This document shows, piece by piece, positions 1 to 64,000 of a stretch of 64,000 nucleotides of DNA. How positions within the stretch are numbered: position 1 is the stretch's first letter; each line of letters opens with the position of its first letter. The stretch is taken from NCBI GenBank assembly GCA_951799405.1, contig OX637356.1, positions 13,229,229-13,293,228 on the forward strand, read 5' to 3'. Below the pieces are notes generated by a model that was not told the DNA's origin, searched no databases, and saw only the letters and a program-made list of their open reading frames with translations. The position numbers and the translations under genes are program-made. This stretch comes from Agapetus fuscipes. Lineage: Eukaryota > Arthropoda > Insecta > Trichoptera > Glossosomatidae.

Positions 1-139
1 ATAAATAAATGCGGCTTAGTCGATGGTCACTTTTTGTTGATTTACGCTGAGGTTGGTTGGCCTTAAAAATTAGCATGTTGACATTATTAATTATTATTGA
101 TTTACACGCCTTTGCAAGACTTCCTTGCCCTCCACTCAT
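1..139 (-). other. possible start of a second LINE ORF, cut by window edge
   Basis: An ATG at 139 (minus strand) opens a frame that runs to the left edge without a stop, 46 codons. It lies about 210 bases downstream of the LINE ORF1 stop, where an ORF2 might begin. The visible residues contain no endonuclease motif, so this is only a positional suggestion. Confidence 0.2.
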
Positions 140-348
140 TGAGCTGCAAAATCGCAAAACTAAGTGAAGATTAGAACAAATAAACATAAGGAACAAAACC
201 ATTGCAAAAGTGCAAGCATTAATTGACGAAAGGACCAACAAGCAAACATTTAAAAAGCGGAACAAGATTGCAAAAACATTCGACCATTGTGCATAAATGA
301 TGGTGATATTCTCATTTGAAATTAAAAGCCCAAACGTCAGTGCAGTGA

Positions 349-1131
349 TTATAATATTTTCTTTAAGTCCTCTTCTCTTGATATCCGGATTGGCGGTGAA
401 GTGGGGTTCTTCCTGACGAATAAACGACAGTCTCTTGACCAGACAAACTGAAATCCCGCACTCAGGCACTTTGCCTTTGCGGCGCGCAGCAGAGACTTGC
501 TGGTACTTGTCAGATGGTCATTCAAATACACTGCCGTTTTGCCGGCGTATCCCACCTTGTCCGCAGTGATACCCTTTGCGCGCCTCACCGCTGCCAAGAG
601 CGCGTCCTTCTTGGACTGCTCCTTGAGCTGCAAAATTATGGCTCGGGGCCGCTTGGCAGCCTCGCGAGACGTGTGCGCAGCTCGGGAGGCGAAGGTGATG
701 TCAGCAGGAGTCAGGGAGACTCCAAGAGCCACCGCTATGGCCAGCGCCACTTCTTGTGGCTCCTTCCTTGGGCTTTCAGGCACTCCTGAAATCTCAAGGT
801 TATTTTTTCTCTTTTCCTGTTCATTTTTTTCCTGGTTGAGTTCGAGTGCTATAAGTCTGCACTCGAAGCCTTCCACTTTGTTACCTATCTCCACAATTCG
901 GCCCCCATACTCCCCAACCTTTTGGGCCAAGTCGTCCACCCTCTCATCTTGGTACGTTACTGCTTTTTTCAGTTCAGCAATGTCCTTGTTAAGGGCCTCG
1001 ATTACGCCTTTCAGAGGCCGCAATTCTCTCAACTCTACCTTGACGAGCCGCAGCTCCTCCACCAGGTCCACTGGTGACGACACTGTGATCGGGGTGGTGG
1101 TCACCGCCTTCCTGCGCCTTCCACCTTCCAT
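349..1131 (-). CDS. LINE ORF1 protein with coiled coil and FP25K-type C-terminal domain
   Basis: A 260-residue frame with an ATG start. Residues about 20-110 are rich in Leu, Glu, Lys and Val at heptad spacing, with repeated ELKK/ELRE-type segments, which predicts a coiled coil. Residues about 110-260 read NNLEISGVPES, then ITFASRAAH, RPRAIILQL and VYLNDHLT, ending with FVWSRDCRLFVRK. I recognise this as the FP25K C-terminal type domain found in ORF1 proteins of many arthropod LINEs. That domain is thought to bind RNA and chaperone the retrotransposition particle. The frame has no internal stop and looks full length. The reverse transcriptase ORF2 expected downstream on the minus strand would lie off the left edge. 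The clade is not settled. The plus-strand frame at 497-1186 is its antisense shadow. Confidence 0.75.
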   Translation of the reverse strand: MEGGRRRKAVTTTPITVSSPVDLVEELRLVKVELRELRPLKGVIEALNKDIAELKKAVTYQDERVDDLAQKVGEYGGRIVEIGNKVEGFECRLIALELNQEKNEQEKRKNNLEISGVPESPRKEPQEVALAIAVALGVSLTPADITFASRAAHTSREAAKRPRAIILQLKEQSKKDALLAAVRRAKGITADKVGYAGKTAVYLNDHLTSTSKSLLRAAKAKCLSAGFQFVWSRDCRLFVRKNPTSPPIRISREEDLKKIL

Positions 1132-1271
1132 CGATGTTTATATCTCGAGAAATCGGTCCAAAACCAAGGTAATCAAACAAAAATAGTGCAGTTATAAATT
1201 ATAATCACTTGTACGCCCTCTGTGTTTCAAACGATAGTCAAAATCGGTAGAACTTTTTCTTTGTGACTTTG

Positions 1272-1328
1272 TGATCTTAAATGATATACATATATCTTTG
1301 CAGCTTAGATTAGATTAGATTAGATTAG
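1272..1328 (+). repeat. R1 repeat, 3' tail fragment
   Basis: Only the last part of R1 is present (ATATCTTTGCAGCTTAGATT) with a tail of five TAGAT-type units. It abuts a SINE-A fragment. Confidence 0.7.
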
Positions 1329-1330
1329 CA

Positions 1331-1545
1331 CGATTTTTTCAACCTTCGCAAGAAATGAGTTCTAGCCCCCTCAGGAGCTGGGAGATTCCTACTTCAACTG
1401 AAGTGGTTGGCGTAAGGTCGGCCCCTTACCTGTAAAAATAAATAGGTTCCACTCGCCACATACGACTCCTTCGGGGAGAACGCGGCAAGAAATCACACTA
1501 AATGTGTTGCGTAGCTGCGTATTTGTGATTTGGCGCAAAGTTTCC
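1331..1545 (+). repeat. SINE-A, 5'-truncated copy
   Basis: Matches the body and 3' end of the tRNA-derived SINE-A seen complete at 34080-34402. Shared segments include AAGAAATGAGT, CAGGAGCTGGGA, ACTTCAACTGAAGTG, CCTGTAAAAATAAATAGGT and GCGGCAAGAA. The tRNA-like head is missing, replaced by the R1 tail. Confidence 0.75.
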
Positions 1546-2865
1546 AAAATAATGCATTAGGTGAGCTAAGGTTTTGAAATTAGCTAACTTTAATTTTTCT
1601 TTTAGAATTTATTTACTTTATTTTTCTAAATCGACAATTTCAAAAGAAGTTTGCAAAAAATATTATATTTTCAGTCAACCAACGTATCTTTTTATAATGT
1701 TATCGACTGCAGATCATTTACCTACATACAGGTCCAATAACTTTTAAAATAATTTCCCTCAGCGTAGACACTTTTTTTCTGTAGGCATCTACGGTTGTTC
1801 ACTTGCGTCTACGCTTCCCTTGCAGCCTATCCTTGTTAGCTGCCAACACTCGCCCGGGCTCGTTAGGCAGACTGCTCCCCATAGGGCCATCGTAACCGTA
1901 GCACATAGAGCCTCTACGATATCGCTGTAGAACTGCCCTCGTAGCACTACCCCAAGTATAAAACTTTGCATTTAAACTCAACGATGCAGTACATTTTTTT
2001 TTAAAAAAAAATTCAAATTGCCTCTGTATGAAGTTTTTTCAGTTTTCATACATTGTTGGTATAACGTTATTTTTGAGTTTGAACGTGATATTGTATTACT
2101 CGATGTGCAGTAAGGTGGATCGCTGTATGTATGGAAAAAATTAAAAATCATTTTTTCGTAATTGCGTTATGCAGAACAGTTGCTCTATGGGGTGAGTATC
2201 TGATATAAAAAAAAATCCTATCAAAATATTAATTTATTATACTGCCCCAAGTCATCAGAAAAATTACAAAAATACATAAAACTACTCATTTTTACCCCTG
2301 TGTTTAAGAATCAAGTATTAGATAAAATCAAACGAAATATAATTTTGTTTCTTTAAAATGAATGAAATAGTTATCATTACGTGTTTGGTATCTTGTAATT
2401 TGAGAGGGATGGGTGGAGGCACCCCCTAACTTTGTTACTCCGCGCAGACGCGTGTCACCAATTCGGTGCTCTCAGAGATGTAACTATAGTTGTACGCTAC
2501 TCATATTTTTTGCACATACAAATTTACGAGAGATCTTAAGTGTATTTTTAATATAATCAGCGTGTTAATGCAACAGATTGGCTTCATTTAATTATGCAAA
2601 ACATCTTAAAGTACCGATAACTGAAAAATATTCTGATTGATCAAAGAACCAAAAGATAAATGATCATAAGGAGTGTTGATTTGAAAACTGCTGCGTGAAA
2701 TTAAAAAAAAGCTGAACCGGAAACAGAAATATTAACCATACAAAGAAAAAGCTACAAGTTCATTGCCAAATCTGTCTGACCTATCAACTGATGTCTCTCA
2801 ACAACCAGTCTCAACAGTAATAGTAAAACTAGCACTTCAGAGACCGCTACCTCAAATTTCGTATT
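1546..2865. other. no gene recognised; AT-rich, one GC-rich block
   Basis: I see no coding frame or known repeat that I can support. Bases about 1765-1990 are notably more GC-rich, with several short inverted CTACG/CGTAG motifs, and may be a decayed element. Confidence 0.4.
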
Positions 2866-3263
2866 CATATTGGCGGTTGATCTGTGATGTTGGCGGCTAG
2901 GGTTTGTTAAAGTGAATTTGGTTTTATGATTTAGTTTTTTATGTCCATGTATATATTGTTATTTTTATTCTTTGATTTTAAAAAATGTAATTTGTCATGT
3001 ATGTTCCTTGACTTATAGGTTGTTATGCGGCTGACCACCCATAATATAAAAATTGGTTCACTTTGCCAATGTCACCCCTGTTTCAGGGAAGGACGGCAAG
3101 AGTTGCAAGGCTTATGTTCATTTGAGATTGGGTTTTTATATTGTAGGTCCACATGCGGCATGTGTTAGCGCGAAATTATACATATCTGCTTGTGGGAATG
3201 CATTTAGTATAAATCTTAAATGATATATATCTTTGCAGCTTAGATTAGATTAGATTAGATATT
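2866..3263 (+). repeat. R1 repeat, long copy with 5' extension
   Basis: The core begins at CCTTGACTTATAGG (about 3009) and ends in a TTAGATTAGATTAGAT tail. Upstream, GATGTTGGCGGCT is shared with the R1 copy near 58750, and TGTAATTTGTCATGTATG with the one near 13270. R1 is therefore the 3' part of a longer element of which most copies are 5'-truncated. Confidence 0.75.
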
Positions 3264-3275
3264 AATTTAAAAATA

Positions 3276-4650
3276 TTGACCTTGGCATACTGGAAAAACC
3301 TGTGGATAAATTTGGCATTTCCAATAAGGCTGAAGCTGCTCTTGTTTTGGCAACAAAGCGTTGGTATTACTTCAGACAAATATTCATCCAAAGTTTTCGA
3401 TCAAAATAAAATTAGAAGAGCCCGTAAAAAGCAAATAACTAAGTTCAGCGGTGTGACCATTGATTCTGATTACTAAGATTTGGGTTTATACTTTGATGGA
3501 CGTAAAAATAAAACCTTTAATGTAGTGGATCATAAGAGAAATATAATTATAGAAGAGCGTATTAGTTTACTTAAGGACGCAAGGTCACAGTACATTGGTC
3601 ATATTTCTTTAAGCACTGGAAAAGCAGCAATAATAAAAAGAAAAATTATGGATATTTTAATCAGTAAAGATATCAATGTCATCCTTTTTGCTGTAATCGG
3701 ACGTGATAGAACTATTGTTAATACAGATGGAATTGGTAAATTCATTCCAAAAAACTTAAAATATCTAGTAAAACTGCTACAGTGGTGTATTTGTCAACTC
3801 CATGCCAACGAACTGCCGCGACAATTATTTGAATATATTGATGGTTGTACAATTGGACTAAGAAGTTACTCTGGACCCATAGAAAAGGTATTAAAAAGTT
3901 GTGAAGAGCTTCCAATAGTCTCGATTCTAACTATCCAATGTGATCTACCTATTGAACGGAGAATAACTATAAAGTCTGGATATTGTTCTCAAAGCTTATT
4001 AAAAAGAAACCCTGGAAAACTAGTGCATTCAAGATGGCTCACAGAACACTACGGCTTTATGTTTTTTTTTTTAACCATCTGACAAGCTGTTAATATTATC
4101 AATTATATAATGAAAGTAGATGCTCTTATGTGGTTATGCACTTACACAAGACAATCTAAATGTCGCGATATTTGACAGATAATTTAAAGCAGATACTACA
4201 TCCTGTTATACAGAGAAATAGATATTTCAATCATATAAAAAACATCTTACTTGCTTTGCCTTTTTATGAGTTCTAGCCTTGTGAAGAGTATTGAAACGCG
4301 ACAGGAAATAATTTTGAGAATTCGAACTACGATCGGCCAAAACTTGATTTTGATGCAAACAATTATAAAAATCCTTATAAACTGGCACGAAAATAATGTG
4401 ACCAAGTAACAGGGGTGTTACAAAATTTATGAACGGTGAATTAACATCACGTTGTTAAGAAAATCCACCGCTTGTTGACGAACTAATCTCAAGCCATTTC
4501 CATTTTCCTTTCTACACGTTAGCCACTGAAAGATTAGTAAAAATTGTAACAAAAACTTCAGCTACTGTTTGCGGTCTTATCAGAAGAGATGAATTCATTA
4601 AAAGAAACCTGGAATCGCGACAAATAATGCCTTTTTTCAATTTAAAGAAA
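3276..4650 (+). pseudogene. decayed member of an arthropod multicopy (probably transposon-linked) protein family
   Basis: One frame runs 3276-4082, broken by a single in-frame TAA at 3474-3476, then decays. Recognisable stretches are GLYFDGRKNKT, SQYIGHISLSTG, the segment CQLHANELPRQLFEYIDG, RSYSGPIEKVL, and NPGKLVHSRWLT. Past 4082, related pieces continue in shifted frames: IMKVDALMW near 4110, LHPVIQRNRYFNHIKNILL near 4195, and VTKTSATVCG with ESRQIMPFF near 4540-4630. I associate these motifs, from memory, with an uncharacterised family present in many copies in arthropod genomes. I do not know its function and name no enzyme. The 5' side abuts an R1 tail. Stops and frameshifts make this copy non-functional. 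Confidence 0.5.
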
Positions 4651-5366
4651 GATTACCAATTCTCTTAAAATCACTATTTTCTAGACTTCTGTTGATTGCC
4701 ATTTTTTCATTTTTTTTTGCCATAAAAGGGTCTTTTTTTTATCATTTATAGAAAATCATGCTTTGTGCTTAAATTTGAACTTCATTTTACTACAATTATT
4801 TTTTTCTTAATAAACAAAAAAAAATGTTAAGTATATAGCAGTTTTTATGATTTTTATTAACTTTTCGAGGCTTTGGGGCAGTATAAGATCAAATATTTCG
4901 ACCTTATGGTTGTACAATTTATTGTTTGTATGGATATAGAGCAGCTTTTGGCCAAACGCAAAATCGAAATTCCCAAAAAAACGATTTCGATCCACCTTAA
5001 TGTGCAGTACGCTCAAGTACCTACAGCCCAATATGCTACGCTGCTACGATTGCTAATGGTGGGTGATGTGAAGGATTTTTTAACAATCCATTTCAAACCA
5101 TTTTTTAGTCTGGCAAGAAAAAAATACCACATAATATTAGATAACTCATGTGTGTAGGTACTAAGTATTAAATTATTTATTTGTTTTCAATGATCACTTC
5201 AAATTTGAAATTTCATAAGAGATGTCATAATTGAGATTTTTTATCCATTTTTATACAAAAAAAAAACAGTCAACTAAATTTTCAGTGGTAATGCACAAAC
5301 CATAAAAAAATACAAAAAAAACAGTGTTCGCATTACATATAATCTATTCAAGAAGTCCCAAACTGT
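4651..5366. other. no gene recognised
   Basis: AT-rich sequence with homopolymer runs. The 94-residue frame at 4873-5157 shows no motif and I do not support it as a gene. Confidence 0.4.
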
Positions 5367-5462
5367 AAAAAATAGCTTACTTTGCCAATGACGCCCCTGT
5401 GTAGGTATACATGCAGTATGTCTAAGCGCGAATTATACATGTCTGTTTTTGGCATGCTTATG
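5367..5462 (+). repeat. R1 repeat, internally deleted copy
   Basis: Contains the R1 head (AGCTTACTTTGCCAATG) joined by deletion to the R1 3' half (TAAGCGCGAATTATACATGTC). An opposite-strand R1 copy follows immediately. Confidence 0.65.
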
Positions 5463-5470
5463 ACTTTTAG

Positions 5471-5731
5471 TCTAATCTTTAATTTAGATTGTAAAGATGT
5501 ACCTATTTTATTTGAGATTCAAATTATATGCATTCTCACTAGCAAAGACGTATAAGTTCGCGCTTAAACATGCCACATGTGGACTTACAATATAAAACCC
5601 AATCTCAAATGAACATAATTCTCATAATAATAGCCCTGTAATTCTTGCCGAACTTCCCTGAAACGGGGGTGACCTTGGCCAAGAGAACCATTTTTTTACA
5701 GTATGAGTGGTCAGTCTCATACCAACCTATA
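5471..5731 (-). repeat. R1 repeat, near full length
   Basis: Reads on the minus strand from the AAGGCAAGGAA end back to an ATCTAAATTAAAGATTAG tail. It shows the usual blocks: ACCCAATCTCAAATGAACAT, the CCTGAAAC block, and ACCATTTTTTTACAGTATG. Confidence 0.8.
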
Positions 5732-6799
5732 AGGCAAGGAAGACTGAGTTAAAATGTAATTTTAATTTATCATAGAAACTTAAATAAAAGTTTATATTAT
5801 TTACATATCGCTTAATGCATGTAAGGTTTTGAAGAAATTTACACAACTGGTTATACGAGTACACAAATTTCATGACAAAACTAGAAGCTGAATTTTTCAA
5901 ATTAACAGAATCTCACATTTCACATTTCAAATACAAATAAGTCACTATTGGTAAACTAGAATCAAAGTTGTCTCGAGTTAAATCATGTCCAGATAGAACG
6001 GGCAATTTCACCCTTCAGTGGCTTAAATAATAAATCAGATGAGTAAAACTGCCACTCACAATTACCCCGTAACTGCCGCCTGGAGCGGAGCAAACGTCTA
6101 AGCAACTAATATGTCAACAGTCAAGTAATCCAGAGCAACCCTTTCCAAATAAAAGGACCAGCCCTTCAATTCCCTTTACTGAGCGGTTGTTAATTTGAGG
6201 TCCGTAACATGAGTGCTAAGGGTTACTCTTAATATACTTGTTCGTAAAAGCAAATAATAAAATAAACAGTAAGCAAAAAGTATTAAACAGAGTACGTTAT
6301 TAGCTGGAGTACCTCTGGTCGAGTTATTTTAAGAGAGATTAATACGCACTTAACATTCAATTGCCGTTCCATTACTGCTTGACTTCTCGGAAACATTGTA
6401 CACCAAATAAAAAATAAGAAATAATCAAGAAATTTGGGCTTTGACCATTACCACCGTTAAATAAATATAATTTTCCACCAGAATAGTTATTAAAAATTTT
6501 ATAAAATACAATTCATTATAAATAAAGTGTCAATGAACTGTACAATTAAAAAAAAAATCATCTTTATGTTTTAAAAAAATTAAAACAATGCAAAAATTAC
6601 TAGTATGACGAGATGGCTCGTACCTACTTGGCATCCTTGGTGCAGACAAACCGTCCTACAATATGAGTTATCTTAAAATATCTAGTATGAAAACTTTTTT
6701 TTTGAGATATAAAGTCTAATAGTCAACAAATAAACATTATTTCACTTTCACTTGTATTATAAACTATTTCAGTCTTCTAAGATTTTTTAAATCTTGAAA
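5732..6799. other. no gene recognised
   Basis: AT-rich. The more GC-balanced patch at about 6040-6230 has no long frame and matches nothing else in the window. Confidence 0.35.
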
Positions 6800-6800
6800 A

Positions 6801-6818
6801 TGGTGCCGTGACCAGGAT
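6801..6818 (+). other. possible primer binding site of a decayed LTR element
   Basis: TGGTGCCGTGACCAGGAT follows AT-rich DNA with AATAAACATT, resembling the start of an internal region after an LTR. The TGG start fits the tRNA CCA rule, and the string recalls Bel/Pao-type elements. No matching LTR or coding frame was found nearby. Confidence 0.25.
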
Positions 6819-7733
6819 TGTTTAAGAAGCGTTGCTTTTACTACTTTCACCTCTCCACGTGTCCCACTATCCTCTCCAGATCTGCCGTTATTGTCTCAGG
6901 GATCGTCCACTCGCTCCCAAGATTTGTGGATATTGGAGACTGTAGTGTCTTGCTGTATATTTTTAGCATTAACCCCTGATATATTGGATACTTTTGGTTG
7001 TTTCAGGATCTCTCGGCTCAAGAGTTAGTTCCTTATTTGGTACTACGCTATAGGTATTGTTACAACTGAACGAATGATGTGTGCGATAAACAATCACTTA
7101 TTTACTTTTTTGTAACAAACCTTTTGAATTATGTAAGTATTTATTGTCAGCGCATATCAACTATTATGCCTTTACTTTGTTTACGAATGTGAATTGAGTA
7201 CTTCGGGATTATTATTACAACTTTTTTCTACATAACTTGTTCACGTTTGAATGCTTTGATTTTTCTATTGTATATAATAAGTTAAATTAATATTTTTCTA
7301 TACGGTGTTCAGTGCCATTGCAGATTACAAAACAAGACAGTATATTATTTGAGGTTCAGCTGTTTCTTCGTGATGATGATGATGACTTGATATAACGCCG
7401 TTTCGTGAAAATTGTCACTCCAAGGGTGCTTTCTGTGCTATCGCGGCGAAGTAATTAAGATTTCATTTAAAAATTTATTTTCAGAATGCATTCTCGTGAA
7501 TCTATAAAGTTAAATCTACATAAAAACAAATTAATTAACGTAATTCAGACACGAGGCTTTGAGATTATTAGAAAAAAAACAATTCACAACAGTCTTAAAA
7601 GTTAATTAACTAACCACCAATTCTCAATAAAAACCACAAAAAAAAACAAATTATCTTCTTTACGGTCAGCAAAACCAAACATTTGGGATTCCTACAGTTA
7701 CACCTTAGATTGTTTTACAACACTCAATAACGC

Positions 7734-7741
7734 TATAAATA
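7734..7741 (+). promoter_or_regulatory. candidate TATA box
   Basis: TATAAATA lies 66 bases upstream of the ATG of the candidate exon at 7807, leaving room for a start site near 7760-7770. In such AT-rich DNA it may be chance. Confidence 0.25.
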
Positions 7742-7806
7742 AAAACACTGCTCCACTCTAACCTTCCAACCCATCGTGCTTGTTCACCGCTCCGTGTGAC
7801 ATTAAA

Positions 7807-7912
7807 ATGGGTTCACATTGTTCAAAATCACGAGTCAAGGTCCCATCCCATCTCCGCAACCCTCGGAAGCATTTGAATGTGTGCCCTCAGCCATTGTTAC
7901 GATTATTTGGAC
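7807..7912 (+). CDS. candidate first coding exon of a host gene (weak)
   Basis: An ATG in a fair context (AAAATGG) opens 35 codons in a patch clearly more GC-rich than its surroundings. The frame stays open up to a perfect donor-like GTAAGT at 7913, and a stop codon lies just past it in the presumed intron. The predicted N-terminus, MGSHCSKS, fits an N-myristoylation pattern (Gly2, Ser6). A TATA-like box lies upstream. I recognise no family. It cannot splice directly to the candidate terminal exon at 29007 because the phases differ. Confidence 0.25.
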
Positions 7913-7918
7913 GTAAGT

Positions 7919-8741
7919 AATGGCTTCCTTTGTCACTCGAGAAGTGTTGTCCTGAAAACGCGTTTCCCATTTACCCCGAAAAAATAAAAATCGTATTTAT
8001 TTACACTTGAAACGAGGATTTTTTTTATTTCGTGAAACATTGCGGCAAAAGAAAGGTCTCATTGTTTTTTTTTCATTCTTTTTTTCGGGTTTATTTTTCA
8101 TGAGATAAATCTCGAGTCTAAATAATTCTATACAACTTTAGACAATGAAAGTAAACAAACATAGGCAGTTATAGAGTATACTTTTTTTTTGTGTACATGA
8201 ATGCATTATATATAAAATATTTTTACAAAACCGCAACAAAACAATTAATATAAAATGTAAAGTCTTCTTTCTTAAACACAGTTTTCTGATATTGATTTGC
8301 ATTAGAAATTGATCCTATTTTCAGAAAACGTATTAGTAATCTTTGGGATATATTGTTTGATCTTGATCAACGATACACGTATGAAAGAAAATTTCGTTGA
8401 ATATGAAAACACTTTTCAATCTCTGAGGAGTAAGAAAACTCTCACTTAACATACCAAGCTACCTGTCTAGAACTTTCACATGTGAAAATAAATAGGTACC
8501 ACAAACCCAAATTTCAAAGATAATAACTGCAAAAATCCGCAATAAGACAATATCCTTCAACATACCTACTAACACGACCATAAAAAATATAAATTTTCAA
8601 TTTTTATTATTTCAAAAAACAAATATTCAATTTGTTCTTTTTAAAATTGAAAGTTGTCCTTTTAATTACGGTGTAATAACATTGAAAGCGCTCGAGGAAA
8701 AAAAGTTGTGTTTTATTCTTACATTATTAACTTATTACAAT
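7919..8741. other. no gene recognised
   Basis: AT-rich DNA with poly-T and poly-A runs. Nothing supportable was seen. Confidence 0.4.
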
Positions 8742-8998
8742 ATTCCTTGACTCATAGGTTGGTATGAGGCTGACCACCCATACTGTAAAAAAAAATTCAC
8801 TTTGCCAATGTCACCCCTGATTCAGGGAAGGTCAGCAAGAGTTGCAGGGCTTATGTTTATTTGAGTTTGGGTTTTTTATATTGTAGGTCCACATGCGCCA
8901 TGCGTGAGCGGGAAATTATGCGTGTCTGCTTGTGGGAATACATCTAATATGAATCTCAAATGATACATATCTTTGCAACTTAGATTTAGATTTAGATA
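8742..8998 (+). repeat. R1 repeat, near full length
   Basis: Starts TTCCTTGACTCATAGGTTGG and ends with a TTAGATTTAGATTTAGAT tail. All R1 blocks are present in order. Confidence 0.85.
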
Positions 8999-9000
8999 AA

Positions 9001-9640
9001 TGTTTATTTTCATAACAAATGAAAAGGGCATTTTCTTCCAAAAAACATCAAGAACAAACTGAAAATACATTACAGGGCATCAGGTGTGTCTGGACATTCC
9101 TTGGCCCCCTAAGGCATTCGCAAACACAGCATTACTATTCCTGTCCTCGCACCACTTTGGGGTCTTCCTGTATGCATTTCAATAGCCTGCGGGTCACTTC
9201 CAAGGATCCCCAAGCAATTCTACGCAAAGAAAAGATTAAACTCTCAAATGCACCGCACCAGAAACTTTCAGCTACGACGTTTTTTAATACAGAGTTTTCT
9301 TTCGAACAATTAAACGACTTAAACTTTTGAGTATACTTTTTTTCATAGCATTTTAATAACATTTTTACACCTCTTAACTTAGCACACATTTAATATTAAT
9401 AATATGCTTTCAATTTATTATCCAAAAGGTAGCATTTTTTTTAAACCTGTGTAGGCTTTATTGACATACATGTGGGTCGTGTAGGATAGAAGCAAAGTGG
9501 ATTTTTCAGAAACCAGAAAGATATAACAAAATAAGGAGATGTATAACATATACGTAGATATATAAGTTTTTTTCTGTTTTAACGAATGTGTTACTTTTTT
9601 CTAAAATCAAAAGTTTTAATATTATGATCGATAATCGGGG
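9001..9640. other. no gene recognised
   Basis: Overlapping frames on both strands (9019-9330 plus, 9135-9389 minus) show no motif. A patch at 9080-9260 is more GC-rich but matches nothing I know. Confidence 0.35.
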
Positions 9641-9800
9641 GAAGAGATAAAGAGGAAGATTCTCCACAAGATGGACCGATCAATAAGAAGACAGTAGCAG
9701 ACACCTTGGTGGTTGGAGTGCTTGCAAGAGAGAACTGGAGAAGAGTGGTTGCTTTCACCACCAGTCACAACATTCAGCAATGAGGAACAAGATTTAGAAG
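9640..9800 (+). pseudogene. decayed LINE C-terminal fragment (weak)
   Basis: In broken frames it reads RGRFSTRWTDQ and then ENWRRVVA, similar to the GRP-x-RW and W-R-x motifs that close many LINE ORF2 proteins. Stops interrupt it. Confidence 0.3.
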
Positions 9801-9834
9801 AAGAAAAAGAAGAAAAGAAAACATGGGTTTTCAC

Positions 9835-10495
9835 TTATTGTTAATTTAATTAAATCGTGTACCGTTAAACGTTTATCATTTATACAAACACTTAAAATTG
9901 TAAACAAAAAATTCTAACCAAAATTTGGAAATCATCAAAAAAAAAATTTGTTTCACAATGCGGCAGCAAAAAAGTTAAATTAAAAAAATGAAATGACTTT
10001 GATTAGAATTTTATTTACATCGGAATGATTCAAGTTTTTCGAATGAAATAAAAACGCACGTACGTTCATATTATATGTTGTCAAACTCGGCCGGGTCTTT
10101 CAACTTTTTCCATTAAAAAATTGCCCAAAGTGCGGGTATGAGCCTAGGAGGGCGCCAAACTTTTCCGAAGTGAAATGGAAAAACTGTCATCGCTCCAAAA
10201 GAACCGCCGAGCACAAACGGTCGAGGTCTCGCAGAGAACATTAAAACGATTCGAGTCGCAAATAAAATTGATATCGTTAAAAGTTAAAGAAACCCCAAAA
10301 AAAAAAATTCTGGAAAACTTGAGGACCCGCAAGCTTTGGGATGTCATTATTTTTTATCGCGTAAAAAAACAAACTTTCCCGGGAACAAATTAAATCATAT
10401 TTTTTAAATGTTTTTATTAAATCTAACCCATTTTTAGAACGGAATAAAACATTAGGTACATAAGATTTTTTTTTCTAGTATTTGCAGTTCATTCT
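9835..10495. other. no gene recognised
   Basis: AT-rich. The short frame pair near 10144-10393 lacks recognisable motifs. Confidence 0.35.
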
Positions 10496-10499
10496 TAAA

Positions 10500-10570
10500 C
10501 GTTGAGCAGAAAAGATGCCTCCTGGAGACGTTGGCTACAACGTCAGGAAGCGTCGAAAATAATGTTACTT
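10500..10570 (+). repeat. fragment related to the 37.7 and 39.9 kb repeats
   Basis: GAGACGTTGGCTACAACGTC followed by AATAATGTTACTTC parallels the GACGTCGGCTACGTCGCTGA core and AATAATGTAAGTTC at 37710-37755 and 39920-39960. Confidence 0.45.
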
Positions 10571-10695
10571 CTTCCTCGGTAGTTCGTCTAACATCCAAAG
10601 AGCTACTCAATTCTTAAACTTGTGCAGGTAATCAATTTGTAAATACTTAAAATTCACTTCAACAGTGTGTCAATAAGAAATCATTTTTTTATGTG

Positions 10696-10912
10696 ACTTG
10701 CTTGATTTATTTATTTTTTTCAATTATGCCCAAAGCACCCTCTTTTCAGAGAAACATGGAGACTTATGTTCATTTATGTTTGTTTTTTTTTTGTACGCAC
10801 ATATACAGTATATTATGTAAGCGCGAACTCACACGCGTTAACTTGTGGGCATGCATTCAACACGTATCTGAAATGTAAATGTATCTTAGCACCTATTTGA
10901 TTATAGATTTTA
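10696..10912 (+). repeat. R1 repeat, diverged copy
   Basis: Recognisable by TTATGTTCATTTATGTTTG, TAAGCGCGAACT, CTTGTGGGCATGCATT and a TTGATTATAGATT tail. It faces the next R1 copy tail to tail. Confidence 0.65.
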
Positions 10913-10945
10913 GATACATAGATGTATGTACTTAATCGATATCTA

Positions 10946-11145
10946 AATTTAAGCTGCAAAGATATGTATCATTTGAGATTCATATTGAAATGTATTCCCA
11001 CAAGCAGGCACGCATAATTTTGCGCTCACACATACCGTATGTGGACCTACAATATAAAAATCCAATCTCAAATGACCATAAGCCCAGCAACTCTTGCCGA
11101 CCTTCCCTGAAACAGGGGTGACATTGGCAAAGTGAACCATTTTTT
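10946..11145 (-). repeat. R1 repeat, 5'-truncated
   Basis: Complete 3' half. It stops at GTGAACCATTTTTTAC, so about 50 bases of the R1 head are missing. Confidence 0.8.
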
Positions 11146-11607
11146 ACTCGTGTTATGTATGTATGTAGATAGCTTTATAATTTCGCCAACATGAAACCAT
11201 ACTTTTCTCGATAACTTTAAACTATTTTCAATTTGATCTTATTTATAATTTTACATAAATTAATTTGACCAAAATTACAAAATACGAAAATATTAAATTT
11301 CACTGCATTGTTCATTTAAACCTTACAATTTCCCAAAATGGGCGTTTGTGGAAGAGATTAAAATGGAGTTTGGAAAAGGGTCGAGTTGGAAATGAAAATT
11401 TATATTCATACATTTCGTTCCAATCATCGAAATGCGTTTTGGTTACGGTGGGTGGGGGTGTTTGGTATCCCATGCCAAAATACACAGAATTTTGTGAAGT
11501 TGACAGGATTCGTTTATATCCATTACAAATTTGTCTGAAAAAATAATTTATGATCAATAAAAAAAAGGTCAAGTACACAGATATTAAGATTGTTTTTATT
11601 ATACTCT
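11146..11607. other. no gene recognised
   Basis: Frames on both strands at 11265-11578 have no motif. One GC-rich patch (GGTGGGTGGGGGTG) sits at about 11447. Confidence 0.35.
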
Positions 11608-11970
11608 AAACTGTAACTCTGTCGCCATTCCGCTAGGGGTGGCCAGAGCCTCTGAAGAGCTGCCTCCATTTTTCCTATCCTTACATACCTCTTTCAATTC
11701 ATTCATATCCATCACATTTTTCATGCATTTTCTTCTTTTACGCTCGCTTTGTACATCCCATTCTTTCACAACCTTTACAATCTGATCACTCCATACTTTT
11801 TTCGGTCGTCACTTACCTCTTTTTCCTTTCACACTACCTCGGTGTACATACTTTGTCTGTTTATCATCATTCATTCTTTCCACATGCCCAAACTATCTCA
11901 TCACATTCTTTTGTACCTTAACTTTCACATCCTCTTTCAAGTTACATTCTTTCTACGCATGTTGGTTTCG
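11608..11970 (-). pseudogene. LINE ORF2 C-terminus, RTE-like family, decayed copy
   Basis: Minus-strand relative of the better copy at 29560-29868. It shares the 3' terminus (GGCGACAGAGTTACAGTTT) and the region coding GSGHP and the Lys/Arg-rich C-terminus, but the frames are broken. Like the other copies it lacks everything upstream of the C-terminal region, as expected for 5' truncation during target-primed reverse transcription. Confidence 0.65.
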
Positions 11971-12357
11971 ATATGTGTATGAAACGTGATCAATAAACTA
12001 AGTTTTTTTAAAGTTTTTTTTCTATACAAGACGTGTCAAAGTAAAAAGAAAAACAAATTTATTTGACTGTTAAAAAAAAACTAAAATATTGTTTACTTAA
12101 AGCCATGTTTACTTCAACACTCTAATGTTAGAGGATTATAATTTTGCAATTATAAATTCAACGACACATATGAAGTCACTGTTTTCCAACTTTTACGGCA
12201 TTGTTTAGAGGCTTATCCTAAGGAGTACCAATAATCGGGAAAATATTTCACGAACTCAGAAAACAACATTCAAAATACAAGCAAAATAAGAATTTGAATA
12301 CTTTCTGAAATGTATGAAAAATAAATCAATTGGTCCACTTTATAGATCGTTTTATTT
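11971..12357. other. no gene recognised
   Basis: AT-rich, with nothing supportable. Confidence 0.4.
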
Positions 12358-12440
12358 TAAGGGATCCTATGCGAGAGACTCTCCAGATTTCTGAAAATTG
12401 GGAGGTCTAAGTCACTTTTTGGAATGCTGCAAAGATGTGA
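12358..12440 (-). pseudogene. fragment of a LINE 3' end (same family as 31004-31340)
   Basis: GGGATCCTATGCGAGAGACT and the following GGTCTAAGTCACTTTTTGGAATG align with the corresponding minus-strand part of the LINE C-terminus at 31018-31095. Confidence 0.5.
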
Positions 12441-12483
12441 ATTTTGGTGAAGTGGAAAACATTTTCTAAGTTAAATGTTCTTC

Positions 12484-12972
12484 ACGCAACTAAGCTACAC
12501 ATGTAGTTTAACTTTTTTCCTCGTTATCCCCGAAGGGTTTTACATGTGGCAAGTACAGTCGAGCAATACCCGTTCCGTTTGTACACTTCCATCCGGGGAA
12601 ACTTATCACAGAACGCTCATGCAATGCTATAATTTATTTTAGCGGCGGAAGGCTTTCCCGATGGTCGTGATCCGACCCAGCAGTGATTCTAGATGTACCT
12701 TTTACAGGTAAGATGGCCAACCTTACGCCCACCACTTCAGTTGGGGACTTGGGGCTGAGTAAACCTTGCCGATATTTGGCTTTGGACACCGAAACGGGAA
12801 ATCATTTCTGACACTCTCGGTGGGGATCTAATCCTTGCTCTCTGTATAGAATGCAAGCATTCTTACCAGCTGAACTATCGACTGTACTTACGAGCTTGGT
12901 CGTTGCTACAAAGTGTCAATTCTCAAGCAAGACTCAGTTGCTGTAAGGCTGGATGGTCCTTTGATGAACTTT
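12484..12972 (-). mobile_element. composite SINE-B plus SINE-A
   Basis: On the minus strand a SINE-B 3' segment (12894-12972, through ACGACCAAGCTCGTAAG) runs directly into the tRNA-like head of SINE-A (GATAGTTCAGCTGGTAAG, about 12880). The rest of SINE-A follows to TGTGTAGCTTAGTTGCG. The same B-then-A junction occurs at 14713-14717 and 22740-22760. An R1 copy follows at 12990. Confidence 0.7.
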
Positions 12973-12989
12973 GATGCAACTTGAATTAT

Positions 12990-13300
12990 AGATTATTCTA
13001 ATCTAATCTAATCTAAGCTGCAAGGATATATACCATTTAAGATTTATATTAAATGAATTCCCACAAGCAGACATGTATAATTTCGCGCTAACACATGCTG
13101 CATGTGGACCTACATTATAAGAACCCATCTCAAATGAACATAAGCCCTGCAACTCTTGCCGTCCTTCCCTGAGACAGGGGTGACATTGGCAAAGTGAACC
13201 ATTTTTTCACAGTATGGGTGGTCAGCCGCATACCAACCTATAAGTCAAGGAACATACATGACAAATTACATTTTTAAAGCCATGGCCATAGGAAATACAT
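12990..13300 (-). repeat. R1 repeat, full length plus 5' extension
   Basis: The tail is AATCTAATCTAATCTAAGC. It includes GTCAAGGAACATACATGACA and the TTACATTTTTAAA extension shared with the copy at 2970-3010. Confidence 0.85.
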
Positions 13301-14430
13301 AGTAAATAATTAGATAGCAACTGAGCTAAATATTTCCCCTTTTTTCTCAAACATGCACCACCATTTTTTAGACTAAGACAGGCCTGTCCCGCCTCGATTA
13401 CAAAAAAATACTAAATCTGGCCGTCCACAATATTATGTTGGACACCCCAGCACTAAGAGTATTGTATTTTTTTCTATAATATATAAATAAACATAATGTT
13501 GTCATTAACAGTAGCAGTTTTTATTACTTTACCATTTTGGATGATTTTTTAACTGTTGCACTTCAGTGGTACGCCACTGATTTATAATTTCGTGAGTGGT
13601 ACGCGAAATTACAAGTTTGGGAACCACTGATTTAAATGCTTCAAATATTTAAAACAATTTAAAATGTGCAATGCGGGTGCAATTCATTACTGTAACGGAA
13701 AAAAAATAATACCATGATCCTTATACTCCTTATTTTGACTGTTATTTTTACATGGTAAAACATAGAAAAAAATTATTCAGGTCGGAAAAAAAGTAATGAA
13801 GGATTGCCAAAACTACTCGTTGCGTTTTTTTTGATCAGAAGTCCCAAAATTTCTACAGCAACGGGAGCATGTCTCTACCTACAAGATGACAAATAGTCTT
13901 CAAACAAAATTGCACATAATATGTACTGTAATTAAATGTAAATTAACTTTGAAAAAAAATGACCTGAATTTTCATATAAAAAGCGAAGAAAATTTTTCCC
14001 CAACCTATTAGATAAAACATAAACAAAAATGTTTACAATGAAAATATCGTTATTTTTCCAAATCACGCCCAAAAGCTTTATCAATTTCATTCAACTAATG
14101 ACGCAAAACGAAAAAACTCGGTGACCTTTCCGGAACAGAATACGGCATCGACATAAAAAACATCCCTTGTTTTGAATAAACAATGAAAAATAATCAGGCG
14201 TGAATGTCTGGGAGCACAATGAGCTGGGGTAAATAGCCCGAGACGGTTTGCGAGGCGAGCGGACGCTTTTGGAAGTGGTCCAAGGACCAGCGAGCTGTGG
14301 TGACCTCTAGCTAGGGCAAGTAATACCCTCAGCAGAAAAGCTAGGAGAATGAATTCATACGTGATGTTTTATTTATGTTAATGAATATTTTGTGTTTAAT
14401 ATAATTAATTGTGTATGCTGCTTAACTTAC
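13301..14430. other. no gene recognised; two GC-rich patches
   Basis: Bases 13550-13640 carry an imperfect inverted repeat around AGTGGTACGC, and the phrase TTGGGAACCACTGATT is typical of old DNA transposon remnants. Bases 14207-14335 are GC-rich without a frame I can support. Confidence 0.35.
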
Positions 14431-14484
14431 AGGTGCGGCTGACCACCCATGCTGTAGACAATGGTTCACTTTGCCAATGTCACC
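14431..14484 (+). repeat. R1 repeat, first half of a split copy
   Basis: Runs from GTGCGGCTGACCACCCATG to CCAATGTCACCC, then is interrupted by a SINE-B/SINE-A block. It resumes at 14983 with CCTGTTTCAGGGAAGG. Confidence 0.8.
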
Positions 14485-14713
14485 CGGTCCGTTGTTCAGT
14501 GGTAACACTTCGGACTCTGAATGGAAGATTGTGGGTTTTAATCCCGGCGGAACACAAAAAACATACCATTTATATTTTCAAATTTGCTCTTCGCTGGGTT
14601 GAAAAATTCATAAACCTTTACCAATGACCGGTCACCATAGATTCATCCAGCCTTACAGCAACTGGGTCTTGCTTGAGAATTGGCGCTTTGTAGCGACGAC
14701 GACCAAGCTCGTA
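14485..14713 (+). mobile_element. SINE-B half of composite SINE
   Basis: tRNA-like head CCGGTCCGTTGTTCAGTGG with CACTTCGGACTC and a B-box-like region. The body (ATTTGCTCTTCGCTGGGTTG) and GCGACGACGACCAAGCTCGT follow. It joins directly to SINE-A. Confidence 0.8.
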
Positions 14714-14716
14714 ACA

Positions 14717-14982
14717 AGGTTGATAGCTCAATCGGTAAGATGCTTGCATTCCATGCCGAGAGCAAGGGTTCGATCTCAAGGTTTACTCAGCCTTCACAAG
14801 AAATGAGAACCAGCCCCCCCCGGGAGCTGGGAAACCCCCACTTCAACTGAAAGTGGATGGTGTGAGGCTGGCCTCCTTACCTGTAAAAATAAAAAAGGTC
14901 CCAAATCGCCATATGCGACCCCTTCGGGGATAGCGCAGGCAAGAAGTTACACTATATGTGTAGCTTAGTTGCAAAAAAAAAT
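14717..14982 (+). mobile_element. SINE-A half of composite SINE
   Basis: A-box-like GATAGCTCAATCGGTAAG and B-box-like GGGTTCGATCTC start the copy. The usual body and GTAGCTTAGTTGC follow, ending in an A-run where R1 resumes. Confidence 0.8.
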
Positions 14983-15105
14983 CCTGTTTCAGGGAAGGTC
15001 GGCAGGAGTTGCAGGGTGTACTCGTATGTTTTTTTGAGATTTGGATTTTATGTTGTAAGTCTACATGCGAACGTCTGCTTGTGAGAATGCATATAATGTG
15101 AATCC
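14983..15105 (+). repeat. R1 repeat, second half of a split copy
   Basis: Continues the copy interrupted at 14484. It is internally deleted and lacks the TAGAT tail, running instead into a LINE fragment. Confidence 0.75.
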
Positions 15106-15109
15106 CCAA

Positions 15110-15206
15110 AGAATGAATTGAAAGAGGTATGTAAGGATAGGAAGAAATGGAAGCAGCTGTACAAAGGCTCTGGCCACCCCTATAAGGAATGGTGACAGAG
15201 TTACAG
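15110..15206 (+). pseudogene. RTE-like LINE 3' terminal fragment
   Basis: Encodes the last residues of the C-terminus (ELKEVCKDRKKWKQL-type, CRGSGHP region) and ends GGTGACAGAGTTACAGT, the terminus shared with 29560-29868. Confidence 0.65.
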
Positions 15207-15209
15207 TCA

Positions 15210-15689
15210 CTCGATTTCTATAATTTCATAAATAAAACAAGAAATACAAACGATTGCCCACATCACAGCAAATTTGATAGTTTATATTCGTTGTCTGTAC
15301 CACAAAAATGTAAAAAAATACATTCTAAGTCAACCATTTTGTATTCCAAAAAGTGTACGGAAACTAGAACAGCACCTCAAGTGACCGTTTTTGTTTAAAT
15401 GCATTTTTGGGAAAACCTTAGGTTTGCGTTGTAACGGAGAGTAATCCATTTTCCGTCTGGTTTTCTTGGCTCGCTTGAAGGCGGGTTCGCTCAGCCGATG
15501 TGGATTTATCTTGCATTATGTTGGTATAATCAAATTTATAACGCGCGGCCTTCTGCCTTTGCCAAATTAGTCGCGAATTCATGACCTGTCTTATGGGCGA
15601 TAATTTCAATTCATGGTTGCTTGAAAATTTATAATTGTTAGCTGTTTTTGTTTTTTTTCTTTAGACACAGGAATTTGAACAAATATAAG
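15210..15689. other. no gene recognised
   Basis: The 63-residue minus frame at 15418-15609 sits in a GC-richer patch and has an ATG, but I recognise no family. It could be a decayed exon. Confidence 0.3.
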
Positions 15690-15792
15690 TACAATCATTA
15701 AGATACCTAACATCTGTAGTCTTTACAGACTATCACAGACACTTGCACTGACCAACTCACACAGACACACAATTACACATTAACAACAGTAT
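15690..15792 (-). repeat. fragment of the 18121/52733 LTR family
   Basis: Shares TACAATCATTAAGATACCTA-type sequence, the ACTCACACAGACACACAATTA block and ACACATTAACAACA with LTR-like copies at 18121-18492, 30550-30955 and 52733-53341. Confidence 0.5.
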
Positions 15793-15879
15793 TCAAAACA
15801 ACTCTCCCATACTTTAATTACTATCGTATTTCAAATTAATCTCGAATAACAATTTTAGGCTTACACGGCCAGCTGATGA

Positions 15880-16154
15880 TGCTGGAGAAATGTTTTCCAG
15901 GATCTGTTGCCGTGCTTTATGGGATCTGGGGCTTCCGGACATTTTGCCCATGTCTACGATAGGCTTTTTCAACGTGAAGTATGATGATGAAGATGATCTT
16001 GATGAAATGTACGTTATTTGATTTAGATATCTAAACATCATCTTCATCATCATACTTCACGCTGAAGAAGCCCATTGTAGACATGGGCAAAACGTCCGGA
16101 AGCTCCAGTTCCCATAGACCATGGAAACAGATCCCGGAAAACATCTCTCCAGCA
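15880..16154. repeat. long imperfect inverted repeat (foldback element)
   Basis: Arms of about 118 bases (15880-15997 and 16036-16154) are near reverse complements around a loop of about 40 bases. Matching blocks include CTTCCGGACATTTTGCCCAT, ATGTCTAC and GTGAAGTATGATGATGAAGA. A piece of the left end recurs at 55091-55140. Confidence 0.75.
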
Positions 16155-16169
16155 AAATTCATCTCATTT

Positions 16170-16580
16170 ATTAACAAAACGCAATAATTATAATTCATAC
16201 CAAAAATTTCATGCCATCATGAAATGAAATAAAATAAAAACCTTACGACTTCTGGCAAGATAATATATTTAAATTTCCTCCGACAACAAACATCCCGGCG
16301 TGTAAAGTACACACATATGATACGTAAAGCCCGAGTAATACGTACTCCCATAAAACGTGTTCTGCGTAATTTTTCTTTCATTTCGCGTCATAAAAGGGAA
16401 AATTGCGCACATTTACCGCTCATGTGGAGAAAGGGAATTTCGTCATCGGCATCCCCGCCACCAACACGGGTAAAACATTTTTTTCTGCCAGCGAAGACCA
16501 TCGTAAAAATTTGTTCAGTATATAAAGTACAGTTAAAAACTTGTTGCCAAATTACGTCTTGTTAGATAACACGATTGGTT
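16170..16580. other. no gene recognised
   Basis: The 82-residue frame at 16317-16565 has no recognisable motif, and I do not call it. Confidence 0.35.
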
Positions 16581-16584
16581 TTAT

Positions 16585-16833
16585 CTTATCTAATCTAATC
16601 TAAGCTGCAAGGATATATATCATTTAAGATTTATATTAAATGCATTCCCACAAGCAGACATGTATAATTTCGCGCTAACACATGCCGCATGTGGACCTAC
16701 ATTATAAAAACCCAATCTCAAATTAACATAATCCCTACAACTCTTCCCTGAAACAGGGGTCACATTGGCAAAGTGAACCATTTTTTACAGTTTGGGTGGT
16801 CAGCCGCATTCCAAACTATAAGTCAAGGAACAA
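16585..16833 (-). repeat. R1 repeat, near full length
   Basis: The tail is ATCTAATCTAATCTAAGCTG, and it ends at CTATAAGTCAAGGAAC. It is missing a short stretch next to CTCTTCCCTGAAACAGG. Confidence 0.85.
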
Positions 16834-16929
16834 TTATGTTTTTTTTTATTTTCTTTGGAAATTAGTTTCACACGTTTTTAACAATTTTCTTGGATGTTTT
16901 GTTGTGATATTTAGATGTATATTGCATAT

Positions 16930-17013
16930 AATCTTTAATCTGAGTTGCAAACACAGATTCAAATTTAAAAATTATCTTACATAAATGCATGCCCACAAAC
17001 AGACACGTGTAAG
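16930..17013 (-). repeat. R1 repeat, 3' fragment
   Basis: TAATCTGAGTTGCAAACA followed by AAATGCATGCCCACAAACAG and ACACGTGTAAG. It continues into sequence resembling a Penelope-type 3' end (GGGAACGAAACGTCG on the minus strand, about 17085). Confidence 0.6.
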
Positions 17014-18000
17014 ATGAGATAGTTTTCCTCAGATTAGACCATGCTCTATTTGCAGCAGTGATTTTGTCTGCCGACGCGACGTTTCGTTCCCTAGAGCGGG
17101 GAACATTTTCAAGACGTTCTTTGCAATAAGTGTCCATAAAAAATATTGATTTGAAAGAGACTATTCCTTGAATTTCAAAAAATAACAAAGAAAAAAACCT
17201 TAAACTATAGAAATGGCTGTAAAAATCAGTTCACTCCATTCTTTCTGTGGTCCTTTTCTTTCATCCTTACCTTTGACAGTTTTTTTAAGGTACAACAGTC
17301 TTTTAAAAGTCATTGATAGTCTTTTATTTCTAAATACCTATACTATCTCATGGTACTTCTTAGTACTTTCACTTTCGTATTCCCGTTTGTATCACACTCA
17401 TTCATATCTCAATAACTTTGAATTTAATCATTAATTAATCTCACCAGTCATTCCTCTCAATTTAGCCATTTCTATCTTACACATTTTCCTTATTTCTCTT
17501 TCATTCGCCGTATATCTCTCACTTCCACACGCCAGAAAGAAAAACAGTAAAAGTATAACCGTGTTATATCAATTTGCCAGTACGGTCCAAGCCGTTGTCG
17601 GTTGAATGAAGGATTCACGCGGCGTGTTCCACTGGCATTTTAATGCGCGAGCCTGCCTAGCACGGTGCAGGACGAGAGTGGCGCCATAATCATAATACAT
17701 TAATGTCAACCAGCGCCTAGAAGATCTCCCTAACATCTTACAACTTGAGTTTCACTGTTTCACCAGATTCTGTGGAAAAAAGAATGTGTGACATGTCGTA
17801 GCTCCAATAACCATTTTATTCTGTGGGGGATTTTAAGATTTTTCCTCATTTTCAAGAATCATGTCATTTAAGCCATGATTTTGGCTTCTAGATCTAGCAC
17901 GTCCTTTTTTAGGTTTCATTTTTGTTGTTAAAATATTGAGGATAAAAGTAAAAAGAAGCTCTTTTACATAAATTTATGTTCACACATTTTAGTACACAAC
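17014..18000. other. no gene recognised
   Basis: Contains the possible Penelope-like hairpin sequence at 17060-17110 and a GC-rich patch at 17580-17720 without a frame. The Ser/Leu-rich frame at 17213-17434 reflects T-rich DNA. Confidence 0.35.
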
Positions 18001-18093
18001 GCTCGAGCGCTTTCGATTGTTATCCACCTTTAGTCCATTTGTCAAGAGTTTGACTCTGGGCGATGATTGGATAACAGCCAAAAGCGCTCGAGC
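18001..18093. repeat. inverted repeat, 25-bp arms
   Basis: GCTCGAGCGCTTTCGATTGT and its continuation (18001-18025) pair with 18069-18093 (ending AAAAGCGCTCGAGC) with few mismatches. Confidence 0.7.
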
Positions 18094-18120
18094 ATTACAA
18101 AAAGGTTGATGATATATATA

Positions 18121-18492
18121 TGTTTTTTAAATGTGATATTTTAAGGGTTCAATATAATAAGAGCTTCGGTTATTTATTATGCACAATTTATTTCAGATAC
18201 GTATCAAATTCGGTTCGTACAAAGAGTTGCTTTTGAATTGTAAATCTCGACAGCTTCAATACTAGTCTGGCTACAGAGCATCTTGGTCTCTACATATAGG
18301 TGAGAGTATGGTTTATTCTCGAAACATTGAGAACGGGCAAATGCAAGATTTCACCTGAACATTTTATTTAGAATATTTGAGTAAACACTCACGCAATATC
18401 GAACAAGTACAAATACAATTATTTAAGTACCTTCATCTAGAGATTTCACAGACTCACGCAGATGCAACTCATACAATTACACATTCACAACA
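18121..18492 (-). mobile_element. probable solo LTR, minus orientation
   Basis: Bounded by TG at 18121 and CA at 18492, and homologous to 52733-53341. Its minus-strand 3' end (GAACCCTTAAAATATCAC) resembles the ends of the other LTRs here. No clean target duplication is visible. Confidence 0.4.
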
Positions 18493-18977
18493 ATATCAAT
18501 TGAAATTATTGTAAAACATCTTAAAACACCTTATTTTGTTAAGAAACTGGGAATGAAAAATATGAAAAATTACAATCAGTTGTGTAAAATACGAACAAAA
18601 TAAATTTACGATGTACCTAAAATAATATCCCCTTATTTAAGCATTATCCAGAATAAGTCTTTTGTGACCTGTTTATGCAGCTCGAGCCAAAAGTCCAGGG
18701 TCTCTTGTGGAGCGCTATTTAGTATCGCAGTGCCATCAAATCGTTTACGTTTTCTGGCACAGCTCGCTTTGCAATTTAAGGCTACAACTACAAAAGGCAA
18801 CACAAAAGTAATGCGGAATATTTATGATGCAAAAAAGGTAGTTAAAAGTAAGTTGCGAGGTTCATTGTGAATATTGCATGAAAAGATATTAAAACATGAT
18901 CTGGAATAAAAATAAATCTAAATATATTTAAATGAATAAAGAGATGTCTTTTAGGGTTTGTGGTTCGCTAACGCTAC
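18493..18977. other. no gene recognised
   Basis: The 68-residue frame at 18664-18870 has no motif I recognise. Confidence 0.35.
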
Positions 18978-19258
18978 GCTACTAGCTACATATATAGTGT
19001 AATTTTGTATCCCCAAAGGAGTTGCATGTGGCGGGTGGAATCTATTTATTTTTATAGGTAAGGAGACCGGTTTAGCGCCAACCGTTTCAGTTAAAGTAGA
19101 GGTTTCTCAGATCCCAAGGAGGCTGTACTTATTTCATGTGAAGGCTGCGACAAATTTGTCGGTATTTTATATTGGGTTTGAAATAAACACCGAAATGGGA
19201 AATTATTCCTGACACCCTCGGTGAGATTTGAACCCGAGCTCTCGGCATGGAATGTAAG
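18978..19258 (-). repeat. SINE-A, nearly complete
   Basis: Minus-strand copy including the B-box side (GGTTCAAATCTCACCGAGG) and the body through GTAGCTAGTAGCG. The tRNA A-box end is lost at an R1 copy beginning at 19258. Confidence 0.75.
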
Positions 19259-19551
19259 TAGCAAAGATATATTTTCATTAAAAAAAAAAATTAAATGCAT
19301 GCCCACAAACAGACACGTAACGAGCTCGTTACTGGGCCAATACGGTGTGAAGCTGACACGAAGAAGAAGAAGAACAGACACGTGTAAGTTTGCTCTTACA
19401 AATGCCGCATTTGGACTTACAATATAAAAATCCAATCTCAAATGAACATAAGCCCTCCAATTCCTACAACCTTTCCCTGAAACAGGGTGGCATTGGTAAA
19501 AATAAACCAAGTGTAGGTCAACCTCATACTAACCTATTAGTCGAGGAACTG
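19258..19551 (-). repeat. R1 repeat with a small insertion
   Basis: Near full-length R1 ending at TTAGTCGAGGAAC. It is split by a 54-bp insertion flanked by an 11-bp duplication. Confidence 0.8.
19319..19372 (+). mobile_element. 54-bp truncated retroelement insertion with 11-bp TSD
   Basis: AACAGACACGT occurs at 19308-19318 and again at 19373-19383. The insert ends in an (AAG)n tail, as expected for a severely 5'-truncated SINE or LINE copy. The family is not identified. Confidence 0.7.
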
Positions 19552-19617
19552 TCTATATATATGTGTATATCTGTATAATATGTTTCCAATATTTAAAGCA
19601 AAGTGAGTGAAAGTAAG

Positions 19618-19712
19618 TGTAATCTAAATCTAAATCTAAGCTGCAAAGATATATATTATATCATTAAAGGCATAATATTAAGCGCATTCCCACAAACAGA
19701 CATGTATAATAA
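19618..19712 (-). repeat. R1 repeat, 3' fragment
   Basis: The tail AATCTAAATCTAAATCTAAG, then GCATTCCCACAAACAGACAT. It breaks off before the middle of R1. Confidence 0.7.
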
Positions 19713-20085
19713 GTCATGCTTTAAAAAGCTACATTTACAGTGCCACTTCAGTCTGCCACCGTACACATTCTGGTCCTCATAAAATTCAAACGAATGTGTG
19801 AAAAATTAAGCGCATTTCACGTTTTAGGTTTATAACATTATTGTTGGGGCAGAAATAAAATCCTGCGAGACCTCAGTGACCGCATTCAATTCTGTGTACT
19901 CTCCACTCTTTTACACCCACCATAAAATTCGTGTCAATCTTGCAAACATTTCGCCGACACGAGCTTTTTATTCTGGTGGATTTACCCCTTTATTTGGAAT
20001 GTACGGATAAAAGTAATAAAATTGTTATTTAATGTAAAATGTATTGAAATTTAAAATGAATATATGAATATTTTTTAATAGGTAG

Positions 20086-21006
20086 TGTTATGTAAATTGC
20101 AAATACATAATATGTAATATATATATATATATATATTATAAATATTTAGGTAGGTAGATATTGTAATGTTTTCGGGTTCGGAAAGTCTCTAAATTAAAAC
20201 ATACAGGTCTTCTTTGAGGACCTTTATTTATTTTTACAATTTATATTTATTTTTAACATTTTTAGTAACTCAAATTTATTTTCACAGTTCAGTATCGCTT
20301 ACACTCTTCAATCAAAGGCAACTATCTCACTGTCTTAGTGCACTCAACTTCGCTCCCTAGACACCGCAGTGACAGATGTCTGCAGGAGCCAATTTTGCCA
20401 GTACACTCGCGAACATTCCACCAACTTCAAGAGCACAAAAGGATCATTCAATTTCCAGACTTTTCAGGGCCACAATCATTGCCACCCACGGCGCACACCT
20501 ACACTAATCCACCTCTGACATAACACTAAAATAAACACAAATACCCACGATGCACACCTACACTAATCCACTATTTACATTACAATATAATATTTGTAGC
20601 TGATGGGAGCTGTTTATAAGTAAGATTAATTATTATAAGTACCTAGGGTAAAGAGATATTATAAGAAAGTAATAGCAATCATCACCATTATGTACTCGAA
20701 GCTTTTGGATGACCGTTTTCTCGAAGGTTCCAGCAAAATTGGCTTCTAGTAACTACTATCGCTGGAGTATTAAAAGCCGCGACGGCTTGCAGGGGACAGT
20801 CTTCATACGACACTCTACTTTTAAACACAAAAGACAGTATAAGTGAACGCAAACCATCTGTGAAATAAATGTAAATTGCTAAATAAATGTAAAAGTGTAC
20901 AAAATAAATATAACTGCAAAAATAAGTCTAAGTGTAAAATAAAGATCCTGTAAAGAAGACCAGTTTTTTAATTTGAAGACTATTTGAGCCCTAAAAAAAG
21001 GTAACA
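20086..21006 (+). mobile_element. solo LTR (Gypsy-type) carrying a nested LTR
   Basis: Starts TGTTATGTAAATTGC, like the LTR of the intact element at 42481. It ends GAAGACCAGTTTTTTAATTT, then TTGAGCCCTAA, then GGTAACA, again like that LTR. Removing the nested LTR leaves about 494 bases. The flanks GTAG and ATAG match at three of four positions, suggesting a decayed 4-bp duplication. A second LTR is nested at 20162-20584. Confidence 0.65.
20162..20584 (-). mobile_element. solo LTR nested in another LTR, perfect 4-bp TSD
   Basis: Plus-strand ends are TGTAATG and CATTACA, so TG...CA on both strands. ATAT flanks it at 20158-20161 and 20585-20588. Read on the minus strand it resembles 23043-23420 (AATGATCCTTTTGTGCTC, GCCTTTGATT, CTGAACTGTGAAAATAAAT). 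It contains a short direct duplication around GTGGATTAGTGTAGGTGTGC. Confidence 0.75.
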
Positions 21007-21255
21007 ATAGATTTGTGAAGAGAAATGCAATTCACAAACCTATTTTGCCTGGTCGGATGTCTTCATGCGAAAGCAGAAGCTTGTGTACATACAATGACAT
21101 ATGTTAAACCAGGGTCAAAGTTATTGTCAAAGGGCCAAGAGTGATTCGAATCAGCATTATTCTGTACCACATACTCTAGTTAAGCTTGTAAGTATACGCT
21201 TATATATGCTGAATCTATACGTAAAAAAATAAATAATAAATTTATGAATGATCTG

Positions 21256-21350
21256 TGGCCCTGCAACTATTGTCTAGTTTCCTTGAAAAAGGGCAAAGTG
21301 AACATATTTTTTTTAATTAAACGGTAAATCTAATACCAACTTTTCAGGCA
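21256..21350 (-). repeat. R1 repeat, diverged 5' half
   Basis: GGCCCTGCAACTATTGTC, GGGCAAAGTGAACATATTTT and CTAATACCAACTTTTCAGGC keep the R1 order with deletions. A LINE fragment follows. Confidence 0.55.
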
Positions 21351-21355
21351 AGCAA

Positions 21356-21515
21356 TCCGGTTTTATTCAAAGCCAACATCAATCGCCACTTCCTTGCAGC
21401 GCCTCAGGACAGAAGCAACACCTCTGCGGCACCCTTCCAGGGTTACATAGACCCCCAAGACTTTCAAGAATTGGCAGCCTCCCGCACAGAATTCCTTAAA
21501 GAAAAAGTAATGTAA
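21356..21515 (+). pseudogene. LINE ORF2 C-terminal fragment
   Basis: Encodes VLFKANINRHFLAAPQDRSN, then TSAAPFQGYIDPQDFQEL and a stop (TAA at about 21512). It is the same LINE family as the minus-strand copy at 31004-31340, which has nearly the same residues. This is the terminal part of the protein; the upstream reverse transcriptase is absent. Confidence 0.65.
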
Positions 21516-22239
21516 GTACTAAATATATGAATCTACAGGTAATATTTTTCATGGTAAAATTATTACATTTTTAAAATTACTTTTTCACAAAATTTAAGAT
21601 AATTTTTTTCCCCAGTTTCATTTGAATGTGAAAAAAAAACTAAGACAGGAAAATGTAATATGTTGGCTTGGATTAGTTTACCTGAAACCGAATGCCGGAA
21701 TCTCATTACTTGTTTGTCAGACAGAATTTGTGTAACATTTGTTTGCTCTTTGCATGCAAACACCGCTTCCAATAAAATAATACCTCAGCCCACACGCGTT
21801 TTCTTTCTACATGTTTTTTCTTTCAACCGAGAAAACTAAAAGTATACGAGTTGAAAAAAATCATAAGTAGTTATGAAGGATTTTCTTAGAAAATGAGATT
21901 ATTTCAACGAGGGTAAAAGATTGCGTAAATATTACCTTATGATAATGGATGATTTATTTCCGGTGGTGCCATTTAATGATCAGATACCATCTCAAGGGCG
22001 CCGTGGCTCTTTGAAAACAGAATTTTCTTAAGTCCCTTTTCTGAAGGCGATGGTGGGCTGGTCAGAGTGAAGGTCGACAGGCAGCTTATTTCAGGCTCCG
22101 GTCCAAAAAATTGGATGTGTTTGTACTTATTTAGTTCAGTAAATTAAAAAAAAACTGTCCCCTTAGTGCTTGTGTGTCTTATGTCCATCAGAGGTAATTA
22201 CACATGAGTAATTCCTGTATGTGAATTAGACTTCTGTGA
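21516..22239. other. no gene recognised
   Basis: The 69-residue minus frame at 21563-21772 has no motif. Nothing else was seen. Confidence 0.35.
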
Positions 22240-22437
22240 CCTAATCAAATCTAATCTTATCTAAGTTGCAAAGGTATCCAAAATTAAAGATTCATACGGT
22301 ATGCATTCTCACAAGCAGACACGTATAAGTTCGTTCTTGCACTTGCCGCATGTGGACTTACAACCATTGACTTACAACGTAAAAACCCAATCCCAAAAAA
22401 ACATAAGCCCTGCAACTCTTACCGACCTTATAAATGC
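22240..22437 (-). repeat. R1 repeat, 5'-truncated
   Basis: The tail is AATCTAATCTTATCTAAGTTG. It includes a small internal duplication of CTTACAAC near 22360. It ends at CTTACCGACCTT, next to an R3 copy. Confidence 0.75.
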
Positions 22438-22630
22438 TGAAAATTTATTTTAAAAATATTTAAAACAACTCTCACATCATCGTGTTTTGCGATTTTTTCT
22501 TAGCTCAGATTGCGTAGAGTGTGATTCTGAAGGCCATATCATTGAAAAGTCATCTTTGAATCAAATGGTAGATAATCTAAACAAGTACTGAAGGGACGCT
22601 ATGGATATGGAGCATTACGTAATTATCCTC
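22438..22630 (+). repeat. R3 dispersed repeat
   Basis: ATATTTAAAACAACTCTCAC and GTGATTCTGAAGGCCAT, with CATCTTTGAATCAAATGGTAG, match the longer copy at 60893-61180. Confidence 0.7.
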
Positions 22631-22654
22631 GGTTGCGTAAATAAAAATAATAAA

Positions 22655-22950
22655 ACGCGGGAATAGTTTCTGACACCCTCGATGAGAATCAAACCCGTGC
22701 TCTAGTCATGGAATGCAAGCCTTTAACCAACTAAGCTATCGATCGTTTTTTTACTAGCTTTGTACGAAACACAAATGCTGCAAAGCTGGATGGACTTTTG
22801 ATGCCGACTTTGGTAAAGGTATATAAAATTTTCAACCTAGTGAAGAGCTTTTTTTTTTAAGTATAAACGGATTATTTTTTGTGCTCCACCAGATTCCAAA
22901 CCCACCACCTTTCATTTCGAGTCCAAAGCGTTACCACTGGACTATGGACC
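22655..22950 (-). mobile_element. composite SINE-B plus SINE-A
   Basis: SINE-B (22760-22950, tRNA-like head at its right end, GGTCCATAGTCCAGTGG on the minus strand) runs into the SINE-A head (GATCGATAGCTTAGTTGG, about 22740). SINE-A is truncated after CAGAAACTATTCCCG. This is the third B-then-A junction in the window. Confidence 0.7.
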
Positions 22951-23042
22951 GATAGTATATATTCGTTATATTTCCTCGTTAAATCAGTTATCATTTATAT
23001 TAAGTTTGAAATTTCTTTCTAAAGAAGCATCTTTAAACATAA

Positions 23043-23420
23043 TGTTATGTAAGTAGTAGATTAATATAGGTGTACATCTTAGGTAGCAATAATTATTATA
23101 GGCCTAAGAAATCTAGAAATTAAATAATCCTTTTGTACTCTGGAAGCTGGTAGAGGGTTCGAGAGTGTGCTGGCAAATTGGTCCCTAGAGACTTCTGTCT
23201 CTGGAGTATATAAGGAGCAAAATTAGGTGCAGGAGAGCAGATAGATATTCGCCTTTGATCGGAGAACAAGTGTGAGGTGCTGAACTGTGAAATAAATGTA
23301 GGTTGATAAAAGTGTTAACAATAAATATCAATTTGTCAAATAAATTAAGTCTAAATAAATATCCAAAAAGAACACCTGTTTTTTTTTGTTTAAAGTCTAT
23401 CCGAACCCAAAAACACTACA
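23043..23420 (+). mobile_element. solo LTR with perfect 4-bp TSD
   Basis: TGTTATGTAAG...AACACTACA, flanked by ATAA at 23039-23042 and 23421-23424. It contains a TATA-like AGTATATAAGGAG near 23215 and A-rich AATAAA motifs downstream, the usual LTR promoter and polyadenylation layout. It resembles the nested LTR at 20162. Confidence 0.8.
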
Positions 23421-23424
23421 ATAA

Positions 23425-24077
23425 TATGAGTTTGTGGTGATTTCATATTATAGAGAATAGTATTCTCCGATTTCTTTTCGGTGTGAAATATTTGCTGTCA
23501 TATAAAGAAATTTATATAAATTATCCAATCTGAGCGCTCACATCACGAGCAATATCGCCAGAAATTTCCAAAGCATCGCTGAAAGAGAAACCTTTATGAT
23601 TTTCCTCGGGAAAACCTAATCTCGGAGCAACAAAGCTGATTTGAAAGCGCTTTGTTAAATCGACAGAGAAAAATAGATCGCCCATGCGTGAAAATAACTT
23701 CAATACCACGCCCAGGCACAGAATTCATCGCCATTTTTGATTCCCCTCTACTGAGCACAAATTTCATCCTATAATGTACGATCCAGCAGAATCAAAATCA
23801 CGAGAAAATTCCAATTATATATTATCATGCGTTCAGGAAATGGGAATGCTCGCTGGCCTATAAAATATGTTGTATGAAATTCAAACCAAAATTTTTCCAA
23901 AAACAATATACTGATTAGATGATCTCTTATTGATATATAGAGCACCGTTTTGTGACTCCTTTCACAACAAGGGCCCTTACAACGTTGACAAAAAAAAATG
24001 CGTCTTAAGTCCCTATTTGAAGGGTCCCACACTTTTTCTGAAGAATCTTAGTACACAATGTTTTTTTTGTTACTAAC
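23425..24077. other. no gene recognised
   Basis: Minus frames at 23521-23709 and 23769-24032 have no family I recognise. The 23560-23700 patch is slightly GC-richer. Confidence 0.3.
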
Positions 24078-24925
24078 ACTGGTGTATGGAAGTAAAGCAT
24101 GGACTAAGAGTGACAGCAAAATGAGAAATTTATGTACAGTAGAAATGAAACACTTGAGAAGTATAAGAGAGAAAAAAGAGAGAATGAATGGGTAAAAGAT
24201 AAATGTAAGTTAAAATAGGAAAATAAAGTGAAGGTACAAAATGATGTGATGAGATGGTTTGGATATGTAGAAAGAATGGATGATGAAAGACTTGCAAAGT
24301 GCATATATAGGGGATGTGAAAAGTAAAAGAGGAAAAGGAAGACCGAGAAAAGCGTGGCTAAATCAGATTGGTGAAATTGTATAAGAATATGATATACAAA
24401 ACGGATATAAAAGAAAGGAATGTATTTGTCAACGACGAAACCATGTTAAAAGCATCGGTTATCATCAGATCACCGAAGCTAAGCAACATTGGGCGCGGAT
24501 GCTACTTGGGTGGGTGACCGCTCAGGTACACCGCGTGTTGTTGGCATTTCTTGGACCGGTCCGTAGTCCAGTGGCAACACTTCGTACTCGTAAATGGAAG
24601 GTTATGAAAAATTCATAAATCTTTACCAAAGACCGATCACTGAAAGGTCCATCCAACCTTACAACAACTGGGTCTTGCTTGAGAATTGGCGCTTTCTACA
24701 GCAACTACCAAGCTCGCAGAGGGCTCCTGAGGTGTGATTCACACAAAAACAGCGCTCACCAAATAAATCATCCTAATATTATTATTATTAGTAAATGTCG
24801 AAGGCTATGGATGAATTGAAAAGGGTATGCAAGAACAGGAAAGAAATTGAGGCAAATCTGCAGAAGCTCTGGCCACCCCTTCAATAATGACGACAGAGAT
24901 ACAATAATAGTAACAGTTTTGACAC
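24078..24925 (+). pseudogene. RTE-like LINE ORF2 C-terminus, split by a 5S-SINE
   Basis: In broken frames it encodes LVYGSKAWTKSDSKMRN, then VEMKHLRSI, then MRWFGYVERMDDERLAKCIY. This is the conserved end of RTE-type LINE proteins (LYG-x-EAW and RWFGHVERM motifs). It is interrupted at 24428-24790 by a 5S-headed SINE and resumes at about 24791 with MDELKRVCKNRKEIEANLQK. It ends near 24915 with ACGACAGAGATACAAT, matching the family terminus. Stops make it non-functional. Confidence 0.65.
24428..24790 (+). mobile_element. 5S rRNA-headed SINE (5S plus SINE-B)
   Basis: Bases 24428-24545 match eukaryotic 5S rRNA end to end: GTCAACGACG at the start, GATCACCGAAGCTAAGCAAC (5S A-box region), GGTGGGTGACCGCTCAGG (C box) and CCGCGTGTTGTTGGC at the end. 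A tRNA-like SINE-B unit follows (GGTCCGTAGTCCAGTGGCAA), then a body and an (ATT)n tail. It is inserted within an RTE-like LINE copy. Confidence 0.85.
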
Positions 24926-26043
24926 GCACGTCTGGGGGTAGCTGATTCCAGGTGGACGATTCTGGAACAGCAAAGTCACCTAACAATGTGGTCAATTTTG
25001 TAAACGGTACTTTTAAAAATCTCAGCGATGTTTACGATGGATGGAAAAATACTCTCTTTTCTTGAACACTAGCATTATATGTAAGACTAAACTAAGACAT
25101 AAAGTATGACCGTTTTATATGTGGGAGAGAGTCTATAAAATTGAAGTTACCCGCAGTGTTTCTCAAAGCCTGCTATATCTGGGTCACTTGTTCCACTGGT
25201 CACCGCTATAAATCAGTCGCACCGACGTTAAAGGACAATATGAGGAGATTAATGCTCCCTTAGATATCACAGATTGGAAACTACTGCCTTGCAGCTTCCT
25301 CCCTAAAATGTCTTACTCAGAACCAATCCAAGTACAATTCATTTCACCATAACTCTTAATTCCACTTAGCTAAAACAAAAAAAACAATGCAAAATGATGT
25401 ATTGATTACTTGTCTTAAAATGTGTAAAATTTAAAATAATTTAGGTATGTTGAATTCAGAGTTACAGTCAAATAAAGAACTGATAGTTTATTTGGAGATA
25501 GTCTTTGTGAATAACACTGTTTGAGATATAAAACCTTTCAAGATGAAGTGATAGTAAGGACGGTTGTACTTTTATTTCAGTTTCAGGAAGCAGTGGAGTT
25601 ATGTGTGATAAACGGGTTTCCTATAGTTTTATGGTTTGTTTTTGTGATGTGTCGCAATTCAAACAATGTATTTATATTTTCTGGAAGTTTTTTCTATAAA
25701 ATTGTTTAAAATTTCAAAGCAATCAGGGCGTTTGAAAATTTAACTTTTTATTAGGATGTGGACAATTTTTTTGCGATGATATCTAATTAACAAAGAATTG
25801 TGTCTATGAATTTTACGTGTTTATGAAAAATGCACATTTAAATGGTTAGATCATATATATGTGCTATATTTTTTAAACAAGTTCGTGGAAAGGAATGCAA
25901 TTTATCAACCTATTTTCAGCTGATCATAAACAGTTATCCATATGATTGCGTTTCAAGCATAGATATAGAAACCCTCGAGCAGCTATCTCCACTGAATAGG
26001 CCAAAAAAAAAAGAATAACCACATAATTATACATCAAGCACAT
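24926..26043. other. no gene recognised
   Basis: The minus frame ending at 24995 contains WNQLPPDVR, resembling a LINE C-terminal motif, at 24925-24998. Otherwise AT-rich with nothing supportable, including the frame at 25521-25709. Confidence 0.3.
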
Positions 26044-26480
26044 GTCAACAACGTTACCATGTTGAAAGCACCGGTTCCCATAGATCACCGAAGTTAAGCA
26101 ACATTGGGCGCGGATAGTACTTGGATGGGTTACCGCTCAGGTACACCGCGTGTCGTTGGCATCTTGGACCGGTCCGTAGTCCAGTGGCAACACTTCGGTC
26201 TCGTAAATGGAAGGTTGTGGATTCGGATCTCGGCGGAGCACAAAAATATACCATTTATATTTCGAATGTGCTCTTCGCTGAGTTGAAAAATTTATAAGCC
26301 TTTACCAAAGACCGGTCACTGAAAGGTCCATCCAACCTTACAACAACTGGGTCTTGCATGAGAATTGGCGCTTTCTACAGCGACGACCTAGCTCGCAGAG
26401 GGCTCTTAAGGTGTGATACACTCAAAAACAGCGCTCACCAAATAAATCATCCTAATATTATATTATTATTATTATTATAT
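26044..26480 (+). mobile_element. 5S rRNA-headed SINE, full-length copy
   Basis: 5S-like domain at 26044-26160 (GATCACCGAAGTTAAGCAAC, GATGGGTTACCGCTCAGG, CCGCGTGTCGTTGGC). The tRNA-like unit follows (GACCGGTCCGTAGTCCAGTG with GGATTCGGATCTCGG), then the body and an (ATT)n tail to 26480. 5S internal promoter elements are retained. The TSD is unclear. Confidence 0.85.
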
Positions 26481-26979
26481 CGACGGTTAAAAAACAGCTA
26501 AAAAGCCGTTAATAAGCGACATTTTGGTCAAAATTTCGATCCTACTTGAAATTTTCCCTTCATTCTAATGCGCTAACTCTTATAGGTCTACGATGATTTT
26601 TTTGTTGTTTATGCCGAAGCAAACAACTGACCGACAAGATTTTTTCCTTTTTTGTCCTAAAGGCGCTTGTGACACAAAAAAATCGTAAAACATCGTAAAA
26701 CCACATTCATAGGAATGCCAATGCCTTTATTATTTTTGATTTTAGATTTAAAACAGATTCCTAGGGAAGTATCACATATTTTTTTCATTGTATAAAATGG
26801 TAGAATACATTTTTTTAAATACATCTGCGTTTTCAAAAAAAATATATCTTGCTTAGTTTTTAAACTAAAGCTCTTTAAAATTAGCGTATTCTCGATTTCC
26901 GAAAAAAAGGTCATTTTGTTTATTTAGGTAGATATGACGCCGATGCATTTTCGGAGTGTAGGTATCGGCGGGCCCAGTG
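26481..26979. other. no gene recognised
   Basis: AT-rich. The 85-residue minus frame at 26657-26914 has no motif. Confidence 0.35.
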
Positions 26980-27014
26980 GCGAATCTTGACGTCATTTTG
27001 ACGTCAAGATTCGC
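26980..27014. promoter_or_regulatory. perfect hairpin with two CRE-type TGACGTCA sites
   Basis: GCGAATCTTGACGTCA and its exact reverse complement are separated by TTT. Each arm contains TGACGTCA (26988-26995 and 26999-27006), the consensus bound by CREB/ATF bZIP factors. It sits in a small CpG-rich island (26940-27055). Regulatory function is inferred only. Confidence 0.45.
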
Positions 27015-27188
27015 GAAGTCGAACGCGCTGCGTTTTGGCGCAACTAAAATTCTCCGCATTTTATTTTGTTAAATTATACATGATATTTTTATTTTTACTA
27101 CACAAAAAATATATGGTTGTGATCCTTGAAATGTACTCTACAGAACCATATTATTTTCAACCGTTTTCCCTACCACTGCAACTACCCT

Positions 27189-27411
27189 AACCTCGTATCT
27201 CAAAAAAAAACTTTTTTTTTTTATACATACTTCTATCTATTTGTTTTTCGATATTACATAACTAGTAATTATTCGTATATTGGTATACAGTGAAGTTGTT
27301 GATACATAGGTTATGCAATTACCTTGTACGAGTATGAAGTAGTTATGTTATATCGAAAAACAAATATAAGGAGGAACAAAAACAATATATATTTTTTTGA
27401 GATACGAGGTT
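27189..27411. mobile_element. foldback or MITE-like element
   Basis: Outer arms AACCTCGTATCTCAAAAAAA and its reverse complement end at 27411. A second inner pair (ATTTGTTTTTCGATATTACA near 27240 and its partner near 27350) gives a nested palindromic layout typical of non-autonomous DNA elements. The TSD is not clear. Confidence 0.6.
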
Positions 27412-27721
27412 GAGAAAGTAAGGCGACGATATTTGATTTCAAACAATCACTTTCAATCATTCTCATACAATCATCACAATAACAAATTAAACGAAAATTA
27501 ATTGTGATTCTCGTGTGTACACAAATCGCACTACAGACGTTATTAGCTTAATGAAAACGCTCCCGATACTCAAGCTGTGTGAGAGGGTTCTACGTTATAT
27601 AGACTACTTGACTAGTTGATAACTAACTCTCACTTGGGGGAGCAAAGTTGGCCTCTAGCCACTCAAATTAATACGAGTAGGAGGGAGGGATTATAATAGT
27701 ATGACGAGGAAACGCGTATGA

Positions 27722-28021
27722 GGCTGGCCACCTTATCTGTAACAAATGGTTCACTTTGCCAATGGTATTTGCTTGTCCATATTATTGTTTGTTTATGGTT
27801 GGCCACCTTTTCTGTAACAAATGGTTCACTTTGCCAATGGTATTTGCTTGTCCATATTATTGTTTGTTTATGGTTGGCCACCTTTTCTGTAACAAATGGT
27901 TCACTTTGCCAATGGTATTTGCTTGTCCATATTATTGTTTGTTTACGGTTGGCCACCTTTTCTGTAACAAATGGTTCACTTTGCCAATGTTATTTGCTTG
28001 TCCATATTATTGTTTGCTTAT
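27722..28021 (+). repeat. 4 x 75-bp tandem repeat derived from the R1 head
   Basis: Unit starts are at 27722, 27797, 27872 and 27947, exactly 75 bases apart and nearly identical. Each holds GGTTGGCCACCTT, TCTGTAACAAATGGTTCACT and TTGCCAATGG, which is the start of R1. A normal R1 copy follows at 28028. Because 75 is divisible by 3, frames stay open through all units. Confidence 0.9.
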
Positions 28022-28027
28022 TTCTAC

Positions 28028-28277
28028 AATGTAATTTGTTGGTATGCGGCTGACCACCCATGCTGTAGAAAATGGTTCACAATACCAATGTCACCCCTGT
28101 TTCAGGGAAAGTCGGCAGGAATTGCCGGGTGTATGTCCATTTCAGATTTGTTTTTTTTATGTTGTAAGTTCACATGCGGCATGCGTAAGCGCGAGCTTTT
28201 ACGTGTCTGCTTGTGAGAATGCATTAAATGTGAATCCCCTATGTTACATACGTTTGCAACTTAGATTAGATTAGATT
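28028..28277 (+). repeat. R1 repeat, full length
   Basis: TACAATGTAATTTGTTGG through the TTAGATTAGATTAGATTA tail, directly after the tandem array. Confidence 0.85.
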
Positions 28278-28465
28278 ATCCCTGTTTTAAGGAAGTTCTG
28301 GTAAAGTTGCAGGGTTTATGATACCATTTATAGGTTTGTTTGGATTTCAATTTGTCAGCACACATTCAGCATTTGTAAGCGCGAACTTACATGTGCCTGT
28401 TTGTGGGCATGCATTTGTAATATGATCTTTGAATGTTAACATATCTTTGCAACTAAGATCATGGA
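28278..28465 (+). repeat. R1 repeat, second subfamily copy
   Basis: Starts inside R1 at CCCTGTTTTAAGGAAG. Its 3' half carries the variant CAGCACACATTCAGCATTTG and CTGTTTGTGGGCATGCAT seen in other copies. It lies tail to head with the previous copy. Confidence 0.75.
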
Positions 28466-28599
28466 TTACAGTTAACTTACACTATTTCAAGGAAGGTCGG
28501 CAAGAGAGTCGGCATATCGCTCCCCCAGTTCTTATTTGCGTATACGCCAATCTTGTCAAATATAACTTTTTCATGCAGTTCTCTTATAAATCAAATTCT

Positions 28600-28770
28600 A
28601 CACAATCTGAGCTAAGAAAAACCGTAAAACTCGATAATGTGAGAGTTCTTTTAAATATTTTTTAAATATTTTTTTTGTTTTCACAAGACACATTGGTCCA
28701 GTACACATGCAAACATTGCTCATGTAAAATTTTCTCAATGGCGTATACGACAAAGAAGAACTAAGGCAGC
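28600..28770 (-). repeat. R3 dispersed repeat
   Basis: GACACATTGGTCCAGTACAC and ACATGCAAACATTGCTCATG are the reverse complement of R3 at 34950-35000 and 60960-61005. Confidence 0.7.
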
Positions 28771-28912
28771 GAATATGTTAATTTGAGATTGGGCTTTTGT
28801 ATTGAAGGTCTACATGCGGCATGTGCTAGCGCCAACTTATACGTGTCTGCTTGTGGGAATGTGGGAATGGAATTTTAAATGATATTTCTCTTTGAAGCTA
28901 AGATTAAGATTT
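28770..28912 (+). repeat. R1 repeat, 3' half
   Basis: Begins TTAATTTGAGATTGGGCTTT, with a short duplication of GTGGGAATG, and ends in a degraded tail. Confidence 0.75.
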
Positions 28913-29006
28913 TACACAACTACTGATAAATTACATATTTGCAACAGCATCATTGGTTGGAGCAAAGTTCCTCCTGATAGTTAATTTATCTGGGCATTGT
29001 TTTCAG

Positions 29007-29189
29007 AGTATAAAACGGCTATCTGCGCGCTATAACTCCGTCAGGCTGGTTTATCCACTGGAGCGGGAAGCGCGCGTGGACATCCCTGCGGTTCCCATTG
29101 CCATTATTTCTGGCACTGTCGCATTGCACGGCTTTGCCATTGCTCTCGCATTCAGGAAATATGCAGAAAAACGACCTCCATATCTGTAA
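29007..29189 (+). CDS. candidate terminal exon of a host gene (weak)
   Basis: A pyrimidine-rich acceptor-like GTTTTCAG ends at 29006 and is followed by 61 open codons and TAA (29187-29189). The patch is far more GC-rich than its flanks. The product has a basic start (IKRLSARYNS), a hydrophobic segment of about 20 residues (PIAIISGTVALHGFAIALAF) that could span a membrane, and ends RKYAEKRPPYL. I recognise no family. It could also be a retroelement remnant. No upstream exon in matching phase was found. Confidence 0.3.
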   Translation, partial: SIKRLSARYNSVRLVYPLEREARVDIPAVPIAIISGTVALHGFAIALAFRKYAEKRPPYL

Positions 29190-29494
29190 TGCAAGTTACA
29201 ACACTAATAAGCTACCAGTGGCGAAGGGTGCCAAGCAACTCGATTCCTACAGCGAAAATTCATTTGCATGAGGAATTACAAAAAAGTAAGAAAACACGAC
29301 ATAGTAGACCACTGTATCAAAAATGACTACTCATTCAAAAATGAAGGTGTCAAGGTTCTCAATTCCAGGTGAAAGGGCAGACAGCTTATTGCCATTGACA
29401 CTTTGGAAATCCATAAACACAAAAATTGTAATTCTTATAGTTTCATCAGTCTTAAAATTCCTACAGCTTCACCTTTGTTTTGACCTAATTGTAC
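29190..29494. other. no gene recognised
   Basis: The 64-residue frame at 29323-29517 has no motif and I do not call it. Confidence 0.35.
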
Positions 29495-29559
29495 CTGTAA
29501 CTGTAACTGTACTGTAACTGTAACTGTAACTGTAACTGTAACTGTAACTGTAACTGTTA
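29495..29559. repeat. (TGTAAC)n microsatellite, LINE tail
   Basis: About ten hexamer units adjoin the 3' terminus of a minus-strand LINE. On that strand it is a (GTTACA)n tail, continuing the terminus CAGAGTTACAG shared by related fragments. Confidence 0.8.
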
Positions 29560-29868
29560 CTCTGTCACCATTCCGCTAGGGATGGCCAGAGCCTCTGCAG
29601 AGTTGCCTCCATTTTTTCCTATCCTTACATACCTCTTTCAATTCCTTCATATCCATCACCTTTTTCATGCATTTTCTTCTTTTACGCTCACTTTGTATAT
29701 CCCATTCTTTCACAATCTCCACAATATGATCACTCCATACTTTTCTCGGTCGTCCCTTCCCTCTTTTTCCTTTCACACTTTCTTTGTATACATACTTTGT
29801 CAGTCTATCATCATTCATTCTTTCCACATGCCCAAACCATCTCATCACATTCTTTTGTGCCTTTGTAA
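29560..29868 (-). pseudogene. RTE-like LINE ORF2 C-terminus, best-preserved copy
   Basis: Encodes about 90 residues in one open frame (29576-29848). It reads RWFGHVERMNDDRLTKYVYK, GKRGKGRPRKVW, then KKVMDMKELKEVCKDR and ends GSGHP. This is the conserved C-terminal region of RTE-type LINE proteins, downstream of the reverse transcriptase. The copy is 5'-truncated at about 29868 and keeps a hexamer-repeat 3' tail. Six relatives lie at 11608, 15110, 24078, 31927 and 40180. Confidence 0.75.
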
Positions 29869-30070
29869 TTGTACCTCTTTATCGTAATTCACACTACTCA
29901 TTTCTCTATGGCTTTTGTTTTGTCAGTTTTGTAACAGTGTCCTTTTGAAAATGAAGTTTATGAAATATTGTAAGAAGTAAGAAGTAAGCAAGTCAAAAGT
30001 ACTTGAGGTGAAGTAAATACTTAGAGATTGTGAACTGAAGTACATTGAATAAACTGCAAGAAATCTAAAA

Positions 30071-30455
30071 ACTAGAATTCAAGAACACCGCCGTTGCCTA
30101 ACAAGCAACGGTCATTCTGAATTCGCCAACCACATTATTGAGTCTAGCCATTCCTTTCACACTCACAAGCTAAAACTCTTTCACCCCATTCCCCACAAAG
30201 GTAAAATTATGAACAACTTTGAAAACTTAGCAATTCAAAATAATTCAGAAAATAATATCCTATTTCCTAACACTTCACCTCTACTTTCTATGTTTCCTAT
30301 TACGCCCCGCCCACATACACCTTCCCCCCCCCTTCTGTAATTTAAATCCTTGCTTCGTAATTTTGTATTCTGTGTTAGTTTATATTTACACCTGAAGATG
30401 GGAGGTACTGCTTCTCCCGAAACTGGTCGTATTAAACAAAAATAAAACTCATGTG
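30071..30455 (+). pseudogene. Penelope-like element, C-terminal end and 3' UTR
   Basis: An open frame at 30071-30340 reads TRIQEHRRCL, then HSEFANHIIESSHSF, LFHPIPHKGKIMNNFENLAI and a stop. This resembles the C-terminal part of the GIY-YIG endonuclease region of Penelope-like elements (R-I-x-EH, FA-H-I-ES-H, KG-x-M-ENLEI). The downstream ACCTGAAGATGGGAGGTACT and CCCGAAACTGGTCG near 30395-30430 fit the conserved hairpin-like 3' end of such elements. The reverse transcriptase part is missing. Confidence 0.6.
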
Positions 30456-30585
30456 AATTAAAACAAAGCAATTTTTATTTTAATCTTAGTAAATACCTAC
30501 TCAATTTGTGAAAAGAAAACTCTGTGGTTTTTAATTTTTTATAATTCCTCATAGATACAAGTACAATCATTTGGGCACCTTACAT

Positions 30586-30850
30586 TTTTTTTTTTTTTTT
30601 TTGTGCGCAACAGGTTTCCCTTTTTACAGCGCACTCTCACAGCCATCAACACGCTGGGAGAAATTCTAATGCTAGTTTTTTAAGTTTACTTAAATTGCAA
30701 TAAAAATGCCTATTTTAGACTCGTTTATGAGTTTTACACTCCGAGTCACAGAATGTTGCGCAACGACATCAGTCCGGCTTTTCGGCACATGAAACAGGTC
30801 ACGTCCTCGCCCACGGCTGTAGTCGTCAGGTACATATAGTCTGTAACTCT
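30586..30850 (-). pseudogene. LINE C-terminal fragment with poly-A tail, inserted in an LTR relic
   Basis: The T-run at 30586-30602 is a minus-strand poly-A tail. Upstream, the minus strand encodes LFHVPKSRTDVVAQHSVTRS and VKLINE, like the closing part of jockey-type LINE proteins. The flanks (30550-30585 and about 30880-30955) belong to the LTR family seen at 18121 and 52733, so the LINE entered that LTR. Confidence 0.55.
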
Positions 30851-31003
30851 CTAACAGGGTGGGACTGTCTATTAAGCCGATCTAGAGTCTTCACAGACTT
30901 CAACATACATAGACCAACTCACACAAACACAAAATTACACATTCGCAGCAGTATCATTGATTGCTTTGAAAGTGACACAAAATACAATGAAGACTGATTT
31001 CAC

Positions 31004-31340
31004 TTTTTTTTTTTTTTAAGGAATCCTGTGCGGGAGGCTCCCCAATTCTTGAGAGTCTTGGGGGTCTATGTCACTCTGGAAGGGTGCCGCAGAGGTGTTG
31101 CTTGAGTTCTTGGTTCTGTCGTGAGGCGCTGCAAGGAAGTGGTGATTGATGTTGGTTTTGAATAAAACCGGATTAAATTGGGAAGGGAACACATATACTG
31201 GTAGACCATTCCATAAACGGGCAGTTTGGCAAAGGAATGAGTCATGAAAACGCCAAGTTCTCATAGTTTTGAGATCGACTGCAAAGGGATGAATGAGAGT
31301 CGTACTACGAGTTTCCCTTTCTGAAATGAGAGGGGGAGGG
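31004..31340 (-). pseudogene. LINE ORF2 C-terminus with poly-A tail
   Basis: The T-run at about 31004-31017 is the poly-A tail. The minus strand then encodes MRTWRFHDSFLCQTARLWNG, then PSQFNPVLFKTNINHHFLAA and a terminal region matching the fragment at 21356. SFL-x-RTARLWNGLP followed by F-K-x-N-INHHFL is a common signature at the end of jockey/R1-like LINE proteins. It is 5'-truncated. Other fragments of this family lie at 12358, 21356 and 51556. Confidence 0.7.
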
Positions 31341-31926
31341 ATACCAATTCACTTCATTTTTCAAGTTCAAAAATCCCCGTTTTATTTACTTATCATAGGT
31401 GCCTTTGAAGGTAGGGCTTGAATTTGATTCCTCGTTCAGCACCCTTCTAGGGAAGTGCACTGCACAATTCCAACTACGCAGTAACCTTAGTATAAAACTC
31501 TACACTCAACTTATCCATAGCGCTTACACAAAAATATACGAAAACTAAAACAGCACTCACAGCAACAGTTATAGTTTTCATACATTTATTGAAGAACGCC
31601 ACGTAAACTTGAATACCTACTCGTGGAACAGTAGCTGGTAGACAATAATTTTGCAATAACAATGCACTCCATGGAACAATATCAACTTTGCAGAGTCATC
31701 TGTGTGAGAGGGACAACTAGATGCAAGCCTCAATAGATAGACAGAGAGGGGAGAGATTGTAATTAGATATAGTTCAATTAGTTCATGCCAATAGATGGCA
31801 GTTTGTGAATGAAATTGAAGTTTTAATGGTAAAGAATGAATTTTCATTTGAATGAAATTACAAAATTGAAAAGCAAAGTATTGCTTGATCAGATTTGAAG
31901 AGATTAAAATAAAATAAAATAATTAG
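31341..31926. other. no gene recognised
   Basis: Minus frames at 31474-31662 and 31617-31847 overlap each other and show no motif. Confidence 0.35.
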
Positions 31927-32062
31927 AGAAGATTGTGTATGAGGAAACAGATGAAAGTTGAAGAGATGAGAGAGATATGTAAGGACAAAAAAAAGTAAAG
32001 ACGCATCTGTGGAGGTACCGGCAAACCCCTAGTGAAACGGTGGCAGGATATAGTAGGTACAG
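31927..32062 (+). pseudogene. RTE-like LINE 3' fragment, diverged
   Basis: Parallels 29576-29640: MKVEEMREICKDKK-type residues, then GGTACCGGCAAACCCC and AACGGTGGCAGGAT, the counterpart of GGCCACCCC and the GGTGACAG terminus. Confidence 0.5.
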
Positions 32063-32126
32063 TTAAGCTATGACAACATTTAGAGATGGTAGTTTATGAT
32101 TCAGACTTATGTTCTTTTGAAGCAAG

Positions 32127-32448
32127 TCTGGTCGATAAGTCAGTTGGTAGAGTGCTTGCATTCCATGCCATGAGCTCGCGTTCGAATCTAGTCGAGGGTG
32201 TCAGAAATGATTTTACGTTTCGGTGTTTATTCCCAAAATAAAATTCCGACAAAGCTTACTCAGCCTTCACAAGAAATGAGTACCAGCCCGCTCGTGAGCT
32301 GGGGAACCCCCACTTTAACTGAAGTGATTGGCGTAAGACCGGCCCCCTTACCTGTAGAATAAAAAGGTAAAGGTTCAACTTGCCACATGCGGCCCCTTCG
32401 GGGATAACGCGGCAAGAAGTAAAATTATACCTGTAGCTTAGTTGCGTC
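32127..32448 (+). mobile_element. SINE-A, full-length copy
   Basis: Starts with the tRNA-like GGTCGATAAGTCAGTTGG (A box) and GCGTTCGAATCTAG (B box), then AGGGTGTCAGAAATGATTTT. The body follows (GCTTACTCAGCCTTCACAAG, GGCCCCTTCGGGGATAAC) and ends GTAGCTTAGTTGCG. Internal polymerase III promoter boxes are largely kept. Confidence 0.85.
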
Positions 32449-32799
32449 TTATAAACCTTTAAAAGTATTTTCTATTAAATGAATAGAATAAATCAAATAA
32501 AACGAGTTATATTTCCATTAAGATTTCACTAATATAACTAATCAGGCAGAAGCTCTCACGTATTTACCGCCTACACAGAAAATAATCCTCCTCCAAGTGA
32601 ACTCGTAAATTCTAATGGCAGAATTAACGTTCCATCAAATACAAATAAACTCCGAGGCCCTGTGACAAATGATCCGCAAGATACAAATAGAGAGATAGCA
32701 GAGCCATGCTTGAATATTAAACAGGGGCCCTTCTCCAAGGGGGCTCCGCACTGCTTGTTTGCCTTATCTACCATTTGATTAAAATATAACCTTTCGATA
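32449..32799. other. no gene recognised
   Basis: The 67-residue minus frame at 32571-32774 lies in a GC-richer patch without a recognisable motif. Confidence 0.3.
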
Positions 32800-32890
32800 A
32801 AATTGTCTTAAGATCATATTCTATACAATCTGAGCTGAGAAAAAAACGTGAATATTTTTACAATCAATATCCAGTTTTCGCAAGACACGG
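32800..32890 (-). repeat. R3 dispersed repeat, fragment
   Basis: TATTCTATACAATCTGAGCTGA matches the R3 part also seen at 28600 and, reversed, at 22500 and 61080. Confidence 0.55.
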
Positions 32891-32934
32891 TGTTATGTAT
32901 TATGTATTATATCAGTATTACGGCCGAGGGAGGG

Positions 32935-33072
32935 GACCTGTTTCAGGGAATGTCGGCAAGAGTTGCAGGGCCTATGTTCATTTGTGATTGAGTTTTTATA
33001 TTGTTGGTCCACATGCGGCATGTATTAGTGCGATCTTATACATGTCGGCTTGTGGTAATGGGCTTAATATTA
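32935..33072 (+). repeat. R1 repeat, 3' half, tail to tail with next copy
   Basis: GACCTGTTTCAGGGAATGTC through TGTCGGCTTGTGGTAATGG. Its tail merges with the tail of the opposite copy at 33073. Confidence 0.8.
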
Positions 33073-33322
33073 ATCTAATCTAAGTTTCAAAATATATGTT
33101 ACATTAAAGATTCACATTATATGCACTTTCACAGACATGCACAAGTTCGCGCTTAAACATGCCGCATGTGGTCCTACAATATAAAAACTCGAATCTCACA
33201 TGGACATACACCCTGCAACTCTTGTCGACCTCCCCTGAAAACAGGGGTGACATTGGCAAAGTGAACCATTTTCCACAGCATGGGTGGTCAGCCGCATACC
33301 AACCTATATGTCAAGGAACAGA
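33073..33322 (-). repeat. R1 repeat, full length
   Basis: AATCTAATCTAAGTTTC tail through CTATATGTCAAGGAACAG. All internal blocks are present. Confidence 0.85.
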
Positions 33323-33366
33323 ATCTTAAATGATAAATATCTTTGCAGCTTAGATTTAGATTTAGA
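33323..33366 (+). repeat. R1 repeat, 3' tail fragment
   Basis: ATCTTAAATGATAAATATCT and TTGCAGCTTAGATTTAGATT only. Confidence 0.7.
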
Positions 33367-33604
33367 GTCAAGTTTCTGATCTTACTAACCTATTTGGAAT
33401 AGAATGACGTCGGTTCGATCGCCATTTGGGTCATTTGACAACAACTTTGATCCTGGTTCAACAGATGTCATCGGGTAATTATTAATTAGTGATTCATTAA
33501 AATATACAATAATGAATTAATTATTAATCGATGATATTAATACCTGTTTCTGTACGGGCAGAATTGATTGATGAATTGCATTTCTCTTCACAAATCTATT
33601 TTTT
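33367..33604. other. no gene recognised; local inverted repeats
   Basis: AT-rich, with an imperfect palindrome around TATTAATTAGTGATTCATTA at about 33480-33535. I see no gene. Confidence 0.35.
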
Positions 33605-33790
33605 TTAAAGACGCATTGACCCAGTGCACATACAAACATTGCTCATGTGAAATTACCTCTGAAGGGCATATGACAAACAAGCACTAAGACGACGAAGGGT
33701 AGAAACATCAGTGCTAGGGGAATAAGGGAGGGATAGGTTGTGGAGCAGACAAGAACGGAAACAAGACATTGTGATAATTTACATTTTAAG
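33605..33790 (-). repeat. R3 dispersed repeat
   Basis: GCATTGACCCAGTGCACATA and CAAACATTGCTCATGTGAAA match R3 on the minus strand. Confidence 0.65.
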
Positions 33791-34079
33791 AGCTTATGAA
33801 TTGAACTTGTCAACAGCTTTTAGAAAACATGTTTAAAGATTTACAAAAAAAAATGTTAAGAGCGCTCTCGAAAATTTTTAATTTTAAAATCTGCGTTCGC
33901 TTAATACCTATCTATGCCACAGCCGCGCGCTCGGAGCTCTTATTTTGTAGTTTTTGAAAGGTACGTATATTAACTTATAATATCTGTGGACTAGAAATTA
34001 TTTTAACCAAAAAAGACATATATATATTATATGTCTCAACTTACTTACGAAAATGGTCATTAAAAAAAAAAAAAAAAAA

Positions 34080-34402
34080 CGCAACTAAGCTACACATATA
34101 GTGTAACTTCTTGCCGCGTTATCCCCGAAGGGGTCGCATGTGGCGAGTTGAACCTATTTATTTTTACAGGTAAGGGGGCCGGCCTTACGCCAACCACTTC
34201 AGTTGAAGTGGGAATTTCCCAGCTCCCGAGGGGGCTGGTACTCATTTCTTGTAAAGGCTGAGTAAACCTCGCCGGTATTTATATAATGGGGTTTTAAATA
34301 CACACCGAAATTGGAAATCATTTCTGAGACCCTCCTCGGTGGGATTCGAACCCGAGCTCACGGGGTAGAATGCAAGCACTCTACCAACTGAGCTATCGAC
34401 CG
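34080..34402 (-). mobile_element. SINE-A, best reference copy
   Basis: On the minus strand it starts CCGGTCGATAGCTCAGTTGG with TAGAGTGCTTGCATT, then GGGTTCGAATCCCACC, a clear tRNA-like A box and B box. The body and the terminus TGTGTAGCTTAGTTGCG follow, with a T-run before it on the plus strand. This is a tRNA-derived SINE, not a functional tRNA gene: there is no closed acceptor stem and a long non-tRNA body is attached. Confidence 0.9.
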
Positions 34403-34404
34403 GA

Positions 34405-34610
34405 CATTAGTAATAAAAATAACAAAGAACTTCACAGTTGCATTTCATTAGTAATAAAAGTAACAAAGAACTTCACAGTTGCATTTCATTAGTAATAAAA
34501 ATAACAAAGAACTTCACAGTTGCATTTCATTAGTAATAAAAATAACAAAGAACTTCACAGTTGCATTTCATTAGTAATAAAAATAACAAAGAACTTCACA
34601 GTTGCATTTC
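34405..34610 (+). repeat. 5 x 41-bp tandem repeat
   Basis: Unit CATTAGTAATAAAAATAACA plus AAGAACTTCACAGTTGCATTT begins at 34405, 34446, 34487, 34528 and 34569. The units are nearly identical and start at the edge of SINE-A. Confidence 0.9.
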
Positions 34611-34755
34611 CATGTGTACAAAAAACTCGGCACAACGAAAAAAAAATCTTGAATGTTGGTGCCATTTCAAATAACGGCTGCCGACTAGACCGGAAATAAC
34701 TAGAGTTGACAGATAACACACGTTATAAATATTGTGATCGCCAAAGTCGTGGCAA

Positions 34756-34860
34756 TATTTCATATTTCATATTTTAACTTTATCACTTTTCATTTCATAT
34801 TTCATATTTTAACTTTATCACTTTTCATTTCATATTTCATATTTTAACTTTATCACATTA
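34756..34860 (+). repeat. 3 x 35-bp tandem repeat
   Basis: CATATTTCATATTTTAACTT units begin at about 34761, 34796 and 34831. Confidence 0.85.
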
Positions 34861-34899
34861 TAACCACTGCAACGTGTGACAGGAGAGAAACGCAAGTGG

Positions 34900-35110
34900 T
34901 AGCATGTCGCTGCCTTTGTTCTTGTTTGCCGTAGAGACCATTAAGCTAATTTTACATGAGCAATTTTTGCATGTGTACTGGACCAATGTGTCTTATGAAA
35001 ACAGGAAATTGATTTCAAAAATATTTAAAACAACTCTCAGATTACGAATTTTACGCTTATTCTTAGCTCAGATTGTGAAGAATTTTATTCTTATGACAAC
35101 TGCAGTATGT
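34900..35110 (+). repeat. R3 dispersed repeat
   Basis: GTTTGCCGTAGAGACCATTA, then TTTTACATGAGCAATTTTTG and GTGTACTGGACCAATGTGTC match 60920-61010. Confidence 0.7.
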
Positions 35111-35264
35111 ATCAAATCAGCACGTTAGTTTCCGCTCCTCTATGTTATTACTCATAGTAGCTTGCAGTACACTTTTTGGCAGCCATTTTTTTATGCCGGT
35201 CAGATAGACTCAACCTTTTCCATCCTTCAACATCAAAACTAAAAATGTTCAACAATAAATCAAT

Positions 35265-35415
35265 AAAATAAAACTATTTTTTGTTCAACGTAGTTTATTT
35301 TCACAATAATATTTAATATCTCGAGTACTTTCGACCTTCAATATTCAGGCCATTATCAAGAGTCTAAATATTATTATAAAAATAAACTACGTTGAACAAA
35401 AAATAGCTTTATTTT
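35265..35415. mobile_element. foldback element, 51-bp terminal inverted repeats
   Basis: 35265-35315 and 35365-35415 are reverse complements with about three mismatches (core TTTTTTGTTCAACGTAGTTT). The centre carries CTCGAGTACTTTCGACCTTC. Confidence 0.8.
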
Positions 35416-35489
35416 AAAAAAATGAATTTTCACTGTGTGAATACACAAACCCTACAAAATCTAATAAATCAATAGTTTCGCAAATTATA

Positions 35490-35668
35490 TTTTTAGTAAT
35501 AATAATATCAGGATGATTTTTGCGAGCGCTGTTTTTGTGTAAATCACACCCCAAGAGCCCCCAGCGAGCTTGGTCGTCGCTAAAGAAAGCGTCGATTCTC
35601 AATCAAGACCAAGTTGCTGTAGGGCTGGATGAACTTTGGTGACGGGTCTTGGTAATGGTTTGTGTATT
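35490..35668 (-). repeat. SINE-B, 3' part
   Basis: Reverse complement of the SINE-B body and tail: TAATAATAATATCAGGATGA, GCGAGCGCTGTTTTTGTGT, AGCGAGCTTGGTCGTCGC. The tRNA-like head is absent. Confidence 0.8.
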
Positions 35669-35999
35669 TCCACTTTATTAATTCATTAAAACATTGAAAA
35701 ACATTAAATAAAAAAAAAACAAGTTTTTAGTTACTCGTAAGCGTAACTACAGATGTTATGGATATGTGAAGGTTCCAAGGAATTTTATGAAAAAAGTGGT
35801 CAATATAGTGCATACACGCAGAATTTCTTAGTAAATATTTAGTTTTTACATACTGTAAAATTGCGTTTCCTTTCTCGCAATTTCGCTTTCTTGATGACTA
35901 AAATTATTTTTTAGCGTAAAATCCGTAGGAAGTAGAATGTCGACCGATTATTTCTAAAATAGTAATAATAAATTTCTAAGTTAAGTATCAAAGTCTTAA

Positions 36000-36197
36000 T
36001 CTAAATTAAAGTTGCAAAGATATATATCATTTCAGATTCATATTAAATACATTCCCACAAGCACACACATAGTAGTTGAACATAAGCCCTGCAACTTTTG
36101 TCGACCTTCCCAGAAACAGGGGTGACATTAGCAAAGTTAACCATCTTTGTACAGTATGGGTGGTCAGCTTCATACCAACCTATAAGTCAAGGAATGT
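36000..36197 (-). repeat. R1 repeat with internal deletion
   Basis: Lacks the segment between ACACACATAGT and TGAACATAAGCCCTGC. It ends at TATAAGTCAAGGAATG. Confidence 0.8.
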
Positions 36198-37044
36198 ATT
36201 ATTAAGAAATTGTTGATTGCAAAAAAAATATTTTTGTAAACATGTAACATGGAAAATCGTAAAATGTTCTCGCTTCGAAAATGTTGCATATCACTTGCCG
36301 ACGAAACAAAGGTTTGTTATGAGATAGTTTTAGCGAAAAAAAAAAAGTGCCGCAGGTCCCGCCTTCTGTGAGCGTTGGCGCTCGACTGAGGTTTACCCCG
36401 CGAATCTCGCATTTAAAAGCCATTTGTAAAATAATAATAAAAAATACATCTTGTGAAATAAAAAATTTGAAAAAAATTCAACTAAGCTCAAGATTATATT
36501 GTTCAATATTTGAAAATAATTGGGCACAAATAACCATTTTTTGAGATTTTATTCGAAGATACAATGTACACTTTTTTGTCCGTTTTTGCTTCTAGATTTT
36601 TTTTTTTAATTCAGTTTTCTTCATCTGAATCACATTTTAAATCACACCACAAACTAAAACAGGATATAAAGTATATTTGTAATTTTTTTTTAGATTTCAA
36701 AACACCACCAATTTACAGAAAAACTGGTTCAAAAATTGTATGTTTTCCACTTACCGCAAGAAGGTGTTCGTAATTTTTATTTTTTCAAGTAATAAAAGCG
36801 TTTATAGACATATATTATTTGATGCATATTGCAAATGAAATGTTTAACTAACACTTAAAGTTATCAAAAATTTATATTTGTCCATATTTATTGAAAAAAA
36901 ACCACGTCAAAAACTGTGTTTTCGAGAAATTTCCTAGCACCCTCTTAAAGTTAAATTGATTTTTGACCTAAAAAACCTTTGAAGAGTTGATGAAATGTGT
37001 AAGAAAAAATTGTTACAGGATATTTTTAAGGATAATTGAGTGGA
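36198..37044. other. no gene recognised
   Basis: AT-rich frames (36202-36423, 36347-36544, 36564-36773) lack recognisable motifs. Confidence 0.35.
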
Positions 37045-37305
37045 ATCAACGGTTTATACTTAAGTGATTAACACTTTAGACTAGTAATTGAAAGGTCGTG
37101 GGTACGATTCACGGTGAAGCACAACAAAATAATTTTAGATTTCAATAAAAACTCTTAGTGAGGTTGAAAAACTCATCTGCCTTTACCAAAGACTGGCCAC
37201 CTTTGGTCCATTTAGCCTCACAGTAATTGATGGCCAAGCTTTCAAATGGATCTTGAGATGTGATTAACGCAAAACAGAGCTTATAAAATAATACATAATC
37301 CTTGT
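37045..37305 (+). repeat. SINE-B, diverged copy
   Basis: GATTAACACTTTAGACTAGT and GTGGGTACGATTCACGG keep the tRNA-like layout. GAGGTTGAAAAACTCAT, TACCAAAGACTGGCCAC and GAGATGTGATTAACGC follow the SINE-B body. Confidence 0.55.
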
Positions 37306-37361
37306 GCGCCCTTGCATTGACAGTAGTCACGAAACGGCACTCTACAAATCACATCATCATT

Positions 37362-37612
37362 CCTTGACTTATAGGTTGGTATGAGGCTCACAAACCATAC
37401 TGTAAACAATGGTTCACTTTGCCAAGGTCACCCTGTGTCAGGGAAGGTCGGCAAAAGTTGTAGGGCTCATGTTCATTTGAGGTTTGGATTTTATTTGTAA
37501 GTACGCATTCAGCATTTGTAAGCGCGAACTACACGTGTTTGTTTGTGGGCATACATCTGAGAGCTTTAAATGAATATATCCTTGCAACTTAGATTATAGA
37601 TATTATAGATCA
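37362..37612 (+). repeat. R1 repeat, full length
   Basis: TTCCTTGACTTATAGGTTGG to TTAGATTATAGATATTATAG, carrying the CGCATTCAGCATTTGTAAGC variant and a (TAGATTA)n-type tail. Confidence 0.85.
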
Positions 37613-37635
37613 TCATCATTTTCATCATCATCTAT

Positions 37636-37803
37636 TTTTGACAATTATATTAATTTTCGGATATTTAAGTTCATCCTCAGTCGCCGTACAGATAGGATGT
37701 TCTCCCGAAGACGTCGGCTACGTCGCTGACGAAACGTAGAGAATAATGTAAGTTCTCACCGAACGGTTCGTTAAATATCCGAAAATTAATATAATTGTCA
37801 AAA
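37636..37803. mobile_element. 168-bp element with perfect 32-bp terminal inverted repeats
   Basis: 37636-37667 (TTTTGACAATTATATTAATT onward) is the exact reverse complement of 37772-37803. The core holds GAAGACGTCGGCTACGTCGC, shared with 39900-39970 and, more loosely, 10500-10570. The core also resembles Penelope-type 3' ends. Confidence 0.75.
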
Positions 37804-37889
37804 TGTCAAACGACCGTAATTTTAACTTAAACCTAATCATCTATTTTTTCTTAAAGTCAAAATAATTAAAATATACATTTTCTCTTTCA

Positions 37890-38141
37890 TCTATTATCTA
37901 AGTTGCAAAGAAGAATTTTTATTTAAGATTCGTATTTAATGCAATCTCATAAGCAGACACGTATAAATTTGGGCTTACACATGCCGCATGTAGACTTGCA
38001 ACGTACAAACCCAATCTCAAATGAGCATAAGCCCTGCAACTCTTGCCGACCTTCCCTGAAACAGAGGTGACATTGCCAATGTGAACCATTTCTTTAAAAA
38101 TATTATTGCTCAGCCTCATACCAACCTATAAGTCAAGGAAT
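37890..38141 (-). repeat. R1 repeat, full length
   Basis: ATTATCTAAGTTGCAAAG to CTATAAGTCAAGGAAT, with the usual order of blocks. Confidence 0.85.
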
Positions 38142-38723
38142 CACCAATCGGAAAATGCACTAATTATGCATTTATTTACTAAGGGACCCAAATGTGTACC
38201 TTGGCAGACACTCAAGTGCTGCTTATGCTACTGAGCACATTTCTCCCGCTCCAAGACGTTGGCGATAAATTCACGATGACACCTCGTACCCGTAATGAGC
38301 CGTGAAGGTGTAAAATTGCACTAACAAAAGGAGCCCCCTCGCTCATCTGGGGGATCCACTCTCTGTCTTGTTTTATATCCGGATTTAGTAAGAGGTTTTT
38401 CGTACTCGTGTGTCATGCTTAATACATACTATTTTTGGAAATGTAAATATATACATTTATATCTATAATTATGTTAAATTTAAGTATATTGTTAGGATAA
38501 ATTGGCATTCAATGTTTAGATTTTTCAAAGTTTGTGTATTAACGGAGTGAATTTTTTTTTTTATGTTAATTAAAAATATTTTTATGAAACAAGTCGTCCA
38601 TTTTATTTTCATATTTTTTGAGTTGCATTGCCAAAACGCTATCGATCTTTATCCGTCCATCTTCTGAGGTCGTCCTCTGTGTTTGATAAAAGTTATTTGT
38701 AGGTATTTAATATTTATGTTTTA
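38142..38723. other. no gene recognised
   Basis: A GC-richer patch at 38195-38365 carries no frame I can support. The rest is AT-rich. Confidence 0.35.
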
Positions 38724-38935
38724 TGCATGCCCACAAGCAGACGTATTTTCGCACTTACACATGCTGCATGTGTATTTATTTACAAGATAACCAAACCTCA
38801 ATTGCAAATAAATCTAGCAAGCTGCAACTCGTGCGGCCTTTTGCTGAAACACGGGTGGCATTATCAAAAGTGAACCAAGTTTTTAGATCAGAGGGGTCAG
38901 CCTCATATCAACTTATTAGTCAGGATCAGTATGAT
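38724..38935 (-). repeat. R1 repeat, diverged, tail missing
   Basis: GCATGCCCACAAGCAGACG through CAACTTATTAGTCAGGA. It pairs with the plus-strand copy just downstream. Confidence 0.7.
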
Positions 38936-38961
38936 AAATATAATAAGTATAGTATAATCCT

Positions 38962-39203
38962 ATGGCTTATAGGTTGGTATGAGGCTGACCGCCCATTCTG
39001 TAAAATGGTTAACTTTTTCAATGTCACCCCTGTTTCAGGGAAGTTCGGCACAACTTGCAGGGCTTATGTTAATTTGAGGTGTGTTTTATTTAATTGTTTG
39101 TACACATTCAACATTTGTAATCGTGAACTTACACGTGTCTGTTTGGGGGCGTGCATTTAAGATTATTTTTTAATGTAAATATATTATTTTTGCAACTAAG
39201 ATG
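38962..39203 (+). repeat. R1 repeat, near full length
   Basis: CTTATAGGTTGGTATGAGGC through TTGCAACTAAGATGG. It carries the ACACATTCAACATTTGTAA variant. Confidence 0.8.
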
Positions 39204-39809
39204 GTATGATAAATAAAATCCATCAGATTTATTGTACATAGAATATTGAAGTATGTACATAAAAAAGATACAAATATAACGTTTGTTGGCGTCCTTTGAG
39301 AATTAAACCTGTGTAAGAGATTCCAAGATCTGAAATATCCTGTCTTGAGATGTATGCCGTACGACTGCTGGTCCCTGGACAATTTGTTTGTGCCACAAAG
39401 AAAACTATGTACAGACACACTATAGCAATCCAGAGAAGCATCCTGGGAAATATACTTTGATCAAAGTCAAACAATCGCTGGAATGGTCGATGGGTACCAA
39501 AATTTGCGTTATTGAAACAATCACAAGTTCGAACCCCGCCTACACCGTGTCTTATCGATAACAACTTTTAGCATGGTTCAACATATTATATCATCGAGTA
39601 AATATTAACAAATAATTTATGAAAATATTTAATAATACATAATATCAATAAATTTCTCTGGTCAGGCAAAATACGAATTGGTTTTAAAAAGTAAAGCCAT
39701 TTTAAGATTGTACAAAATAGAATACCTAAGATGTTTAAGAAAGAAGCAATCTGGTTTCTTAAGATAAAATATCTATGAAGTAGCACGCATGTAAAGTACC
39801 TTGAATAAA
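39204..39809. other. no gene recognised
   Basis: Minus frames at 39170-39564 and 39586-39786 have no supportable motif. AAGTTCGAACCCCGCC at about 39529 resembles a tRNA B box and may be a relic of another SINE. Confidence 0.3.
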
Positions 39810-39865
39810 GTTTGGTATGGGGCTAACCACCCATACTGTAAAAAACAATCACTTCTACCAACGTC
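39810..39865 (+). repeat. R1 repeat, head only
   Basis: AAGTTTGGTATGGGGCTAAC and ACCCATACTGTAAAAAACA only, running into the repeat at 39880. Confidence 0.6.
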
Positions 39866-39879
39866 AACTCAGTTCATCA

Positions 39880-40075
39880 TCAGTCGTCGTGCAGAGAGGA
39901 TGTTCTCCTTAAGACGTCGGCTACGTCGCTGACGAAACGTCGAGAATGATGTAAGTTCTCTCTAAACGGTTCGTTAAATATCCGATTTATATTAAGTTTT
40001 GAAATTTGTTCAGTTTTAAAAATTAATATGTTGTGAAAATGTCAAACGACCGTAATTCTAACTTAAACCTAACTA
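39880..40075 (+). repeat. relative of the 37636 element, without its terminal repeats
   Basis: AAGACGTCGGCTACGTCGCT and GACGAAACGTCGAGAATGAT, then GGTTCGTTAAATATCCGA and AATGTCAAACGACCGTAATT, align with 37700-37825. Confidence 0.65.
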
Positions 40076-40084
40076 TAACATCAT

Positions 40085-40402
40085 AAATACCAAAATCTCA
40101 ATATATCTCAAATATCAAATGAACATACACCGTGCAACTCTTGCCAACCTTCCCTGAAACATGGGTCTTGCCTTACTTCTGATTTCTGTATTCTACCGCC
40201 ATTCCTCCAAGGGTGGCCGGTACCTCCATAAAAATCCTCCACTTGACTCTGTCCTTGAATATTTCTTTCATGTCATCTAGTTTCAACATTCTTTTCATGC
40301 ACACTCTTCTCTTGTTTCCACTCTATAAATTCGATTCATTCGCCATTTTCAACCATTTTCTACAGCATGGGTGGTCAGCCGCATACCAACATCATGTGAT
40401 AA
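40085..40402 (-). repeat. R1 repeat split by a LINE fragment
   Basis: R1 runs 40085-40172 (to GAAACATGGGT) and resumes at 40353-40402 (CCATTTTCTACAGCATGGGT to CATACCAAC). The gap is an RTE-like LINE end. Confidence 0.7.
40180..40350 (-). pseudogene. RTE-like LINE 3' fragment inside R1
   Basis: TTCTACCGCCATTCCTCCAA and GGGTGGCCGGTACCTCC mirror the 3' end of 29560-29868 (CACCATTCCGCTAGGGATGG), followed by the diverged Lys/Arg-rich C-terminus. Confidence 0.55.
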
Positions 40403-40886
40403 TTTTTTTTCAAAGGAATTACATAAATAATATAAAAGCAAGTATGTAGACTAGAGATTAGTTATAGCACGTATACCTAGCGAAACAATTAACAAACGCT
40501 TTGATGATCCGATACCAGATGACGGGGTGGGTGTGTATGTGTGTGGATGGGAGGGAAGAGAAAGACCCGGGAAAGTATAGGTGGAGCGTGTAAGGGAAGG
40601 TAAACAGCAAAATAATAAACATCCGGAAATTTGAAACGGAAGTCTGAGACGTGGGTGGGGGAAACGATGCGCGAGACACAAAGTCTCTTACACCCCAACC
40701 CTAGTAAAGAAAACCCCAATATTCAACCCCTTCGGATTCCATATTTTTTCTACAGTTTCTGTAAGTCACAGTGGGTGGTTAGGTATTTTTTTTTCCAGGA
40801 AAAAAACAGTTACAGAGTTATATGCTTAGAAATAAATAAGTTTTTTTTTAACAAGTGAATTTTCCTTTAAAAATAGTTTGATTACA
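40403..40886. other. no gene recognised
   Basis: Three overlapping minus frames near 40451-40719 result from a GC-richer, purine-rich patch. No motif supports any of them. Confidence 0.35.
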
Positions 40887-41118
40887 TGATATGAGGCTGA
40901 CCACCCATACTGTTAAAAATGGTTCACTTTACCAATGTCACCCCTGCTTCAGGGAAGGTCGGCAAGAGTTGCAGGGCTTATGTTCATTTGAGATTGGGTT
41001 TTTATATTGAAGGTCCACATGCGGCATGTGTGAGCGTGAACTTATACATGTCTGCTTGTGGGAATACGGTGAATCTGAAATGATATCCATCTTTGCAGCT
41101 TAGATTTAGATTTTAGAC
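40887..41118 (+). repeat. R1 repeat, near full length
   Basis: GATATGAGGCTGACCACCCA to CAGCTTAGATTTAGATTTT, close to the R1 consensus. Confidence 0.85.
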
Positions 41119-41859
41119 ATATTGTTAATGTCTTGTTACGAATGTACTACAAAAGTGTATGTCTGACATGTTTACTTACTTATGCTTGTGTATCTGTGTG
41201 TGTTTACTTTAACTTGTATATGTTTGTATAGACGTAAGTGTTTGATAGTGTTTTTTTCTGGAAACTTCTATTCAAAACAACTCTCTAACGGTATGGTGTA
41301 TGCGAGAATAAGCTCTAGTCACTCTATAAATACGGATTGCAGTGCTGTGAATGCACATGTGACTCGAAACTTATATAAAAAATAACCACACTATTGACAT
41401 AACTTTTTTCTTTTCATTCAGTATAAAGTCGCAATGCTAACGCTAAAAATACCGCACATTACAGTATGTTGTTCTCGAGGAAAACGCACCTTTATTTTTT
41501 CATAAATTTATTTTCCACTTGCCGTGAGCAGCTTAATTTCGTACAGATGGTAGAAACTAAAGACATAAAATAAATTGACGTTGAAATGGCTGATATCGGG
41601 GTCATTTATACCAAAACTCATGGAAGAAGCACCACCTCTGTAGGATGAGGGTTGAGGATTGATTTTTGTATTCTACAAGCGTCGCTTGAAGGAGTGTAAA
41701 ACTTTTATCCCTGGGAATGTTTACAAGAGTCAAAGTGTTATTTGATGCTGCGGAAAAGTGTTGTTAAATTATTATTATTATTACTGTTGTACAAGATGTT
41801 CCATAGAATATCTTATAATTTTGTAATATATAAGTGCGTATATTTGTATGTACCTATCT
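41119..41859. other. no gene recognised
   Basis: The 67-residue frame at 41182-41385 has no motif. The rest is AT-rich. Confidence 0.35.
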
Positions 41860-42140
41860 TATTTTCCTTATTATAGATCCATAATCTGTTTATTGTGGAA
41901 CTCCCTCCTATGATGCAGAAGACCAGCTGTTCTTCCATCTTTTGGAAGAGCGACCTGGTAGACGCTGGCCGTCCGGTATCTCCTGTGCCACGACTCGGGC
42001 TATCCTTCCTTCGTTCATGCGGTCTATATGGTCCCTCCAGAACCGTCTTCTCTTCCTGCTCCATCTGATGATGTCTTCACTATCGCACATTCTTCTGATT
42101 TCTGAGTTCCTCAATCGATCTCTCACTGTTTTGCAGCAAT
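41860..42140 (-). pseudogene. LINE ORF2 C-terminal fragment (GRPxKRW type)
   Basis: The minus frame at 41908-42126 reads LRNSEIRRMCDSEDIIRWSR, then RRRFWRDHIDRMNEGRI and GRSSKRWKNSW. RRRWRDHVDRM followed by PGRPxKRW is a common closing motif of LINE proteins. It is a third LINE family in the window. Everything upstream is missing. Confidence 0.55.
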
Positions 42141-42163
42141 AGCGCGGAGTGTTTTCATCTCAG

Positions 42164-42403
42164 TACCCTGAGTGCGAGTTGCAAAACTTGAGTAAAGTAA
42201 AGTTTGCGGAAAGTATTAAAGAGTGGGTTTCCCCAAAATCTGCCGTTTTTGTTTGTTTGAACTTGATTTTCTTCATCACTATAACTCTTTTGCTAAGACC
42301 ATAAAGTGTAAGAAATAAAAACGGCAGATTTTGGGGAAAATCACTCTTTAATACTTTCCGTAAACTTTACTTTACTCAAGTTTTGCAACTCGTACTAAGG
42401 GTA
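42164..42403. mobile_element. 240-bp palindromic MITE, TA target duplication
   Basis: Ends TACCCTGAGTGCGAGTTGCA and TGCAACTCGTACTAAGGGTA. The arms (about 95 bases) are near reverse complements and meet near CATCACTATAACTC. It lies 77 bases from the Gypsy 5' LTR. A second copy is at 59829-60069. Confidence 0.8.
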
Positions 42404-42480
42404 ATGTTTTGAGTAGGCTCTTGGTTCTTGAAGTTTCTGAATGTGAACTGTCTTTGTGTGAATTTGAATAAGTATGATAT

Positions 42481-43166
42481 TGTTATGTAAATATAAATAT
42501 TGAAATAAGTATGGGTAGTTATAGTTATAAGAATCCTCAAAAGTATTGGTAGGTAAGATCGATAATTATGTATAAGTGTAGAATTCTCTAGGCTAAGTAG
42601 GTATTTGTTATAATTATAGGAATACTGTATTGCATTGGTAGGTAGGATTTTGGTTGTGTCTAGGTAGTACGTGAAACATCGAGAAGTAATAATTACTCTG
42701 GAACCGTCTGGCGACTTTAGTTCTGGATCATACTGCTCTATAATCTATAATCTATAATCTAAGTTGCAAGGATATATTCATTTAAAGCTCTCAGATGTAT
42801 GCCCACAAATCAACAAGTGTAGTTCGCGCTTACAAATGCTGAATGTGTACTTACAAATAAAATCCAAACCTCAAATGAACATAAGCCCCAAAACTTTTGC
42901 CGACCTTCCCTGAAACAGGGGTGACATTGGCAAAGTGAACCATTGGCAAGCTCTGAAGAGTATAAAGGTGCGAATGGCCTGCAGAGCGGGCCAGTATCAT
43001 AGCGACTAACAAACACATCGAAGCCATCTGATCAGTGAACCGAAACCAATGGAATAATCGAGAAAGTAGTGTGAAAATAAATTTTGTAACTGTGTAAAAT
43101 AAATAACTATTGAAGAAGACCTGTGTATTTTTAATTTGAAGACAATTGAACCCTAATTTCGTAACA
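42481..43166 (+). repeat. 5' LTR, interrupted by R1
   Basis: TGTTATGTAAATATAAATAT at the start and TTTCGTAACA at the end. Without the insertion it is 471 bases, the same as the 3' LTR. It includes a TATA-like AGTATAAAGG at about 42958 and AATAAA motifs near 43075-43110. Confidence 0.95.
42740..42949 (-). repeat. R1 repeat inserted in the 5' LTR, perfect 5-bp TSD
   Basis: GCTCT occurs at 42735-42739 and 42950-42954 and only once in the 3' LTR. The copy is 5'-truncated, starting on its own strand with TTGCCAATGGTTCAC, and has three (TAGATTA) tail units. It inserted after the Gypsy element did. Confidence 0.95.
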
Positions 43167-43168
43167 AT

Positions 43169-43186
43169 TGGCGTCAGGTGCGGAAT
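43169..43186 (+). other. primer binding site
   Basis: TGGCGTCAGGTGCGGAAT starts two bases after the 5' LTR. The TGG matches the CCA end of a tRNA. The tRNA species is not determined. Confidence 0.7.
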
Positions 43187-43811
43187 TGTCAAGAAAAATT
43201 AAGATCTTCTTTCTAAAAATAAATGAAATAAATTAAATAGTGTTAAAATGAACTTTAGTCAAATTGAACTTTGTGTGAACTGACTTTTGTGAAAACAAGT
43301 GTTTAAATAAATTTTTGTTAAAAGAAAAGACGCAAAAAGCAAGTTCAAAAAAAAATTCTGGAACATCCTAAAACATAATGACTATTTTACCGCATTGAGA
43401 AAGTCATCAAATTGGACCATAGTTTTTTTTATTATTGTGTGTGATTAAAAAATAAAATAAATAAATAAAAATCTTGAAAAATATTACAAAAGAACGTTCC
43501 AGATTCATCGAGAAAAAGTTTTTGAATAACTGCCCTTCGTTTACAAGTGTGTGAATGTACATTAAGTACCTACCTGTGTGTTTGAAAGACTTGAGACGAA
43601 ATAAATAATTATGTACTATCAGACATTATTATGTAAAAAAATATTGGTGAATTAAAAATAAATATTAAAAGACAGTACCTACCAATCAGTGTAATCAGAT
43701 AAATTATTATTTTGCTAAAGTACGTATTCAAAACAGCTCTATATATAAAACTCGTATTAAATAAATTTGAAAATATTTTTTTTGTTTTGAAGTAAATTTA
43801 AAAAAAAAAAA

Positions 43812-45191
43812 ATGGCAACTAAAGTGAACGTCAAGGACCTCAAAGTCACTGAGCTTAAAAATGAGCTTCTGGAGAGGGACCTGGAGACCTCAGGAGGAAA
43901 GGCAGCCTTACAAGCACGCCTCATAGAGGCCTTGGAACGGTCAGGTGAAGACCCGGTATACTTTGTCATGGCATCTGGAGGAGACCGCGCCCTTGAGGAG
44001 CTGAACTTCAGCATCACAAAATCCATAAAGGAGGAGCTCACGGGAAACTTCACTGCTATGGAGGAGAAGATGGCTGACAACGCCAAGACCCTGGAGGAGA
44101 AGATGGCTGACAACGCCAAGACCCTGAAGGAGGACCTGGCAACCATGGAGGAGAAGATGGCTGACAACACCAAGACCCTGAAGGAGGACCTGGCAACCAT
44201 GGAGGAGAAGATGACCAGCAACCTGACCGGGCTAGAGGAGAAGATGACTGGGCTGGAGGAGAAGATGACCAGCAACCTGACCGGGCTGGAGAAGAAAGTG
44301 GCAGAAAGCTCGCGAGCAATGTCAGAGATTGAGGCCCGTGTGGCAAGCCTGGAGGACCGTCTGCGTGCCGAGCTGGCTGACAAGTGCCAGATGGAGTCCA
44401 CCAGAATCTCCCCCAAAGGCGGCCTTCACGACGAGACCGACCAGGGATGCTCAACTCCAACCAGGGTCACAAGAGGGGATGATGACCCTTCCCTAGCCAA
44501 GCACAACCTCCCAACCTTCGACGGGAAGACGTCGTGGGAGGAATACTTGTCCCTCTTTGAGACGGCTGCCATGATGGGAGCCTGGAGCCAGCAGAAGAAG
44601 GCTTCGGTTCTCAGCCTGTCGCTCCGAGGAGACGCTCTCAGGGTTCTGCAGGCCATACCCTTGGACAACCGTGGTGACTTTGGGCAGCTGAAGCAGCGCT
44701 TGGATATGCGCTATGGCCACAAGTGCCTGGAGCAGCTGTACAAGTCACAGCTGAACACAAGGGTGCAGAAGCCCAACGAGAGCCTCCAGGAGTTTGAGAT
44801 GGACATCGCCCGCCTGGTACGAGACGCTTACCCGACAGCCTCCGACGACATCTGTGAGAGCTTGGCAGTGGACAGGTTCCTGAACGGGTTGCGGGAATGG
44901 GAGACGCAGCAAGCCGTGAAACTGGCCCACCCCAAGGCGTTGAACGAGGCGCTAAGCCAAGCTCTAGAGTTTGAGGCTGTCAAACAGTCCATCAGGGGCC
45001 ACGCCAGGGTTCGTGCAGTCGAGGCAGAGGAGGTCAAGCTACCAACAACCGAGGAGTTAATTGAAAAAGTGCTGGAACGTCTGAGACCTCGAAGACGAGA
45101 CCCACGCTGCTGGAACTGCGGACAGCTGGGCCACCTTAGCACCAAGTGTCCAAAGCCTCAGAAACCCAGAAAACAGGCTGCGGAAAACTAG
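43812..45191 (+). CDS. gag: Gag of the Gypsy element, with N-terminal SAP-like domain
   Basis: 459 residues with a good ATG context (AAAAATGG). Residues about 8-42 (KDLKVTELKNELLERDLETS, then GGKAALQARLIEAL) match the SAP motif, a helix-extended-helix DNA-binding fold. Residues 83-165 are a near-tandem repeat of EEKMADNAKTL, EEKMTSNLTGL and KEDLATM units, a predicted coiled coil whose DNA is also repetitive (44059-44295). Residues 234-393 (LPTFDGKTSWEEYLSLFE onward) are the retrotransposon capsid-type Gag domain. Residues 433-446 are a CCHC zinc knuckle (C433, C436, H441, C446), which binds genomic RNA. The frame overlaps pol by 52 bases. It builds the virus-like particle; the SAP domain may tether Gag or particles to chromatin (inference). 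Confidence 0.92.
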   Translation: MATKVNVKDLKVTELKNELLERDLETSGGKAALQARLIEALERSGEDPVYFVMASGGDRALEELNFSITKSIKEELTGNFTAMEEKMADNAKTLEEKMADNAKTLKEDLATMEEKMADNTKTLKEDLATMEEKMTSNLTGLEEKMTGLEEKMTSNLTGLEKKVAESSRAMSEIEARVASLEDRLRAELADKCQMESTRISPKGGLHDETDQGCSTPTRVTRGDDDPSLAKHNLPTFDGKTSWEEYLSLFETAAMMGAWSQQKKASVLSLSLRGDALRVLQAIPLDNRGDFGQLKQRLDMRYGHKCLEQLYKSQLNTRVQKPNESLQEFEMDIARLVRDAYPTASDDICESLAVDRFLNGLREWETQQAVKLAHPKALNEALSQALEFEAVKQSIRGHARVRAVEAEEVKLPTTEELIEKVLERLRPRRRDPRCWNCGQLGHLSTKCPKPQKPRKQAAEN

Positions 45192-48100
45192 AAAGGGTTA
45201 ATGGGAAGGGGCAACCGTTGACCCGCGCTGGAGAGGCCCTGAAATCTGCTGCTACTGTCGCAACCGTGAGAGGAAAAGCCAGCAGCATTTTTATCAATGG
45301 CATAATAGATGGAGTAACTCGTGAACTACTGGTGGACACGGGAGCAACCAGGACAATTCTGAGACGCGACATAGTGGCACGAGGCAAACAGATTGCACCA
45401 ACAAAATGGTCTCTGCACACCGCCACGGGAGAGTCAGCACAGGTGTATGGGGAGACGATTGCCACCTTCCAAATTGGCAGCACCACTTTTGATCATCGGA
45501 CATTGGTGGCCAACATTGAAGAAGACGTTATATTGGGAATGGACATACTGGACAGATTTGGGTGCAGCTTGAATTTAAAGAAAGGTGCCATTAAAATTGA
45601 AAGTGAAGAAGTCATCCTGCAAAGACGGACAGAACTGGCTGCACGTGTTATCCTAGCCAAGAATACCGAAGTGAAGGGGCGATCCGAGATGATAGTGAGT
45701 GCCCGCCTGGATTCCAGTAGTACAAATGACCAAATCTGTATGATAGAACCGGAGAACATGGACAATGTTAACAAAGGAGTCATGGTGGCAAGAACAGTGA
45801 TTCGCGCGCAAGAGACCATTCCTGTCAAGATCATGAATGTGAACAGCTACCCAGTTAAAATGAATGAAGGTTTTGTTTTGGGCAGATGTGAGAGGATAAC
45901 TTCCATTGTGCAACAGATGACAAACATGACATGCGAGGGAAGAAAACTATCGACACAATTGGAAACCCTGGTCCACGACGCTTCCCAAGGTCTAACCGAG
46001 GAAAACAGACGTAGAGTGAGGAGTTTGATCTGCCGCTACCAGAACATTTTCGAGGACTCTAATGGCCGTCTGGGAAGAACCAAGGTAGTGCGACATAGCA
46101 TAGACACCGGAGAAGCAAGACCAATCAAACAGGCTCCAAGAAGACTACCCTTTGCAAAGCGGGAAGAAGCTGACAAGATCATCAAAGACATGAGCAAGGA
46201 TGGCATCATAGAACCATCAAGTAGCCCTTGGACATCCCCGGTTGTACTGGTGAAAAAGAAGGATGGTACCACGAGATTTTGTGTGGACTATAGACTGCTC
46301 AACGATGTTACGAAAAAGGATAGTTACCCCCTGCCAAGGATTGACGACACCTTGGATACATTGGCAGGATGCACCATTTTTTCCACATTGGACCTGAAAA
46401 GTGGCTACTGGCAAGTTGAATTGGAAGCCAAAGATAAGGAGAAAACTGCATTCTCGACTGGATCTGGACTTTGGCAGTTCACCGTGATGCCATTTGGCTT
46501 ATGCAATGCCCCCGCCACGTTTGAAAGGCTGATGGAGAATGTGCTGCGAGGACTGTCATGGGAAACCTGCCTTGTATATTTGGATGACATAATCATCTTA
46601 GGAAAGGACTTCAACCATCAGTTGAGAAATCTGGAGCAAGTTTTCGGGCGACTACAAGACGCTGGACTGAAGCTCAACCCGAAAAAGTGTAACCTGTTCA
46701 AGAAACAAGTAAATTACTTGGGACACATAGTTTCTCAACGTGGAGTTGAGGTTGACCCTGCTAAAATCAAGGCAGTAAGAGACTGGCCCGTGCTGAAGGA
46801 CAAACATGAAACTAGGAGTTTCCTGGGGCTGTGCACTTATTACAGGAGGTTTGTGCCAAGATTTGCGGACATTGCAAAACCGCTCACCAAGCTTACGGAA
46901 GAAAACACTCGCTTCCACTGGAGTGATTCCTGCGCACAAGCATTTGAAGAGCTTAAGGGAAGATTAACGAGTGTCCCAATCTTGAACTACCCACGAAAAG
47001 ATGGAAAATTCATCCTGGATACCGACGCTAGTAATGTGGGGATAGGAGGTGTCCTTTCCCAAATACAGGATGGGCATGAGACTGTTCTGGGTTACTTCAG
47101 TAAAGTGCTTTCCAAGCCAGAACGAAATTATTGCGTGACCAGACGAGAGCTTCTTGCCGTGATAAAATCAGTGGAACACTTCCGCAAATACTTGTACGGG
47201 AGAAAATTCACACTACGGACTGATCATGCTGCACTGGTTTGGCTTCTGAAATTCAAAAACCCAGAAGGGCAAGTGGCTAGATGGATTGAAAGGCTCCAGG
47301 AGTATGATTATGACTCCGAACATAGACCTGGCACGCTTCATCGAAATGCGGATGCATTATCCAGACGACCATGCGCCAGTGACTGCAAACATTGCAGCAG
47401 GATGGAGGACAAGGTAGCAATTGTCCAAAGGACGACCACTGAAGATGAGGACTGGCAAGATGAAAAATTGGCCCAAGACCAACTGAATGATCCGGACTTG
47501 AAGTATGTGATGGAATGGGCGCGAGAAGGAAAAAGGCCAACCTGGGAAAAACTCGCCCCCTTATCACCAACTGTCAAGGCTTATTGGGCTCAATGGGGAT
47601 CCATAGTGATAGAAGGAGGGCTTCTAAAACGAAAGATCGAGAAGGAAGATGGCACACTTAGAAGGAAGCAAACCCTCGTTCCGAGGAGCCGAGTACCGGA
47701 AATCCTTGGACTGCTTCATGGAGGAACTTCTGGAGGACATCTAGGCGTTAAGAAAACGCTGGAGAAAGTGAAAGAGCGATTTTACTGGATCAACTGCAGC
47801 GAGGACGTCAAAGATTGGTGCCGAAAATGTGTAACCTGTGCATCGGCCAATGGACCGCAAAGGAAAAAGCGAGCACCAATGCGTCAGTACAATGTTGGCA
47901 GCCCCTTTGAAAGAATTGCCATCGACATAGCTGGCCCATTCCCTACAACTGAGAAGGGTAACAAGTACATCATGGTGGTGATGGATTACTTCAGCAAGTG
48001 GGTGGAAGCTTATTCAATCCCTAACCAAGAGGCCGTAACCGTGACTGAAGTTCTAGTTACCGAATTTATCAGCAGGTTTGGCGTACCCCTGGAATTACAT

Positions 48101-49408
48101 TCTGATCAGGGAAGGAACTTTGAAGCTGCTATCTTCCAGCAAATGTGTGAGCGGCTAGGGATCTACAAGACCAGGACCACTGCGCTACATCCACAGTCTG
48201 ATGGAATGGTGGAAAGGATGAACCGTACCGTGGGGAGGTACTTAGCCAAAGTAGTGTCCAGCCATCAGCGGGACTGGGACCGACATCTACCTTTGTTCTT
48301 ATTGGCTTACCGGTCGGCTGTTCAGGAAACGACGAAGAAGACTCCCAGCAGCATACTGTTTGGGCGAGAAATGCGACTTCCTTGTGATCTCAAATTTGGC
48401 TGCAAACCAGGTGAAGACCTAGCCGGAGAAGACTATGTGACAGACCTTCGCAGGAGGCTGGATGACATCCATGATCAGGTCCGCATGAACATCGGGGAAG
48501 CCAGCGATCAAATGAAGGAGCGCTATGACACCAGAGCTGACAGCATGGGGTACAAAGCTGGTGACTGGGTGTGGCTTTTTGACCCCAAGAGGCGCCAAGG
48601 ATACTGTCCGAAACTTCAGCGTTCCTGGGACGGGCCGTACGAGATCTTGGAGCGCATCAACGATGTGGTCTACCGCATAAAAAAGAGACCAAACGGAAAA
48701 CCAAGGATCGTGCACTACAATCGCCTCTCACCATACCTAGGCGATAATGATGACCAACCAGCCCAAAAAGTACGACAGTGCGTCGCATCCGAAAGATCAC
48801 CAGCCTTTGAGACGTTTTGGGAGAACGCGAAGGCAGGGCAGAAGTTTCGCCATGGAGTGACCACAGAAGTCCACAAGGACTTATTTGAGGTCACTGGGGA
48901 CCACACACTGGCATGCAGTGTACCGGAAGATCTAGATATGTCTAGAGGAATTGCACGGGTCTTCCGATACAAATTCGGAGAACCGCAACCCTCGAGCAGC
49001 CCGCAAGGAAGAGCTCTGAGACTACCGAAGGGGCGTCAACAAGCATACTGCCTGGTTGTCCCGGATTCCAGCAACCTGGAAGATGACTACAAGGCATTGT
49101 GGGACGGCCTTGTTGAGCTGCGTGACTACATGCTGGAGGATCAGCAGGCGCGTCTGGCAATACCAAAGATGGGTGGCGGCCGCGCCAATCGAGATTGGCG
49201 GATAATCCGGAGTATGATTGAAGCAGTGTTCTCGGGAGTCGGCATCAGCGTCATGGTGTGCTGCGAGCAAGCGCAGCCGAGAGCCAGTGAGGAGAAATCC
49301 GTGGACTGCCACTTCTTCCTGACCACAGGGTGTCGACGTGGATCAGCATGCCCCTACCTACACAGAGTCAAGACTGTTCCGGGACGAAACAGTCTAGGTG
49401 GGGGGTAG
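45146..49408 (+). CDS. pol: Pol with C-terminal macro domain and CCCH zinc finger
   Basis: The open frame begins after a stop at 45137-45139 and lies -1 to gag. It has no initiator ATG near its start, so it is presumably made as Gag-Pol by frameshifting. Numbering residue 1 at 45146: protease DTGA at 64-67, with GMDIL at 131-135. Reverse transcriptase about 340-560, with Asp416 (STLDLKSGYW) and YLDD at 478-481. RNase H Asp627, Glu668, Asp693, Asp736. Integrase zinc site H858, H865, C895, C898, with catalytic Asp927, Asp987 and Glu1023 (D,D35E). GPY at 1163-1165. All look intact. Beyond about 1200 comes an unusual extension: residues about 1236-1374 match a TARG1/OARD1-like macro domain, and 1388-1406 form a CCCH finger (C1388, C1396, C1402, H1406; CX7CX5CX3H). 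The stop overlaps the purine-rich tract. Confidence 0.95.
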   Translation: MSKASETQKTGCGKLERVNGKGQPLTRAGEALKSAATVATVRGKASSIFINGIIDGVTRELLVDTGATRTILRRDIVARGKQIAPTKWSLHTATGESAQVYGETIATFQIGSTTFDHRTLVANIEEDVILGMDILDRFGCSLNLKKGAIKIESEEVILQRRTELAARVILAKNTEVKGRSEMIVSARLDSSSTNDQICMIEPENMDNVNKGVMVARTVIRAQETIPVKIMNVNSYPVKMNEGFVLGRCERITSIVQQMTNMTCEGRKLSTQLETLVHDASQGLTEENRRRVRSLICRYQNIFEDSNGRLGRTKVVRHSIDTGEARPIKQAPRRLPFAKREEADKIIKDMSKDGIIEPSSSPWTSPVVLVKKKDGTTRFCVDYRLLNDVTKKDSYPLPRIDDTLDTLAGCTIFSTLDLKSGYWQVELEAKDKEKTAFSTGSGLWQFTVMPFGLCNAPATFERLMENVLRGLSWETCLVYLDDIIILGKDFNHQLRNLEQVFGRLQDAGLKLNPKKCNLFKKQVNYLGHIVSQRGVEVDPAKIKAVRDWPVLKDKHETRSFLGLCTYYRRFVPRFADIAKPLTKLTEENTRFHWSDSCAQAFEELKGRLTSVPILNYPRKDGKFILDTDASNVGIGGVLSQIQDGHETVLGYFSKVLSKPERNYCVTRRELLAVIKSVEHFRKYLYGRKFTLRTDHAALVWLLKFKNPEGQVARWIERLQEYDYDSEHRPGTLHRNADALSRRPCASDCKHCSRMEDKVAIVQRTTTEDEDWQDEKLAQDQLNDPDLKYVMEWAREGKRPTWEKLAPLSPTVKAYWAQWGSIVIEGGLLKRKIEKEDGTLRRKQTLVPRSRVPEILGLLHGGTSGGHLGVKKTLEKVKERFYWINCSEDVKDWCRKCVTCASANGPQRKKRAPMRQYNVGSPFERIAIDIAGPFPTTEKGNKYIMVVMDYFSKWVEAYSIPNQEAVTVTEVLVTEFISRFGVPLELHSDQGRNFEAAIFQQMCERLGIYKTRTTALHPQSDGMVERMNRTVGRYLAKVVSSHQRDWDRHLPLFLLAYRSAVQETTKKTPSSILFGREMRLPCDLKFGCKPGEDLAGEDYVTDLRRRLDDIHDQVRMNIGEASDQMKERYDTRADSMGYKAGDWVWLFDPKRRQGYCPKLQRSWDGPYEILERINDVVYRIKKRPNGKPRIVHYNRLSPYLGDNDDQPAQKVRQCVASERSPAFETFWENAKAGQKFRHGVTTEVHKDLFEVTGDHTLACSVPEDLDMSRGIARVFRYKFGEPQPSSSPQGRALRLPKGRQQAYCLVVPDSSNLEDDYKALWDGLVELRDYMLEDQQARLAIPKMGGGRANRDWRIIRSMIEAVFSGVGISVMVCCEQAQPRASEEKSVDCHFFLTTGCRRGSACPYLHRVKTVPGRNSLGGG
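45182..45188 (+). other. candidate -1 ribosomal frameshift site
   Basis: GGAAAAC lies directly before the gag stop (TAG 45189-45191), within the 45140-45191 overlap. A -1 slip there would place AAC on AAA and enter pol. It is not a perfect X XXY YYZ heptamer, so another site in the overlap is possible. Confidence 0.4.
48851..49267 (+). other. macro domain segment of Pol (TARG1/OARD1-like)
   Basis: Residues about 1236-1374. VHKDLFEVTGDHTLACSV, then EDLDMSRGIARVFRYKFG, matches the GDLF...H-x-(V/I)SEDxxMGxGIAxxFKxKFG pattern of TARG1-type macro domains. A central VVPDSSN strand and a YKALWDGLVEL helix follow. LAIPKMGGGRANRDWRII, then SMIEAVFSGVGISVMV, matches the (S)MP-x-IG-x-G...W...I...F...I-x-V ending. 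The family binds ADP-ribose and some members remove it from proteins. By my alignment a Lys (K1295) may match TARG1's catalytic Lys, but the Asp position is Ala (A1347). Confidence 0.75.
49307..49363 (+). other. CCCH zinc finger at Pol C-terminus
   Basis: CHFFLTTGCRRGSACPYLH (residues 1388-1406) gives C-X7-C-X5-C-X3-H, a typical CCCH finger of RNA-binding proteins. It is the last folded unit before the stop. Confidence 0.85.
49397..49408 (+). other. polypurine tract overlapping the pol stop
   Basis: GGTGGGGGGTAG directly precedes the 3' LTR and includes the TAG stop at 49406-49408. It would prime plus-strand synthesis. Confidence 0.75.
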
Positions 49409-49879
49409 TGTTATGTAAATATAAATATTGAAATAAGTATGGGTAGTTATAGTTATAAGAATCCTCAAAAGTATTGGTAGGTAAGATCGATAATTATGTA
49501 TAAGTGTAGAATTCTCTAGGCTAAGTAGGTATTTGTTATAATTATAGGAATACTGTATTGCATTGGTAGGTAGGATTTTGGTTGTGTCTAGGTAGTACGT
49601 GAAACATCGAGAAGTAATAATTACTCTGGAACCGTCTGGCGACTTTAGTTCTGGATCATACTGCTCTGAAGAGTATAAAGGTGCGAATGGCCTGCAGAGC
49701 GGGCCAGTATCATAGCGACTAACAAACACATCGAAGCCATCTGATCAGTGAACCGAAACCAATGGAATAATCGAGAAAGTAGTGTGAAAATAAATTTTGT
49801 AACTGTGTAAAATAAATAACTATTGAAGAAGACCTGTGTATTTTTAATTTGAAGACAATTGAACCCTAATTTCGTAACA
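49409..49879 (+). repeat. 3' LTR, uninterrupted
   Basis: 471 bases, TG...CA, by eye identical to the 5' LTR outside the R1 insertion. Confidence 0.95.
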
Positions 49880-49883
49880 ATAT

Positions 49884-50574
49884 TTATTGTTATAAATATA
49901 TAGGTATACATATATGTATAGGTTTGTTTGGTATTGTTCTACCGGGCTTCAACCGTGGTCTATAGTTTACTTCTTCTTGCTTCTTTTTTATCTTTCTTTT
50001 ATCTTACTAACGTTTCGTAACCACCGTGTGTATCTTCTTCGTGGCTCTGATCCCTTCTGATGCTTGTTGTAAAGTTGGCGTCTATTTATTGGTAATTTGC
50101 TAAAGGGAGCGTGGCTTAATTGCTAGTTGTAGAACTACTTTATATTCCGTGATCTGTGAGAACTACCCTGCATCACAATTTCAATCGACAGCAACCATGT
50201 TTTGTTAAATTTTAAGCCCTGTTCCCATTTGTTTCTGTTTAAAACATTGATTTAAATAAAATATATAGATGGAGCATTAGCGTATATATCCGATCCACAT
50301 CATTGTTGCCCTAAATGATAGTGTACGCCCCATTTGCAATCAGTTGTTTACCAAGCGTCGGCAAAGAAACATCGAGGTACCTACATGTAAATAATTGAAG
50401 ACGAATATCGTGCGAAGATAGCCTGACAGTTCCATAAATTTTTGAAATTTCCCCATATAGTAGAAATATGTTATTTAAGTTGATGTAATGAAATAAATGA
50501 ATCAGTTCTCTTTGAATCAGTTGTCTAGCAACCGTCGGCAAGGAAACATTTAGTTATAATCAAAAACAAACAGC
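49884..50574. other. no gene recognised
   Basis: AT-rich flank of the Gypsy element. The 76-residue minus frame at 50311-50541 comes partly from a repeated phrase (AATCAGTTGT and CGTCGGCAAAGAAACAT, at about 50338 and 50515). Confidence 0.4.
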
Positions 50575-50904
50575 ATGCCCAAATGTGTGGTGAAAAAATG
50601 CCGTAACAGGACCGAAAAAAAAAAAACACAGAGAGAAACTAAAAAGAAACGAATAATTCGGCAAAGACGATGGTGGATGATCAAAATTCATAGAAACCGT
50701 ACCGTACCAGAATGCGCGCGCACAAGTATGTGGGTGCCAGGCATGTGCATGCACAAATTCCCTTTGACTTGCGTCAAAAACCGACACTGGTCGGATCGGC
50801 GACAAGCCAAGCCAAGGCGGCACAAACCACGCCCACGGCCGTCCACACGCTTGGCTTGTAATGGCTTGGCAAGCGTGTGGATGCCCCATGACGTATTGTT
50901 ATGA
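50575..50904 (+). pseudogene. possible THAP-type N-terminus, otherwise unclear
   Basis: The frame starts MPKCVVKKCRNRTEKKK, which resembles the first two cysteines of a THAP (C2CH) domain. The rest is very basic and the later Cys and His are not at THAP spacing, so the frame may be shifted. A hairpin (CCACACGCTTGGC paired with CAAGCGTGTGG, 50841-50880) ends the block, which may therefore be a DNA transposon relic. Confidence 0.2.
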
Positions 50905-51319
50905 CTATTGCTATGTGTCTGTCTCTTTTGTTCATTACTTCCCTACATAATTTCGGCAGGAAGGTTTATATGGTAAAAAAACTCACGGGCTCTATGTTCA
51001 TATTTCATTTATATCGATGCTTGAATATTATCCATTGAATAAATTATAATATGTATATGTATTTGTTTTCAATTATTTTTCCTTACATTGTGGGAAACGT
51101 ATGTTGTGAGACATCAGCCCTTAGTTAAGAGTTGCAAGGTCACCTGTCAGGCTTTCTTCACAGAGCGCGGTATTTTTGACGTATTTAACAGGGGCGCATT
51201 TAGGATTTCAATATTTTCAGTGACAAAAAAATGACGTTGAAAATGATACAGACAGTCTCAATAAACATTGACGATACGATAGATTGGTTTCTGTGAAAAA
51301 GTAATGAATGAAAACAGTG
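50905..51319. other. no gene recognised
   Basis: AT-rich, with nothing supportable. Confidence 0.4.
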
Positions 51320-51555
51320 TTGGACCGGTCCGTAGTCCGTACTAGTGGCATCACTTCAGACTCGTAAATGGAAGGTTGTGGATTCGGATCCCGGCGGAGC
51401 ACAAAAATATACCATTTATATTTCGAATGTGCTCTTCGCTGGGTTGAAAAATTCATAAACCCTTACCAATGACCGGTCACCAAAGGCCCATCCAGCCTTA
51501 CAGCAACTTAGTCTTGCTTGAGTATTGGCGCTTTGTAGCGACGACCAAGCTCGTA
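51320..51555 (+). repeat. SINE-B, without 5S head
   Basis: TTGGACCGGTCCGTAGTCCG, GATTCGGATCCCGGCGGAGC, the body, and GCGACGACCAAGCTCGTA. It stops where the SINE-B/SINE-A junction occurs elsewhere and is followed by a LINE fragment. Confidence 0.85.
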
Positions 51556-51640
51556 CACCTTTGCGGCACTACAACAAGTGTCAAAGATCCCTAGAGTCTT
51601 TAGAATCTAGGGAGTCTCCCGCACAGGATTTCTTAAAAAA
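51556..51640 (+). pseudogene. LINE 3' fragment (family of 31004)
   Basis: CACCTTTGCGGCACTACAAC and GGGAGTCTCCCGCACAGGAT with a following A-run match the end of that family. Confidence 0.55.
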
Positions 51641-51689
51641 AAAAGTGTTATTAAAAAATCCAAAACATATCTGAAATTTCTCGGGAAAA

Positions 51690-51830
51690 AGTTGTGGCGC
51701 TTATGTCAATTTTAATTTATTTTTAATGTTAGTGAGCATGCAGCATGCAGCATGTGTTAGCGTCAACTTACAGGTGTCTGCTTGTGGGCATGTATTAAAA
51801 ATATACCTTAAATAATAATATTTTCTCGCC
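51690..51830 (+). repeat. R1 repeat, diverged 3' half
   Basis: AGTTGTGGCGCTTATGTCAA, GCAGCATGTGTTAGCGTCAA and TGTCTGCTTGTGGGCATGTA. A CAGCATG motif is duplicated. Confidence 0.65.
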
Positions 51831-51840
51831 ACTTACGATG

Positions 51841-52732
51841 ATAATTGATGTATATAATTTGGCACATTTTTATTCCATTCTCAAGTCTTAACCGAACTGT
51901 GAAAAATGTAAGTCGCTGTGATTAAATTATTCATAATTTCAATAAATATACTTTGCTTACAAAAAATAACTTTTATGTATTTTTTAATGTGGCGGCCTGA
52001 GTACGGCCCCTAACGTTGTCATGGAGATCATGAAAGAGACGGAAACATAACAGAATTTATAATGTTTCTTTCTCTTTCTTTCATTATGTGCCTACAATTT
52101 TTTGGCACAACCGTTTGTATAGGAAAACAGTCACGCGCTCCATCTATGTATATATTATTTATATCGATGGTTTAAAATAATCTTATTTGTCTATCGAGAA
52201 AAGAATAAAAAATATTTCAACCGAACATTCAAACAAAAATAAGATAACCTCAAATGACGTGGCAGTTTTAGCTTTTCACTACTAACCTCCACCCATTCCA
52301 TTGAATTATGTTATCTGTGGACTAGAAACTAGTTCAACGAAATAAGGCACCATATCCGTTTCAACTTACTTAACAAATCTTCCTCAGTTACAAAGAGAAC
52401 AAAGATCTTCACGGTGTGATCTTCATTTCGTTGTAGACAAAAAAAAAACGTAGGTAAAACTATGAAATCTTTCCAGAAAATTGGTAGCTTTCAAACTCAC
52501 TTCTGCGCAAACATTGTACGCACACGTTATAAATCTTTTGATCGGTAAATTTGTCAACTTTTAGAGGAAAAGAGAATTATTTTAAGATATTTTGACATGT
52601 GTAATTATTGGGTGTCGAAACACAAAATGGAGATAGCAAGAAAACATAGGATTTCGTAGAAAAGAACACGTTTTGTCTGACTACACCACTGCAGTTTTTG
52701 ACAGGAGTGGGGACAACTGTGTCCCATAGTAT
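51841..52732. other. no gene recognised
   Basis: AT-rich. No frame was listed or recognised here. Confidence 0.4.
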
Positions 52733-53341
52733 TGCTACGATTTACTTGGGTTCAATTTAATACAACTTTGATAATTTTATTTTAGACAATTTATTTTACA
52801 ATTCACTCACATTTGGTTTACAGTTAATTTTTGCACTGGTTAGTTTGACGCCTCATATTATACGAGCCTCTCTCAAAGCATCGCGATCTCTATTTATAGG
52901 TGGATAAGGATTATTCCAACATACGTCAGACTATGTTAGAATATTCTTAATTAGAAGCTTCGAGCGGACACTAGTACAACCATCCAAATACCTACATCTA
53001 GAGACACACTCACACATAAATAATCTTAAATCTAAGTTGCAAGGATATATTCACTTCAAATCTCATATCAAATGCATGCCCACAAGCAAACACGTGTTAG
53101 TTGGCGCTTACAAATGCTGAATGTGTACTTACAAATTCAAATCTAGTCCTCAAATGAACATAAGCTCAATAAACTTTTGCCGACCTTCCCTAGAACAAGG
53201 GTGACATTGGCAAAGTGAACCATTTTTAAACAGTATGGTTGGTCAGCCTTATACCAACCTATAAGTCAAGTAATATATAAGTCGCACAGACACACAATCA
53301 TAAGTAAACAGACACAGAAATTCAATCACACATTCGTAAAA
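52733..53341 (-). mobile_element. probable solo LTR with an R1 insertion
   Basis: Homologous to 18121-18492. The minus-strand end reads TTGAACCCAAGTAAATCGTA, like the end of 60277-60555. GTAT flanks both sides (52729-52732 and 53342-53345). R1 at 53028-53275 interrupts it. Confidence 0.45.
53028..53275 (-). repeat. R1 repeat inside an LTR
   Basis: AATCTTAAATCTAAGTTGC through CTATAAGTCAAGTAAT. Near full length, carrying the CAAATGCTGAATGTGTAC variant. Confidence 0.8.
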
Positions 53342-53345
53342 GTAT

Positions 53346-53944
53346 GTATCAATACTGTAAATAAGTATCTATTCCTGTATATTAAACCTCAATAACCCAT
53401 TCTCTCCACCTTCTACCCTTTTCTAGTCTTCTCAGTGTTGTTTTGTCTTGTAATTGGACCGGATGCCTGTACTATGTACCTACAAGAAACTGCGGTATTT
53501 TCCGGAGATGTGGATGTTTTTTTCAATCTCGGCCCGACAAACAACGCTGTATTGAATCAGAGCCCAAGTACAACACATCAACTTTAAACACAATCTAAAA
53601 ATACATCAAAACTTAAACATCACTTCTAGTAAGCGTTTCAGTTTCCATTCATTTTTGTTGAAACGCCATGGTTGAGTGTAAACGGTTTACCTTGTGCTTG
53701 CGGTACAGAAAATGTGATTCTCTTGTAAATGTCATATTTATTTTCCGCCTTTTTGCGCCGTTATCGGCTTTGCCAGGCTCGATGCTTTTCTCGAGAAAAC
53801 AAATCTACAGTTTTTATGAAAAATTCTGCGAAATGAAATGAGCTGTTGTAGTACTTCCGTCACATTGGAAAAATGTGGAGAGAGCCTGTGTATACTCGTA
53901 CAGTTTATTGGTTACTTACTTTTTTTAACTTTTCTGTAATATAT
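53346..53944. other. no gene recognised
   Basis: A GC-richer patch at 53640-53800 carries a 57-codon ATG frame (from 53668) without a recognisable motif. Confidence 0.3.
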
Positions 53945-54642
53945 AGTTAGGTTGGTCAAAGCCTCTAAGTCTGAGCGCATCGAGTTCAAAGTGTGCACGA
54001 TGGTCCACAAAGCTTTATTTGGAAAAAAAAACAAATATCTCGCTAATTTAATCAAACCAGTCACCCTCGTCAAAAAAAGCCTAACACTGCGCTCGGCTGA
54101 AACTGGAGCCAAATCAGTTACACCGCGTGTCGTTGGCATCTTGGACCGGTCCGTAGTCCGTAGTGGCAACACTTCGGACTCGTAAATGGAAGGTTGTGGA
54201 TTCGGATCCCGGCGGAGCACAAAAATATACCATTTATATTTCGAATGTGCTCTTCGCTGGGTTAAAAAATTTATAAACCTTTACCAAAGACCGGTCACTG
54301 AAAGGTCCATCCAACCTTACAACAACTGGGTCTTGCTTGAGAATTGACGCTTTCTACAGCGACCACCAAGCTTGCAGAGGGATTTTGAGGTGTGATACAC
54401 ATAAAAACAGCGCTCACTAAATAAATCATCCGAATATTATTATTATTATTAAATCAAAGATTGAAGAACCTATAAGAAGAGTTAACACAATGTTTGGAGA
54501 GCGTGCATTTGCAGTTGCTGATCCTCTGGCCTGGAACCACCTGCCACATCATGTGAAAGAGCTAGAGAATCATGGAAAGTTCCGTTATGCACTGAAGACA
54601 ATCAAATTTCTGGCATCGTTTGCACCAGCGTTCTTGGAGTGA
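53945..54642 (+). pseudogene. CR1/L2-like LINE C-terminus split by a SINE
   Basis: First part: SERIEFKVCTMVHKALFG, then KYLANLIKPV and LRSAETGA (53973-54112). Second part, after a SINE: FGERAFAVADPLAWNHLPHH, then FRYALKTIKFLA and a stop near 54640. ERI-FKV...KAL-G..P.YL..L, then RS, then G-RAF-VA-P-WN-LP, is the conserved order at the end of CR1/L2-type LINE proteins. The SINE at 54117-54450 has a 6-bp target duplication (AAATCA), which shows that the two parts were once joined. Confidence 0.7.
54117..54450 (+). mobile_element. 5S/SINE-B copy, truncated in the 5S head, 6-bp TSD
   Basis: Begins with the last part of the 5S domain (TACACCGCGTGTCGTTGGCA), then the tRNA-like unit, the body and an (ATT)n tail. 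AAATCA lies at 54111-54116 and 54451-54456. Confidence 0.85.
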
Positions 54643-55090
54643 CTACATCACGAAACTGCGCTATAAAGAAATCATCAACTCATCATCATCATCATCTTTT
54701 AAATATTGCACTTTTTTTTCAGCCCACAGCTAGCATTGTAGCACTATCGTTTTTCCACCAAGTGGAAAATTAGGCTGAGGCTGGGTTGATCAGTTCTTCA
54801 CTATACGTAACATGCTGAAAAAAAATTGTCGGTCAAGCGGAAATTTTTCAATGCCTTTGTATATCTAAAAAAGGCTTTTGGCTTAGAAGACAGAATATGT
54901 TGTAGGGTGTTTTGAAAGCATACCTAGTGAATGGGTTTCTCCTAAATGCGGTGGATGACAATAACTATGGAAATAGTGTGGCATGTGTCCGTATTCATGG
55001 TGAGTACATTGAAGTATTACGTATTGAAGTGTGTAAGGTAAAAATCTGGACTGAGTCCGTGGCTATTTCACATAGTCATGTTTGATTAAG
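54643..55090. other. no gene recognised
   Basis: Contains a short (CAT)n run at about 54682-54692. Nothing else supportable. Confidence 0.4.
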
Positions 55091-55140
55091 AGTTTTAGGC
55101 TTACACGGCTGACTGATGATGCTGGAGAGATGTTGGCATC
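55091..55140 (+). repeat. fragment of the 15.9-kb foldback element
   Basis: GTTTTAGGCTTACACGGC and TGATGATGCTGGAGAGATGT match 15852-15893. Confidence 0.6.
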
Positions 55141-56257
55141 CGGCTCGCTCATAAACGTAAAGGTTTTTTTTATAAATCAGAACCTTTTAGATTCATTTGA
55201 TGGAATCCAATTAGTTTCATCACCAATGATAAATTTGGATTTAAACTCGATTTGAAAGCCACATGATTCATTGAAAATCTGTTAAAAAAATACATATTTT
55301 GTATTCTATTTTAAAATCAAAAACATGGCATGCTTGTATCTCACTATGATTGAATATCCCACGATGTATACCTTTCTCACTCTACCAGAGAAAATGGATG
55401 ACAAAATATGCAGTTCACGTGCTGATCGCTTTCCTGTTTGCAAGTCCAAAACATTACGTTACTTTGCTTACAACAAAAATTATACTGGCACTGTAATAGC
55501 ACTTCTAGTGTGTGTTTTAGTTTATTTACATTTATAGTAAAACATTGACGTGAAATTGTATACTATTCGATTTTCCGTTGCGTTTTCAAACATTTTATTC
55601 AAAATCAAATTGAATTGATTCCCATCACGTAGGCTATTCGTTCTGTATTACTTCGGCGTGGCTGAAACGCAGGCGTGTCATAACAGGCAATATGTGACAC
55701 CGCATACGGCCGGAATATGCAAACAATGATTATGGACAAACACAAATTCTATTAGAATCTAATATAGTTGAAAATAAACTCTCATATTGTGACGACGATG
55801 TCAACTGTAAATAATTTAAATGCTGTAGCCCTATCCTATGATTTTAAAACCTCAACTTGACTCCTAAGGAAAACCGTTTAATAATTAGGTTAGACGAAGT
55901 TCTATGATCTAGAAGCTAAGTTGGAAAGATACTCGTATATTAAAAAACGCAACTAATTTACTTATTCTTCTTCTTCTTGTGCCCCTTCTAACGATGATCG
56001 GCGATCATCATAGCTATTTTGATTTTGATACTGCGGCTCAAAACAGGGACTTGGTGCTTCTGCCGAACCACTGTCGCAGGTTCTTCAGCCACGATGTCCT
56101 TCGGCGTCCCTGAGATCTTCTCCCCTCAATCTTACCCTAAATGATAAGATGAAGGAGACGGTATACTACTCATTTATCAAAATGTGACCGAAGTACATTA
56201 GCTTTCTCTGCTTAATGGTAGGCAAGAGCTCCTTTGTAGTGCGCATTCTAATTCAAG
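55141..56257. other. no gene recognised
   Basis: The 70-residue frame at 55325-55537 ends in a hydrophobic stretch but matches no family I know. The rest is AT-rich. Confidence 0.35.
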
Positions 56258-56515
56258 TAAGCTACACATAAAGTGTAACTTCTTGCCTGAATTATCTCTC
56301 AAGGAGTCGCATGTGGCGATTCGGGACCTATTTATTTATACGGGTAAGGGGGCCGGCCTCACACCAACCACTTTCAGTTGAAGTGGGGGTTTCCCAGCTC
56401 CCAGGGGGGGGGGGGGGCTGGTTTTCATTTCTTGTGAAGGCTGAGTAAGCCTTTAGATTGAACCCTTGCTCTTGGCATGGAATGCAAGCATTTTACAAAT
56501 TGAGCTATCGACCAT
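56258..56515 (-). repeat. SINE-A, nearly complete
   Basis: CAAGTAAGCTACACATAAAG at its 3' terminus, and GCTATCGACCATTAACA near its tRNA head, with part of the head region deleted. It contains a G-run of about 16 at 56404-56416. Confidence 0.8.
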
Positions 56516-56612
56516 TAACATTTTAATTTATTTCCACAAACAGACACACATAAGTTGCACCTGCTGTTTGTGTTAAATTAAAAACTCAATTTTAAATAAA
56601 CATTGACTGATA

Positions 56613-56850
56613 GTTTGGTACGAGGCTGACCACCCGTGCTGTAAAAATCGGTTCACTTTTGCCAATGCCACCCCGGTTCAGGGAACGGCGGCAGGAGTTG
56701 CAAGGTTTATGTCCATGTGAGGTTTTCTTTATTTGTATGCACACATGCAGAATGTGTAGGCGCGAACCTACATGTGCCTGTCTGTAGGCATGCATTTCAT
56801 ATGAGCCTTAAATGCTTACATATCCTTGCAGCTTAGATTATAGATTATAG
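56613..56850 (+). repeat. R1 repeat, near full length
   Basis: TAGTTTGGTACGAGGCTGAC to TTAGATTATAGATTATAG. A minus-strand fragment (56525-56580) precedes it. Confidence 0.8.
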
Positions 56851-56851
56851 A

Positions 56852-56955
56852 TAAGCCCTGCAACGTTTGCTGACCTCCCCTGTAACAAGGGTGACATTGG
56901 AAAATTTTGAATAGTAACAATGACCAGCCACATATTTACCTATAAGTCAATGAAA
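56852..56955 (-). repeat. R1 repeat, 5' half
   Basis: AAGCCCTGCAACGTTTGCTG to CCTATAAGTCAATGAAA, tail to tail with the previous copy. Confidence 0.7.
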
Positions 56956-57407
56956 ACAACTGATGAGAAAAAATATAACTACAAATAATCAAGTGCGTAG
57001 ATGTTGCAGGAGAAAATGCGTACAAGGGAAACATAAGGTCCACTTTTATGCTTGGAAAGAGACATTAAATAATATAAGTCCATCATATTTAATGGGACAG
57101 ACCAGCAAATCTAATATCAAAGAGTTTATTCATGCGGAAGAGTTCATGAAATAGATTCACTCTGACAGGAGACTGGTTCATATGAAAGAACCAAAATCGT
57201 ACGCACGACGCAGAAAAAGTTTCCGAACAGAAAATATCCTCTCCGCGACTCCTTTAACCGTTTTGTTACCAAAGATAAAATATTTCCTTAAAAAATATGT
57301 ACTCTTACTTCGTCGAAGAAGGAGGTATTCATTCCTAAAAAAAACAAAAATCTTGTTTAAGAATCAAACATTCGGGATCTGTTTTTGTACAAAACCTAGT
57401 GACTTCT
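56956..57407. other. no gene recognised
   Basis: Two basic frames (56963-57154 and 57182-57418) have no family I recognise. They could be relics of one transposon-derived frame. Confidence 0.3.
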
Positions 57408-57650
57408 ATAATCTATAATAATCTATAATCTAAGTTGCAAGGATATATTCATTTGAAGCTCTCAGATGTATGCCCACAAACCAACAAGTGTAGTTCGCGC
57501 TTACAAATGCTGAATGTGTACTTACAAATAAAATACAAACCTCAAATGAACATAAGCCCCACAACTTTTGCCGACCTTCCCTGAAACAGGGGTGACATTG
57601 GCAAAGTGAACCATTTTTTACAGTATGGGTGGTCAGCCTCATACCAACTT
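57408..57650 (-). repeat. R1 repeat, closest relative of the copy in the 5' LTR
   Basis: AATCTATAATCTAAGTTGCA, then GCTCTCAGATGTATGCCCAC and the CAACAAGTGTAGTTCGCGCT variant, nearly identical to 42760-42930. Confidence 0.85.
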
Positions 57651-58046
57651 CATCTTCTAAAATAAGATGATGAAAGATAGTCAAAGCGTACACAAGATAA
57701 AGTGTTTTTTTTTTTATAAATTTACAAGAAGCAGACGAGATATCTTGTCTGTATTTGTATGTAGATGTCTTCTTCATATTTCGAAATGAAGGTTTCGCCA
57801 AATCATTACAAAATTATTAATTTCCTTACATGATGTACCTGCATTGATCAAAACTGATGCATTTGATATGCGAACAAAAAACAACTACTACATCTTACAA
57901 TAACTGCATCTAAAATATACGTTTTTACATTTTTTTGTATATAAATATAACGTACATTGAGTTGTTTATGATCTAGAAATTTCATTTTATCGTTGTTTCG
58001 TTAATGTCTACGATGAAGATCATTAAATCTGGTCAGTAAATACGTC
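57651..58046. other. no gene recognised
   Basis: AT-rich, with nothing supportable. Confidence 0.4.
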
Positions 58047-58200
58047 TGTAATCTATAATCACAGTTGCAAAACATTTAAAATTCCTATAAAATGCATGCC
58101 CACAAACAGACACGTATAAGTTCACACTTACAAATGCTGCATCCTGCATGTGTTCTAACAATTAAAAAATCAAACTTCAAATGACGATAAGCCCTGCCAC
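58047..58200 (-). repeat. R1 repeat, 3' two thirds
   Basis: TCTATAATCACAGTTGCAAA to GATAAGCCCTGCCACTTC, with a duplicated ATCCTGCATG. Confidence 0.75.
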
Positions 58201-58202
58201 TT

Positions 58203-58468
58203 CTAATCTAATTAATACAAATCTAATCAAATCTAAGTTGCAAAGATATGTAGCATTGTGGATTGAAATTATATGAATTCTTATAAGCAGACACGTATAT
58301 ACGCATGCACATGCCGCATGTGAACCTACAACATAAAAACCCAAATTTCAAATGAACATACACTCTGCAATTCTTGCTCACCTTCCCTGAAACAGGGGTG
58401 ACATTGGAACAGTGAACCATTTTTACAGCATAGGTGGTCAGCCTCATACCAACTTATAAGTCAAGGAG
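58203..58468 (-). repeat. R1 repeat, full length
   Basis: CTAATCTAATTAATACAAATC tail region to CTTATAAGTCAAGGAG. Confidence 0.85.
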
Positions 58469-58729
58469 TTTTGTCAATCTGACATACTGTAATGTGAGAG
58501 TAAACTACCATAGAAAGTGGAACTTTTTTTTTGTACGCAGCAAATGAAGGGTTAAACCGAAATGAATTATTTTCTTTGTGGGCAGAAGAAATAAATCTTG
58601 TATAAACGCCTGATAGGCTCAGCACACTGGACTAATGGCCGTACCCACCACACATGCGGGGGCTGTAATGGAGGCTTTCATAGCGGAAAGATTAGATCGT
58701 AGAGGGTTAATCGACTTACCTTCTTGCAG

Positions 58730-59125
58730 ATTTCTGGCATGGCTAATCTGTAATGTTGGCGGCTTACTCTTTCATAATTTTATGCTATTATTTTACCCAT
58801 TGACTTTTTTTGTATAGATTTATTTATAAGGTTATGTTGTTTTTATACACTTAAATGTTATTTTTTATTTGTGTTTATTTAGTTGTAGGTTGGTATGAGG
58901 CTGATCACCCTTATTGTATAAAAAATGTTCACTTTACCCATGTCACCTCTGTCTCAGGGAAGGTTGGTAAAAGTTGCAGAGTATAGGTCCATTTGAGATT
59001 GGGTTTTTATGTTGAAGGTTCACATGCGGCATATTGTACAAGCGCGAATTTATACGTCTCTGCTTGTGAGAATACACATAATATGAATTCCTAATGCTAC
59101 ATATCTTTGCAACTTAGATTAGAAT
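58730..59125 (+). repeat. R1 repeat with 5' extension
   Basis: TCTGTAATGTTGGCGGCTTA is shared with 2880-2900. The R1 core starts near 58882. In both copies the sequence before the extension can be read as (A/R)LIC(N/D)VGG, hinting at the end of a LINE reading frame. The frame at 58635-58817 covers this. Confidence 0.65.
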
Positions 59126-59149
59126 ATACCTGTGGAATTTTTGCATAGA

Positions 59150-59730
59150 TTTATTTTAAAGGTTTTGTTGTTTGCGTTTTCATGATTTGTGTTTCTTGAA
59201 TTGTACATAGATTGGTATATGAGGCTGACCGCACATGCTGTAAAAAAATTGCTCACTTTGCTAATATCGTCCCTGTTTCAGAGAAGGTCGGCAAAAGTTT
59301 CAGGGTTCAGATTCATTTGAGGATTCTAATTTGTTAGTACATACTTACTCACTTTCCGTGTCCGGAACACCATCATATGTGCAGCCCCCAGTACTCGGCC
59401 ACATGAACTCCATCCTCGCTCGCCATCACTACGTCCTCAAGCGTGCACTTTGCCGGGGGACAAAGAAGGAGCCTCCACGCAGATTAAGTTTCATAATACG
59501 GAAAGTAATCGGGCGTCCCCTGGAAACGGCATCAAGCCGGCTAATCCTCCTATCACCTGAACACAAATCAATTCGAGAAATATAGTGCAGTGTGATTAAA
59601 TTATGTCAGTACATATGCAGCATTTATAAACGCAAACTTGCACGTGTCTACCTGTTGGCATGCATTTTATATGAATTCTAAAAGTTAAAATAATATATTT
59701 TCGACGTTGATTATAGATTATCATAGATAC
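59150..59730 (+). repeat. R1 repeat split by a 264-bp insertion
   Basis: TTTGCATAGATTTATTTTAA matches the extension at 58815. The copy runs to 59343, is interrupted, and resumes at 59608 through TTATAGATTATCATAG. Confidence 0.75.
59344..59607. mobile_element. 264-bp GC-rich insertion with perfect 8-bp TSD
   Basis: AGTACATA occurs at 59336-59343 and 59608-59615. The insert has no visible terminal inverted repeats and no poly-A tail, and carries the open frame of 59331-59585. It is not a family I recognise. Confidence 0.7.
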
Positions 59731-59828
59731 ATCTATCCGCTCACTTTCTACGAGTAGTAGCCTCTCGTAGCTCTGACAATTTTTCGAAGAACATATTTTA
59801 CTGAAAGTAGTTACGAGTTCGAGTCCAG

Positions 59829-60069
59829 TACCCTTAGTACGAGTTGCAAAACTTGAGAAAAGCAAAGTTTACGGAAAATATTAAAGCGGGATTTCTCCCA
59901 AAGTCTGCCGTTTTTGTTTCTTACACTTTGTGGTCTTAGCAAAAGAGTTACAGTGATGAAGAAAATCAAATTTAAACAAACAAAAACAGCAGATTTTGGG
60001 GGAAATCACTCTTTATTAATTGCCGTAAACTTTACAATAACTCAAGTTTTGCAACTCGTACTAAGGGTA
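59829..60069. mobile_element. 241-bp palindromic MITE, second copy
   Basis: TACCCTTAGTACGAGTTGCA at one end and TGCAACTCGTACTAAGGGTA at the other, the same family as 42164-42403. Confidence 0.8.
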
Positions 60070-60276
60070 CAGGTAGCAGGTGGATGGGTGAAAGCAGTAT
60101 TGCCAAGTTCTTACTAGCAGGGTAGAGACATATTTATTGGTCGCAGCCCGTACAGACGCCATAAATATAAATCTTTACGTTTGAACTCAAAAATGCCGTT
60201 TACCAAACCATACACAGAAAGTAAAACAGCACCCCATGTGAACTTTTAAGTCTCCATACATTTTAAGTCTTCATAC

Positions 60277-60555
60277 TGTTACGCACTATGAGATTGTGTG
60301 TACTGGAATAGTGTCGAACAATATAGCATGTGTGTGGAACAATCCATTATAGGAGAATGTTGAATAATCTAGAACATGCAAGAATCGACTTTTTCGTACC
60401 TATATATACGAGCTGCAATGGTGTGGAGAGCCAGGACGCTTGAAACATTGTGACGCGAAGTCGATAGAGCTGGAAAATCGTACTGTGTAACCGTATATTG
60501 TGAAAAATAAATAAGTCGCAGTTTAATTAAAAAGAACCCAAGTAAAATCATAACA
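60277..60555 (+). mobile_element. probable solo LTR
   Basis: TGTTACGCACTATGAG to AAAATCATAACA, with TATATATACGAGC at about 60401 and AATAAATAAG before the end. The flanks ATAC and ATAG differ at one base. Confidence 0.6.
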
Positions 60556-60573
60556 ATAGATTAACCAAACAAG

Positions 60574-60885
60574 CAACGCAACTAAGCTAAACATATAGTG
60601 TTTTTTCTTGCCACGTTCTCCCTGAAAGGCTCGCATGTGGCGAGTAAACCTATTTATTTCTACAGATGAGAGGTCCAGCCTTACAATTACCACTTCAGTT
60701 GAAGTCGGGTTTTTCTAGGTCCCGACTCATTTCTTGTGAAGGCTGAGTAAGCATTGCTGGTATTTTATTTTCGGGTTTGAAACTTACCTGTACAAATAAA
60801 TAAGTTACACTCATCACATGTACAACCCTTTGGGGATAACATGGCAAGAACTATATGATATGTGTAGCTTAGTTGCGTTTATTGC
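60574..60885. repeat. SINE-A inverted pair (palindrome)
   Basis: A minus-strand SINE-A 3' part (60576-60785) is joined head to head to a plus-strand 3' end (60785-60880). The block is bounded by ACGCAACTAAGCTAAACATA and ATGTGTAGCTTAGTTGCGTT. Confidence 0.75.
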
Positions 60886-60892
60886 GTAAAGA

Positions 60893-61180
60893 GGATGGCA
60901 ACTAAAAGGACAGATCACTGCCTTAGTTATTGTTTGCCGTATAGACCATTAAGCTAATTTTACATGAGCAATGTTTGCATGTGTACTGGACCAATATGTC
61001 TTATGTAAACTGCAAATTGAATTTAAAAATATTTAAAACAACTCTCACATTGTCGTGTCCTGCGTTTTTTTCTTTGCTAAGATTGTGTAGAATGTGATTC
61101 TCAAGACAATTTTATTGAAAGGTCATCTTTGAATCAGATGATAGATAGACTAAACAAGCACTGAGAGGACAGTAGTAAAT
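60893..61180 (+). repeat. R3 dispersed repeat, longest copy
   Basis: GGCAACTAAAAGGACAGATC to CTAAACAAGCACTGAGAGGA. Other copies are at 22438, 28600, 32800, 33605 and 34900. Copies differ in extent. No coding frame is seen. Confidence 0.7.
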
Positions 61181-61510
61181 AAACCGCTATGGTTGAGTTT
61201 GTTTGAATTGTGTACACTCGTGGTGCAGACCCACAAATAACACATCGCGAGAGTCGCATGGCTTGGTATCGATTTACGTCCTTGCAATATTGTGGTGGAC
61301 TTATTTGTTGCTTATTTTATTTTTATGTTTCTCATATATTTTACATGGTTAAAGATTTTGTACGAAAAAGAGCAAGAGAAGTTTGAAAGGGCTGTGGAAA
61401 GTATTTTGGGATGGCAATAAAAAATCCGTGATTCAGTGGAGTAAAATTTGAAAATTGAACAAAATAAATTATTATAAATGATTAGTAAATTCTATACAGG
61501 CTTCTTTGTT
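61181..61510. other. no gene recognised
   Basis: AT-rich, with nothing supportable. Confidence 0.4.
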
Positions 61511-61718
61511 GGATGGTTCACTTTGCCAATGTCACCCCTGTTTCAGGGAGTGTCGGCAAAAGTTACAGGGCTTATGTTCATTTGAGGTTTGGATTTTTTT
61601 TGTAAGTACACAATCAGCATTTGTAAGCGCGAACTACACGTGTTTGTTTGTGGGCATACATCTGAGAGCTTAGAATGAATATATCCTTGCAACTTAGATG
61701 ATAGATTATAGATTATAC
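61511..61718 (+). repeat. R1 repeat, 5'-truncated
   Basis: GATGGTTCACTTTGCCAATG to TTAGATGATAGATTATAGAT, of the subfamily found in the 5' LTR. Confidence 0.85.
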
Positions 61719-61977
61719 CAAAAACTGTAACATTTAAACACATGTGTGAGTAAGTTCTAAGGATTTTGAATAACGAAATATTATTACATATTTCGTTATT
61801 TAAAATAATATCGTTTAATATAAATAATATGAAAGTTCCTACTAGGTTATTTATCGTACCTACAAAATTTAGATTGTTTGAAAAGCTGTTTCAAGTTATT
61901 TATTGTTACAAAATATCCCATGAAAAACAGTAAAATTATATGTAGCTTTATTATATTGTACCTTCATTCATTTTTTG

Positions 61978-62165
61978 TCTATAATCTTAGTTAAAGAGAC
62001 ATATTACATGCATTCCCACGAGAATACATGTACAAGTTGGCGCTTACACATGCCGTATGTGGACCTACAATATACAAACCCAATCTTAAATAAATGAACA
62101 ACCTGCAACTCTTTCAGACCATTCCTGAAACAGAGGTGATATTGGCAAAGTGAACCATTTTATAC
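61978..62165 (-). repeat. R1 repeat, both ends decayed
   Basis: GCATTCCCACGAGAATACAT to GCAAAGTGAACCATTTTATA. The tail is reduced to CTATAATCTTAGTTAAAG. Confidence 0.7.
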
Positions 62166-62423
62166 AGGAATCTTCATTAAACCACGAAGTCAACATTTAT
62201 TCAGTAATATATTGTATCTGATACAATTTTTTCTGGATTTTTATGATTGAAATTTACGTACCTACATGGTAAGTAACGTATTTCATTCACCGCTTCAACC
62301 ATTTAAATTAAAATATTATTTTGTTTAATTAAACATAAACTTGGAAATTTAGCCTAAGCTGTGAATATTTGTTTATGATTTTTTTAACACTATACTTTTG
62401 CAAATATACTACGTCATTGGGAT

Positions 62424-62427
<4 letters not shown>
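62166..62427. other. no gene recognised
   Basis: AT-rich sequence just beyond a LINE 3' end. Confidence 0.4.
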
Positions 62428-62479
<52 letters not shown>

Positions 62480-63955
62480 TTATCATAATATTTTACAATT
62501 TTATTCTAAGATATTTACTATTTATCATATTATGTTTACATTTATTTCTAACCCTCATGCGAAAGCAGATGCTTGTGTGCATTAAGGGCGAGAGCTTAAC
62601 TACTTATATTTAACATTCCATTAACTAATACATTTTTTACCAAATTTAACATAACTATTTTAACTATTTAATTATTAAATATATTTATCTTATGTTTCTT
62701 AACTATTTTGATTATTTACTAATTCAATTTTTTTTTTTTTTTTTTTATTCAATTTAAAATTAGGTTACATTAAATATTTACATTTTTTTTTTTTTTTTTT
62801 TATATATTGTTATTAGAATCTAACCCTCAGGCGAAAGTGAATGCTTGTGTGCCTTGAGGGCGAGAGCTTAAATATTTTATGTTTCATTTACATAACTATT
62901 TTTTTTATAAAGGTATAATATGTCTTATTCTATTTATTAACTATTAACTTACATAACTATTAATTTACATAACTATTTTTTTTATAAACGTATAATATGT
63001 CTTATTCTATTTATTAACTATTAACAACTTTATTAATTATTATCAACTTTATTATTCTATCATATGTATTACATATTACTATATTATCTATACTATGCAT
63101 ACCATTATATCACTATATTTAACTATAACTACTTTAATTATGAACTAATAACTATAAAATTATTTTAGCTCATTTAATTTTATTTTTTTTAGCAACTTTT
63201 TGAAGTTTTCAGGGCCTTTAGCACTTCTACATTCAATTGGAAGCGCGTTAAAAATTTCTACTGCCTGGTATTGGTAATTTTGTTGACCTATTGATTTTTT
63301 ACACTTTTTTATTGGTAGCATGAATTTTCTTCGTGAACTCATATTCGCCTCCAATTGATTATTACTTATAATGTTTTCTTTAAATATTTGTAACAGTGAA
63401 TTGTATTTGTACAAGTCTTCTATTGTTTTGACCCCAAATTCTTCAAAAAGTTGTTTAGTTGGATATATGTAAGGTTTGCTAGATATTATTTTTATTAATA
63501 ATTTTTGGGCAACCAACAGCGGCCTCAGATGGGCTCTGTATGCCCCTCCCCAACCTACAACCCCATATTGGAGAACAGATTGTATAAAAGCGAAATACGC
63601 CATTTTAAGTTGTGCCTTATCCAGTACTTTTCTCAGACACCTGAACACGTAGCCCAGTTTCCTCACCCTTTTGGTCAATCCTATTATATGCTCATTCCAT
63701 TTTAAATTTTGGTCTATTGTTATTCCAAGATATTTTGTTGTATTTTTTTTTTCGATTTTTGTGCATGTTTTTGTACACTTGTGATTTAAGTCTATTGAGT
63801 CATGTATGATTATATTTATTTGAGGGAGTTTCCGTTTTGTTATGGAGAATGGGACGAAATGAGTTTTTTTAGTATTTAGTGTTAACAGATTTTTGTCTAG
63901 CCATGTCTTTAATTTATTTATATTTATTAGGTTGGAGCGTGCTTGTATGGAGTTT
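62428..63955 (-). pseudogene. 5'-truncated LINE: reverse transcriptase C-terminus, 3' UTR and poly-A
   Basis: On the minus strand a frame runs from about 63950 to a stop at 63160-63162, about 260 residues with no stop seen. It reads LKTWLDKNLLTLNTKKTHFV, then KYLGITIDQNLKWNEHI, LGYVFRCLRKVL, SVLQYGVVGWGGAY and LLIKIISSKP, ending FNALPIECRSAKGPENFKKL. LG-x-x-ID-x-x-L-x-W-x-x-HI and QYG...W are the thumb-region motifs of non-LTR reverse transcriptases. The catalytic part is missing; an A-rich run marks the 5' truncation near 63950. The 3' UTR includes two copies of a block with CGAAAGC/TGAATGCTTGTGTGC (62555, 62830) and a tandem duplication (62891-63025). It ends in about 48 T at 62429-62477, the poly-A tail. 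Confidence 0.75.
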
Positions 63956-64000
63956 TTTTTTTTTTTCGAATTTAAAAAAGGCGGGGTGCGAAATCGGTGC

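What the first reader, a model, noticed from the sequence alone, without database searches (positions are those of the whole stretch)
48851..49267. A macro domain of TARG1/OARD1 type fused to Gypsy Pol
Seen: Pol continues about 220 residues past the integrase GPY motif in the same intact frame, and residues about 1236-1374 carry the order of motifs of TARG1-like macro domains (KDLF...EDLDMSRGIARVFRYKFG...AIPKMGGG...W). Known: this family binds ADP-ribose and some members remove it from glutamate or DNA ends; several RNA viruses carry macro domains that oppose host PARP-dependent defence. Inference: the element captured a host gene and may use it to reverse ADP-ribosylation acting on its particles or integration intermediates. 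I know of no described Ty3/Gypsy element with this fusion. The catalytic Lys position may be kept (K1295) but the Asp position looks replaced (A1347), so it might bind rather than hydrolyse.
Basis: partly seen in the sequence, partly recalled or inferred. Interest (0 to 1): 0.93.

Follow-up and report, generated by a model that had tools for sequence, protein, structure and literature searches.

The report
Gypsy retrotransposons carrying TARG1-type macro domains
A very abundant, recently active jumping gene ends its main protein with a domain of the kind that binds the cell's ADP-ribose mark, followed by a small zinc finger, and other jumping genes in the same genome carry the same kind of domain elsewhere, so these elements may be exploiting that mark.

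Summary
It is no freak copy: a capped genome search listed 150 tails at 99-100% identity, 149 without a stop, 105 in the exact 1422-codon frame. Family B keeps macro and finger at about 50% identity, with macro dN/dS near 0.17. A derivative lacking RT and integrase encodes Gag, coiled coil, macro and finger in one frame. A separate Gypsy family (C), with an Env frame in the one locus read, has a TARG1-like domain between RNase H and integrase and keeps the catalytic Lys/Asp; family D has a degenerate one there. In the window both catalytic positions are changed (K84 to P1306, D125 to A1347); K1295 is not the catalytic lysine. I favour a selected reader/adaptor over an eraser; binding is untested. 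Source and number of captures are unresolved. Fish retroviruses with macro domains are a precedent; the listings I saw held no Gypsy example.

The parts
42481..43166 (+). 5' LTR of the element, carrying a 215-base later insertion at 42735-42949 bounded by GCTCT
   Evidence: identical to the 3' LTR over all 470 aligned bases
42477..42480 (.). target-site duplication ATAT, left copy
43812..45191 (+). gag: SAP domain, repeated EEKMADN-type stretch, CCHC zinc knuckle
   Evidence: (SAP E 3.9e-8, zf-CCHC 1.7e-5)
45146..49408 (+). pol, 1420 aa, -1 frame relative to gag: protease, RT, RNase H, integrase, macro domain, CCCH finger
47678..48733 (+). integrase part (H2C2 zinc domain, core, p58-type C-terminal domain ending at aa 1196)
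48851..49267 (+). TARG1/OARD1-type macro domain, Pol aa about 1236-1374; catalytic pair replaced (P1306, A1347)
49307..49363 (+). CCCH-type zinc finger C1388-x7-C-x5-C-x3-H1406
   Evidence: PF00642 21.5 bits against cut-off 20.5 when the tail is scanned alone (17.5 in the whole Pol); motif kept in families A and B
49396..49408 (+). purine-rich tract before the 3' LTR; the Pol stop codon lies at its end
   Evidence: read from the sequence; function inferred
49409..49879 (+). 3' LTR, 471 bases, TG...CA
49880..49883 (.). target-site duplication ATAT, right copy

Best explanation
The tail is a functional accessory module (TARG1-type macro domain plus CCCH finger) fixed downstream of integrase in a Ty3/Gypsy lineage without env. 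It most likely acts as a reader or adaptor, not as an eraser: carried on Gag-Pol or mature integrase in the particle, the macro domain would dock onto ADP-ribosylated host (or element) protein, RNA or DNA ends, and the finger would hold the element's RNA or DNA. Shown: the fused frame, its homology, its spread over many copies and two families, constraint on the macro domain, loss of the catalytic pair, and the presence of the same module behind Gag in a derivative without RT and integrase. Inferred: ADP-ribose binding, nucleic-acid binding by the finger, and the docking role.
Against: No binding data. Several conserved positions in or near the recalled pocket are changed (H32C, S35P, I120M, C122G, L124R), so ligand binding may be lost too. 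The confident model leans on 34 OARD1 rows; with two rows only it is poor (pLDDT 42.4) and no fold match reaches E 0.001, although the top three are TARG1, TARG1 and DarG. The 40 places were hand-picked from 150 that the search ranked by tail similarity, which favours conserved tails; all shared tail substitutions lie in the macro part, none in the finger, whose singletons are 1 synonymous and 4 non-synonymous. dS between A and B is near saturation; the finger is only 41% identical between them over 29 codons (pS 0.85, pN 0.40). Pfam Macro does not match the window tail. The Aedes abstract also says that the effects of its mutations in mosquitoes went both ways.
Confidence: 0.55

Rival explanations
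1. Active eraser: despite the lost dyad the domain removes ADP-ribose from particle proteins or nucleic-acid ends, countering host PARP-type enzymes.
For: ALC1-like SCO6735 is described as a hydrolase without either dyad residue, and DarG keeps only the lysine (PMC7050489, passages). Family C keeps both residues in 7 of 7 loci read.
Against: P1306 and A1347 replace the residues held to be catalytic in TARG1; the positions are P or R, and A, in the 4 A rows and 3 B rows.
Confidence: 0.15
2. Integration-site tether: the module is an integrase extension that aims insertion at ADP-ribosylated chromatin, the macro counterpart of the chromodomain at the same place in chromoviruses.
For: It lies directly behind the integrase C-terminal domain in A and B. 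The chromodomain parallel, and chromatin reading by ALC1 and macroH2A, are recalled.
Against: The RT/IN-less derivative has the module behind Gag instead, and in family C the domain lies before integrase. Insertion sites were not analysed.
Confidence: 0.2
3. Structural spacer or passenger: an old captured fragment kept only as a fold, without ligand.
For: 25 of 49 OARD1-conserved positions are changed; family D shows that such a domain can decay while its frame stays open.
Against: Macro dN/dS about 0.17 between A and B, co-retention of the CCCH finger, and presence behind Gag.
Confidence: 0.1
4. Assembly chimera or chance resemblance.
For: None found.
Against: 150 places on many contigs, a protein from another public record 98% identical over the whole tail, E 2.8e-10 against TARG1.
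Confidence: 0.005

Closest known systems
TARG1/OARD1 (C6orf130), ALC1-like macrodomain class
   Different: Catalytic K84 and D125 replaced in the window; fused behind integrase with a CCCH finger; TARG1 is a free-standing host enzyme
Fish endogenous retroviruses with macro-domain frames (Basta et al. 2009, as cited in a passage of PMC4977317; an identifier I tried for the original was not held)
   Same: A retroelement with a macro domain
   Different: Retroviruses of fish, described there as additional open reading frames; here Ty3/Gypsy, inside the Pol frame at two different positions
Viral macrodomains of alphaviruses, coronaviruses and others
   Same: Macro domain inside a replicative polyprotein; alphavirus nsP3 holds a macro domain and a zinc-binding domain (start of the abstract of PMC7468284)
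Orchid Ty3/Gypsy elements with an AlkB m6A demethylase (PMC9289625, abstract and outline)
   Same: A Gypsy lineage that fixed a domain of host RNA-modification type
   Different: Plant element, additional open reading frame, active demethylase, other chemistry
Lentiviral dUTPase between RNase H and integrase (recalled)
   Same: Same slot in Pol as the family C macro domain
   Different: Unrelated enzyme

Membership tests
Ty3/Gypsy LTR retrotransposon (Metaviridae) | PR, RT, RNase H, integrase in that order in one Pol | tested here: met
Ty3/Gypsy LTR retrotransposon (Metaviridae) | paired LTRs with short target-site duplication | tested here: met
   470 identical aligned bases, ATAT
Errantivirus | env gene after pol | tested here: not met
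   window element: the Pol stop codon is followed directly by the 3' LTR. The one family C locus read in full, L090, does have a Baculo_F frame, E 2e-43
ALC1-like macrodomain class (TARG1, DarG) | sequence similarity | tested here: met
   family B
ALC1-like macrodomain class (TARG1, DarG) | macro fold | tested here: met
   by prediction with OARD1 rows in the alignment; without them inconclusive
Pfam Macro PF01661 | gathering score | tested here: not met
   no match for the window tail at E 10; the host OARD1 exon L049 just passes at 22.4 against 22 bits
TARG1-type ADP-ribosylhydrolase | catalytic Lys84 and Asp125 (the review prints Glu125) | tested here: not met
   P1306 and A1347; kept in family C, 7 of 7 loci read
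TARG1-type ADP-ribosylhydrolase | ADP-ribose binding and ester hydrolysis | not testable with these tools
   needs assay
CCCH zinc finger | C-x7/8-C-x5-C-x3-H and Pfam score | tested here: met
   PF00642 21.5 bits against 20.5 for the tail alone, 17.5 (below cut-off) within whole Pol; motif found in 63 of 65 A loci and 12 of 13 B loci, counts that include places fetched twice

The most novel reading that the evidence does not exclude
ADP-ribose signalling is a standing battleground between this host and its Gypsy elements. TARG1-type domains entered Pol at two different places (behind integrase in A/B; between RNase H and integrase in the C/D lineage, whose C member has an Env frame). One lineage kept an eraser and the other turned it into a reader, and a Gag-macro-CCCH derivative without RT and integrase spread by carrying the module on the capsid protein.
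Probability: 0.4. Interest if true: 0.9.

Novelty: new variant of a known kind. Interest (0 to 1): 0.78.

Why it matters
ADP-ribosylation is studied as an antiviral mark mainly in mammals (recalled); a discussion passage in PMC10221186 notes that insects lack most PARPs found in vertebrates. Gypsy elements that keep a TARG1-type domain under constraint, in both dyad-intact and dyad-lost forms within one genome, would give a natural experiment on what the mark does to retroelement particles, RNA or integration, and whether reading or erasing is what counts. They also show Pol accepting a cellular signalling domain at two places, and a derivative that keeps this module while lacking the polymerase.

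Tried and rejected
Searched for full-length Pol relatives with this tail among public proteins: 395 candidates, none at E 0.01. The method needs shared 5-letter words, so distant relatives may be missed. The tail alone found one 98% relative. A two-row profile (tail and TARG1) found 2458 proteins, of which only the best 120 were listed, nearly all OARD1 of vertebrates; I used 34 of these 120 beside P0001 in the fold alignment. Scans of viral contigs and genome contigs gave nothing confirmed.

Rejected: K1295 as catalytic lysine; chance or chimera. Not resolved: one capture or two. Rooted on three phage proteins (whose own grouping is weak, 52/22), the best tree puts A/B with the OARD1 proteins and C/D outside (88/94, under the star level); holding A, B, C and D together is not rejected (p-AU 0.54); C and D with the host gene p-AU 0.085; C, D, OARD1 and host together p-AU 0.45; long branches. 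Near-identical rows were dropped before the trees: 5 of 33, 7 of 37. Capture from this host is not shown. Integrase singletons (24 synonymous, 26 non-synonymous) are also short of non-synonymous changes (P 4e-5 to 0.005), those of the tail (4 and 8) are not (P 0.30 to 0.53). The script stopped with an error after the values quoted.

Papers: 10 searches. The only macro-domain retroelement I saw was the fish retroviruses. Most listings showed only part of the papers found, so absence of a Gypsy report is limited to what they showed. The survey of viral NAD/ADP-ribose systems (PMC9503650, term searches only) has no hit for 'metavir', 'gypsy' or 'transpos'.

Full report
What is there. The window holds a complete, young Ty3/Gypsy element between 42481 and 49879. 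Its LTRs match at all 470 aligned bases; the left one carries a 215-base later insertion flanked by GCTCT. The element is bounded by ATAT duplications. Gag (43812-45191) has a SAP domain and a zinc knuckle. Pol (45146-49408) has protease, RT, RNase H and integrase. After the last integrase match at aa 1196 the same frame runs on to a stop codon directly before the 3' LTR, leaving no room for env.

Catalytic state. Of 49 positions conserved in at least 95% of the 34 OARD1 proteins the tail keeps 24, including parts of the glycine loops. Lys84 becomes P1306 and Asp125 becomes A1347.

Copies. The window lies in a 618 Mb genome of 148 contigs. A search with the tail scored 150 of 1412 candidates; all 150 covered the full 225 residues at 99-100% identity, 149 without a stop in them, and 105 (my count of the printed rows, one of them the row with the stop) had the exact 1422-codon frame. 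I read 40 of these 150, chosen by hand, plus the window: mean pairwise difference 0.5% over integrase and tail. Substitutions shared by at least three copies are 6 synonymous and 2 non-synonymous in the tail, all in the macro part, and 13 and 5 in integrase (P 0.003-0.013 for the tail). Tail singletons (4 and 8) are near neutral expectation; integrase singletons (24 and 26) are not. The sample was ranked by tail similarity, which favours a low non-synonymous count in the tail.

Relatives in the same genome. A search with a public OARD1 protein (150 scored of 1007) gave first three probable host OARD1 exons, then several retroelement groups. Family B (1453-codon frames): RT-RNase H 85% identical to the window's family A; its tail matches TARG1 at about 1e-18, is about 49% identical to A's tail and keeps macro and finger. 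Between A and B the macro domain has pS 0.72 and pN 0.33, dN/dS about 0.17 with dS near saturation; integrase has pN 0.11, and the 29 codons of the finger pN 0.40, both with saturated pS. B has Arg and Ala at the catalytic positions. A derivative of A (L089, the place of L066) has LTRs 97.9% like A's, inside 522-base direct repeats that are 99.8% identical to each other, and one 776-codon frame of Gag, coiled coil, macro and CCCH, with no RT or integrase. Gag knuckle, coil and macro run in one frame in L063 too, and coil and macro in L075 and L079; a fifth place, L076, has the coil in the locus. So the module is kept where the enzymes are not, and there it sits on Gag.

Family C (nine places) is a different Gypsy lineage (RT-RNase H 43% identical to A). 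The one locus read in full, L090, has an F-type Env frame after Pol (E 2e-43). Its TARG1-like domain (E 1.5e-20) lies between RNase H and the integrase zinc domain, and Lys and Asp are kept in 7 of 7 loci read. Between two C subfamilies the macro domain is as constrained as integrase: dN/dS 0.075 and 0.08. I found no LTR pair in the 9.5 kb read around it. Family D (integrase 53% like C) has a degenerate homologue in the same slot: its spacer finds ten D places and all nine C places, the latter at E 1.6e-8 to 2.9e-5. In the aligned D rows the glycine loop and the catalytic Asp are gone, while a Lys stands at the other catalytic position.

Origin. In the trees A+B and C (or C+D) are each tight groups on long branches; the host exons sit among OARD1 proteins. 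Rooted on phage TARG1-like proteins, the best tree puts A/B with OARD1 and C/D outside (88/94, not decisive), while one common retroelement origin is not rejected (p-AU 0.54). The two positions in Pol suggest two events; this is inference. The host looks like an insect from its element types; I did not establish this.

How it may work. The macro domain is constrained, is paired with a finger of a nucleic-acid-binding type (recalled), travels on Gag-Pol or on Gag, and has lost the TARG1 catalytic pair. The simplest reading is an adaptor that reads ADP-ribose (or a related ligand) and ties it to the element's nucleic acid in the particle or at integrase. For chikungunya virus in mosquitoes the abstract of PMC12632316 argues that binding rather than hydrolysis is selected, though its mutants went both ways in mosquitoes; loss of macrodomain catalytic residues in alphaviruses, insect-specific ones among them, is discussed in PMC10221186 (passages). 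Family C keeps the residues of an eraser. None of this has been measured.

Novelty. Retroelements with macro domains are known from fish retroviruses (PMC4977317, passage). I saw no Ty3/Gypsy report in ten searches whose listings were mostly cut. I therefore call it a new variant of a known kind, with an unusual breadth: two positions in Pol, two catalytic states, and a derivative that carries the module on Gag.

Noticed in passing
L090 (G000:C12:10907500-10917000), 3438-7196 and 7238-8575: A Gypsy family with an F-type Env frame carries a TARG1-like macro domain with intact Lys/Asp between RNase H and integrase.
   Followed up: yes
L092, L093 and 8 further places: A related family has a degenerate macro homologue in the same RNase H-integrase slot; the spacer of other such elements may hide unrecognised macro domains.
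   Followed up: partly
L089 (G000:C12:4521800-4528400), 2183-4510: LTR element without RT/integrase encoding Gag, coiled coil, macro and CCCH in one frame.
   Followed up: yes
window 43830-43937: SAP domain at the start of Gag (E 3.9e-8), kept in the derivative L089 (E 6.9e-9).
   Followed up: no
window 42735-42949: 215-base insertion in the left LTR with a GCTCT duplication; 37 further matching pieces in the window by my count of the rows, so an abundant short repeat.
   Followed up: no
window 24428-24546 and 26044-26161: Two 5S rRNA matches on the + strand.
   Followed up: no
model maeedf203fac8: Best match among viral predicted structures is Kadipiro virus VP8 (Foldseek 1.9e-11, 25% identity), ahead of the alphavirus macrodomains listed.
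   Followed up: no
L094, L095, L096: Phage proteins annotated as hypothetical or by orf number, or not annotated (uncultured phage LR756508, Lactobacillus phages LpeD and LP65), are TARG1-like and 33-40% identical to the family C macro domain.
   Followed up: partly
G000: Five of the 150 listed family A places show open frames of 1834-1861 codons, as if gag and pol were in one frame.
   Followed up: no
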